From Blautia sp. (GTDB lineage Bacteria > Bacillota > Clostridia > Lachnospirales > Lachnospiraceae), in NCBI GenBank assembly GCA_017463155.1, contig JAFTPT010000005.1, positions 1-42,223 of the forward strand: a stretch of DNA of 42,223 nucleotides. The letters run 5' to 3'. This document shows, piece by piece, positions 1 through 42,223 of the stretch. Below the pieces are notes generated by a model. The model did not search any database. It saw only the letters and a program-made list of their open reading frames with translations, and was not told the DNA's origin. Made by a program: the position numbers and the translations under genes. How positions within the stretch are numbered: the stretch's first letter is position 1; every line of letters starts with the position of its first letter.

Positions 1-2727
1 AGCATCACGATGGCGTTCGAGTACTGCCGTCAGGCAGGGCAGGTGTACTTTGACGGGCTGTCCCTGTTCCGGGAGGAGTTCGGGCAGAGCTTTGTCTACG
101 ATGATAAAGAGCGCGTGACTTCCTCCGTGGACGCGGCGAAACAGAGCAGCACCTTCAGCTACAACGCGAACAGCGAACTGACCGGGATCACAGATCCGTT
201 GGGGAACAACTTTACTTATACTTACGACAGCAAACACAACGTGACCCAGGGCAAGTCCGCAGAGAACGTCAAATACTGCATGACTTATGACAGCCATGGC
301 AACATCACCAGGAGCGGTGCAGCTTCTTCCGGTGATGCGGCGAACGGTACATGGGTAGACAGGTCCATGTGTGCCCTCGGGCACCATGCCGCGTCCGTAA
401 AAGACACGGAGGGAAAACAGACATCCTATGTCTGGGAAGAACAGACAGACCGGCTGGCCTACATAGGTGACCCAAATGGGAATATCCGCTCATTCTCCTA
501 TGATACAGCGGGCAGATTGGTAAACACATCGCAGCACGCGGATGTGGACGGGGTTGAACAGGAGATCCAGAACAGTTATACTTATGGTACAGGCAGCGAC
601 AGGCTGGCACGGATCACCCATAACGGCTTCGACTATGTATTCACTTATGACGGCTTCGGGAACCTCACCCGCGTGCAGACGGCGGCATCCGGTACAGCGC
701 ACGACCTTGCTTCCTACACGTACGGGACCGCGAACAGCCACCTGAACGGGAGCCTCCAGAAGATCACCTACGGGGACGGCTCGGAGATCAGCTATGTCTA
801 CGACGACCTGGACCGGGTGGTGGAGACGAAGTATAAAGCCGCAGGCAGCAGCAGCGCTGCAACACTGGGGACCTTCACGTATAACGGACAGGGGGACCTG
901 TACTGCACTTCCATACCGAACGGGCGCAGCTATTATATGGAGTACGACCTCCTGGGAAGGCTGATGCATGTCCGCGATTCTGACGGATGTACCTTCCAGT
1001 ATACCTATGACGCCAACAACAGGATGAAAAGGCTGGAACACTGGAACGGTGCCCGGCGGGGGCTCATGTCGTACTCGTATGACGGGGATGGAAGGGAGAC
1101 CCTCGTCAGTATGGGAGGCCTTGACAGGGAGAGCGCTTATGACAGCTGCAGCCGTCTCACATCCCGGATATGGAATGAAGGCGGGACAGCCCTTGCGGAC
1201 AATGTCTCTTCCAGATACCGTTATACCAGCACGGAGAGCGGGACACGCCTCGGTACCCTCCCGACAGCACTGGAGACAGGCGGCGGAGAGTTCCAGTACA
1301 CCTATGACGGGAACGGGAACATTACGCAGATCAAGAGGATCGATGTCCTGACTACCGGCACGGTCACCGACAAGTTCCATTACGATGCGGCGAACCAGCT
1401 TGTCAGGGAAGACAGTAAGTCTCAGGACAAGACCTTCCAGTACCTGTATGACGCAGGCGGGAACCTGAAGGCTATCCGGCAGTATGACTATACGACGGGG
1501 ACTCTTCCGTCAACGCCGTCCGTCACGGTCACGGCCACGTACAGCACAGGCGTCTGGAAGGACCAGCTGACGAACTGGAACGGGAAGGTCATCACCTATG
1601 ACGCCAATGGCTGCATGACACAGAAGGGCACAGGCACCACGTACAGCTGGGGAGCGAACCGGCGGCTGGCGTCAGTCAGTAATGGGAGCACTGTCAGTTA
1701 TGCCTATGACTTAAGTGGCGCCCGGATCAGGAAAACTGTCAACGGGACCCTGACGGAATACCGCTGGGGAGGCAGCCTGCTGCTGTCGGAGAAGACAGGA
1801 AGCGACACGATCTGCTATTACTACGATACTGCGGGGATCCTGACGGGCATGGCGCTGAATGGTACGCTCTATCTCTACATCCGCAATCTTCAGGGGGACG
1901 TGATCGGTATCGCGAACCGACTCGGCATGGTAGTCGTCCAGTATGCCTATGACAGCTGGGGAAACATCATCGGGATCACCGGCAGCATGGCCACCACAGT
2001 CGGTGCGAAGAACCCCTTCCGTTACCGCGGCTACTATTATGATGCAGAGACCGGAATGTACTATCTGGGTAGCCGGTACTACGACCCGGAGATACGGCGA
2101 TTTATCAGTGCGGATAGTTATGCTGCAACAGGATTTGTAAACGTAGCAAAGAATACGTACCTTTATTGCTACAGTAATCCTATAACATTCTGTGATGCGA
2201 AGGGACATTTTCCTATTCCTGCATTAGTGGGAATTGGACTGTTGTATGTTGGCCAAGCAATAATAAAAATATCACCCCAAATAACGAATTGCATCAGAGA
2301 AGGCACCGAAGACATAACTCAGAAATTAGATCAACAAATGCAGATTGCAACAGAAACAATAGATTGTTTTCGCAGAAACGGTGACTTCCTTGGTGCGGTA
2401 TTCTTTTTTGCTTATTCTTTTAATAATTTCAAGCAATGGGATTTAAAACGTCTTAGACCAGGAGATGCTAAGAACAGACTAAACTGGGATTTACAAAAGA
2501 ACAAGACGTATATCTGGCATGGAAAATATCTGCGTTATGATGATCCTGGAAATATACTGTATGGTTATGTTGGAGCACGGCTTTTTTCTGAAAAAACTCT
2601 GTTAAAGGCCGGAGATGCGATACAATTCATCACAGATTTAAAGCACCTTAAATTGACATTCCACGATGACCCACATGATCAGGAAATGATTCAACTTGGA
2701 TATGCATTGTGGGAAAGAACAAGATAA
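1..2727 (+). CDS. Rhs repeat protein, C-terminal part with toxin-44-like tip (5' end outside window)
   Basis: The reading frame is open to the first base, so the gene starts upstream. Residues 1 to about 700 are YD/RHS repeats (many Y-T-Y-D-G/A units), which in this family form a shell around the toxin. The RHS core ends with the YYYDAETGMYYLGSRYYDPE and FISADS signatures near 2030-2120. The last ~200 residues are variable and AT-rich, unlike the GC-rich core. They end with a DPGNILYGYVGARLFSE block and a DDPHDQEMIQLGYALW block, which I read as the Ntox44 (bacterial toxin 44) type, a predicted RNase family. The toxin assignment is family recognition and the activity is inferred. The stop codon overlaps an upstream in-frame start of the next frame, but the next gene's real start is about 65 bases further on. 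Confidence 0.88.
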   Translation, partial: SITMAFEYCRQAGQVYFDGLSLFREEFGQSFVYDDKERVTSSVDAAKQSSTFSYNANSELTGITDPLGNNFTYTYDSKHNVTQGKSAENVKYCMTYDSHGNITRSGAASSGDAANGTWVDRSMCALGHHAASVKDTEGKQTSYVWEEQTDRLAYIGDPNGNIRSFSYDTAGRLVNTSQHADVDGVEQEIQNSYTYGTGSDRLARITHNGFDYVFTYDGFGNLTRVQTAASGTAHDLASYTYGTANSHLNGSLQKITYGDGSEISYVYDDLDRVVETKYKAAGSSSAATLGTFTYNGQGDLYCTSIPNGRSYYMEYDLLGRLMHVRDSDGCTFQYTYDANNRMKRLEHWNGARRGLMSYSYDGDGRETLVSMGGLDRESAYDSCSRLTSRIWNEGGTALADNVSSRYRYTSTESGTRLGTLPTALETGGGEFQYTYDGNGNITQIKRIDVLTTGTVTDKFHYDAANQLVREDSKSQDKTFQYLYDAGGNLKAIRQYDYTTGTLPSTPSVTVTATYSTGVWKDQLTNWNGKVITYDANGCMTQKGTGTTYSWGANRRLASVSNGSTVSYAYDLSGARIRKTVNGTLTEYRWGGSLLLSEKTGSDTICYYYDTAGILTGMALNGTLYLYIRNLQGDVIGIANRLGMVVVQYAYDSWGNIIGITGSMATTVGAKNPFRYRGYYYDAETGMYYLGSRYYDPEIRRFISADSYAATGFVNVAKNTYLYCYSNPITFCDAKGHFPIPALVGIGLLYVGQAIIKISPQITNCIREGTEDITQKLDQQMQIATETIDCFRRNGDFLGAVFFFAYSFNNFKQWDLKRLRPGDAKNRLNWDLQKNKTYIWHGKYLRYDDPGNILYGYVGARLFSEKTLLKAGDAIQFITDLKHLKLTFHDDPHDQEMIQLGYALWERTR

Positions 2728-2792
2728 AAAGACAATGGTTCTTGTACAGGAATTATTCTCTGCACGAGGACTACGAAAGGAGGAAACCCTTA

Positions 2793-3656
2793 ATGGACTG
2801 GCAGAGTGCCATATATCGTAAAACTTCTCTGGAAGGAGTGATAAGGGGATTACTGTGTGAGTGCTGGTTGGCCATCGTCTTATTAACAGATGAAAAAGGG
2901 AACATGCTGACCAGAATACCTGCTGAAATATCGGTATTGATAAGTTTCCTGATCGTTGATCTTTCAGTATGTTCCGTTATCTCCCTGATCCGGCGTTTTC
3001 AAAATAAAATGCACTGGTTTATTCTGCTGAATGGAGGCAGCTTTTTTGCGGCAGTCTTTGTGCTTAATAGAATATTCATATATGGGAGAATAGCATCTGA
3101 AAATGTAATAGAGGGAGTGTATTTTTTAAAAAACTTCTTCTATGCTGGTTATGTATTGCTGATGATCAATACCATGATCTGCTGCTTCTTAATAAAAAGG
3201 GGAGCGTCTTTTAGATGGATGCATCGTACGAATGCCAATACAAATCGGAAGGTACATGTAGACGCAATGAATCGGGATATACTTGTCAGAACAGCGGTAT
3301 ATACAGCGATATATCTGCTGGGGATCTTAGACCATAAGGAGTATGATTTCGTAATACTGATCTTCTATACAATGTTATCCACAGGTATCTGTGTCAGTAC
3401 ATCTTCTAAATTCTTTGAGGATGAGCAGGGTAAGCGGATCAGGAAAGAAGTAATAAACGAGGTCGCATTTTTTTTGATCACAACATTTGTCATTTGCTGT
3501 ATCAGGTGTTTTATAGCGATGAGGATAGAAGATTTCCCGGGAATATTTGTTATAATTACAATGGTTACGATGTTGATGCTATTGCATCTCATCAGGATTC
3601 CCATGTTGATCTGCGCGGCAGTGGAGTGCGGCGAAAAGGTGAGACACAACTTATAG
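2793..3656 (+). CDS. Multi-pass membrane protein after the Rhs tip; candidate immunity protein
   Basis: A 287-residue protein with about seven hydrophobic segments (for example near residues 45-65, 75-98, 115-140, 185-230 and 235-275). The frame is open from 2709, overlapping the Rhs gene. I chose ATG 2793 because AAAGGAGG lies about 9 bases before it. I recognise no family. It directly follows a toxin tip, has the same AT-rich composition, and is closed off by a hairpin at 3668-3698, so it belongs to the tip cassette. Position suggests immunity, but RNase-type tips usually have soluble partners, so a membrane protein here is unexpected. It could also be a leftover of another cassette. Confidence 0.7.
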   Translation: MDWQSAIYRKTSLEGVIRGLLCECWLAIVLLTDEKGNMLTRIPAEISVLISFLIVDLSVCSVISLIRRFQNKMHWFILLNGGSFFAAVFVLNRIFIYGRIASENVIEGVYFLKNFFYAGYVLLMINTMICCFLIKRGASFRWMHRTNANTNRKVHVDAMNRDILVRTAVYTAIYLLGILDHKEYDFVILIFYTMLSTGICVSTSSKFFEDEQGKRIRKEVINEVAFFLITTFVICCIRCFIAMRIEDFPGIFVIITMVTMLMLLHLIRIPMLICAAVECGEKVRHNL

Positions 3657-3667
3657 TATCATATGAA

Positions 3668-3698
3668 AGGGGTGCAAAGTGAATACCTTTGCACCCCT
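3668..3698. terminator. Bidirectional hairpin between the Rhs cassette and typA
   Basis: AGGGGTGCAAAG (3668-3679) pairs perfectly with CTTTGCACCCCT (3687-3698), a 12-bp stem with a 7-base loop between two convergent genes. The T-rich stretch that follows on the + strand (3705-3725) is broken, so termination strength is uncertain. Confidence 0.7.
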
Positions 3699-3705
3699 CT
3701 GGAAT

Positions 3706-5544
3706 TTATTGTGTGTTCTTTTTGAATGCGGCGCGCTTTCGTTCCCTGGGATCCAGGATCCGCTTGCGGATCCGGAGACTCTTGGGCGTGACCTCCAGAA
3801 GCTCGTCCCAGTCGATGAATTCCAGGGACTGCTCCAGGGAAAGGATCCGTGGAGGCGTCAGTTTCAGGGCTTCGTCGGCGCTGGAGGAACGTGTGTTGGT
3901 CAGGTGCTTGGTCTTGCAGACGTTCAGCTCAATATCCTCGCCCTTGCCACTCTGGCCGATGACCATGCCGCTGTAGACCTTCTCGCCGGGACCGACGAAC
4001 AGTGTACCGCGCTCCTGGGCGGAGAACAGGCCGTAGGTGACGGTCTCGCCCGCTTCGAAGGCAATCAGGGAGCCCTGCTTGCGGAAGGGGAAATCTCCCT
4101 TGTAGGGAGAGTATCCGTCAAAGATCGTATTCAGGATGCCGGTGCCCTTGGTGGAGGTAAGGAAGTCACCGCGGAAGCCGATCAGGCCGCGGGACGGAAT
4201 GTGGAACTCCAGGCGCATGGAACCGTCGCTGGCGGTGCTCATGCCCTGCAGCTCACCTTTACGCTCGCTCAGCATCTGGATGACCGTGCCGGAGAATTCC
4301 TCGGGGACGTCCACGTAGGCGATCTCCATGGGCTCCAGTTTGCGGTTGCGCTCGTCATATTTGTAAAGGACCTCGGGCTTGCTGACCGCGAACTCGTAGC
4401 CTTCCCGGCGCATATTTTCGATCAGGACGGACAGGTGCAGCTCACCACGGCCGGAGACCTTGAAGCACTCGGTCGTCTCGGTGTCCTCCACGCGGAGGCT
4501 GACGTCGGTGTTCAGCTCCCGGTACAGCCTGTCGCGGATGTGGCGGGAGGTCACGTACTTGCCCTCCTGGCCGGCCAGCGGGCTGTCATTCACCATGAAG
4601 TTCATGGCGATGGTGGGCTCGGAGATCTTCTGGAAGGGGATCGCTTCGGGGTTGTCGCCGCCGGCCAGCGTATCGCCGATATGGATCTCGGAGATACCGG
4701 AGATGGCCACGATGGAACCCACGGAAGCCTCGCGGACCTCGACCTTGCTAAGTCCGTCGAATTCGTACAGCTTGCTGATCTTGACCTTCTGGCGTTTGGA
4801 GGAATCATGGTGGTTGAGGAGCAGCAGCTCCTGGTTGACGGCAATTGTGCCGTTTTGGACCTTGCCGACGCCGATGCGGCCCACATATTCATTGTAGTCG
4901 ATGGTGCTGATCAGCACCTGGGTATCCGCCTCCGGGTCGCCTTCGGGAGCGGGGATATACTTGAGGATCGTGTCAAAGAGTGGCGCCATGTTCTCGGGCG
5001 TGTCGGAAAGGTCCAGCATGGCGACGCCGGTCTTGGCGGAAGCGTACAGGAACGGGCAGTCCAGCTGCTCGTCGGAGGCGTCCAGATCCATCAATAGCTC
5101 CAGCACCTCGTCGATGACCTCCGACGGCCGGGCCTCCGGACGGTCGATCTTGTTGATACAGACGATCACGTGCAGATCCAGCTCCAGGGCCTTCTTCAGC
5201 ACGAACTTGGTCTGGGGCATGGCGCCTTCAAAAGCATCCACCAGCAGGATGACGCCGTCGACCATCTTGAGCACACGCTCCACCTCGCCGCCGAAATCGG
5301 CATGGCCGGGGGTGTCGACGATGTTGATCTTGACGCCCTTGTAGTGGACGGCCGTATTTTTGGAAAGGATCGTGATCCCACGTTCCCGCTCGATATCGTT
5401 GGAGTCCATGACACGCTCCTGGACCTCCTGGTTCTCACGGAATACGCCGCTCTGCTTCAGCAGCTGGTCCACCAGGGTGGTCTTGCCATGGTCGACATGG
5501 GCGATGATCGCTACATTACGTACATCTTCTCGCTTGATCTTCAT
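3706..5544 (-). CDS. typA: Ribosome-associated GTPase TypA/BipA
   Basis: Full-length (612 aa) translational GTPase of the EF-G superfamily, which binds the 70S ribosome and supports growth under stress or cold and 50S assembly. Visible GTPase motifs are HVDHGKTTL (P-loop, about residues 15-23), RGITI (switch I), [16 protein letters not shown] (G3) and NKIDRPEAR (G4). After the elongation-factor domains comes the TypA-specific C-terminal part with [12 protein letters not shown] and a basic end ([17 protein letters not shown]). The frame also allows a TTG three bases earlier (5547), but ATG 5544 is better spaced (7 bases) behind GAGAGG. It is transcribed alone from a good promoter at 5631-5659 and ends at the shared hairpin. 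Nothing is unusual in the protein. Confidence 0.97.
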
Positions 5545-5630
5545 CAAAAAACCTCTCTTTTTTTCTGCTTTCTATTGTATCGCTGCGGCAGCGAACCGGC
5601 AGCGCATCGTACGCTTGATTCTAAATTTCT

Positions 5631-5659
5631 AGTTTATCATAATCCTTATCTCATGTCAA
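5631..5659 (-). promoter_or_regulatory. typA promoter
   Basis: On the - strand TTGACA (5654-5659), a 17-base spacer, then TAAACT (5631-5636), about 85 bases before the typA start. Confidence 0.7.
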
Positions 5660-5707
5660 AACATTCTGATGTCCACCAATAGGAGCGATTCTGGAGTTTT
5701 TTGCGTC

Positions 5708-5764
5708 GTTAATATCGAGGGGTTTTATAATCGCAGACGGCGGCATTCCAATATGGAAAGCGGG
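5708..5764 (+). pseudogene. Relic of an IS3-type transposase C-terminus
   Basis: This stretch reads VNIEGFYNRRRRHSNM, which resembles the end of IS3-family OrfB integrases (pattern I-x-x-F-Y-N-x-x-R-R-H-S). No DDE core or terminal repeats are visible nearby. Too short to place firmly. Confidence 0.4.
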
Positions 5765-5772
5765 AAAAACTG

Positions 5773-5781
5773 TGGTATAAT
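5773..5781 (+). promoter_or_regulatory. Possible extended -10 promoter
   Basis: TGGTATAAT is an extended -10 element. The -35 position (about 5753-5759) is poor. It could serve the DUF2691 gene at 5974 or the decayed ORF in between. Confidence 0.4.
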
Positions 5782-5840
5782 GGATTTGCAGCAAATGGAA
5801 GAAGCGCAGGCCCATATACTACAGAAGGGAGCGATGATCC

Positions 5841-5938
5841 ATGACAAATTATGAAAAAGCTGTTGCTTTATGGTAGCGGAGAATGATAAAAACCGACGCG
5901 GAGCTTGCCGAGGCGTTGAAAAGGAATTTCATACATTA
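5841..5938 (+). pseudogene. Decayed 5' end of a Fic-like gene
   Basis: ATG at 5841 opens MTNYEKAVALW, then an in-frame TAG, then RRMIKTDAELAEALKRNFIH and a stop. The two halves together resemble the N-terminus of short Fic-family proteins of gut Clostridia (YEKAVxLW ... IKTxAELxxAL). Nothing of the HPFxxGNGR core is present. Based on remembered family sequences, so tentative. Confidence 0.35.
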
Positions 5939-5973
5939 GATAGTAGACACACAGTTGATAAGGAGGCAAGGAC

Positions 5974-6438
5974 ATGAGCATTATTGGCATTGAATATATA
6001 GTGTCATCAGATGAAAGAAAGACGTTATTAAATAGTTTTAAAGGGTTCAATATGGAAAAGTATACATGGCGTATTGTCTTTGATCAAACAGAATTAGTCC
6101 CTATAACAGAGAATGGAAAGTTGGGATTTGAGGCAGAGCTGTATAGTGGATCTGACTTTGAGAAAGAAATAATAAAAGAGCACTATATTATTTTTATGAA
6201 ATTAGAGGCTTATAGAAACAGTGAGGTGAATATAACTGAGATTGAGTCCTATGAAGATTTTATTCAAAGTGATTGTCAATTATTATTGTTGATTAATGAT
6301 GTTCAGTTCGTGGAGATTTATACAAAAAGCCAAACAGAATTGGAAATACTATATGATAATGCTCTGAAAATCGGATTTTCCGGAATTCGATATATAACAA
6401 AAGAAACGAACGAACGCGCTTGCTTTAATGTATTATAA
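5974..6438 (+). CDS. DUF2691 family protein
   Basis: A 154-residue acidic soluble protein. Features I associate with DUF2691 are YTWRIVF near residue 30, YIIFMKLEAY near 70, IESYEDFIQSDCQLLLLI near 90, and the end with Y-x-N-A-x-x-x-G-F-x-x-I-R-Y-I-T-x-E-x-N. Function unknown for the family. The start is clear, with AAGGAGG eight bases before ATG 5974. It is AT-rich compared with typA upstream and the Uma2-like gene downstream, stands alone between relics and a terminator, and so looks acquired. Confidence 0.75.
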   Translation: MSIIGIEYIVSSDERKTLLNSFKGFNMEKYTWRIVFDQTELVPITENGKLGFEAELYSGSDFEKEIIKEHYIIFMKLEAYRNSEVNITEIESYEDFIQSDCQLLLLINDVQFVEIYTKSQTELEILYDNALKIGFSGIRYITKETNERACFNVL

Positions 6439-6446
6439 GAATTATT

Positions 6447-6491
6447 AAGGGGCTGTTGTTTTGGAGTAGTGCGACAGCCCCTTCTTTTTTT
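6447..6491. terminator. Intrinsic terminator shared by two convergent genes
   Basis: AAGGGGCTGTTG (6447-6458) pairs with CGACAGCCCCTT (6472-6483), with one G-T pair, followed on the + strand by TTCTTTTTTT. A-rich sequence on the other side also allows termination of the - strand gene. Confidence 0.85.
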
Positions 6492-7305
6492 ATAAATAAA
6501 AACTTGCCAGACGGATCTCAAGATCGGGGTAGAGAGAGGGGTGAATGGTATCTTCAAAAGAGTAGGTCAGCGCCTGTTCCTTTGCGGCGTCTTCCATATC
6601 AAAAAGATAGACGCTGACGGTGCGGGAAAAGGGATCGATGATCCAGTATTCTCTGACGCCGGCCGTCCGGTATTTCAGCATTTTTAGGATGCGGTCCTTT
6701 CCGGTAGAAGAGGGGGAAAGAACCTCCACCACCCAGTCAGGAGCACCGACGCAGCCTCTGTCATCCAGTTTGTTGGGATCACAGACAATGGTCAGATCAG
6801 GCTCCAGGTAGGTAGAATCATCGCCGAACAGAAAAACCGCAAACGGAGGGATATATACCTTGCAGGAGCCGCCATGGGATTTGATATATCCGGCAACCGC
6901 GAAGTGCAGTTCACCGATGATCTCCTGATGCTGTCTGGTAGGTGACGCCATGTAATAGATCTGCCCGTCGATCAGCTCGGCATGAACACCCTCCGGAAGA
7001 GCGTAGATCTCGTCGATCGTATGGATCCTTTGACTTGCAGCATAGGCGGCGGAGGCTTCGGCCACGGCAGAAGCTCCGCCGGGAGATGCCTGCGGATACC
7101 TGTATCCGGAGACGGTCTCCGGAGCGGTTCGCACTTGAGGGAATAAGGCCTTCTCCAGGGCCCGGATGGTTGCCTGCCGGGGAGATTTTGTGTGACCGCT
7201 GAAGATCTTCTGGATTGTCGGCTCCGGGATACCCGAGATTTTGGAAAGATACTGATTGCTGTAACCAAGTTCCTGCTTTTTGTTTTTCATCTCCTGAATT
7301 GTCAT
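6490..7305 (-). CDS. Uma2-type (DUF820) nuclease-like protein with N-terminal HTH
   Basis: A 271-residue protein in two parts. Residues 1-55 are a lambda-repressor-type helix-turn-helix (LSKISGIPEPTIQKIFSG). Residues about 95-270 are a Uma2 domain of the PD-(D/E)XK fold: ELIDGQIYYM, the H-Q-x-I-I-G-E-L helix, YLEPDLTIVCD (catalytic Asp), then DWVVEVLSPSST (E and following polar residues) and REYWIIDP. The middle is an Ala/Ser/Pro-rich linker. The Uma2 active-site pattern looks intact. The family is abundant in cyanobacteria and scattered elsewhere, and its role is unsettled; HTH fusions like this suggest a DNA-targeted nuclease or a self-regulated toxin-like factor. Start supported by GGAGGG seven bases upstream and a consensus promoter. 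Confidence 0.85.
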   Translation of the reverse strand: MTIQEMKNKKQELGYSNQYLSKISGIPEPTIQKIFSGHTKSPRQATIRALEKALFPQVRTAPETVSGYRYPQASPGGASAVAEASAAYAASQRIHTIDEIYALPEGVHAELIDGQIYYMASPTRQHQEIIGELHFAVAGYIKSHGGSCKVYIPPFAVFLFGDDSTYLEPDLTIVCDPNKLDDRGCVGAPDWVVEVLSPSSTGKDRILKMLKYRTAGVREYWIIDPFSRTVSVYLFDMEDAAKEQALTYSFEDTIHPSLYPDLEIRLASFYL

Positions 7306-7365
7306 ATACGACCCTCCTTGTCTTACGATGCAGACAGATCATGAAAACATCTTAAATACATCTTA

Positions 7366-7394
7366 ATTATACCAATTAAACCGAGAAAAGTCAA
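7366..7394 (-). promoter_or_regulatory. Consensus promoter of the HTH-Uma2 gene
   Basis: On the - strand TTGACT (7389-7394), 17 bases, TATAAT (7366-7371), about 60 bases before the start codon. Confidence 0.8.
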
Positions 7395-7493
7395 GAATAT
7401 ACCATCTTGTGATCCCGGTATGATGACAGCAGTCCTCACCCGGATTCATACAGGAGGATGCACATGGCGGGAAAAAGATAATTATTATCTCGA

Positions 7494-7515
7494 AAAAGGT
7501 TCTAAAAAGGAACCT
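7494..7515 (+). repeat. Small inverted repeat upstream of the SSB-like gene
   Basis: AGGTTC and GAACCT around a TAAAAAG loop, about 65 bases before the start codon. It could be a weak operator or hairpin. The rest of 7395-7578 shows no gene beyond a five-codon ATG..TAA at 7464. Confidence 0.3.
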
Positions 7516-7578
7516 CCCTGCATATATTGATATGATGCCGGATGGTAAGGCCGGATCCAGAAGGGGAGGAAAAAGAAC

Positions 7579-8250
7579 ATGAAGACGGAAGAAAAAACGG
7601 AAAGCAGTCTTAACAGCAATCAGGTGGTGGTCCACGGCCGGGTCGTGGAGCAGCTCACAGCCGATTCCGCCATGTACGGGACCGGCTTTCAATGCATGCA
7701 GCTCCTGGTCGAGGGACGAGGAGGACGCGTGGACTTGCTGCCGGTGCTGCTGTCAGACCGGCTGTCAGACCCGGAGGAGGATCATACCGGGGAGGATATG
7801 GAGATACATGGGGAACTCCGTACTTACAATTATTACAGAGACGGCCGGCGCCACATGCAGATGATGGTCTTTGCGAGGGAGATGCAGCTCTTTCTCGACG
7901 ATCACGCGTACTCCCGGAACCAGATCTACCTGGACGGATATCTGTGCAAAACGCCGTTTTACAGGCGGACGCCCTCCGGCAAGGAGATCACGGAGATACT
8001 TCTGGCCGTCAACCGCGTCTATGGGAGAAGTGATTACATTCCCTGCATCTGCTGGGGGAGGACCGCCAGGTACGCGGACCTTCTGGATGTCGGCACACAG
8101 GTGCGTCTGTGGGGGCGGATCCAGAGCCGGGAATACCAGAAAAAAGAGCCCGGGGCTGCCGCCAGAAGGTACATGACATATGAGGTTTCCGTCGCCAGGC
8201 TGGAGGACGTAAAAGAACCCAGTATTGCATTTCTGCCCGATCTGCGGTAA
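7579..8250 (+). CDS. Single-stranded DNA-binding-like protein with two OB-type halves
   Basis: A 223-residue protein with two similar halves, each like an OB fold. Half 1 (about 15-110) has NQVVVHGRVVEQ, DLLPVLLS and EIHGELRTY. Half 2 (about 115-215) has NQIYLDGYLCKTPFYR, GKEITEILLAVNR, SDYIPCICWGRTAR and LWGRIQSREY, the standard SSB pattern. No acidic DDDIPF-like tail is present, so it is not the replicative SSB; its C-terminus is FLPDLR. Family knowledge: such double-OB paralogues occur in Clostridia and are annotated as SSB. GGGGAGG lies about 10 bases before ATG. It stands alone between the HTH-Uma2 gene and the cobO-like gene. Confidence 0.8.
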   Translation: MKTEEKTESSLNSNQVVVHGRVVEQLTADSAMYGTGFQCMQLLVEGRGGRVDLLPVLLSDRLSDPEEDHTGEDMEIHGELRTYNYYRDGRRHMQMMVFAREMQLFLDDHAYSRNQIYLDGYLCKTPFYRRTPSGKEITEILLAVNRVYGRSDYIPCICWGRTARYADLLDVGTQVRLWGRIQSREYQKKEPGAAARRYMTYEVSVARLEDVKEPSIAFLPDLR

Positions 8251-8291
8251 ACTAAGCATGATACCGTATCGTTGAACAGCGAGGCAATATC

Positions 8292-8777
8292 ATGAAAGAA
8301 GAAATAGAAATTTACTGCGGAAACGGCAAGGGCAAATCGACACTGGCCATGGGACTCAGTATCAAGGCAGCCCTGCAGGAGAAGAGCGTCATCATCATCC
8401 AGTTTCTGAAGGGAAAGGAACTTGGTGAATATGAAGCCATCGAAAACCTGAACGGCGTGGATATCAAGATCTTCCGGTTCGAAAAGCTGGATGCCTTTTT
8501 TGAAGACCTGACGCCGGAGGAACAGGAGGAAGAGAGCCGCAACATCCGCAACGGCGTCAATTTTGCCCGTAAGGTGATCGCGACGGACGAGTGTGATTTT
8601 CTCGTCCTGGACGAGATCCTGGGCCTTCCGGACATCGGGATCATCACGGAGGAGACCATCGAGGATCTTCTGAAGGCCCGGAGGGACGAGGGAATGCACA
8701 TCGTGATGACCGGCCGTGTCTGTCCGGACAGCCTCCGGAAATATGCGGACCGGGTGACGACACTGACGACCGAATAA
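8292..8777 (+). CDS. Corrinoid adenosyltransferase of the CobO/BtuR type
   Basis: A 161-residue P-loop protein matching ATP:cob(I)alamin/cobyrinate adenosyltransferases of the CobA/CobO/BtuR family, which transfer the adenosyl group of ATP to Co(I) of corrinoids. Visible motifs: YCGNGKGKSTLAMGL (P-loop, residues 8-22), IIQFLKGKELGEYEA, FLVLDEILGLPDIG (Walker B), and HIVMTGRVCPDSLRKYADRVT, whose TGR and AD-V are typical. It is slightly short (family about 170-200). No other cobalamin biosynthesis gene is in the window, but two B12-riboswitch-controlled importers are, so it most simply adenosylates imported corrinoid. It is followed after 36 bases by dapA, with which it may be cotranscribed. 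RBS GAGG is weak. Confidence 0.85.
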   Translation: MKEEIEIYCGNGKGKSTLAMGLSIKAALQEKSVIIIQFLKGKELGEYEAIENLNGVDIKIFRFEKLDAFFEDLTPEEQEEESRNIRNGVNFARKVIATDECDFLVLDEILGLPDIGIITEETIEDLLKARRDEGMHIVMTGRVCPDSLRKYADRVTTLTTE

Positions 8778-8813
8778 CAGCGTATACATATAGAAGATCG
8801 AGGAGGAAGAGAT

Positions 8814-9710
8814 ATGGCTATTTTCAAAGGAGCAGGCGTAGCGATCGTGACACCGATGCATGAGGACGGGAGTGTCAATTACGAGAAGCTGAAGGAGCTT
8901 CTGGAGTTCCAGATCGCGAACGGGACCGACGCGATCATTATCTGCGGGACCACCGGGGAATCATCCACGCTGTCCCACGGAGAACACCTGAAGACGATCA
9001 AATTTGCCATAGATACCGTCAACAAGAGGATCCCGGTCATTGCCGGGACGGGCTCCAACTGTACCGAGACTGCCATCATGATGTCCAAAGAGGCAGCCTC
9101 CTACGGCGCGGACGCGCTCCTTCTCGTGACGCCCTACTACAACAAAGCGACCCAGAAGGGTCTGATCGCGCACTATACCGCGGTCGCCGAGGCCGTTCCG
9201 GATACGCCGATCATCCTGTACAACGTGGCCAGCCGCACGGGCGTGAACATCGAGCCTGCCACGGCAGCGTACCTGGCCAAAAATGTGAAGAACATCGTCG
9301 GCATCAAGGAGGCCAGCGGCAACCTGTCCCAGATCGCAAAGCTTAAATCACTGGCGGGCGACGATATCGAGCTGTACTCCGGCAACGACGACCAGGTGCT
9401 TCCGATCCTTTCCCTGGGCGGGCTGGGCGTGATCTCGGTGCTTTCCAACATCGCGCCGAGAGAGACCCACGACATGGTGGCTAAGTTTATGGAAGGCGAC
9501 CTGAAGGGTGCCATGGACATCCAGCTCCGGGCTATTCCGCTGATCAACGCGCTTTTCTGCGAAGTCAACCCGATCCCCGTCAAGGCGGCGCTCAATCTGA
9601 TGGGCTGCGAAGTGGGACCGCTCCGCATGCCGCTCTCCGAGATGGAGGATGAGCACAAGAAGGTCCTGGCCCAGGCCATGAAGGACTTCGGGATCGCGCT
9701 TAAGGACTGA
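8814..9710 (+). CDS. dapA: 4-hydroxy-tetrahydrodipicolinate synthase
   Basis: Full-length (298 aa) class I aldolase that condenses aspartate semialdehyde with pyruvate, the first committed step to diaminopimelate and lysine. Visible: GTTGESSTLSHGEH (substrate loop, about residues 44-57), VTPYYNKATQKGL, ILYNVASRTGVN (catalytic Tyr, about 133-144), IVGIKEASGN (Schiff-base Lys about 165), and YSGNDDQVLPILSLGGLGVISV. Start set by GAGGAGG before ATG 8814. dapB follows 16 bases later, so the two form an operon. No lysine riboswitch was seen upstream. Confidence 0.97.
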   Translation: MAIFKGAGVAIVTPMHEDGSVNYEKLKELLEFQIANGTDAIIICGTTGESSTLSHGEHLKTIKFAIDTVNKRIPVIAGTGSNCTETAIMMSKEAASYGADALLLVTPYYNKATQKGLIAHYTAVAEAVPDTPIILYNVASRTGVNIEPATAAYLAKNVKNIVGIKEASGNLSQIAKLKSLAGDDIELYSGNDDQVLPILSLGGLGVISVLSNIAPRETHDMVAKFMEGDLKGAMDIQLRAIPLINALFCEVNPIPVKAALNLMGCEVGPLRMPLSEMEDEHKKVLAQAMKDFGIALKD

Positions 9711-9726
9711 ACATAAAGGAGCAAAC

Positions 9727-10488
9727 ATGGTACGGATCATTATGCATGGCTGCAACGGCCATATGGGCCAGGTGATCTCTCATCTGGCAGAACAGGACCC
9801 GGGCGTACAGATCGTAGCCGGGATCGACATCGCGGATCAGGGTAAGAATCCCTATCCGGTCTTTACGGACATCAACGCATGCGACGTCGAGGCGGACGTG
9901 ATCGTCGATTTTTCGACGGCCAAAGCCGTGGACGCGCTGCTGGATTTCAGTGTAGAGCGGCAGCTTCCGGTGGTGCTGTGCACCACGGGGCTTTCAAAGG
10001 AGCAGCTTGCCCATCTTGACGAGGCAGCGGGGAAGGTCGCGGTGCTCCGCTCCGCCAACATGTCCCTCGGCATCAACACGCTGCTGAAGCTTCTGAAGGA
10101 CGCGGCAAAGGTGCTGGCCTCTGCCGGCTACGATATGGAGATCGTGGAACGTCACCACAGGCTCAAGGTGGACGCGCCCAGCGGAACGGCGCTGGCGCTG
10201 GCGGACAGCCTGAACGAGGCCATGGACGGTGCTTACAGCTACGTCTACGACCGCAGCCGGAAGCGTGAAAAACGCACTGACAAGGAGATCGGCATTTCGG
10301 CGGTACGCGGCGGCACCATCGTGGGCGACCACGAGGTGATCTTTGCCGGCCCGGACGAGGTGATCGAGTTCAAGCATACCGCCTACTCCAAGGCCGTGTT
10401 CGGAAAGGGCGCGCTTGAGGCCGCCAGGTATCTGGCAGGCAAGGGCGCCGGCAAGTATGACATGGCGGACGTGATCGAAGGTAGATAA
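9727..10488 (+). CDS. dapB: 4-hydroxy-tetrahydrodipicolinate reductase
   Basis: Full-length (253 aa) NAD(P)H-dependent reductase, second step of the DAP branch. Visible: the N-terminal Rossmann start GCNGHMGQVI (residues 8-17), VDFSTAKAV, VLCTTGLS, the active-site region MEIVERHHRLKVDAPSGTAL (His-His and the D-A-P-S-G-T loop, about residues 138-157), and AVRGGTIVGDHEVIFAG near 196. Coupled closely to dapA, with a ribosome site in AAAGGAG. A strong hairpin follows 10 bases after the stop. Confidence 0.97.
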   Translation: MVRIIMHGCNGHMGQVISHLAEQDPGVQIVAGIDIADQGKNPYPVFTDINACDVEADVIVDFSTAKAVDALLDFSVERQLPVVLCTTGLSKEQLAHLDEAAGKVAVLRSANMSLGINTLLKLLKDAAKVLASAGYDMEIVERHHRLKVDAPSGTALALADSLNEAMDGAYSYVYDRSRKREKRTDKEIGISAVRGGTIVGDHEVIFAGPDEVIEFKHTAYSKAVFGKGALEAARYLAGKGAGKYDMADVIEGR

Positions 10489-10498
10489 TGACAGTATT

Positions 10499-10528
10499 CG
10501 GACAGCCGGGAGGGATCCCGGCTGTCCG
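10499..10528. repeat. Strong hairpin between dapB and hisA
   Basis: CGGACAGCCGGGA (10499-10511) and TCCCGGCTGTCCG (10516-10528) form a perfect 13-bp stem with a GGGA loop. No T-run follows, so it looks like a processing, stability or partial-termination element in the dap-hisA transcript, not a standard terminator. Confidence 0.75.
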
Positions 10529-10562
10529 TGTGATAAGTGAAACAATCGAAAAGGAGGCAGGT

Positions 10563-11336
10563 ATGCGTTTCAGGCCGTGTATCGATATTCACAACGGAAA
10601 AGTCAAGCAGATCGTGGGCGGAAGCCTTCTGGACCGGGGCGACCAGGCGCAGGAGAACTTCGTCTCGGAGCAGGACGCTGCGTGGTACGCGGCTCTGTAC
10701 CGGGACGCGGGGGTGTCCGGCGGCCATGTGATCCTGCTGAACGGAAAGGACTCACCCTTCTACGAGGCGACCAAGGAGCAGGCGCTCTCGGCGCTCCGGA
10801 CATTTCCGGGAGGCCTGCAGCTGGGCGGAGGCGTGACGCCGGAGAATGCCGGGGAGTACCTGGACGCGGGAGCGAGCCACGTGATCGTCACCTCCTATGT
10901 CTTCCGGGACGGTGAGATCGCCTGGGAGAACCTGGACAGGATGGTCTCCGCTGTCGGCCGGGAGCACCTGGTGCTGGATCTTTCCTGCCGCAGGCGGGGG
11001 GACGAATACCTGATCGTCACCGACCGGTGGCAGAAGTTTACCCATGTGCCGGTCACCCTGGAGACAATGAAGAAGCTCGGCGGATACTGCGATGAATTCC
11101 TGATCCATGCCGTGGACGTGGAGGGAAAAGCTTCCGGCGTCGAGAAAGACCTGGCGGCTCTTCTATCGGAATATGATGAAAAGCCGGTCACCTACGCGGG
11201 AGGCGTGGGCTCTTTTCAGGATCTTGAGGATCTCGGACACTACGGGAAAGGGCGTCTGGACGTGACGATCGGGAGTGCGCTGGATATTTTCGGCGGTTCG
11301 CTTCCATTTGACAGACTTTTGAGAAATTTTTTGTGA
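10563..11336 (+). CDS. hisA: ProFAR isomerase (HisA), eukaryotic type
   Basis: A 257-residue TIM-barrel protein starting MRFRPCIDIHNGKVKQIVGG, which is the pattern of fungal/plant HIS6-type 1-(5-phosphoribosyl)-5-[(5-phosphoribosylamino)methylideneamino]imidazole-4-carboxamide isomerase. Bacterial HisA usually starts with xPAIDLxxGxxVRL. The second half has FLIHAVDVEGKASGVEKDL, VTYAGGVGSFQDL and DVTIGSALDIFGG (phosphate sites). The frame is open back to 10488, but ATG 10563 has AAAAGGAGG just upstream and begins the domain. No other his genes are in the window; it sits after dapB, so it is a solitary fourth step of histidine synthesis or a paralogue. Confidence 0.88.
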   Translation: MRFRPCIDIHNGKVKQIVGGSLLDRGDQAQENFVSEQDAAWYAALYRDAGVSGGHVILLNGKDSPFYEATKEQALSALRTFPGGLQLGGGVTPENAGEYLDAGASHVIVTSYVFRDGEIAWENLDRMVSAVGREHLVLDLSCRRRGDEYLIVTDRWQKFTHVPVTLETMKKLGGYCDEFLIHAVDVEGKASGVEKDLAALLSEYDEKPVTYAGGVGSFQDLEDLGHYGKGRLDVTIGSALDIFGGSLPFDRLLRNFL

Positions 11337-11381
11337 ATTTTTTATAAAATAGTAGGAAAATCTGCGGAGATGTGTTATAAT
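11318..11381 (+). promoter_or_regulatory. Promoter region of hpf
   Basis: Two candidates. TTGACA (11318-11323), 17 bases, then TTTATA (11341-11346), overlapping the end of hisA. Closer to the gene, an extended -10 TGTTATAAT (11373-11381) without a clear -35. Confidence 0.6.
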
Positions 11382-11412
11382 AATCCCATCAACCAGTAAA
11401 GGGGATGGATTT

Positions 11413-11940
11413 ATGAAATTTATCATCAGTGGAAAGAATCTTCAGGTCAGCGACGAGCTGCGTTCCGCGATCGAACACAAGCTCGGCAAGCTCGAGAGGT
11501 ATTTTACCCCGGACACCGAAGTGATCGTCACCCTGAGCGTTGAGAAGGAGCGCCAGAAGATCGAGGTCACCATACCGGTCAAGGGCAACATTATCCGTTC
11601 CGAACAGACCAGCAATGACATGTATGTCTCCATCGACCTGGTGGAAGAGGTCATTGAGCGTCAGCTTCGCAAGTACAAGAACAAGATCATCGACCGCAAA
11701 CAGTCGCCCGGCAATTTCCAGCAGGCCTTCCTGGACGATGAGTACGAGGAGAGCGAGGATGTCCGGATCATCCGTACCAAAAAGTTCGACATCAAGCCCA
11801 TGTACCCTGAGGATGCCTGTGTACAGATGGAGCTTCTGGGACACAGCTTCTACGTGTTCTGCAATGCCGAGACCGACCAGGTGAACGTGGTCTACAAACG
11901 GAAGGGCAACACCTACGGGCTGATCGAGCCGGAGGCATGA
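11413..11940 (+). CDS. hpf: Long-form ribosome hibernation promoting factor
   Basis: A 175-residue protein. Residues 1-100 are the HPF/RaiA (S30AE) domain that binds the decoding site of the 30S subunit (MKFIISGKNLQVSDELRSAI, then KLGKLERYF). After a linker, residues about 118-173 are the C-terminal dimerisation domain (IIRTKKFDIKPMYPEDACVQMELLGHSFYVF and VVYKRKGNTYGLIEPE). The long form makes 100S ribosome dimers in Bacillota without a separate RMF. GGGG at about 7 bases upstream acts as ribosome site. It is monocistronic between its own promoter region and a terminator. Confidence 0.95.
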   Translation: MKFIISGKNLQVSDELRSAIEHKLGKLERYFTPDTEVIVTLSVEKERQKIEVTIPVKGNIIRSEQTSNDMYVSIDLVEEVIERQLRKYKNKIIDRKQSPGNFQQAFLDDEYEESEDVRIIRTKKFDIKPMYPEDACVQMELLGHSFYVFCNAETDQVNVVYKRKGNTYGLIEPEA

Positions 11941-11967
11941 GCTGCCCGGTATACGGATTATAAATGA

Positions 11968-12000
11968 GGGGTGCCGCGCTGCGGCACCCCGTTTTCTTTT
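11968..12000. terminator. Terminator of hpf, likely bidirectional
   Basis: GGGGTGCCGC (11968-11977), a 3-base loop, GCGGCACCCC (11981-11990), then TTTTCTTTT. A-rich sequence before the stem would serve the convergent ABC operon. Confidence 0.9.
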
Positions 12001-12008
12001 ATTCCTTC

Positions 12009-13781
12009 TTATACCTGCGGCGCCAGCCGGTGGCAGGCGGCTAAATGATCCTCCCCGATCCGGTGAAGCTCCGGTCTGTTCCGCATACAGTCATCCGTGG
12101 CATACCGGCAGCGCGGGGCAAACTTGCACCCCGGCACGTCCTCCCTGGATTCGTTCGCATTCTGCTCGAGCATCCTGCGGCGTTCATTCCGGTCTTCGTA
12201 TACGTCGAAGACCGCCTCCAGAAGGACTTTGGTATAGGGATGGGCCGCCGTCTCGGTCAGTTCACGGCTGTTCATCACTTCGACGATCTCTCCCTGGTAC
12301 ATGACGACGATCCGGTGGCTGATCTGACGTACAAGGGCCAGGTCATGGCCGATGAACAGGTAGGACAGATGCCACTGGTTCTGAAGGTCCACGAGCATTT
12401 TTACGACCTGGTTCTGGATCGAGACATCCAGTGCGCTGGTGGCCTCGTCGCAGACGATCAAATCCGGCTCCAGAAGCGCGGCCCGTGCGATCACGACCCG
12501 CTGGAGCTGCCCGCCGGACAGCATGTGCGGATGACGGGAAAGAAACTCGCCGGAGAGCCCGACGGCTTCCATGTATTTCTCGATCCGGCCTTCGGCCTGG
12601 TTCCGGGAAAGCTTCTCGTAGTTGCGAAGCGGTTCATACAGATAATCCCCGATGGTCATCCGGGGGCTGAAGGAGGAGATCGGATTCTGGAAGACCATCT
12701 GCACATGACGGCGGAAACGCCGTTTTTCTTTGGCCTTCATGTTTGCGAACTGTTCTCCCTGAACCTTGATCTCACCCTGCGTGGGAGGGTAGCTCCCGAT
12801 GATCATCCGGGCAAGCGTGCTCTTTCCGCAGCCGCTTTCCCCTACGATCCCGAGGCATTCTCCCTCGTACAGGTGAAGATTGACGCCGTTTACGGCGAGA
12901 AGTGTCTTCTTTTTTTTGCTGCGGACCGAGAATTCCTTGACGACGTCGTTCACAGCCAGCAGCTCCGCGCCTTTTTGGCGCTCTTCGCGGAGCTCTTTTT
13001 CTCCGCGCATCAGCTTCGGAACGGCGCCAAGGAGCATTCTGGTATAATCGCTCTGCGGAGACAGGATCACCCGGTCACGCGTGCCGTATTCAACGATCTC
13101 GCCGGTTTTCATAACGGCAATGTCGTCGGACAGGTAAGAGGCGACGCCCATGTTGTGCGTGACCAGGATGATCGCTGTGTCGTATTTTTCCGTAAGCTTC
13201 TGGAGTTCATAGACCACCTGCGCCTGCACGGTCACATCCAGCGCGCTGGTCGGTTCATCCGCCAGGAGAAGCTTCGGATTCTGCGCCATCGCCATCGCGA
13301 TGGCGGCCCGCTGCTTCATTCCGCCCGAAAGCTCGAACGGATAGGATTCCATCACGCGGTGAGGATCCGTAAGATTCATGCGCCGGAGCCATTCTTCGGC
13401 GAGCTCTGTTGCCGCCGTCTGTGACAGATCCTGATGGGTATTGATGTACTCCAGGAACTGCTTTCCGATGGTCTTGACGGGATCCATGGCAAGTCCCGCG
13501 TCCTGAAAGATCATGGCGATGTCTTTTCCGCGGAGCTTCTGCATCTGCCGCTTTGACCGGGAGAGCAGACTCTGCCCGTCAAACAGGATCTCACCGCTTT
13601 GGATCTTTCCGTTGCCGGAGAGCAGGCCGAGGATCCCGCGGATGATCGTGGATTTTCCGCTGCCGCTCTCGCCGACGATGGACAGGATCTTCCCTGCATC
13701 CAGGGAAAAGCTCGCATGATTGACAGCTGGTGTGCTGCCGCCGTAGCTGATGGTCAGGTTTTTAACTTCCAGAAGGCTCAT
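12009..13781 (-). CDS. Fused two-domain ABC ATPase of a Dpp/Opp/Nik-type importer
   Basis: 590 residues holding two complete ATPases in one chain, equivalent to DppD plus DppF. Domain 1: GESGSGKST (Walker A, about 37-45), LSGGMKQR, LLLADEPTSALDV. Domain 2, from about residue 280: GESGCGKST, LSGGQLQR, LIVCDEATSALDV. The C-terminus has the Cys-containing oligopeptide-type tail CKFAPRCRYATDDC. Last gene of the four-gene operon read leftward, 16 bases after the binding-protein gene. Its ribosome site is weak (GGAA). The cobalamin riboswitch at the operon's head controls it, so the transported compound is probably linked to B12. Confidence 0.93.
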   Translation of the reverse strand: MSLLEVKNLTISYGGSTPAVNHASFSLDAGKILSIVGESGSGKSTIIRGILGLLSGNGKIQSGEILFDGQSLLSRSKRQMQKLRGKDIAMIFQDAGLAMDPVKTIGKQFLEYINTHQDLSQTAATELAEEWLRRMNLTDPHRVMESYPFELSGGMKQRAAIAMAMAQNPKLLLADEPTSALDVTVQAQVVYELQKLTEKYDTAIILVTHNMGVASYLSDDIAVMKTGEIVEYGTRDRVILSPQSDYTRMLLGAVPKLMRGEKELREERQKGAELLAVNDVVKEFSVRSKKKKTLLAVNGVNLHLYEGECLGIVGESGCGKSTLARMIIGSYPPTQGEIKVQGEQFANMKAKEKRRFRRHVQMVFQNPISSFSPRMTIGDYLYEPLRNYEKLSRNQAEGRIEKYMEAVGLSGEFLSRHPHMLSGGQLQRVVIARAALLEPDLIVCDEATSALDVSIQNQVVKMLVDLQNQWHLSYLFIGHDLALVRQISHRIVVMYQGEIVEVMNSRELTETAAHPYTKVLLEAVFDVYEDRNERRRMLEQNANESREDVPGCKFAPRCRYATDDCMRNRPELHRIGEDHLAACHRLAPQV

Positions 13782-13797
13782 AATGGTAGATTCCAGA

Positions 13798-15330
13798 TTA
13801 TTCTGCGAATGTGGTCTGCGGGGTCAGGAAATAGTAGTCGATGGGGAAGGTGGACATGTTCTTGACCTTGTTGGCGTTGCAGACGTTGATGTTGGTCACG
13901 CTCACCAGGTAGCAGCCGAAGGCGTCGTCGATGATCACCTGGCTGGCCTGTTTTGCAAGGTCCATACGCTCGTTGACATCAAAGGTCGTGGACAGGGATG
14001 CGATCAGCTCATCCAGCTTCTCATCGCTGTATCCGCCGTAGTTGTCGGTCGCGTCGGAACGGAACACCTGGTCCAGGAACCACTGGGGATCACCGGTGGA
14101 AAGGGTCTGCCAGTTTCCGAATACCAGCTGGAAATTGCCGGCGTCACGCTCGTCCGTCAGGTTCTCGGTGAGTGTCAGCTCGACGTCGATGCCGCATTCG
14201 CGGACCTGGGACTGGACGGCTTCGCCAAGGGTGTTGTTGTTCGTTTCGGTATCGCTGCTGGTCATCAGGATGTTGACAACAAGGTTTTCACCATCCTTGT
14301 CGACATAGCCGTCGCCGTCGCTGTCGGTGTAGCCTGCTTCTTCCAGATAGGAGGCAGCTGCTTCGGGATCATAGGTCCAACGGTTCAGATCCTCATAGAA
14401 GGTAGCGCTGGGCGGGAACGGGGAACCGACGCCTGCCACGCCGCCGCCGATGATCGTTGCAAGGGCGTCGTAGTTGACAGCGGAGTTGAAGGCCTTACGG
14501 ACATTGATATCGTCAAAGGGAGCAGCCTTCGTGTTCATGAACAGGAACCATTCACGGGTACCGGTCGCATACTGAACTTCATAATCGTCGTTGCCTTCGA
14601 AGAGGGTCAGGTCAAGCGCTCTGACACGCTGCATCATGTCCAGCTCACCGGACTGCAGGGCCATGGCACGGGAGTTGTCATCGGTGATATCATAGCAGGT
14701 GATGCTGTCGAAGCCGGGCTTTCCGCCCCAGTAGCCGTCGTAAGCCACAGCGTCGAAGGAGACATCCGGCTCGAAGGAGGTCACCTTGTAGGCACCGGTG
14801 CAGATCGGCTCGTTGCCGAAATTGCTGGTATCCACGCTGGTATCCACGATCACGAACAGCGGCTCGGTCAGGTTTGCGAGGAAGGCACCGTAGGGCTCCT
14901 CGGTCTTGAAGATGACGGAATCTCCGTCTGCCTCGACGCTTGCCAGCTTCAGGTTGGTCTGGCCGCGCTCGTTGACCTCGAGGGAACGCTGGATCGAAGA
15001 GACGACCGCCTGCGCGTCGCAGACGTTTCCGTTCTGGAAGGTCACGCCGTCACGGATATGGAATTTCCAGGTCGTGTCATCGACGGCTTCCCATTCGTCC
15101 GCGATCTGTCCGACAAACTCAAGGTTTTCGTTCACTGTGATCAGGGTCTCGCCGACAGCGGCTCTGGTCAATGTCCAGCCGTTCCAGCCGTTGCCCGGAT
15201 CCAGGTCATCCCCGAACCAGTAAATGCCGAAATTCAGGTGCGAACCGGCGGCTTCTTCCGCAAGTGCGGGTACGGCACCGGCAAACAGCATCGTACCGGT
15301 GAGTAAAAGGCTTATCCATTTTGTTTTCAT
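13798..15330 (-). CDS. Extracellular solute-binding protein, family 5
   Basis: 510 residues of the DppA/OppA/NikA (SBP_bac_5) family. The signal sequence is MKTKWISLLL..VPALAEE, a type I site (A-L-A) and not a lipobox: there is no Cys after it. Family features are AVGETLITVNENLEFVGQIADEW and WKFHIRDGVTFQNG near residues 60-100, SGELDMM near 225, and VRKAFNSAVNYD near 275. A short acidic DSDGDGYVDKDGE loop (about 335-347) resembles a Ca2+-binding EF-type loop. Its ATG overlaps the permease stop (ATGA) and GGAGGAA precedes it. A Gram-positive binding protein needs an anchor, so the missing lipobox is odd. Ligand unknown; riboswitch control suggests cobalt, nickel or a corrinoid-related compound. 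Confidence 0.9.
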   Translation of the reverse strand: MKTKWISLLLTGTMLFAGAVPALAEEAAGSHLNFGIYWFGDDLDPGNGWNGWTLTRAAVGETLITVNENLEFVGQIADEWEAVDDTTWKFHIRDGVTFQNGNVCDAQAVVSSIQRSLEVNERGQTNLKLASVEADGDSVIFKTEEPYGAFLANLTEPLFVIVDTSVDTSNFGNEPICTGAYKVTSFEPDVSFDAVAYDGYWGGKPGFDSITCYDITDDNSRAMALQSGELDMMQRVRALDLTLFEGNDDYEVQYATGTREWFLFMNTKAAPFDDINVRKAFNSAVNYDALATIIGGGVAGVGSPFPPSATFYEDLNRWTYDPEAAASYLEEAGYTDSDGDGYVDKDGENLVVNILMTSSDTETNNNTLGEAVQSQVRECGIDVELTLTENLTDERDAGNFQLVFGNWQTLSTGDPQWFLDQVFRSDATDNYGGYSDEKLDELIASLSTTFDVNERMDLAKQASQVIIDDAFGCYLVSVTNINVCNANKVKNMSTFPIDYYFLTPQTTFAE

Positions 15331-16226
15331 TTTTCATTTCCTCCATTTCTCCTTTTTTTTGAAAAACGCGCCGCGAGGGGCGATTCTTCCCGCTTTGTGA
15401 TGCCTCTGGGATCGAGCACGTCGCGCAGGCTGTCACCCATCAGGTTGAAAATGATCACGCAGATCAGGATCACCATACCGGGGAATATCAGCATCCACGG
15501 TGCCGTCTGCATATAGCCTTTTCCTTCGCTCAGCATGTAGCCCCATTCCGGGGTCGGCGGCTGCGAACCCAGTCCCAGCAGCGACAGGCTGGCGAGCGTC
15601 AGCAGATTGTTGCCGATATCCTGCGTGATCAGGACGATCAGGTAGGGGATCACGTTGGGCACGATATAGCGGAACATGACGGCAAAGCTGCCTGTCCCGG
15701 ACAAACGGGCCTGTTCGATGTAATCTTCATTTTTGATCGTGATGACCATGGAACGGGTGACCCGGGCGTACATCGTCCAGCTGATCACGGTCATGGCGAT
15801 GATCAGGTTGCGGGTGCCGACGCCCAGAACCGCGACGACGGCGATCACGAAAACGATGTGCGGGAAGGCCAGCAGCATGTCCGTGATACGCATGAGGACG
15901 GCGTCAACCATGCCGCCGAAATAGCCGGAGGTCATGCCGATGATGACGCCGATCAGCGCCATCAAAAGTGTCACGATGATCGCGATCACGAGGGAGGTCC
16001 GGCCTCCGTAAAGCAGCCTCGAAAACAGGCAGCGGCCGACCTGGTCGGTCCCGAAGGGATACGTGCGGCTCGGCGGCTGCAGGAGCGCGTCGTAGTTCTG
16101 CTTGATGGGGTCGTGAGGCGCTATGTAGCCGGCAAAGATCGCGAGGAACATAAACAGGACCGTGATCATGAACATGAGCATGAATTTCCGGTCATGCAGG
16201 GCTTTTCGGACATAATACATGTTCAC
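15327..16226 (-). CDS. ABC permease, DppC/NikC type
   Basis: 299 residues with an N-terminal segment (FMLMFMITVLFMFLAIFAGYI) and the BPD_transp_1 domain; the family normally has six membrane spans. Family features are APHDPIKQNYDALLQPPS, YPFGTDQVGRCLFSRLLYGGRTSL (about 55-80), the EAA-type coupling loop EQARLSGTGSFAVMFRYIVPN, and the end SLRDVLDPR. Second permease of the operon, overlapping its neighbours by four bases on both sides (ATGA), which indicates translational coupling. The basic tail carries the GGAGG that serves the next gene. Confidence 0.93.
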   Translation of the reverse strand: MNMYYVRKALHDRKFMLMFMITVLFMFLAIFAGYIAPHDPIKQNYDALLQPPSRTYPFGTDQVGRCLFSRLLYGGRTSLVIAIIVTLLMALIGVIIGMTSGYFGGMVDAVLMRITDMLLAFPHIVFVIAVVAVLGVGTRNLIIAMTVISWTMYARVTRSMVITIKNEDYIEQARLSGTGSFAVMFRYIVPNVIPYLIVLITQDIGNNLLTLASLSLLGLGSQPPTPEWGYMLSEGKGYMQTAPWMLIFPGMVILICVIIFNLMGDSLRDVLDPRGITKREESPLAARFSKKRRNGGNEK

Positions 16227-17158
16227 TCACCTCCCAGCCGGATCCGGGGATCCAGAAAACGATAGAGAATATCCACGAGCAGGTTGACGCCGACGAAGAT
16301 CACGGCCATCCAGACCACGTAGGCCTGCATCAGATTGTAATCCCGCCCGGTAACGGCGTCCGCGGCCATCTTGCCCACGCCCTGGTAGCTGAAGACGGTC
16401 TCCACGATGGTGGCACCGCCGAGAATGCTTCCTACGGACATGCCGAACATGGTGATGATCGAAAGAAGCGCGTTCGGGAGGACATGCCGGAGGTTCACCT
16501 TCCAGCGGGGAAGCCCTTTTGACAGAAGGCCCATCACATAGTCTTTGTTGATCTCTTCGAGGATATTGGCACGGAGCCGCCGGATGTACGTGGCCGTCAT
16601 CCAGAAGGCCAGTGTAATGGACGGCAGGATCAGTCCGATCACATCGTTCCCACTGATGGACGGCAGCATGCCGAGCTTGATGGAGAAGACGTAGATCAGG
16701 AGCATGCCGAGCCAGAAGCTGGGCATGGATACCCCGATGAACGAAATGAAACGGATGATATAGTCCGCAGCTTTATTCTTGTAGACGGCGGACAGGATCC
16801 CGAGAGGGATCGAAAAGAGCACTGTAATAAGGATCGCACAGACAGAAAGACGGATGGTCTTCGGCAGGCGCTTGAGCATCTCTTCTTTGACAGAGTGATT
16901 GAATTTGACAGACTCGCCGAAATCGCCATGCACCGCGTTCCGAAGCCAGCGGCCATAGCGGACAAGGACCGGGTCGTTGAGGCCCAGTTCCTCCCGTTCG
17001 GCTTCCATGACGGCCGCGTCGCCGGAGACGCCCATGGAAAGATACTTCATGGTGACCGGGTCGGACGGCGCGTAAGAAAGCAGAAGAAAGGTAAGAAACG
17101 TAACGCCAAGCAGGACGGGGATCGTCTGCAGCAGGCGCAAAAAGATATATTTGAGCAT
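16223..17158 (-). CDS. ABC permease, DppB/NikB type
   Basis: 311 residues, first gene of the B12-riboswitch operon. MLKYIFLRLLQTIPVLLGVTFLTF is the classic DppB start. Other features: the APSDPV segment, LGLNDPVLVRYGRWL near residue 75, FWLGMLLIYVFSIKLGMLP near 150, and the coupling loop A-x-G-L-style SKGLPRWKVNLRHVLPNA. The frame is open to 17236, but the upstream part would lie in the riboswitch; ATG 17158 has AGGAAAGG about 10 bases before it. The operon order is permease, permease, binding protein, double ATPase: a complete transporter. Confidence 0.93.
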   Translation of the reverse strand: MLKYIFLRLLQTIPVLLGVTFLTFLLLSYAPSDPVTMKYLSMGVSGDAAVMEAEREELGLNDPVLVRYGRWLRNAVHGDFGESVKFNHSVKEEMLKRLPKTIRLSVCAILITVLFSIPLGILSAVYKNKAADYIIRFISFIGVSMPSFWLGMLLIYVFSIKLGMLPSISGNDVIGLILPSITLAFWMTATYIRRLRANILEEINKDYVMGLLSKGLPRWKVNLRHVLPNALLSIITMFGMSVGSILGGATIVETVFSYQGVGKMAADAVTGRDYNLMQAYVVWMAVIFVGVNLLVDILYRFLDPRIRLGGE

Positions 17159-17200
17159 AAAAAACCAGCCTTTCCTATACATCGTAAGATCAGCTTCATC

Positions 17201-17380
17201 CTTGAAAGAGCAGGTCTTCTGACTGGAGGTCATCATCCGCGGCCGCCTTCCCGCTTACGCAGTGGCATCGAAGGCAGCGGACTCGCTCATACAGCGGCGG
17301 GACCGTACCGGAATCGCACCGGTTTCCCTTTTACTCCTGTATGCCGGCACGGCAGCTGACATCCAGGAGACTCTTTCAAG
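17201..17380 (-). promoter_or_regulatory. Cobalamin (B12) riboswitch ahead of the Dpp/Nik-type operon
   Basis: On the - strand a complete AdoCbl-type aptamer. The closing helix P1 is CTTGAAAGAG pairing with CTCTTTCAAG (plus-strand 17371-17380 and 17201-17210), a perfect 10 bp. Inside are the conserved GGGAAACCGGTGCGATTCC and GGTCCCGCCGCTGT (17290-17328), GCCACTG (17260-17266), GGGAAGG (17246-17252) and the B12 box AGTCAGAAGACCTGC (17210-17224). No intrinsic terminator lies between it and the start codon 43 bases on, so translational control is more likely. Known class; its use on a peptide/nickel-type transporter is the interesting point. Confidence 0.93.
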
Positions 17381-17404
17381 TTATCAACTATAAACTATAT
17401 ATTT

Positions 17405-17433
17405 ACTATACCAGTTAAACGCCGCACCGTCAA
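17405..17433 (-). promoter_or_regulatory. Promoter of the B12-controlled ABC operon
   Basis: On the - strand TTGACG (17428-17433), 17 bases, TATAGT (17405-17410), with the start of transcription about 20 bases before the riboswitch P1. Confidence 0.8.
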
Positions 17434-17497
17434 CCGCAAAAAGGGTGTACGGGGCGCTGTGTCCCACGGCCGGATTCAGCCTCTCCCAAAATCCTCC

Positions 17498-17526
17498 TTG
17501 TTTTTGCCGGCGGGAAATGGTAGAAT
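17498..17526 (+). promoter_or_regulatory. secA promoter
   Basis: TTGTTT (17498-17503), 17 bases, TAGAAT (17521-17526) with an extended TGG before it; 86 bases ahead of secA. Confidence 0.6.
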
Positions 17527-17611
17527 AAAATCGATTCACTATATGACCACCGGGACAGCGGGCACGTACCGCTGTTATTCGCGTGAGATAGAACAATAAC
17601 AGGAGCAGCAT

Positions 17612-20191
17612 ATGAACATAATCGAAAAAATGTTCGGGACACATAGCCAGCGGGAGGTCAAGCGTATCATGCCGCTGGTGGAAAAGACCGAGAGTCTTCG
17701 CCCCGCGATGATGGAACTGAGTGACGAGCAGCTGAAGGACAGGACGATCGAATTCAAAAAGCGTCTTTCCGAGGGGGAGACCCTGGATGATCTTCTGCCG
17801 GAAGCATTTGCCACGGTCCGCGAGGCCGCAAGGCGTGTGCTGGGCATGGAGCATTACCGCGTCCAGATCATCGGCGGCATCATCCTGCACCAGGGCCGTA
17901 TCGCCGAGATGAAGACCGGTGAAGGTAAGACCCTTGTATCCACCCTGCCGGCCTATCTGAACGCGCTGGAAGGGCGCGGCGTCCACATCGTCACGGTCAA
18001 CGACTACCTGGCCAAGCGTGACGCGGAGTGGATGGGCAAGGTCCATGAATTCCTGGGACTGACCGTCGGGTGCGTCCTGAACGACATGAAGCAGGACGAG
18101 CGCCGGGCCGCCTACAACTGTGACATCACCTACGTGACCAACAACGAGGATGGTTTTGACTATCTTCGTGACAACATGGTCATCTATAAAGAGCAGCTGG
18201 TGCAGCGGGAGCTGCATTACTGCATCATCGACGAGGTCGACTCGGTCCTGATCGACGAGGCCCGTACCCCGCTGATCATCTCCGGTCAGAGCGGCAAATC
18301 CACCAAGCTCTACGAGGTCTGCGACATTCTGGCCAGACAGCTGGAGCGCGGTGAAGCCAGCCATGAGATGACCAAGATGGCCGCCATCATGGGCGAGGAG
18401 GTCATCGAGACCGGTGATTTCGTCGTCAATGAAAAGGACAAGATCGTCAACCTGACCGAGCAGGGCGTCCACAAGGTCGAGAAGTTTTTCAGCATCGACA
18501 ACCTGGCCGACCCGGAAAACCTGGAGATCCAGCACAACATCATCCTGGCGCTGCGCGCCCACAACCTGATGCACAAGGACCAGGACTATGTCGTCAAGGA
18601 CGACGAGATCCTGATCGTCGATGAATTTACCGGCCGTATCATGCCGGGCCGCCGGTATTCGGACGGCCTGCACCAGGCCATCGAGGCCAAGGAGCACGTG
18701 AAGGTCAAGCGTGAGAGCAAGACGCTTGCCACGATCACCTTCCAGAACTTCTTCAACAAATACACCAAGAAGGGCGGCATGACCGGTACCGCGCTTACCG
18801 AGGAAAAGGAATTCCGTGACATTTATGCCATGGACGTGGTGGAGATCCCCACCAACGTACCGGTCCAGCGGCGCGATCTGGACGACGCCGTCTACATGAC
18901 CAAAAAGGAAAAATTCAACGCTGTTGTCGAGGCTGTCAAGGAAGCCCACGCCAAGCACCAGCCGGTACTGGTCGGTACCATCACCATCGAGACTTCCGAG
19001 CTGATCTCCCGCATGCTCAAGCGTGAGGGGATCCCGCACAACGTGCTGAACGCCAAGTTCCATGAGCTGGAGGCCGAGATCGTGGCCCAGGCCGGGCAGG
19101 CGGACGCTGTGACCATCGCCACCAACATGGCCGGCCGTGGTACGGATATCAAGCTGGACGACGTGGCCAGGGAGGCCGGCGGTCTTAAGATCATCGGTAC
19201 GGAGCGCCATGAGTCCAGACGAATCGACAACCAGCTGCGCGGCCGTTCCGGACGTCAGGGCGACCCGGGCGAGTCCCGCTTCTACATTTCGCTGGAGGAC
19301 GATCTGATGCGTCTGTTCGGTTCCGAGCGTCTGATGAAGGTCTTCACCTCCCTGGGCGTGGCCGAGAACGAGCAGATCGAGCACAAGATGCTGAGCAACG
19401 CCATCGAGCGTGCCCAGGAAAAGATCGAGTTCAACAACTTCGGTATCCGTAAAAACCTGCTGGATTACGACGCTGTCAACAACGAACAGCGTGAGATCAT
19501 CTACAAGGAGCGCCGCCAGGTGCTGGATGGCGAGAACATGCGTGACGCCATCTACAACATGATCACGGACACCGTGGACGGAACCGTGGACATGGTCTTC
19601 TCCAACGACGTAGATCCGGAAGAATGGGATCTGAACGAATTCAATTCCGTCCTGCTTCCGATCATTCCGATCGAGCCGGTGACCGCCGAGGACGTCAGGG
19701 GCAAGCGTGCGGACGAGATGAAGCACATCCTCGAGGACAAGGCCGTCCGCCTGTACGAGGTCAAGGAATCCGAGTTCCCCGAGCCCGAGCAGCTTCGTGA
19801 GCTGGAGCGCGTCATCCTCCTGAAGAGCATCGACAGCAAGTGGATGGATCACATTGACGATATGGAGATCCTTCGCCAGGGCATCGGCCTGGCGGCCTAC
19901 GGCCAGAGAGATCCGGTCGTGGAATACAAGATGCAGGCCTTTGACATGTTCAACAACATGATCAACTCCATCCAGGAAGACACGATCCGGATGCTGTACC
20001 ATGTCCATGTGGAGCAGAAGATCGAGCGTGAACAGGTCGCCAAGGTGACCGGCACCAACAAGGACGACAGCGTCGCCAAAAAGCCTGTCCAGAGGAAGGA
20101 CGTCAAGGTCTATCCGAACGATCCGTGCCCCTGCGGAAGCGGAAAGAAATACAAACAGTGCCACGGCCGCAAGGATATGGCCAAGGCATAA
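17612..20191 (+). CDS. secA: Preprotein translocase ATPase SecA
   Basis: Full-length (859 aa) motor of the Sec pathway. Visible: [13 protein letters not shown]-type Walker A ([11 protein letters not shown], about residues 98-108), [15 protein letters not shown] (Walker B), [77 protein letters not shown] (helicase motifs V and VI), the helical wing region, and the C-terminal zinc SEC-C motif [20 protein letters not shown] precedes ATG. A hairpin without T-run follows (20217-20243) and then the B12 riboswitch, so secA transcripts may run into it. Confidence 0.98.
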
Positions 20192-20207
20192 CATAAGTGC
20201 ATAAACA

Positions 20208-20401
20208 GTCACAGTGCCCGGCATGGCGGTGAACCATGCCGGGAGAATAGAGAATCACGTGAGAATCGTGAACGGTACCGCCGCTGTATATACGATGGAC
20301 ATTCCGGGCGAAAGCCGGTCATTGGGAAAACGAGAAGGCATGGGATGCTCCGAAGGAAACGTATTTTCCGGAAGTGTATGAGTCAGAAGAACTGCTGTGA
20401 C
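20208..20401 (+). promoter_or_regulatory. Cobalamin (B12) riboswitch ahead of the btuFCD-like operon
   Basis: The outer helix P1 is GTCACAG (20208-20214) pairing with CTGTGAC (20395-20401). Next comes a 10-bp hairpin CCCGGCATGG/CCATGCCGGG (20217-20243), then the conserved core AGAATCACGTGAGAATCGTG and ACGGTACCGCCGCTGTA (20251-20288), TCATTGGGA and GAGAAGGC, and the B12 box AGTCAGAAGAACTGC (20381-20395), with one change from the commoner AAGACCTGC. A terminator follows, so control is likely premature termination when B12 is bound. No obvious promoter was seen between secA and the aptamer. Confidence 0.9.
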
Positions 20402-20469
20402 GATATAACCCAGGACCGGGCGGAATATCCGGGAGAGGGTGCTTTTATGCTGCATAAAGAGAACGGATG

Positions 20470-20506
20470 CGGCGGCAGACATGCGTATGTGTGTCTGCCG
20501 CCGTTT
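20470..20506 (+). terminator. Riboswitch expression-platform terminator
   Basis: CGGCGGCAGAC (20470-20480) pairs with GTCTGCCGCCG (20491-20501), followed by TTTTT, 37 bases before the btuF-like start. Confidence 0.92.
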
Positions 20507-20543
20507 TTACGTTATAAAAACATTTTAAAGGAGGATTTACGAG

Positions 20544-21485
20544 ATGAAAGGCAAGAGGATTCTTACAGTATTGACAACAGCAGCGGTCACCGCAGCCGCA
20601 GTGCTTCCTGCCTATGCAGAGGCATTTACCGTTGCGAATGAGATCGGCGGAGTCACAACAGAGGTGACCTACGACAAGGTTCCGGAAAAGGCCGTCAGCC
20701 TGTCCGGGTTTGCGACCCAGATGATGCTGGCCCTGGGCCTCGGCGATCGCATGGTGGGATACGGCTACATGGACAATGAGATTCCGGAAGCCTACAAGGA
20801 GCAGTTTGACAAGCTTGTCTGCCTGGCAGACGGCAATCCGTCCCAGGAAGAGCTTCTGGCCGTGGAACCGGATTTCCTGACCGGCTGGGCTTCGACCTTC
20901 TCCGAGAAGAACTTCCCGATGGAGTTCTGCGCGGACAATGAGATCATGGCGTATGTGCCGCAGGTCGAGTATGCGCCTGCATCCATGGAGAGCGTCTATG
21001 CGGATTTTGAGAACCTGGGCAAGATCTTCGACGTGGAGGATAAGGCTGAGGAGATCGTCAACGATATGAAGGACCGCGTGGCGGCTGTGCAGGAAGCTGT
21101 CAAGGATCAGGATCCGGTTTCCGTATTCATCTATGACTCCGGTGAAGATGCTCCCTTCACGGCGAGCGCCGGACTTCCGACCGATATGATCTCCCTGGCC
21201 GGCGGTGAGAACATCTTCGCAGGCGTTGAGTCCAACTGGACAACGGTCGACTGGGAAGACGTCATTGCGGCCGATCCCGAATATATCATCATCATGGACT
21301 ACATCGATTCCGATCCGCTGGATGCCAAGGAAGAGTTCCTCAAGACCTCCGACTTCACCAAGGATCTGACGGCTGTCCAGAACGACAACATCTTCGTCAT
21401 CGGCCTGACGGATGTGACCGGCTGTTACGAGAGCGTTGACGCGGTGGAAAACATGGCGCAGCATTTCCATGCTGATTGTTTCTGA
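20544..21485 (+). CDS. Corrinoid/iron-type ABC solute-binding protein (BtuF/FecB family)
   Basis: 313 residues of the periplasmic-binding family 2 (helical backbone, TroA-like fold). Signal sequence MKGKRILTVL..LPAYAEAF with a type I site; again no lipobox cysteine. Features: VPEKAVSLSGFATQMMLALGLGDRMVGYG (about 47-75), LLAVEPDFLTGW near 108, a central long helix near 150-185, and WEDVIAADPEYIIIMDY near 235. First gene of an operon under a cobalamin riboswitch, so the ligand is most likely a corrinoid and not a siderophore. AAAGGAGG precedes ATG 20544. A GC-rich hairpin follows the stop. Confidence 0.88.
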   Translation: MKGKRILTVLTTAAVTAAAVLPAYAEAFTVANEIGGVTTEVTYDKVPEKAVSLSGFATQMMLALGLGDRMVGYGYMDNEIPEAYKEQFDKLVCLADGNPSQEELLAVEPDFLTGWASTFSEKNFPMEFCADNEIMAYVPQVEYAPASMESVYADFENLGKIFDVEDKAEEIVNDMKDRVAAVQEAVKDQDPVSVFIYDSGEDAPFTASAGLPTDMISLAGGENIFAGVESNWTTVDWEDVIAADPEYIIIMDYIDSDPLDAKEEFLKTSDFTKDLTAVQNDNIFVIGLTDVTGCYESVDAVENMAQHFHADCF

Positions 21486-21500
21486 TTCACGGAGAAGGAT

Positions 21501-21524
21501 CCGCGCCGGGGAAGCCCGGCGCGG
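21501..21524. repeat. GC-rich hairpin between the binding-protein and permease genes
   Basis: CCGCGCCGGG (21501-21510), loop GAAG, CCCGGCGCGG (21515-21524). No T-run. Placement after the first gene of a binding-protein operon fits a 3' stabiliser that keeps binding-protein mRNA more abundant. Confidence 0.7.
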
Positions 21525-21539
21525 GCTGAGTGAAACGAT

Positions 21540-22589
21540 ATGCTGAAGAACGCGAAAAAATCAACCATAACCCTGATCTACATTCTAATGGCAGCAGCAC
21601 TGGTGGCAACCATTGTTGCTGCCATCAATATCGGCTCCGTGGACATCAACCCTGAAACGATCTTCCGCATCATCATCGGAAAGATACAGAAGCAGGATCT
21701 GACAGACGTGTACAGCAAGAGCCAGATCAACATTATCTGGAACCTCCGTTTCCCGAAGGTTCTGGTGGCCTGCTGTACGGGGGCGGGACTTGCCCTGTCA
21801 GGCATCCTGATGCAGGCCCTGACCCAGAATCCGCTGGCAGATCCCTATATCCTGGGCATCTCGTCAGGTGCTTCCACGGGTGCGGTATTATCGCTCCTCG
21901 CAGGCCCGCTGCCCCTGATCGGACAGCTGCCGCTTGCGGAAGGGGCTTTCTTCGGTGCCCTCGTGACCTCTGTGCTGGTCTTCGTGATCGGCAGTGACGG
22001 TGCCAGGATCAACACGACCAAGATGGTGCTGGTGGGCATGTCCTTGTCGGCACTCTTTGGAGCGCTGACAGAGCTGGTGATCTTTCTGACGCCGGATTCC
22101 CGAAAGGTACAGAGCGCGTCCTTCTGGCTCAGCGGCTCCTTTGCCGGTACCGGATGGGCGGACGTTCCTCTGACCATCATCATTTCGCTGGCCGGGATCC
22201 TCGTCATTTATCCGCTCCGGAGGGAACTGGACGCGCTTCTGATGGGCGAGGATATCGCGCGGAACGCGGGCGTCAACACGACGGCGATCAAATGGGTGCT
22301 GATCCTTGTGAGTACGCTCCTGACGGCCGTGCTGGTGTCCATGAGCGGCGTGATCGGCTTTGTGGGACTGGTGATCCCGCACATTGCCAGAAGCCTGGTC
22401 GGAGCGGCCCACAGGCGGCTGATCATCGTTTCCATTTTTATCGGGGCGATCTTTATGATCTGGACCGACGTGGTGGCGCGTACCATGGCGGCGCCCAGGG
22501 AGCTGCCGGTCGGTGTCGTGACCGCGATCTGCGGTGCGCCGGTATTTCTGACTCTTTTGCGGCGCAGCCGCTATTCCTTTAAGAATTGA
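21540..22589 (+). CDS. FecCD/BtuC-type ABC permease
   Basis: 349 residues with about ten membrane segments. Family features: INIGSVDINPETIFRIIIGK near residue 35, WNLRFPKVLVACCTGAGLALSGILMQALTQNPLADPYILGISSGAS (about 65-110), FWLSGSFAGTGW near 200, the coupling region AISGVIGFVGLVIPHIAR-like GVIGFVGLVIPHIAR near 275, and ELPVGVVTAICGAPVFLTLL near the end. Transcribed with the binding protein and the ATPase; riboswitch control points to corrinoid uptake. The ribosome site is weak (GAGTGAAACG), and the hairpin before it may tune its level. Confidence 0.93.
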   Translation: MLKNAKKSTITLIYILMAAALVATIVAAINIGSVDINPETIFRIIIGKIQKQDLTDVYSKSQINIIWNLRFPKVLVACCTGAGLALSGILMQALTQNPLADPYILGISSGASTGAVLSLLAGPLPLIGQLPLAEGAFFGALVTSVLVFVIGSDGARINTTKMVLVGMSLSALFGALTELVIFLTPDSRKVQSASFWLSGSFAGTGWADVPLTIIISLAGILVIYPLRRELDALLMGEDIARNAGVNTTAIKWVLILVSTLLTAVLVSMSGVIGFVGLVIPHIARSLVGAAHRRLIIVSIFIGAIFMIWTDVVARTMAAPRELPVGVVTAICGAPVFLTLLRRSRYSFKN

Positions 22590-22603
22590 GGGGAGGCGGA
22601 GAG

Positions 22604-23386
22604 ATGAAACAGAATGTGATCGAAGTCAGAGACCTCAGTTACGATATCAACGGAACCAGGATCCTCTCGGATATATCGGTGGCGGTGGATGCCCACGAAT
22701 TCGTTGGCCTGATCGGGCCGAACGGATCCGGAAAATCCACGCTGCTGAAGAACATCTACAGGCATTTTACGCCCCTCAAGGATACGATCTTTCTGAATGG
22801 GAAGGATGTCACGGCCATGCGCTCCCGGGAGATCGCAAAGCAGATGGCCATTGTGGCGCAGGAGAACAATCCGGATTTTGATTTTTCGGTGCAGGAGATG
22901 GCGATGCTCGGGCGATATGCCCACAAGAAGATCTTCGAGAAAGACAATGCCGATGATTTTGACGCCGTGGAACGGGCACTTCGGATCGTCGGAATGGAGC
23001 ATCGGAAGGAACGCAGCTTTCTGAGCCTTTCCGGAGGGGAGAAGCAGCGCATCTATCTGGCCATGGCCTTCGCTCAGGAGAGCGAACTGATCATCCTGGA
23101 TGAGCCGACGAATCATCTGGACATCGGCTACCAGCTGTCCATGATGGAGACCCTGCGGCAATATGAGGGAAGAACGATCTTCACCTCGGTCCACGACATG
23201 AACCTGGCCGCCTGGTACTGTGACAGGATCATCATGCTGGATGAGGGCCGGGTGGTGGCGCAGGGAACGCCGGAGGAGGTGCTGACCACGGAGAAGATCC
23301 GGGAGATTTTTCATGTGAATACCCGGATCACAAGACGCGAAGAGGACGGAAAGCTGGAAGTGTCGTATCTGTCCTACCGGAAGTAA
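22604..23386 (+). CDS. BtuD/FhuC-type ABC ATPase
   Basis: 260 residues. Walker A GPNGSGKST (about 38-46), Q-loop VAQENN, signature LSGGEKQR (about 138-145), Walker B LIILDEPTNHLD, H-loop TSVHDMNLAA. The open frame extends to 22586 using a TTG that overlaps the permease stop, but ATG 22604 lies behind GGGGAGGCGGAG and starts the usual domain. Last gene of the B12-riboswitch operon, followed by a terminator. Confidence 0.94.
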   Translation: MKQNVIEVRDLSYDINGTRILSDISVAVDAHEFVGLIGPNGSGKSTLLKNIYRHFTPLKDTIFLNGKDVTAMRSREIAKQMAIVAQENNPDFDFSVQEMAMLGRYAHKKIFEKDNADDFDAVERALRIVGMEHRKERSFLSLSGGEKQRIYLAMAFAQESELIILDEPTNHLDIGYQLSMMETLRQYEGRTIFTSVHDMNLAAWYCDRIIMLDEGRVVAQGTPEEVLTTEKIREIFHVNTRITRREEDGKLEVSYLSYRK

Positions 23387-23398
23387 GCAGGGAAAAGG

Positions 23399-23438
23399 CA
23401 GGGGACGGTTCCAAGAACCGTCCCCTGTCTTTCTGTTT
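23399..23438. terminator. Terminator between btuD-like and dapF-like genes
   Basis: CAGGGGACGGTTC (23399-23411), loop CAA, GAACCGTCCCCTG (23415-23427), a 13-bp stem with a T-rich tail TCTTTCTGTTT. It ends two convergent genes. Confidence 0.85.
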
Positions 23439-24295
23439 CAGGAGAAGAATCCTTCTGCGATATTGATGTCCGCCACGTAGCCGACGGTGCCGGTCATGTA
23501 GATCGTGCCGTCTTCTCGGATGTCGATCTGGATCATACCGCCGGGCTGGTTGACATTGATGCGGGATTCAACATAGCCGAGGCGGTAGGCCGCCATGGCG
23601 GCCGCGCAGCTGCCGGTACCGGAAGCTCTGGTGTAGCCGGAGCCTCGCTCCCAGATCTCGATATCCAGGTTGCCCCGGTCGATCAGGTGGCAGAGCTGCA
23701 GGTTCATCCGGTTCGGGAACTCGTCCGCGTTTTCGACGTAGGGGCCGAGCTCCGTGACGGCTTCTTTGGTGACGGCGCTCTTGTCCGCAAAGATGATGCA
23801 GTGCGGGTTTCCGATGGTAAGACAGGTGGCCTTGTATTCCTGGTCGTGGAAGATAAAGGATTCATTGATGACCTCGCGGATCTCGCCGGTCACCGGGATC
23901 TCCCGGGAAAGGAAGGAGGCCTTTCCCATATTGACACGGAATTCGGTGGCGCGCATGTTCAGGGATTCGACTTCGATCGTGCCGGCCAGAGTTTCGATCT
24001 CGAACTTTGACTCGTTCACGTATCCCTGATCCATGAGATATTTGGCAAAGATCCGTACGCCGTTGCCGCTGATGGGGGACTCGCTGCCGTCCGAATTGTA
24101 GATGCGGACGCCCAGCTTTCCATTGATATCCACCGGTCCGTACAGAACACCATCCGCTCCGAGGCCGAAGCCCCGGCGGCAGAGGAGAGCCACCTTCTTA
24201 CCGATCAGATGCATTTTATTTTTGCGGGCGTCAAGGATCAGATAATCATTCCCGAGCCCCTGGTATTTTGAAAGAATGATGCTGTTCTCGCTCAT
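23438..24295 (-). CDS. DapF-family epimerase homologue with both catalytic cysteines replaced by serine
   Basis: 285 residues with the two-lobed DapF fold signatures: KYQGLGNDYLILD at the start, GADGVLYG, NSDGSES..SGNGVRIFAKYL, GNPHCIIF, NxxF region EFPNRMNLQL, ERGSGYTRASGTGSCAA, and PGG in the last beta-turn. In diaminopimelate epimerase the two acid/base residues are Cys (E. coli 73 and 217) in CGNG and ACGxG. Here the codons read AGC (24068-24070, residue 76) and TCC (23621-23623, residue 225), so both are Ser, while the Glu-Arg and Asn/His substrate residues remain. Either it is a divergent epimerase/isomerase or a different enzyme of the fold. ATG 24295 is preferred over 24301 because CAGGAG is then about 7 bases away. 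Confidence 0.85.
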   Translation of the reverse strand: MSENSIILSKYQGLGNDYLILDARKNKMHLIGKKVALLCRRGFGLGADGVLYGPVDINGKLGVRIYNSDGSESPISGNGVRIFAKYLMDQGYVNESKFEIETLAGTIEVESLNMRATEFRVNMGKASFLSREIPVTGEIREVINESFIFHDQEYKATCLTIGNPHCIIFADKSAVTKEAVTELGPYVENADEFPNRMNLQLCHLIDRGNLDIEIWERGSGYTRASGTGSCAAAMAAYRLGYVESRINVNQPGGMIQIDIREDGTIYMTGTVGYVADINIAEGFFS

Positions 24296-24404
24296 GTTCA
24301 TGCTCCTGTAGAATTCGACAAGATGAGACTTTACATAAGTTTATTGTAGCAGAATAAAATGCCATGAAAATAGAAAAACATGCAGAAAATATTGCAAAAA
24401 GTGC

Positions 24405-24410
24405 TATAAT
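24405..24410 (+). promoter_or_regulatory. -10 element upstream of the AraC-type gene
   Basis: TATAAT at 24405-24410. The -35 is weak (GCAGAA). It lies inside the open frame that begins at 24364, which argues for a later start codon. The 24296-24462 gap otherwise holds only the divergent leader of the dapF-like gene. Confidence 0.5.
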
Positions 24411-24462
24411 AAGAATAGACGCACGTGGCATGCAGAAAATACGATTTTGCAGACAGGAATAC

Positions 24463-25494
24463 ATGGGGCATACAAGGATGGAGAAAGAAAACCAGAAGAA
24501 GACGATCATGGAGAATAAGCCGGAAACCGCGGCAGAAGCAGGCGGCGGGGAAAATTCCGCGGGGCTTCCGCAGGCAGGAGTGACCGAAAAAAGCGGCTAT
24601 CTGATGCAGGCCTTCCGCCTGTTCCATCTGCGGGACCAGGTGCAGCGGACCTTTTCGCCCCACTATCATGATTTTTACAAGGTAGTCATCTTCATCGAGG
24701 GGAAGGTCTGCTACCACGTAGAAGGAAGGGCCTATGAGCTGCAGCCCTGGGATGTGCTGCTGGTGGACCGGTTCGCGATCCACAAGCCGGAGATCGACGC
24801 CTCGGTTCCCTATGAGCGCTTTATCTTCTGGATCCGGAGCGATCTTGAAGAGCAGAGCCTCCTGGCCTGCTTTGACAGGACAAAGCGGGGCGGCGATGAG
24901 CTTCTCCGGCTGAAGGCGCGGCAGCAGCAGGTGGTGCGGAGGCTGCTTCAGCAGATGGAGGAAGAGCATAAGCGTATGGTAAAGGAGGACAGGCCGGAAA
25001 AACAAGGGCCAAAGAGCGATGCGCAGGAGGAAGCGAACCCGCCGGAGGAGGGCCTCTGGGACAGGATCATGGAGGACAGCTTGTTTCAGCAGCTGCTGGT
25101 ACAGCTGAACCGGTTCTTTATTGCAAGACGGACGAGGCCGGAAGAAAAGGTCTTTTCAAGTGATGAGCGGGTGGAGGACCTGCTGGGCTACATCAACCGG
25201 AACCTGACCGGCGACCTGTCCGTGGAGGCCCTTTCCAGGCGGATGTACATGAGCCGGTATTACCTGATGCGCCTCTTTAAGGAAGGCACAGGCTACACGC
25301 TCCACCGGTATATCCTGAACAAGCGCCTGATCCTGGCGCAGGGCTTGATCGACCAGGGTGTGCCGGTGGTACGCGCCGCCCACGAGAGCGGTTTCGGCGA
25401 CTATACGAGCTTTGTCCGCGCGTACCGGAAACAGTTCGGGGCGGCACCCACCAGGCGGAGAGCAGGACGATACGAAGAATTCCAGCCGGAGTGA
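24463..25494 (+). CDS. AraC-family transcriptional regulator
   Basis: About 343 residues. The N-terminal half has a cupin-type sensor (HYHDFYKVVIFIEGKVCYHVEGRAYELQPWDVLLV, His residues typical). A charged linker follows (KRMVKEDRPEKQGPKS...), then the two-helix-turn-helix AraC domain: LLGYINRNLTGDLSVEALSRRMYMSRYYLMRLFKEGTGYTLHRYI and ARESGFGDYTSF-like AAHESGFGDYTSFVRAYRKQFG. The frame is open from 24364, but a TATAAT lies at 24405, so translation probably begins at ATG 24463 (behind CAGGAATAC) or ATG 24478. Usually such regulators control adjacent sugar or transport genes; none is obvious here. Confidence 0.85.
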   Translation: MGHTRMEKENQKKTIMENKPETAAEAGGGENSAGLPQAGVTEKSGYLMQAFRLFHLRDQVQRTFSPHYHDFYKVVIFIEGKVCYHVEGRAYELQPWDVLLVDRFAIHKPEIDASVPYERFIFWIRSDLEEQSLLACFDRTKRGGDELLRLKARQQQVVRRLLQQMEEEHKRMVKEDRPEKQGPKSDAQEEANPPEEGLWDRIMEDSLFQQLLVQLNRFFIARRTRPEEKVFSSDERVEDLLGYINRNLTGDLSVEALSRRMYMSRYYLMRLFKEGTGYTLHRYILNKRLILAQGLIDQGVPVVRAAHESGFGDYTSFVRAYRKQFGAAPTRRRAGRYEEFQPE

Positions 25495-25500
25495 CTCTGC

Positions 25501-26769
25501 TTATGACCAGATAAACCAGATGTACAGATATCCGACCAGCACCGCAGTCAATGTGTAGGGGATGCCGATCCGCATGAACTCCTTGAAGGAAACGGCATAG
25601 CCTTCCTTTCGCAGCATACCGGTCGCGGTGATGTTCGCAGACGCGCCGATCGGTGTGATGTTGCCGCCTAGGGTCGCGCCGGACAGCAGTCCGAAATACA
25701 GAAGATACGGCTCCGTTCCAAGTGATGCTGTCACGGCTGTCAGGACTGGAAGCATCGTCGCCACATACGGAATGTTATCAACAAAGGCCGAGATCGCGAC
25801 GGAACCCCAGACGACGATGGTATACAGCAGAAAGAGGTTGTTTCCACCGAATCGTACGATCAGCTTTGCAAAATCATCGATGATGCCCACGTTTGTGAGG
25901 CCGCCGATCACGATGAACAGGCCCGTAAGAAGCCCAAGGGTCTCGAAGTCAAGGCTTTTGACGGCCGCGATTGCGCTGTCCGACTTTTTATGCTGGATCA
26001 GATCAAGCAGAACGGTGATCACCGCCAGTACGCAGCAGATCATCCCGTTGATCGTCGAAGGTGTATTGGGGATGAATGAAGCCGTGATGAGCGCGGCCAC
26101 CATGAGGAGCAGCATAACGGTAGGTACATAATTGCTGACCGGAGTCCTTTCTTTTGAGGAGACCGGCGCCGTATCCTTACGGAACAGGAACATCATCACC
26201 GGAATGGTCGCAAGCGCGCCGAGCTCCACGGCAAAAAAGATTCCCGGCCGTCCCTTCATCCAGAAGAAGTTCATGAAATTCATGTTCGCGAAGTCGCCGA
26301 GCATGATGGAGGTCGTATCCCCGACCAGAGTCGCTGCTCCCTGCAGATTCGAAGAGACCGCGATCGAGAGGATCATGGGGACCGGACTCATCTTGAGCTT
26401 CCGGCAGATCGCCATGCCTACGGGAGCGACCATCAGAACGGTGGCCACATTGTCGATAAAGGCGGAGATCACTCCGGCAAAAAGCGACATCAGGATGGTC
26501 ACCCACATGACATTCGGGGACTTGCCCAGAAGAATATCCGCCAGAAGGTTCGGCATGCGGGAGTCAATAAAATAATACACGATGATCATGGTTCCCGCGA
26601 TCATCAGCAGTACATTCCAGTTGATCGTCGACAGCAGGCTGCCGATGGGCAGGATGCCCGTAACCAGAAAGACCACGGCCACCCCCAGGGCATAGAACGG
26701 CCGGTATTTCGGCTTCGCGATCATCAATACATACATCAGAACAAACAGGATCAAAGCGATTATTTTCAT
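25501..26769 (-). CDS. Ion-transporter-superfamily permease (ArsB/NhaD/CitMHS-like)
   Basis: 422 residues with about eleven to twelve hydrophobic segments in two inverted halves. Each half has the hallmark re-entrant region: FAGVISAFIDNVATVLMVAPV with SSNLQGAATLVGD in half one, and AFVDNIPYVATMLPVL with GATLGGNITPIGASANITA in half two. This is the pattern of the ArsB/NhaD/SLC13 ion transporter superfamily (Na+/H+ antiporters, anion permeases). The frame opens at 26931, but that part is the leader RNA; ATG 26769 follows AAGGAGAG. Control by a yybP-ykoY (Mn2+) riboswitch suggests a role in metal or pH homeostasis, perhaps Mn2+ efflux. Substrate not visible from sequence. Confidence 0.88.
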   Translation of the reverse strand: MKIIALILFVLMYVLMIAKPKYRPFYALGVAVVFLVTGILPIGSLLSTINWNVLLMIAGTMIIVYYFIDSRMPNLLADILLGKSPNVMWVTILMSLFAGVISAFIDNVATVLMVAPVGMAICRKLKMSPVPMILSIAVSSNLQGAATLVGDTTSIMLGDFANMNFMNFFWMKGRPGIFFAVELGALATIPVMMFLFRKDTAPVSSKERTPVSNYVPTVMLLLMVAALITASFIPNTPSTINGMICCVLAVITVLLDLIQHKKSDSAIAAVKSLDFETLGLLTGLFIVIGGLTNVGIIDDFAKLIVRFGGNNLFLLYTIVVWGSVAISAFVDNIPYVATMLPVLTAVTASLGTEPYLLYFGLLSGATLGGNITPIGASANITATGMLRKEGYAVSFKEFMRIGIPYTLTAVLVGYLYIWFIWS

Positions 26770-26791
26770 AGACTCTCCTTTCTCGTGCAAC

Positions 26792-26835
26792 AAAAAAGAG
26801 ACCTTTACCACAACCCATGCTGTGGTAAAAGTCTC
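26792..26835 (-). terminator. Riboswitch terminator before the permease
   Basis: On the - strand GAGACTTTTACCACA pairs with TGTGGTAAAGGTCTC (plus 26821-26835 and 26798-26812), followed by TTTTTT. It lies 23 bases before the start codon. Its 5' arm includes the UACC that closes the aptamer, so the two structures exclude each other. Confidence 0.9.
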
Positions 26836-26917
26836 GCTGCTTCGAACAAATTCCGGGGACGAACCCGTACTGACGAAAAATGTTGCGCAAAAGCGCCAGC
26901 TACTCCCTGATACCGCT
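26824..26917 (-). promoter_or_regulatory. yybP-ykoY (Mn2+-sensing) riboswitch
   Basis: The - strand leader reads, in order, GGUA (P1), GGGAGUAGC, a small hairpin (GCGC-UUUU-GCGC), AACA, CGUCAGUACGGG..CCCCGG, UUGUU, GCAGC, GAGAC and UUUUACC. This matches the known yybP-ykoY class segment by segment (GGGGAGUAGC, CGUCAAU.CG..., CCGG, ...UGUU, AGC, AAGACC), including the two metal-binding loops. The transcript probably starts a few bases upstream. Metal binding should stabilise P1 and prevent the terminator, so expression turns on with Mn2+. Confidence 0.9.
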
Positions 26918-26921
26918 AAAA

Positions 26922-26950
26922 AATATAACACAACAGACCATCCCCGTCAA
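26922..26950 (-). promoter_or_regulatory. Promoter of the Mn2+ riboswitch/permease unit
   Basis: On the - strand TTGACG (26945-26950), 17 bases, TATATT (26922-26927). Transcription would begin just before the riboswitch. Confidence 0.8.
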
Positions 26951-26999
26951 GACGGATTCCAATATAATGGAATATCGCTCACAGTTTAAAGTGTGGGAT

Positions 27000-27690
27000 A
27001 GGAAGGACGGACGCGGCCGAGGAGCGAAGATCTCTCTGCCCGCAAGGCCCCGGGCAACGGCTCGATGAACTAAGATCCAACTTCAACTTACAAAACGCTC
27101 AGCATGAGGCTTCGCGTTTTGAGTTTACGTAGGATCTGGATTTCATCTCGCCTAAGAGCGCCCTCAAAAGCCCTTGCTTGGAAGAGAGAATCTTTGCCCT
27201 CCCGGCCGCTGTCTCGTCCTGCCTCCACGAAAGCTTAATCGGTTCGCTCATAAGGTGTCGCAGCTCGAGACCAAAGCTATTTAGCAAGTGGAACGCTGCG
27301 CGTTCCAGGCCGTACGGAGAAGCGGCCCTCGTTCGGTTCCTTTCGTTTGCATTCTGGAACGCGCAGCGTTCCACTTGCCAGATAGCCCTGGCCGACAGCT
27401 GAGATCCCGAGCGAGCGCCGCCTGCCGCGTTGGGGGCGGATGCAGAGATATGCTGGCTGTGTAGGGCCGCTTCGCAGTCGACGCCCGGGATCGCGAGCAT
27501 AGCTTTATGCGCGGAGGCAGTCTTGGAACTCACAATCGCAGCACATTTCAGTACACTGGCATTTGTTCCAAGACTTTGCCGGGAGCGCATGATCATCAGC
27601 GGCGCAGCGATCCCAAGGAGACAAGCGTGGCCCGGCAGCCACATATCTCGTATATCCATCCCCCAAGCGGCATGCAAGCGAGCCCCCATA
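27000..27690 (-). ncRNA. Candidate large structured non-coding RNA (about 0.65 kb)
   Basis: No convincing gene lies between 26951 and 27764, yet the stretch is full of long helices. Perfect 25-bp arms at 27284-27308 and 27354-27378, extended by GCTAT/ATAGC across a 3x3 loop. An 11-bp pair at 27519-27529/27565-27575. GATCCCG/CGGGATC at 27403/27485. GCCGGG/CCCGGC at 27578/27631. GTCTCG..CTGC/GCAG..CGAGAC at 27211/27260. AGATCC/GGATCT enclosing CAAAACGC/GCGTTTTG at 27073-27137. GGCTCG (27059-27064) can pair with CGAGCC (27679-27684), closing the whole. A strong promoter (27690-27717) fires leftward into it. Size and style recall ROOL or GOLLD RNAs, but I cannot confirm a class. The open frames inside it look like chance frames. 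Confidence 0.6.
27284..27378. repeat. Perfect 25-bp inverted repeat inside the structured stretch
   Basis: 27284-27308 is the exact reverse complement of 27354-27378, with a 45-base loop. Each arm is itself nearly palindromic (GGAACGC-GCA-GCGTTCC), and the loop holds a further GGCCG/CGGCC pair. It is the longest helix in the window. Confidence 0.9.
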
Positions 27691-27717
27691 TAATAGATAT
27701 GTTTTCATTTTTGTCAA
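27690..27717 (-). promoter_or_regulatory. Promoter reading into the structured stretch
   Basis: On the - strand TTGACA (27712-27717), 16 bases, TATTAT (27690-27695). The first transcribed bases would be GGGGGCTCGC. It overlaps the opposing DUF1638 promoter. Confidence 0.65.
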
Positions 27718-27730
27718 AATCTGTTACAAT
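27702..27730 (+). promoter_or_regulatory. Promoter of the DUF1638 gene
   Basis: TTTTCA (27702-27707), 17 bases, extended -10 TGTTACAAT ending at 27730; 34 bases before the start codon. Confidence 0.55.
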
Positions 27731-27764
27731 GGTTCGTGATGTTTTTAAAGTGGAGGAGTTTTGT

Positions 27765-28424
27765 ATGAATGCAGTGATCCTTTCCTGCACCACCTTGCAG
27801 GATTATGTGCATGCCGCGCAGGTGGCGTGTCATACGTCTTTTCCGGTCGTGTGGCTGGACCGGTTTTATCATGTGGAGCCGCAGAGAATGCGGCAGCACA
27901 TCCTGGATACGATGGAGACGCTTCCGGAGGAGGTGGATACGGTCCTGGTGGCGATGGGCTTCTGCGGCGGCTCGTGGCAGGATGTCGTTTGTACACGGAA
28001 GGTGGTCATCCCGCGGGTGGATGATTGTGTGTCGCTGGTCATGACGACGTCGGAGGAGCTGAACCCCTGCACCAAGGAGATGGGGCATATGTATGTCTTC
28101 GGCGACGGGGACGAGGGTGGTTTTTCCATCGGAGGGATCTACGAAGGCCTGGTCAGGGAGCACGGGGAGGAGACGGCGGAGATCGTTTTTGATATGATGT
28201 TCGAGAACTACCGGAATGTGGACATCGTCGACACGGGTCTCTATGACTGCTATGATCCGGCGTTCGTCGAAAAGGTTCAGAAGGATGCGGACCGCATCCA
28301 CGCGGATCTTGATTTTGTTCCGGGCAGCAACCTGCTGCTGGAGAAGCTTGTCTCCGGGCGCTGGGACGAGCAGTTCGTGGTCGTCGAGCCGGGGACTAAC
28401 ATTACCCAGGGAACCTTTTTTTAA
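27765..28424 (+). CDS. DUF1638 family protein
   Basis: 219 residues of the DUF1638 type: ILSCTTLQDYV at the start, then VDTVLVAMGFCGGSW (about 65-79), IPRVDDCVSLVM, MYVFGDGDEGG-like lines, the YDCYDPAFVEKVQKDADRI helix, and VPGSNLLLEKLVSGRWDEQFVVVEPG at the end. Conserved Cys and Asp/His residues suggest metal binding. Families of this type are found, as I recall, beside MttB-type corrinoid methyltransferases, which would fit the B12 theme, but no methyltransferase is in the window. ATG 27765 follows GGAGGAG; the frame is open further back but that part is the promoter. Probably cotranscribed with the SNF transporter 69 bases on. Confidence 0.8.
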   Translation: MNAVILSCTTLQDYVHAAQVACHTSFPVVWLDRFYHVEPQRMRQHILDTMETLPEEVDTVLVAMGFCGGSWQDVVCTRKVVIPRVDDCVSLVMTTSEELNPCTKEMGHMYVFGDGDEGGFSIGGIYEGLVREHGEETAEIVFDMMFENYRNVDIVDTGLYDCYDPAFVEKVQKDADRIHADLDFVPGSNLLLEKLVSGRWDEQFVVVEPGTNITQGTFF

Positions 28425-28493
28425 CGTCGGGATCAACAGAAACACGTTTGCGACTCACGCGACTCAGAGAGAAGATGGAGAGAACGATAGAAT

Positions 28494-29855
28494 ATGAATA
28501 ACAGAGATAAATTCGGGTCAAGAATAGGCTTTATTCTGGTGAGTGCCGGCTGTGCTATCGGTATCGGGAACGTCTGGCGTTTTCCTTATGTGGCGGGAGA
28601 AAACGGCGGCGGGATCTTTGTCCTGTTTTACCTGCTGTTCCTGGTGATCATGGGGATCCCGGTCATGACGATGGAGTTTGCGGTGGGCCGCGCCTCCGGC
28701 AAGAGTGCGATGCAGGCCTTCCGGCAGCTGGAGAAGCCCGGCAGCAGGTGGCATATCCACGGATATCTGTGCCTGGCAGGCAACGTCGTGCTGATGATGT
28801 ATTACACGACGGTCTCCGGCTGGATGGTCAACTATTTTGTCAAGTTCCTGTCCGGTAGCTTTACGCCGGGGATGACGCCGAAGGACGTGGACGGCGTGTT
28901 CCAGGCGTTGATGGCGAATCCCGGGGAGATGGCCTTCTGGATGGCCGTGACGGTCATCGTCGGCTTCCTCGTCTGCAGTCTCGGCGTGCAGAACGGGCTG
29001 GAGCGGATCACCAAGGTGATGATGAGCGCGCTGCTGATCCTGATCGTGGTGCTGGCGGTCCACTCCTTTACCTTGGAGGGCGCCGGGGAGGGGATCTCGT
29101 TCTTTTTGCTTCCGAGCCTTTCAAAGGCCCGCGAGCAGGGGCTCGGCCATGTGATCATGGCGGCCATGAACCAGAGCTTTTTTACCCTGAGCCTTGGCAT
29201 CGGCTCCATGGAGATCTTCGGCAGCTATATCGGCAAGGACAAGACCCTGGGAGGAGAAGCGCTCCAGATCGCCGGGCTGGATACCTTTGTGGCCCTGATG
29301 TCCGGACTGATCATCTTCCCGGCCTGCTACGCGTACGGCGTGAAAACGACCCAGGGACCGCCCCTGATCTTTGTGACGCTTCCGAATGTGTTTGCCAACA
29401 TGACGGGCGGCAGGATCTGGGGAGCTTTGTTCTTCCTGTTTATGTCCTTTGCCAGCTTTTCCACGGTCATCGCGGTCTTTGAAAACGTGATCGCCTGCAG
29501 CATGGATGCCTTCGGCTGGAAGCGGAAAAAAGCCTCGCTCATCGGCTGCGTGTTCCTGCTGATCGCCGGCCTGCCCTGTGTGCTGGGCTTTAATGTCTGG
29601 TCGGGGCTGCGTTTCCCGGGGATCGGGAACGTGCTGGATTTTGAGGATTTTCTGGTCAGCAATCTGCTGCTGCCCGTCGGATCGCTTTTGTTCCTGCTTT
29701 TCTGCGTGTCCAGGTGGGGCTGGGGCTTTGACAGGTACCTTACGGAAGCCAACACGGGGGAGGGCTTCCGGATCCCGGCCGGGTTCAAGCCCTATTTCCG
29801 CTACGTGCTGCCTGTGCTGATCCTGATCATTCTGGTGCAGGGACTTCTGGGGTGA
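28494..29855 (+). CDS. SNF/NSS-family sodium-dependent transporter
   Basis: 453 residues with the LeuT-type fold, about 11-12 membrane segments. Signatures: RIGFILVSAGCAIGIGNVWRFPY (TM1 with the unwound GxGNxWRFPY), NGGGIFVLFYLLFLVIMGIP (TM2), Q-type SFFTLSLGIGSMEIFGSYI (TM6 region), and FASFSTVIAVFENVIACSMDA near TM8. Members import amino acids or amines with Na+. The neighbour DUF1638 could point to a methylated amine substrate, which is only inference. The nearest purine-rich site (GGAG) is far from the ATG, so initiation may be weak. Confidence 0.92.
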   Translation: MNNRDKFGSRIGFILVSAGCAIGIGNVWRFPYVAGENGGGIFVLFYLLFLVIMGIPVMTMEFAVGRASGKSAMQAFRQLEKPGSRWHIHGYLCLAGNVVLMMYYTTVSGWMVNYFVKFLSGSFTPGMTPKDVDGVFQALMANPGEMAFWMAVTVIVGFLVCSLGVQNGLERITKVMMSALLILIVVLAVHSFTLEGAGEGISFFLLPSLSKAREQGLGHVIMAAMNQSFFTLSLGIGSMEIFGSYIGKDKTLGGEALQIAGLDTFVALMSGLIIFPACYAYGVKTTQGPPLIFVTLPNVFANMTGGRIWGALFFLFMSFASFSTVIAVFENVIACSMDAFGWKRKKASLIGCVFLLIAGLPCVLGFNVWSGLRFPGIGNVLDFEDFLVSNLLLPVGSLLFLLFCVSRWGWGFDRYLTEANTGEGFRIPAGFKPYFRYVLPVLILIILVQGLLG

Positions 29856-29880
29856 CCGCGGGATTCCAAAGATTCGCAGG

Positions 29881-29909
29881 TTGTGTTTTGAACCGGGATA
29901 TGCTATGAT
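29881..29909 (+). promoter_or_regulatory. prfB promoter
   Basis: TTGTGT (29881-29886), 17 bases, TATGAT (29904-29909), with an extended TGC just before it. Confidence 0.7.
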
Positions 29910-29957
29910 TGTACGCGGTATATATTGCCGCCTAATTTACAGAAAGAAGGTGAAGCT

Positions 29958-31083
29958 ATGGTTGAATTAGATCAGTTCAAGTCGATTCTTGCGACGTATA
30001 CCGAACCATTAGTGGAAGTGAGGGATTCACTTTGACCTCGCTAACAAAGCGCAGAGGGTAGAAGAACTGGAACGGGAGATGGAAGCGCCCAATTTCTGGG
30101 ACGATGCCGAAGCCTCCCAGAAAAAAATGAAGGAACTCAGTGCCCTGAAGGACGACATCAACACCTACCGGAGTCTGGAAAGCCAGATGGAGGATATGGA
30201 GACGATGATCGAGATGGGCTATGAAGAGAATGATCCGTCGATCATTCCCGAGATCCAGGAGATGCTGGATCAGTTCCGGTCCGATTTTGATGCGATCCGC
30301 GTCAAGACGCTGCTTTCCGGCGAGTACGACAGCGAGAACGCCATCGTCAAGCTGAACGCGGGTGCCGGCGGCACGGAGGCCTGTGACTGGTGCGGCATGC
30401 TGTACAGGATGTACACACGCTGGGCCGAGCGGAAGGGCTACCAGCTGGAGGTGCTGGATTACCTGGACGGCGATGAGGCGGGCGTCAAGTCCGTGACCTT
30501 CCAGGTGAACGGGACCAACGCCTACGGCTATCTCAAGTCCGAAAAGGGCGTGCATCGTCTTGTCAGGATCTCACCGTTCAACGCGGCCGGCAAACGGCAG
30601 ACCTCCTTTGTATCCTGCGATGTCATGCCGGATATCGAGAAGGACCTGGATGTGGAGATCAACGATGATGATATCCGCATCGATACCTATCGAAGCAGCG
30701 GCGCCGGCGGGCAGCATATCAACAAGACCTCCTCGGCGATCCGGATCACGCATTTCCCCACGGGGATCGTGGTACAGTGCCAGAACGAGCGTTCCCAGCA
30801 CCAGAACAAGGACAAGGCCATGCAGATGCTGAAGGCCAAGCTGTTCATGCTCAAGCAGGAGGAAGCCGAGGCCAAGCTTTCGGGCATCCGCGGCGAGGTG
30901 ACGGACATCGGCTGGGGGCACCAGATCCGGTCCTACGTCATGCAGCCCTACACGATGGTCAAGGATCTTCGGACCAACGAGGAGACCGGCAACGTAGACG
31001 CCGTGATGGATGGAAGCATCGACCTGTTTATCAATGCGTATCTGAAATGGATGGCCCTGCAGAAAAAGAATCTGCAGCAATGA
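29958..31083 (+). CDS. prfB: Peptide chain release factor 2, with programmed +1 frameshift
   Basis: Joined as 29958-30032 plus 30034-31083, 374 aa. ATG 29958 reads 25 codons to CTT, then an in-frame TGA (30033-30035). Skipping one T gives CTT-GAC and continues into DLANKAQRVEELEREMEAPNFWDD, the normal RF2 continuation. The site CTTTGAC is the known autoregulatory signal: RF2 shortage slows termination at its own UGA and favours the shift. GAGGG (30020-30024) before it can act as the stimulating Shine-Dalgarno. Further on: SPFNAAGKRQTSF (stop-codon recognition SPF), and GGQHINKTSSAIR (peptidyl hydrolysis GGQ). Simple ORF calling from 30079 misses the first 40 residues. Confidence 0.97.
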
Positions 31084-31101
31084 CCAGGCATGGCATTTTG
31101 T

Positions 31102-31133
31102 GACAAAGAATAAGCTTGCGCCTGTTCTTTGTC
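31102..31133. repeat. Hairpin after prfB
   Basis: GACAAAGAA (31102-31110) pairs with TTCTTTGTC (31125-31133), 19 bases after prfB. No clear T-run, so it may be a weak terminator. Confidence 0.55.
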
Positions 31134-31208
31134 TGTGATAACATTACCCTCGTAAGCAGAGTTTTGTCTTTGCGGGACGGACATCTTCCGGACGATCGGG
31201 GGTAGAGG

Positions 31209-31661
31209 ATGGAAAACAAAAACGAACAAAAGATCTACTATGTCGTAAGGGAGCGAGCGGTGCCGGAAGTTCTTCTGAAAGTCGTTGAGGCTAAGAAGCT
31301 TCTGGATTCCGGAAAGGTTCTGACTGTGCAGGAAGCAGCGGAGCAGACCGGGATCAGCCGCAGCTCCTTTTATAAGTATAAGGATGATATTTTTCCTTTC
31401 CATGACGAGACAAAGGGGAAAAAGGTCACGTTCGTCATGACGCTTTCGGACGCGCCGGGCCTGCTTTCCCTGATCTTTACGACCATTGCGCAATGTGACG
31501 GAAATATTCTGACAGCGCACCAGAGTGTCCCGATCAACGGGGTCGCGACACTTTCGCTGACAGTGGAGATACTGCCCGGAAAGGGCGATGCAGCACAGAT
31601 GATGAACAAGCTTGAAAAGATCGACCGTGTACAGTATCTGAAGGTACAGGGGAGCGACTGA
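31209..31661 (+). CDS. ACT-domain regulatory protein (UPF0735/PheB type)
   Basis: 150 residues. An N-terminal HTH-like part (EAAEQTGISRSSFYKYKDDIF, about 38-58) precedes an ACT domain (VTFVMTLSDAPGLLSLIFTTIAQCDGNILTAHQSVPINGVATLSL), which usually senses an amino acid. The family is normally encoded beside homoserine dehydrogenase and threonine genes. Here it leads an ACT - apgM-like - aspartokinase row with gaps of 16 and 4 bases, so a role in sensing threonine or another aspartate-family amino acid is likely. GGGGGTAGAGG precedes the ATG closely. Confidence 0.88.
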   Translation: MENKNEQKIYYVVRERAVPEVLLKVVEAKKLLDSGKVLTVQEAAEQTGISRSSFYKYKDDIFPFHDETKGKKVTFVMTLSDAPGLLSLIFTTIAQCDGNILTAHQSVPINGVATLSLTVEILPGKGDAAQMMNKLEKIDRVQYLKVQGSD

Positions 31662-31677
31662 GGAGAGGACGAGAAGG

Positions 31678-32889
31678 ATGAAATATGTGATCATACTCGG
31701 AGACGGCATGGCTGACTGGCCCCTGGAGCAGCTGGGCGGGGAGACGCCGCTTTCCTACGCAAAAACGCCCGCGATGGACGAGCTGGCGCGCATGTCGGAG
31801 ATCGGCATGGTGGCGACGATCCCGGAGGGCATGTCGCCGGGCAGCGATACGGCCAATCTGTCCGTGCTGGGCTACGATCCGAAAAAATACTATACGGGCC
31901 GTTCACCCCTGGAAGCGCTGAGCATCGGCGCGGACATGAAGGAGACGGACGTGGTCTTCCGCTGCAACATCGTGACGCTCACGGAGGATGGCGGCAGCTA
32001 TGAGGAGCAGACGATCCTCGACCACAGCTCTGACGAGATCAGCACCGAGGATGCGGCCGTGCTTCTCCGGGCCGTGACGGACCAGCTGACCGAGGAGGGC
32101 TACCGTTTCTTTGTGGGGACGAGCTACCGTCACTGCATGATCTGGGACAACGGCAAGGTCCTCGAGCTTACGCCGCCCCACGACGTGCTGACCCGCAAGA
32201 TCAAGGAATATCTTCCGGAGGATCCGGTGCTTCGCCGTATCCAGGAAAAGAGCTACGAGATCCTGAAGGACCATCCGCTCAATCTGGAGCGGAAGAAAAA
32301 CGGCCTGAACCCGGCCAACAGCTTCTGGTTCTGGGGGGCCGGGACCAAGCCCGTGCTGACCTCCTTTGAGGGGCAGTATCACAAGAAGGGCGCCATGATC
32401 TCGGCGGTGGATCTTCTGAAGGGGATCGCCGTGGGCGCCGGGATGGACCGGATCATCGTCGAGGGAGCCAACGGAGGCCTCCACACCAACTATGAAGGCA
32501 AGGCGGAGGCGGCGGTGGACGCCCTTGTGAAGAAAGGCTATGATTTTGTCTATGTGCACGTGGAGGGCCCGGATGAGATGGGCCACCAGGGCAGCATCGA
32601 AAAAAAGGTACAGTCCATCGAGTTCCTGGACCAGCGGCTGATCCGTCTGGTAAAGGAAGGCCTGGACCGTTCCGGGGAGGACTACCGGATGCTGATCCTG
32701 CCGGATCACCCGACGCCGATCAAGGTGCGTACCCATGTGGCGGAGCCCGTGCCGTACCTTCTGTATGACAGCACCGCTCCCCAGGCGCATACCTGGCATT
32801 ATAACGAGAAGGAAGCGGCGGAAGGCGGCTGTTCGGTCGCCCACGGCTGGGACATGATGACCTACCTTCTGACGGGAGAGAAAAGATAA
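31678..32889 (+). CDS. Archaeal-type cofactor-independent phosphoglycerate mutase homologue
   Basis: 403 residues of the alkaline-phosphatase superfamily, ApgM type: ILGDGMADWPLEQLGG (metal Asp near residue 9), MSPGSDTANLSVLGYDP (nucleophile Ser region, about 58-75), GRSPLEA, FWFWGAGTKP (about 215), VHVEGPDEMGHQG (metal His/Asp, about 295) and LPDHPTPIKVRTHVAEPVP. In Clostridia homologues placed with thr/ask genes have been annotated as a predicted functional analogue of homoserine kinase. Here it lies between an ACT protein and aspartokinase, 4 bases before the latter, which supports that reading over glycolysis. Confidence 0.9.
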   Translation: MKYVIILGDGMADWPLEQLGGETPLSYAKTPAMDELARMSEIGMVATIPEGMSPGSDTANLSVLGYDPKKYYTGRSPLEALSIGADMKETDVVFRCNIVTLTEDGGSYEEQTILDHSSDEISTEDAAVLLRAVTDQLTEEGYRFFVGTSYRHCMIWDNGKVLELTPPHDVLTRKIKEYLPEDPVLRRIQEKSYEILKDHPLNLERKKNGLNPANSFWFWGAGTKPVLTSFEGQYHKKGAMISAVDLLKGIAVGAGMDRIIVEGANGGLHTNYEGKAEAAVDALVKKGYDFVYVHVEGPDEMGHQGSIEKKVQSIEFLDQRLIRLVKEGLDRSGEDYRMLILPDHPTPIKVRTHVAEPVPYLLYDSTAPQAHTWHYNEKEAAEGGCSVAHGWDMMTYLLTGEKR

Positions 32890-32893
32890 GAGT

Positions 32894-34102
32894 ATGCTGA
32901 TCGTAAAAAAATTCGGCGGGACCTCCGTCGCGAACAAGGAACGGATCTTTCATGTGGCCGAGCGCTGCATCCAGGATTACAAAAACGGGGACGATGTGGT
33001 GGTGGTCCTGTCCGCCATGGGCAAATACACCGATGAGCTGATCGACATGGCCCACGACATCAATGAACGTCCCTCCAAACGGGAGATGGACATGCTGCTG
33101 ACCATCGGCGAGCAGATGTCGGTGGCGCTGATGGCCATGGCCATGGAAAAGCTTTCGATCCCGGCAGTGTCGCTGAATGCCTTCCAGGTGAGCATGCACA
33201 CCACGAGCGCCCATTCGAACGCGCGTCTCAAGAGGATCGATACGGAGAGGATAAGGCGGGAGCTTGAGAACCGCAAGATCGTCATCGTCACCGGATTCCA
33301 GGGCGTCAACAAATATGATGATTTTACGACGCTGGGACGGGGCGGCTCCGACACCACGGCCGTGGCGCTGGCGGCGGCCCTGCACGCGGACGCCTGCGAG
33401 ATCTACACGGACGTGGACGGGATCTATACGGCGGATCCAAGGCTGGTGCCGAACGCGAAAAAGCTGACCGAGATCACCTATGACGAGATGCTGGATCTCG
33501 CGACGCTGGGCGCGGGCGTCCTGCACAACCGCTCGGTGGAGATGGCCAAAAAATACGGCGTTCCGCTGGTGGTGCGTTCGAGCCTTAATGATAGCGAAGG
33601 TACGGTTGTGAAGGAGGAGGTTTCTGTGGAAAGAATGCTGATCAGCGGTGTGGCGCTGGATACGGACGCGGTGAGGATCGCGGTGATCGGACTCAAGGAT
33701 GTGCCGGGTATGGCGTTCCGCCTTTTTGACATCCTGGCCAAAAAGAATATCAACGTGGACGTGATCCTGCAGTCCATCGGCCGGAACGGGACCAAGGATA
33801 TTTCCTTTACGGTCGCGGACACGGTCCTCGACGAGGCGGTGGCCCTTCTGGAGGCGAACCAGAATCGTCTGGGCTACAAGGAGCTGCATGCGGACCGGAA
33901 CATTGCCAAGCTGTCCATTGTCGGCGCCGGCATGATGAGCAATCCCGGCGTGGCGGCCAAGATGTTCGAATCGCTTTACAACGAAAATGTGAATATCAAC
34001 ATGATCTCGACCTCCGAGATCCGTGTGACCGTCCTGATCAACGAGAAGGACGGCGTCCGCGCGATGAACGCGGTCCATGATGCGTTTAATCTGGCTGACT
34101 GA
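32894..34102 (+). CDS. lysC: Aspartate kinase with two ACT domains
   Basis: 402 residues, first step of the aspartate family. Visible: KKFGGTSVAN (residues 5-14), LTIGEQMSVALM, GFQGVN..TTLGRGGSDTTAVALAAALHADACEIYTDVDGIYTADPR (about 135-185), EMLDLATLGAGVLHNRSVEMAKK, and two ACT domains from about 255 (VRIAVIGLKDVPGMAFRLF and LSIVGAGMMSNPGVAAKMFE). The end of the kinase domain carries AAGGAGGAGG (33611-33620) followed by in-frame GTG 33626 and ATG 33635, so a separate ACT-only beta subunit of about 158 residues is likely, as in B. subtilis LysC. Stop at 34102; DUF975 follows. Confidence 0.95.
   Translation: MLIVKKFGGTSVANKERIFHVAERCIQDYKNGDDVVVVLSAMGKYTDELIDMAHDINERPSKREMDMLLTIGEQMSVALMAMAMEKLSIPAVSLNAFQVSMHTTSAHSNARLKRIDTERIRRELENRKIVIVTGFQGVNKYDDFTTLGRGGSDTTAVALAAALHADACEIYTDVDGIYTADPRLVPNAKKLTEITYDEMLDLATLGAGVLHNRSVEMAKKYGVPLVVRSSLNDSEGTVVKEEVSVERMLISGVALDTDAVRIAVIGLKDVPGMAFRLFDILAKKNINVDVILQSIGRNGTKDISFTVADTVLDEAVALLEANQNRLGYKELHADRNIAKLSIVGAGMMSNPGVAAKMFESLYNENVNINMISTSEIRVTVLINEKDGVRAMNAVHDAFNLAD
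33611..33637 (+). promoter_or_regulatory. Internal ribosome binding site for the lysC beta subunit
   Basis: AAGGAGGAGG is followed 5 bases later by in-frame GTG 33626 (and ATG 33635), exactly at the junction of kinase and ACT domains. Confidence 0.7.
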
Positions 34103-34153
34103 CAGATGATCCGATATGCTTGCAGGAGCTGACAGGAAAGAGGTGAAACTTGC

Positions 34154-34942
34154 GTGATCCAGGGAAGAAAAAAATGGAAGCTGCTGGCCAGGAGGGCCCT
34201 CGCCGAAAGACTCTCACTGCCCATTCTGGCGACCATCGTGGTGTCGCTGCTCAATCTGCTGAGCGGATCTCTGGGGGCCTATCTGTTTCCCGCGACCTCC
34301 ATTCTGAACAGGGTCCTGAGCGAGGTCTTTGCGTTTGTGATCACGCTGGTGCTCTGCGTGTTTGAAGCGGGCATGTACTATATGTTCCTCAATATGGCCC
34401 GGAACCGGGAATACAGTATGGGCGACCTGCTGTACTTTTTTCGGAACCAGCCGGACCGGGTGATCGCCGCCTCCTTCGTGCTGGCGTTGATCGCGTGGGT
34501 CACGTCTCTGCCGGCCTCCATCTACCAGTACCGGATGCCGGTCTACACGGATGTGCTGCAGATGCAGAGCTACGAGTCCTACCTGCTGCAGCAGATGCAG
34601 AGCTACGAGACATATCTGCTCCTTTTCGGCGTGGGACTGCTCGTGAAGCTGGTGGCCACGATGCCCTTTACGCTGTCTTACTATCTGCTGGCGGACAGGC
34701 CGGAGATCGGAGGCTTTGAGGCCCTCAGGATAAGCGCCGGGATGATGAAGGGGCATATGCTGGAATACCTTCTTCTGCAGGCGAGCTTTTTGCCCTGGCT
34801 TCTTTTAACCTTCCCGACCATGTATCTGTCCATGCTCTGGACCATGCCCTACATGGAGATGACAAATGTCATGTTCTACCGGGAGCTTACCGGGGAGCTG
34901 ACGGCCCAGGCGGAAGGGTCTGAATCCTATACAAATTGGTGA
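34154..34942 (+). CDS. DUF975 family membrane protein
   Basis: 262 residues with about five to six membrane segments (about 22-45, 55-78, 100-125, 150-180 and 205-235). It starts at GTG 34154 after GAAAGAGGTG. Features typical of DUF975 are the RRALAERLSLPI start, the long second segment and SYYLLADRPEIGGFEALRISAGMMKGH. Function unknown. Between segments lies an unusual tandem repeat, QMQSYESYLLQ then QMQSYETYLLL (about residues 135-157; DNA 34559-34622). Its stop is next to tex; the following tex ribosome site overlaps its end. Confidence 0.82.
   Translation: MIQGRKKWKLLARRALAERLSLPILATIVVSLLNLLSGSLGAYLFPATSILNRVLSEVFAFVITLVLCVFEAGMYYMFLNMARNREYSMGDLLYFFRNQPDRVIAASFVLALIAWVTSLPASIYQYRMPVYTDVLQMQSYESYLLQQMQSYETYLLLFGVGLLVKLVATMPFTLSYYLLADRPEIGGFEALRISAGMMKGHMLEYLLLQASFLPWLLLTFPTMYLSMLWTMPYMEMTNVMFYRELTGELTAQAEGSESYTNW
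34559..34622 (+). repeat. Tandem 33-base in-frame repeat in DUF975
   Basis: Two copies of CAGATGCAGAGCTACGAG plus tail, 33 bases (11 codons) apart with a few changes, giving the MQSYE[ST]YLL duplication. Confidence 0.7.
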
Positions 34943-34954
34943 ATGAGGTGTTTT

Positions 34955-37399
34955 ATGGATATACTGCAGGTGATTACCGAGGAACTGGGCGTACGAAAGG
35001 GACAGGTCGAGGCGGCCGTCTCGCTGATCGATGAAGGAAATACGATCCCCTTTATCGCCCGGTATCGAAAAGAAGTGACCGGGTCGCTGGATGACGAACA
35101 GCTTCGAAATCTGTACGAGCGTCTGACCTACCTCCGGAATCTGGAGGAGAAGAAAGCCCAGGTCATCAGCACCATCGAGGAGCAGGGCAAGCTGACGCCG
35201 GAGCTGCGCGCGCAGATCGAGGCGGCCATGACCCAGGTGGTGGTGGAGGATCTGTACCGTCCGTACAGGCCCAAGAGACGGACAAGGGCCACGATCGCGA
35301 AGGAGAAGGGCCTGGAGCCGCTGGCGGAGCTGATCCTCGCACAGACGACGGATCATCCGCTGGAGGAAGATGCCGCGGCGTATATTTCAGAGGAGAAAGG
35401 CGTCTCTTCCGCCGAGGAAGCGATCCAGGGAGCCATGGATATCATCGCGGAGCAGATCTCCGACGAGGCCGACTACCGGATCCGCATCCGGGCCATGACC
35501 ACGGACAAAGGATCGGTGAGCTCTGCGGCCAAGGATCCGGAGCAGAGCACCGTCTACGATATGTACTATGAGTTCGAAGAGCCTGTCAAAAAGCTTGCCG
35601 GACACCGGATCCTGGCGCTGAACCGCGGGGAAAAGGAAAAGGTCCTGAATGTCAAGGTCAATGCGCCGGAGGAGGACATCCTCCGCTACCTCGAAAAGCA
35701 GATCATCAAAACCGATGATCCCTATACGACCCCGGTCCTGAAGGCCGTGGTCGACGACAGCTACCACCGGCTGATCGCGCCGGCCATCGAGCGGGAGATC
35801 CGCAACGACCTCACCGAGAAGGCCGAGGATGGCGCCATCGGTGTGTTCGGCAAGAACCTGGAGCAGCTGCTGATGCAGCCGCCCATCGAGGGGCAGGTCG
35901 TGCTGGGCTGGGACCCGGCCTTCCGTACCGGCTGCAAGCTGGCCGTCGTGGACGCGACCGGCAAGGTGCTGGACACCACGGTCATCTATCCGACGGCGCC
36001 CACCAACGAAGCCAAGATCCGCGCCGCCAAGGAGACCCTCAAAAAGTTGATCCGCAAATACAACATCACGCTGATCTCCGTGGGCAACGGGACGGCCTCC
36101 CGGGAGTCCGAGCAGATCATCGTGGAGCTTCTCCATGAGATCCCGGAGCCGGTGCAGTACGTGATCGTCAGCGAAGCCGGTGCCTCCGTGTATTCCGCGA
36201 GCAAGCTGGCCACCGAGGAGTTCCCGAACTTTGACGTGGGGCAGCGGAGCGCCGCCTCGATCGCGCGGCGTCTGCAGGATCCGCTTTCCGAGCTGGTCAA
36301 GATCGACCCGAAGTCCATCGGCGTCGGGCAGTACCAGCATGACATGAACCAGAAAAAGCTGGGCGAGGCACTGAACGGCGTGGTCGAGGACTGCGTGAAC
36401 AAGGTCGGCGTGGACCTGAATACCGCTTCCGCCTCCCTGCTTGAATACATCTCGGGCGTCACCAAGGTGACGGCCAAGAATATCGTCGCCTACCGGGAGG
36501 AGAACGGCCGGTTCAACAGCCGGAAGGACCTTCTGAAGGTCGCGAAGCTCGGCCCCAAGGCCTTTGTGCAGTGCGCGGGCTTTATGCGGATCAGCGGTGG
36601 ATCGGAGCCGCTGGATGCGACCAGTGTCCATCCGGAGAGCTACGACGCGGCCAAGGCCCTGATCACAAAGCTCGGCCACGAACTGACGGATATCACCGGC
36701 GGAGGACTTAGCGGGATCTCCCGCCAGGTCCATGATTATAAGGCGCTGAGTGAAGAGCTGGGCGTCGGTGAGATCACCCTGCAGGATATCGTCAAGGAGC
36801 TGGAAAAGCCGGGCCGTGATCCCCGTGAGGAGATGCCGCGGCCGATCCTCCGCACCGACGTGCTGGAGATCAAGGACCTGAAGGAGGGCATGATCCTGAA
36901 GGGCACCGTCCGGAACGTCATCGATTTCGGCGCCTTTGTGGATATCGGCGTCCACCAGGACGGCCTGGTGCATATCTCTGAGATGAGCGATCACTTTATC
37001 AAGCATCCCCTGGAGGCTGTCCGCGTCGGCGATATCGTGGAGGTGCGGGTCATCGGCGTGGATGTCGAGAAAAAGCGCATCAGCCTCTCCATGAAGACCG
37101 GGGAAGCCCCTGCCCATAAACCAAAGAAGGACGGGGATAAGGCAGAAGAGGGCGGAAAGTCCGGACAGAAGAACAAAAAGAGCGGCAGACGCGATGGCGG
37201 CAGTGAAAGAGGACAGAACCGCAGGAATGAGGGCGGACGAACCGCAGACCGGCAGAAAAACCCGCGAAGGGATGAAAACCGGCCCGTGGAGCAGATCGAC
37301 CTCAAGAACCTGGCCAGCCTGATGATGAGCGGAAATGAACGCACAAATGACCGGGGACGCGGCGGAAACCGCGGAGGAAAGAAACCGGGACGCGCCTGA
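34955..37399 (+). CDS. tex: Tex-family RNA-binding protein with a long basic tail
   Basis: 814 residues. Order: the N-terminal Tex helices (IARYRKEVTGSLDDEQLR), the YqgF/RuvC-like domain (LGWDPAFRTGCKLAVVDATG, about 325-460), double HhH (VNTAS-type VDLNTASASLLEYISGV, RKDLLKVAKLGPKAF), and one S1 domain (about 644-714: KGTVRNVIDFGAFVDIGVHQ). Tex links transcription to other processes by binding RNA. The family normally ends near residue 720; here a further ~100 residues are low-complexity Lys/Arg/Gly (GQNRRNEGG, GRGGNRGGKK), an RGG-like tail. The frame begins at 34943, but ATG 34955 is spaced 6 bases behind GAGG. Confidence 0.95.
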   Translation: MDILQVITEELGVRKGQVEAAVSLIDEGNTIPFIARYRKEVTGSLDDEQLRNLYERLTYLRNLEEKKAQVISTIEEQGKLTPELRAQIEAAMTQVVVEDLYRPYRPKRRTRATIAKEKGLEPLAELILAQTTDHPLEEDAAAYISEEKGVSSAEEAIQGAMDIIAEQISDEADYRIRIRAMTTDKGSVSSAAKDPEQSTVYDMYYEFEEPVKKLAGHRILALNRGEKEKVLNVKVNAPEEDILRYLEKQIIKTDDPYTTPVLKAVVDDSYHRLIAPAIEREIRNDLTEKAEDGAIGVFGKNLEQLLMQPPIEGQVVLGWDPAFRTGCKLAVVDATGKVLDTTVIYPTAPTNEAKIRAAKETLKKLIRKYNITLISVGNGTASRESEQIIVELLHEIPEPVQYVIVSEAGASVYSASKLATEEFPNFDVGQRSAASIARRLQDPLSELVKIDPKSIGVGQYQHDMNQKKLGEALNGVVEDCVNKVGVDLNTASASLLEYISGVTKVTAKNIVAYREENGRFNSRKDLLKVAKLGPKAFVQCAGFMRISGGSEPLDATSVHPESYDAAKALITKLGHELTDITGGGLSGISRQVHDYKALSEELGVGEITLQDIVKELEKPGRDPREEMPRPILRTDVLEIKDLKEGMILKGTVRNVIDFGAFVDIGVHQDGLVHISEMSDHFIKHPLEAVRVGDIVEVRVIGVDVEKKRISLSMKTGEAPAHKPKKDGDKAEEGGKSGQKNKKSGRRDGGSERGQNRRNEGGRTADRQKNPRRDENRPVEQIDLKNLASLMMSGNERTNDRGRGGNRGGKKPGRA

Positions 37400-37414
37400 G
37401 GGCAGTGAGAGAGT

Positions 37415-38065
37415 ATGAACGAAACAGAAAAAAAGCAGCTGGCGCTTACCGTCATCGAGCGGCTGAAGAAGGAATACCCCGATGCGGACTGTACGCTGGA
37501 CTATGACCAGGCGTGGAAGCTCCTGGTCTCCGTGCGGCTCGCCGCCCAGTGCACCGACGCGCGCGTCAATGTCGTGGTGGAGGACCTGTACAAAAAATAC
37601 CCGGACGTGAACGCGCTGGCGGAGGCCGAGGTCGCCGACATCGAGAAGATCGTGCATCCCTGCGGCCTTGGCAACAGCAAGGCCCGGGACATCAGCGCCT
37701 GCATGAAAAAGCTCCGCGACGAGTACGGCGGGAACGTGCCTGATGACTTTGACGCGCTTCTTTCCCTGCCCGGCGTAGGCCGCAAAAGTGCGAACCTGAT
37801 CATGGGGGACGTGTTCCAGAAGCCGGCCATCGTGACGGACACCCACTGCATCCGCCTCAGCAACCGGATCGGCCTTGTCGACAACCTGAAGGATCCCAAA
37901 AAGGTGGAGATGGCCCTCTGGAAGATCATACCGCCGGAGGAGGGAAATGAGCTCTGCCACCGGCTCGTGTACCATGGCCGGGAGGTCTGCACCGCCCGGA
38001 CAAAGCCATACTGTGACCGATGCTGCCTTGGGGATATTTGTCAGAAGAACGGTGTAAAGCCCTAA
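37415..38065 (+). CDS. nth: Endonuclease III (DNA glycosylase/AP lyase)
   Basis: 216 residues, removes oxidised pyrimidines in base excision repair. Visible: LLVSVRLAAQCTDARVN, the helix-hairpin-helix LPGVGRKSANLIMG (catalytic Lys, about residue 121), VTDTHCIRLSNRIGL (catalytic Asp, about 139), and the [4Fe-4S] cluster C-x7-C-x2-C-x5-C near the end (CTARTKPYCDRCCLGDIC). It starts 16 bases after tex and is probably cotranscribed. Confidence 0.96.
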   Translation: MNETEKKQLALTVIERLKKEYPDADCTLDYDQAWKLLVSVRLAAQCTDARVNVVVEDLYKKYPDVNALAEAEVADIEKIVHPCGLGNSKARDISACMKKLRDEYGGNVPDDFDALLSLPGVGRKSANLIMGDVFQKPAIVTDTHCIRLSNRIGLVDNLKDPKKVEMALWKIIPPEEGNELCHRLVYHGREVCTARTKPYCDRCCLGDICQKNGVKP

Positions 38066-38100
38066 AAAGCATAATTGAAATACACAGGAGAGGGAATGAC

Positions 38101-38379
38101 ATGAAGTTTATATATCCGGCTGTTTTCAGACAGCGGACCGACGGAACATATGAGGGCCGGTTCCCGGACCTTTCAGGCTGCATGGCCAGGGGAGCCTCCC
38201 TTGAGGATGCGGTGGACGCCGCCAATGAAGCCGCATCGAACTGGCTTTCTTTGGAATTGGAAGAAGAGGAACCGGATATCCCGCCTGTCTCAGAGCCCTC
38301 CGATCTGGAACTTGAAGAGGGTGAAGTAGTCCGGAATATCTGTGTAACGATCCGGTTCTATGAAGGATGGGACGAATGA
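38101..38379 (+). CDS. HicB-like antitoxin-type protein without a HicA partner
   Basis: 92 residues. The N-terminal half is the HicB-like degraded RNase H fold (YPAVFRQRTDGTYEGRFPDLSGCMARGASLEDAVDAANEA, with the F-P-D-L-x-G-C and A-x-x-A motifs). The C-terminus is acidic (LELEEEEPDIPPVSEPSDLELEEGE) and has no clear DNA-binding domain. ATG 38101 follows AGGAGAGGG; the frame open to 38020 overlaps nth and is not used. No 60-residue HicA toxin gene is adjacent on either side. It ends at a terminator. Confidence 0.78.
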   Translation: MKFIYPAVFRQRTDGTYEGRFPDLSGCMARGASLEDAVDAANEAASNWLSLELEEEEPDIPPVSEPSDLELEEGEVVRNICVTIRFYEGWDE

Positions 38380-38393
38380 GTACAAGATGATTG

Positions 38394-38422
38394 AGAAGAG
38401 CTGTCATGCTGACGGCTTTTCT
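38394..38422. terminator. Terminator between the HicB-like gene and the unknown cassette
   Basis: AGAAGAGCTGTCA (38394-38406), loop TGC, TGACGGCTTTTCT (38410-38422), with two G-T pairs, T-rich end. Likely serves both strands. Confidence 0.75.
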
Positions 38423-39333
38423 TATTCCAGGGGATCGTTTTTTGTAAGAGCATTGAGTGACAAAGATTGCAGGAAGTGATTGCAATCCGCAACACTGCAT
38501 TTAGATGATGTGTCCAGGATCATACGATAGGCTTTGTCTGTTTTGGAGTTGTGCAGATAATATCCAGCCTTTGAAAGAAGATTTTCACTCCAGGAAGGAT
38601 ACAATTTCATGGCAACACAAAGAGCGATCACTTTGTTAAGATCAGGACGCGTTTGCCCCGGTTCGCCTTTGTATTGACGATACTTGATGATCATCTTGCG
38701 ATCAACACTGCTCCTGGCTTGCAATTCTTCGACGGTCATAGGGTTAACGGGATTATGCTTCATACACCAGATTAATGTTTCTCCAAATGACATATCTCCA
38801 CCCGGAAAATCGTCATACAACATAAAACGGTCAGTAAGAGATACTTTTGCTGCATAAGCCGGCTCCACAAATTCTACTTTTAAACAGATGGAGTTTCTTT
38901 TCGCGCATATGTGTTTTGTGCTGTGTTTTGCTGAGTGCCTCAGTACATGTGAGCTGGAATGATTGACGATGTTATACTTGCTTTTCGAATATTTTTGCCC
39001 TAATAATGCTTTAGAAGGTGTAGAAATGACATCAGCCTTCAGCGAGTATCCAACTTCCCTAACATCACAAAAAGCCGCTGATTTTAAAGACAGATATCCG
39101 TCTATATATACATATTTACCCGTGTTCATGATTCTACGAAAAGAGTCATTTGTGCAGTATTGGCGAAATAAATCTGTACCTCCAAAATAGTAGGATACGC
39201 TGTTCGGGCTTCTGTCAATTGTATTTTTGAACGGATGGGAAGTTGTATAAACTGCCCTTTTGGCAACGTACGTGGCAGATTTGTTATGCTTTTTTATATG
39301 CTGCTGTTTGTTGACACTGTTTCTCTTTATCAT
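38422..39333 (-). CDS. Protein with unknown N-terminal region and a C-terminal XRE-like HTH domain
   Basis: 303 residues, AT-rich, basic. Residues 1-170 match nothing I know. From about 185 the sequence is the HTH-type seen in many Lachnospiraceae regulators (MSFGETLIWCMKHNPVNPMTVEELQARSSVDRKMIIKYRQ ... LNKVIALCVAMKLYPSWSENLLSKAGYYL), with MTVEELQARSSV as the recognition part. In related genes it sits beside metallopeptidase (ImmA/IrrE-type) partners; none is here. ATG 39333 has AAAGGAG about 8 bases before it; the frame is open back to 39378. It is the last gene of the cassette downstream of the second Rhs tip. Confidence 0.65.
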   Translation of the reverse strand: MIKRNSVNKQQHIKKHNKSATYVAKRAVYTTSHPFKNTIDRSPNSVSYYFGGTDLFRQYCTNDSFRRIMNTGKYVYIDGYLSLKSAAFCDVREVGYSLKADVISTPSKALLGQKYSKSKYNIVNHSSSHVLRHSAKHSTKHICAKRNSICLKVEFVEPAYAAKVSLTDRFMLYDDFPGGDMSFGETLIWCMKHNPVNPMTVEELQARSSVDRKMIIKYRQYKGEPGQTRPDLNKVIALCVAMKLYPSWSENLLSKAGYYLHNSKTDKAYRMILDTSSKCSVADCNHFLQSLSLNALTKNDPLE

Positions 39334-39409
39334 TTCATATTCTCCTTTGTTTTCTGAAAACGATTTTTCAAGGTACATTCCTGGATATTTTCTACTTATA
39401 AGCTGATTA

Positions 39410-39913
39410 TTAGTCCAATTCTAAATCAAGAAATTCATGTTTCCGTCCACACGATGTACATTGTAAATAAACACCAATTGTTGTGAACGCGTTATCTTTT
39501 TCTGTTATACCTAGCGATTCCAGTTCTTCAGCATCCGGATACCCGAGGTCAATTCCTACTTTAAAATATTCATAACAACATTTATTACATGAATAAACCT
39601 GCCAGCTTTCTTGCCCCATAGCCTCCTGTGAAGAGAATGCAAGCAGCTCAGTATCACCTGATGCATTTAAGTATCCATGCCGAGCACTGTCAAAAACAGA
39701 AATCTCATTGCCACACACTTTACAGACTGCAGTTGCGTGCATGTATCCTTCCTGACATAAAAAGTCATCACCATTTGATTTTTTTCCGATATATCGGATT
39801 GCAAATTCCGACTGTCCACAACACGTAAGACAGCCTTTTAAAGTCTCACCATATTTTGAAATCCTATGCTTAGATTCAATTACATGACCCTTGAAAAATG
39901 TTGGAAAATCCAT
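39410..39913 (-). CDS. Cys-rich zinc-ribbon-like protein of unknown function
   Basis: 167 residues with four CxxC-type pairs (CLTC, CKVC, CNKC, CTSC), likely two zinc ribbons. The rest is soluble and moderately acidic. I recognise no family. ATG 39913 follows AAGGAG by 6 bases; a TTG at 39919 is in frame. Located between two other unfamiliar genes after an Rhs tip, it may be an immunity protein or a cargo gene. Confidence 0.6.
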   Translation of the reverse strand: MDFPTFFKGHVIESKHRISKYGETLKGCLTCCGQSEFAIRYIGKKSNGDDFLCQEGYMHATAVCKVCGNEISVFDSARHGYLNASGDTELLAFSSQEAMGQESWQVYSCNKCCYEYFKVGIDLGYPDAEELESLGITEKDNAFTTIGVYLQCTSCGRKHEFLDLELD

Positions 39914-39988
39914 ATACAACTCCTTATTTCAACCCGTTATTTTCAGATTGCCCTTCACAAAATGATATCATCTAGTAGTAGGATTCGT

Positions 39989-40858
39989 TTAAATATCCAA
40001 TATTAATCGTATAATAGAAGTATCTTTTTGACACAAATATGAATCGATCAGGTGCTTTTTAATTCTATTAAACGGCCTTATTACTGGCATCCACCGAATA
40101 ATCAAATACAACTTTGGAGAAATCGGAATCTGAAATACTATAATGTCACCAACGACAATACAATTATTATCTCCTACTAATTCTTTCAATTTATTCAATG
40201 TTTCATCATTAAATGCTTTTCTAATAATACAGTTAACATAGAATACATCGACAAGCGTTTCTCTCCAATTCTTTCTATGATGATTGACATGATCAATAAT
40301 TTGTCTGTCTCTAATTGTGAGAAATGAGGGTGAATATTTAATTCCTGAAAAACGCCATTTTGCTCTGTTTCCACTGAAGTAATCTGCATATCCATTATTA
40401 ATCGAAAAGCCATTATCTTCAAAAATCGATACAATCTTAATAAACAAATCAATAAACAAATGATCCATAATATCTTTTTCACGAAGATCAACCGTTGCTT
40501 CAAGCGTGTACCCGCTATAGGAAGGATATGTCAAACATATTTCATAATCATGGTACGATTTATCATTTACTGTATTATAGAATGATATTGTTGGAGCTGA
40601 TGGTATTATTTCTTTTTTTCCAAAATATAAGGATGGAATAAATTCCCTTATAAAAGAGGCACGACCATCTCTATTATTCGGATATTTATGTCCTAAATTC
40701 TTATCTGCGTAGTCTGGATGATACAAGTAGTATTCTATAGTTTTATAATTGCATCCTGTGACCTTGCTAATTGAATCTGCAATATTCAACAATTGATCGT
40801 TATTAATTGAATTCAAATAGGTATCAAATAACAGCTGTATATGATAATAACGTTCCAT
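39989..40858 (-). CDS. Unknown AT-rich protein downstream of the second Rhs tip
   Basis: 289 residues, soluble, many Tyr/Ile/Asn (MERYYHIQLLFDTYLNSINN at the start; FQIPISPKLYLIIRWMPVIRPF near the end). No family recognised. It is the first gene after the tip and starts behind GGGGTGAGAT. Strong AT-richness is unlike the chromosomal genes, so it belongs to the foreign cassette; immunity to the Rhs2 tip is the leading guess from position only. Confidence 0.6.
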   Translation of the reverse strand: MERYYHIQLLFDTYLNSINNDQLLNIADSISKVTGCNYKTIEYYLYHPDYADKNLGHKYPNNRDGRASFIREFIPSLYFGKKEIIPSAPTISFYNTVNDKSYHDYEICLTYPSYSGYTLEATVDLREKDIMDHLFIDLFIKIVSIFEDNGFSINNGYADYFSGNRAKWRFSGIKYSPSFLTIRDRQIIDHVNHHRKNWRETLVDVFYVNCIIRKAFNDETLNKLKELVGDNNCIVVGDIIVFQIPISPKLYLIIRWMPVIRPFNRIKKHLIDSYLCQKDTSIIRLILDI

Positions 40859-40921
40859 ATCTCACCCCAGATAATCAATACTTTTTCTGTTAAGATGGGC
40901 ATAGTAACAAGTCCTTAACAG

Positions 40922-40951
40922 ATAATAAAAAAGCGAATCACTATTGTCCAA
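40922..40951 (-). promoter_or_regulatory. Possible promoter of the gene at 39989
   Basis: On the - strand TTGGAC (40946-40951), 18 bases, TATTAT (40922-40927). Moderate fit. Confidence 0.4.
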
Positions 40952-40982
40952 ATCCATTTATACGTTACTTTCGTTCATGAAT

Positions 40983-41023
40983 CTCCTGTTTTGAAGAACT
41001 GTAAGAAGTTTTCAAAACAGGAG
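40983..41023. repeat. Long hairpin after the second Rhs tip
   Basis: CTCCTGTTTTGAA (40983-40995) pairs with TTCAAAACAGGAG (41011-41023); the stem continues as AACT/AGTT past one bulged G. No T-run follows on either strand. It separates the tip from the next gene. Confidence 0.75.
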
Positions 41024-41062
41024 AGCATGCAGTGATTTGAGTTTATTCTATATTATAGGATA

Positions 41063-41341
41063 TCATTTAACTAACCCCAATCGTTTTAGGATTGTATGAA
41101 GTACTTTGGCAGAATTAAGAACTGCTTTATTAATGGCAGAATTAGGATTATTTGCAATCATCTGTTTACATTTTTCATTCATTTGATACAAAGTCTGGCT
41201 TTTGCTAACGACTTCAACAATTATATCTTTCCCCCATCTTGCTATACCAATAATATCAGGTCTGTTTCTGCCAATCAAGCCAGCCGTTTTGAGTGCACGA
41301 TCAAAATAAATATGCGAATATCTTCCTATTTGAGCAGCCAT
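41063..41341 (-). CDS. Nuclease-like tip of the second Rhs, out of frame with the core
   Basis: 92 residues: GRYSHIYFDRALKTAGL, then NRPDIIGIARWGKDIIVEVVSKSQ, then helical KCKQMIANNPNSAINKAV. The P-D ... E-V-V-S pattern with the acidic residues and the K resembles a PD-(D/E)XK-type nuclease tip of Rhs proteins. ATG 41341 has no ribosome site, and the Rhs frame stops at 41326 with 16 bases of overlap, so this is the detached end of the Rhs gene, not an independent gene. Confidence 0.7.
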   Translation of the reverse strand: MAAQIGRYSHIYFDRALKTAGLIGRNRPDIIGIARWGKDIIVEVVSKSQTLYQMNEKCKQMIANNPNSAINKAVLNSAKVLHTILKRLGLVK

Positions 41342-42223
41342 TCCGCCAGCGAAAAATTTTGAAAAAAACTATGCCCAATTGTATGAGTTTTTTGTGCAGT
41401 TCCTATTATTTTCAATGTGCCACTTGCGATATTTCCTCCAGCCAACCCACCGCCTATTAAGCCGCCAGCCACAGTTCCATAAGCAAATCCATTAGCAGCC
41501 CCATCTACACCATTTGTCATGGCTCCAACGCCAACGCCTATTGTACCACCGACTACAGATCCACATAAGGCAGCTGCTAATACAACTCCTCCTGCCCCGC
41601 CAGTCAAGGCTGTTGCTACTGCTAAGCCAGCAATCGTTCCAACACCAACTACAACCTTTGCCCAATTAGGAATAGAAAAATATCCTGTGTCATCTGAAAG
41701 TGTTATAGGCGAATTCAGGCAATAGTTATACAGATTAAAATTTGCAAAACTATTTTGATCTAAACATAATACATTAAAGTCATCTGCACTGATAAATTTC
41801 CGTAACTCCGGGTCATAGTACCGGCGCTGCAGATAATACATCCCGGTTTCTGCATCATAATAGTACCCGCGGTATCTGAATGGGTTTTTTGCTCCAAGCG
41901 TCGCAGCCATGCTTCCGGTGGTGCTGATGGTATTTCCCCAGCTGTCGTAGCTGTACTGCACCACTACATTGCCGTTCCGGTCCGTAATGCCGATCACATC
42001 GCCCTGCAGGTTCCGGATGTACAGGTACAGGGTATTGTTGAGGGTCATTCCCACCAGCATACCAGTAGAATCATAGAAGTAGCAGATGGTATCGGTGCCT
42101 GTCTTTTCAGAAAGCAGCAGGCTTCCCGCCCAGCGGTATTCCGTCAGCGTCTCATTCACATACTTCCTGGTGCGCAGGCCGTTGTGGTCATACGCGTAGG
42201 TGATGGCGTTCCCGTTACTGACA
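41326..42223 (-). CDS. Rhs repeat protein, core plus stalk (5' end outside window)
   Basis: The frame is open to the last base, so the gene starts beyond the window. The core repeats NGNAITYAYDHNGLRTRKY, TLTEYRWAGSLLLSEKTGTD and YYYDAETGMYYLQRRYYDPE, closely like the first Rhs. After the core come hydrophobic Gly/Ala/Val segments (KVVVGVGTIAGLAVATALTGGAGG ... AGGLIGGGLAGG), typical of the stretch before a tip. It then ends early at TAG 41326-41328 after a run of seven T. One extra T would join it to the tip at 41063. Confidence 0.85.
   Translation of the reverse strand, partial: VSNGNAITYAYDHNGLRTRKYVNETLTEYRWAGSLLLSEKTGTDTICYFYDSTGMLVGMTLNNTLYLYIRNLQGDVIGITDRNGNVVVQYSYDSWGNTISTTGSMAATLGAKNPFRYRGYYYDAETGMYYLQRRYYDPELRKFISADDFNVLCLDQNSFANFNLYNYCLNSPITLSDDTGYFSIPNWAKVVVGVGTIAGLAVATALTGGAGGVVLAAALCGSVVGGTIGVGVGAMTNGVDGAANGFAYGTVAGGLIGGGLAGGNIASGTLKIIGTAQKTHTIGHSFFQNFSLAEWLLK

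Follow-up and report, generated by a model that had tools for sequence, protein, structure and literature searches.

The described systems closest to the element reported here are the REP/REPIN repeats and the bacterial MITEs. REP hairpins are given a size of 21-65 nt and are described as not conserved between species (PMC6006769), and in the results reported for P. fluorescens 93% of 430 REP doublets were inverted (PMC3116915). The bacterial MITEs Correia/NEMIS, ERIC, RUP and CIR are described as non-autonomous, dispersed and mostly without an ORF, forming long stem-loops, with CIR made up of two hairpin arms plus a linker (PMC2229807). Among large structured RNAs, ROOL and GOLLD are reported to be linked to phages and tRNA islands (PMC12286853).

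The window analysed in this study is a 42,223-nucleotide stretch of a Blautia sp. contig. The genus Blautia and its relatives are common in the gut. At about 26956-27709 on the - strand, flanked by genes for a CitMHS-type transporter and a DUF1638 protein, the window carries one copy of a dispersed non-coding repeat. A first-pass annotation of the locus had missed this repeat nature. Its description of a large stretch with no convincing gene, possibly something new, is supported, and the structure proves to be conserved through compensatory changes in homologues; its suggestion of a ROOL, GOLLD or OLE member, of a locus-specific RNA gene and of a promoter belonging to it is not supported. The element probably represents a non-autonomous dispersed DNA element of giant imperfect palindromes, similar to an outsized REPIN or MITE and moved in trans as a single-stranded hairpin. 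The copy in the window combines three hairpins, of which A is species-specific, B serves as linker and C is widespread, with the following features:

26956..27709, - strand: whole repeat copy, with hairpins A, B and C in that order on the - strand; extent common to other loci of the same genome
27420..27684, - strand: hairpin A, with the model R2 core at 27453-27651; covariation within 12 copies
27245..27417, - strand: hairpin B (linker), inverted repeat I1, with a 25-bp perfect inner stem 27284-27308 / 27354-27378
27006..27219, - strand: hairpin C, member of the widespread family, with a foot of the GGAC...GTCC type; boundaries read by eye
27034..27178, - strand: model R1 core, the conserved part of hairpin C, with the tandem G.A near the apex
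27685..27703, - strand: A-side end, a weak version of TTCTAATTTAASGTATTAAATGG; aligned by eye
26949..26990, - strand: C-side end, TTTAAACTGTGAGCGATATT...
27690..27717, - strand: sigma-70-like match TTGACA-16-TATTAT, overlapping the A end, with its -35 in unique flank

Of the eight helices first quoted for this stretch, seven pair perfectly, either at the places proposed for them or very close by:

27284/27354: 25 bp, perfect
27519/27565: 11 bp, perfect
27211/27266: 6 bp, perfect
27578/27631: 6 bp, perfect
27091/27114: 8 bp, perfect
27073/27132: 6 bp, perfect
27059/27679: 6 bp, perfect

The eighth, a 7-bp helix placed at 27403/27485, does not form as quoted (three of seven bases pair) and is found one base on, 27403-27409 with 27486-27492; an inverted-repeat listing pairs 27403-27413 with 27482-27492 at 91%. 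Folding energy is -373.6 kcal/mol for the - strand (z -13.5) and -355.9 kcal/mol for the + strand (z -14.4); for neither strand did any of 20 shuffles reach so low a value. The helices are thus real and well outside what chance would give on both strands (z about -14), and the near-equal folding of the + and - strands in this stretch is as seen with DNA palindromes. Rather than nesting into a single fold closed by 27059/27679, as had been suggested, they form three giant hairpins in succession, at about 27006-27219, 27245-27417 and 27420-27684.

The earlier statement that the stretch holds no convincing gene was borne out. Protein coding was rejected, as the three ORFs tested in the window copy have no Pfam match, transposases included, and the longest of them (196 aa) aligns to other copies piecewise, with stops or gaps in many of the pieces. 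No ORF could be assigned by eye inside eleven repeat loci. The TTGACA-16-TATTAT promoter proposed for the stretch is a real match (11/12 positions), but it is not part of the repeat: exact TTGACA occurs in only one of the 17 copies of the A end, so that the match is taken as flank of the window locus, and since its -35 lies in unique flank it is not a property of the repeat family. Three more of these 17 copies have a one-mismatch TTGACA somewhere upstream.

Known RNA families were rejected on the basis of covariance-model searches. No Rfam family reached its gathering score in 26956-27709, and the Rfam models gave no match in 13 homologue loci. The comparison with the ROOL, GOLLD and OLE models that the first-pass annotation had recommended found none of the three at gathering score in the window, nor among the four weak Rfam hits up to E 10 in 26700-27800. 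The Mn2+ riboswitch named in the first-pass annotation was not matched in the RNA-family search either. Length, helical richness and number of helices are what the element shares with a ROOL, GOLLD or OLE-like giant RNA; against this identity stand the missing Rfam match, the dispersed repetition and the folding of both strands, and neither of the reported associations, with phages and with tRNA, was seen here, the whole window being free of tRNA genes. It is already contradicted, and we give it next to no credence. Carriage by phages was rejected as well, as no viral contig carried the one 20-base core pattern tested.

Outside the repeat, two cobalamin riboswitches lie above gathering score in the window, at 17192-17390 (-) and 20195-20413 (+). 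A leader with a strong terminator-like hairpin is located upstream of the CitMHS-type transporter gene at 26793-26911 (-), where the sole RNA-family match is SSRC10 (35.9 bits against a gathering score of 56, E 9e-5).

Searching the own genome with a 726-base query returned 61 matches, from which 36 genomic places were counted by hand, window included; the stretch is thus not a single locus-specific RNA gene. Copies occur as A alone, A+B, C alone, C-A-C and very short derivatives, and other copies hold different inserts at the position of hairpin B. At the loci examined in this genome they are located between called ORFs. Because several contigs start or stop within copies, longer forms may be missing. 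Among 40 relatives, a nucleotide match was obtained in one (G013).

The ends of the element recur in the own genome, which is what the searches for them covered. The A-type end TTTAASGTATTAAATGG has 10 exact copies elsewhere in it; these and three one-mismatch matches were the only ones used, because at up to three mismatches the pattern is found 21 times against 11 for the reversed control. The C-side end TTTAAACTGTGAGCGATATT has 11 matches with up to three mismatches (reversed control 0). Terminal inverted repeats are clear in copy L019, where matching inverted ends surround hairpin A, and weak in the window copy, and short derivatives retain the element ends. The recurrent ends, their inverted arrangement in L019 and the short derivatives speak for an ordinary terminal-inverted-repeat MITE, in which a DDE transposase would read TTCTAATTTAASGTATTA-type ends and the hairpins would be cargo. 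We consider such an element unlikely, as no gene-bearing copy in the own genome showed such ends, and as hairpin C, which has a foot of its own, is the part common to other species.

Among 64 genomes of the genus, hairpin A (R2 model search) was found in the own genome only and hairpin C (R1 covariance model) in 17, own included. In the family sample hairpin C was present in 27 of 397 genomes, own included, belonging to 25 of 334 genera, and in the class sample in one of 291, the own genome. Its distribution is patchy and multi-copy, which fits mobility, and another genome has at least 49 R1 matches. Because at most 49 candidates per genome were scored for the genus, 8 for the family and 10 for the class, under strict filters, these copy numbers are minimum values and absences should be read as soft. 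A 20-base core pattern was found in at least 116 stretches of named genomes, 80 of which were examined further; carriers among the matches listed include Blautia schinkii DSM 10518, Eubacterium plexicaudatum ASF492 and Hominisplanchenecus murintestinalis. The R1 model confirmed 71 of these 80 loci and did not match the other nine (L136, L144, L145, L148, L151, L180, L191, L209 and L210), and we take the Burkholderiaceae and Acidobacteriaceae records among the nine to be chance matches. The element is intergenic, an ORF of more than 200 aa spanning only one of 124 unique copies.

Compensatory changes in homologues, proposed at the outset as a check on the fold, are present in the alignments of hairpins A and C. 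Within the own genome, 12 copies of each hairpin were compared, and paired changes on both sides affect 13 of 53 pairs of hairpin A and 8 of 41 pairs of hairpin C; for hairpin A one of five control measures, that of further pair types, did not hold (17, with 19.2 in shuffles). In alignment A7, double changes affect 40 of the 41 pairs of hairpin C, with a covariation score of 0.613, compared with 0.180 for shuffles and at most 0.085 for slid versions; in A6 the figures are 38 of 41 and 0.416 against 0.123, all with the reservation that fitting to model R1 biases alignments A5-A7 towards the R1 structure. The apex is invariable in A6 because that alignment was picked by a fixed apex pattern, of which A7 is free.

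The R1 core comprises 144 model positions. At the apex of hairpin C a loop, usually of four bases, is followed by a 3-bp stem and a tandem G.A mismatch (GA opposite GA). Below this comes a helix and then, in many copies, an internal loop of ACGGAGACT opposite AGTCGCAGT; further outward follow another helix, the third of the conserved internal loops (in many copies ATCCAG opposite TTAG) and the long arms, of up to about 150 positions each. The foot recurs as ACA|hairpin|GTCC, GGAC preceding the hairpin on the opposite strand. ACA and GTCC are the motifs seen most often at the foot. Among 169 elements, 42 have GTCC after a maximal stem and 127 do not, which counts against the proposed reading; the joint ACA/GTC foot is seen in 30 of the 169, and the next joint combination in 8.

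The strong covariation, together with the conserved internal loops, could also be that of a dispersed structured RNA, whose hairpins would act after transcription, as the ends of mRNAs, as substrates of RNase III or as a non-coding RNA that carries tandem G.A motifs, the fold being selected as RNA. The core helix columns do lean to G.U on the ACA...GTCC strand, with G.U 95 against A.C 55 when six columns below 70% Watson-Crick are left out (these hold G.U 269 and A.C 19), and two further core pairs have ratios of 74 to 1 and 22 to 1. Wider core counts give G.T 275 against A.C 77 and, in another count, 380 against 169; they include positions fixed by descent, as do parts of the core-column count. 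These counts drew on unique copies in which an apex or anchor could be recognised, 116 of 130 hits for the 380:169 count and 163 of 172 rows for the core-column count. Since a folded strand of DNA likewise gains from a G.T wobble, the asymmetry names the strand that folds and not the molecule. Several observations argue against RNA. Mismatches in the outer arms have no strand preference (G.T 106, A.C 93, p 0.40), both strands of the window copy fold equally, and no Rfam family was matched. In 163 sequences G.U is absent from the six apical pairs, an absence that is partly forced by the A6 pattern but holds in A7 alone. Relative to the neighbouring genes, copies lie in mixed orientations (++ 42, -- 28, +- 13 and -+ 11, for the 94 of 124 copies with both neighbours called). 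We regard a dispersed RNA as rather improbable, and in our judgement DNA is favoured over RNA.

The arms of hairpin C vary between copies yet remain self-complementary. In 23 copies from the genome matching B. schinkii, median identity is 0.92 from arm to arm and 0.80 between copies, and an arm's best match is the other arm of the same copy in 18 of the 23. In two species of the genus, elements situated near the same gene, which is 80% identical in DNA between them, have quite different arms (L108 and L109); the insertion could be old and shared or have happened twice independently, and may reflect long retention rather than movement. Elements less than 1200 bases apart form inverted doublets in one direction, with 20 of 22 pairs in the order -+, two ++ and none +-. 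Replication slippage with template switching could produce palindromes with homogenised arms in the absence of any mobile unit, and tandem repeats are indeed commoner near elements (30 of 138) than in control windows (5 of 66; Fisher p 0.016). The conserved core and foot at many loci in many species and the one-way inverted doublets nevertheless call for the copying of a unit, which makes slippage by itself very improbable. In two loci the spacer between two inverted hairpins itself consists of tandemly arrayed units of 51 or 64 bases (L123, 737-1036 of the scanned stretch; L291, 677-1064).

One locus allowed a filled site to be compared with relatives lacking the element. At C16 a short A-type copy (L029) is situated at the end of a conserved gene, whose protein ends in ...EEMSEQNLI with the stop codon inside the element. 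In 11 of 14 relatives (three were left out, as another frame had been picked) the protein has ...EEMSEKSL or a similar sequence as its end, and the 117 bases that follow are not the start of the element. The empty site is not base-exact, and a target-site duplication is not established. No empty site was obtained at the window locus, where DUF1638 relatives were found in two of 30 other genomes with no usable synteny, or at C17, where the homologues are distant (best 28-34% identity).

Candidates for an associated enzyme were also sought. Y1 transposases were rejected as carriers: they occur in 10 of 17 element-bearing genomes of the genus and 30 of 47 others, the other seven genomes that bear elements give no Y1 match, and R1 has no match up to E 10 at seven loci where Y1 genes lie. 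A gene-bearing version between inverted hairpins was rejected, no recurring ORF being seen by eye in the ten loci listed, as was a recurrent neighbour gene, the largest ORF cluster being found in 17 of 106 loci at a median distance of 1188 bases.

From the fold and the dispersal, both directly observed, we infer for this palindromic DNA element a trans-acting enzyme and a single-stranded intermediate. The active form would be a single DNA strand folded in the ACA...GTCC orientation. A putative enzyme supplied in trans would recognise the conserved internal loops, including the tandem G.A, and might cut near the foot, by analogy with RAYT and its much smaller REP hairpins. Self-complementarity of the varying arms may be kept up by hairpin-templated repair that copies one arm onto the other, or pairing itself may be under selection. 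It is possible, and is suggested here tentatively, that these elements form a distinct class of mobile structured nucleic acid, namely hairpins of 150-300 nt with a conserved tandem-G.A core, moved as one folded strand by an enzyme that is not related to RAYT, with arms rewritten by hairpin-templated copying.

In being intergenic, multi-copy and hairpin-forming, with inverted doublets and a short foot motif, the element resembles REP/REPIN repeats as these are described in the accounts cited. It differs from them in being several times larger than a REP, the core alone having 144 positions; in its ACA/GTCC foot (GGAC on the other strand), where REPs have GT[AG]G 5' to the foot; in a core conserved across the family, REPs being described as not conserved between species; and in the absence of a cognate Y1 (RAYT) gene beside it in the seven Y1 loci examined. 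With Correia/NEMIS, ERIC, RUP and CIR, as far as they are described there, it shares the non-autonomous, dispersed nature, the long stem-loops and the lack of a transposase gene of its own. Those MITEs measure about 100-200 bp and the element roughly 200-1000, with no established target duplication and with a family-wide conserved core containing tandem G.A. No published description of such a giant hairpin repeat was found in the literature searched. The kind of element, REPIN/MITE-like, is thus known, and its size, conserved core, foot and missing enzyme are new.

Some genomes hold dozens of these elements, which are matched by no Rfam family. If the proposed reading is true, palindromic repeats can be several times the size of REPs, can keep an elaborate fold across a family and can spread without the known Y1 enzyme. 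Arms that drift in sequence and stay paired offer a natural test bed for hairpin-templated mutation. For those who read genomes the element is also a warning that strong folding and covariation alone do not prove an RNA gene.

A further palindrome was noted near the apex of hairpin C in five copies of the own genome's repeat (L032, L033, L034, L035 and L021), four of these inserted palindromes having a GGGACGGTTC-type core. Similar GGGGACGGTTC repeats are present in the B region of other copies, and such repeats may be REP-like.
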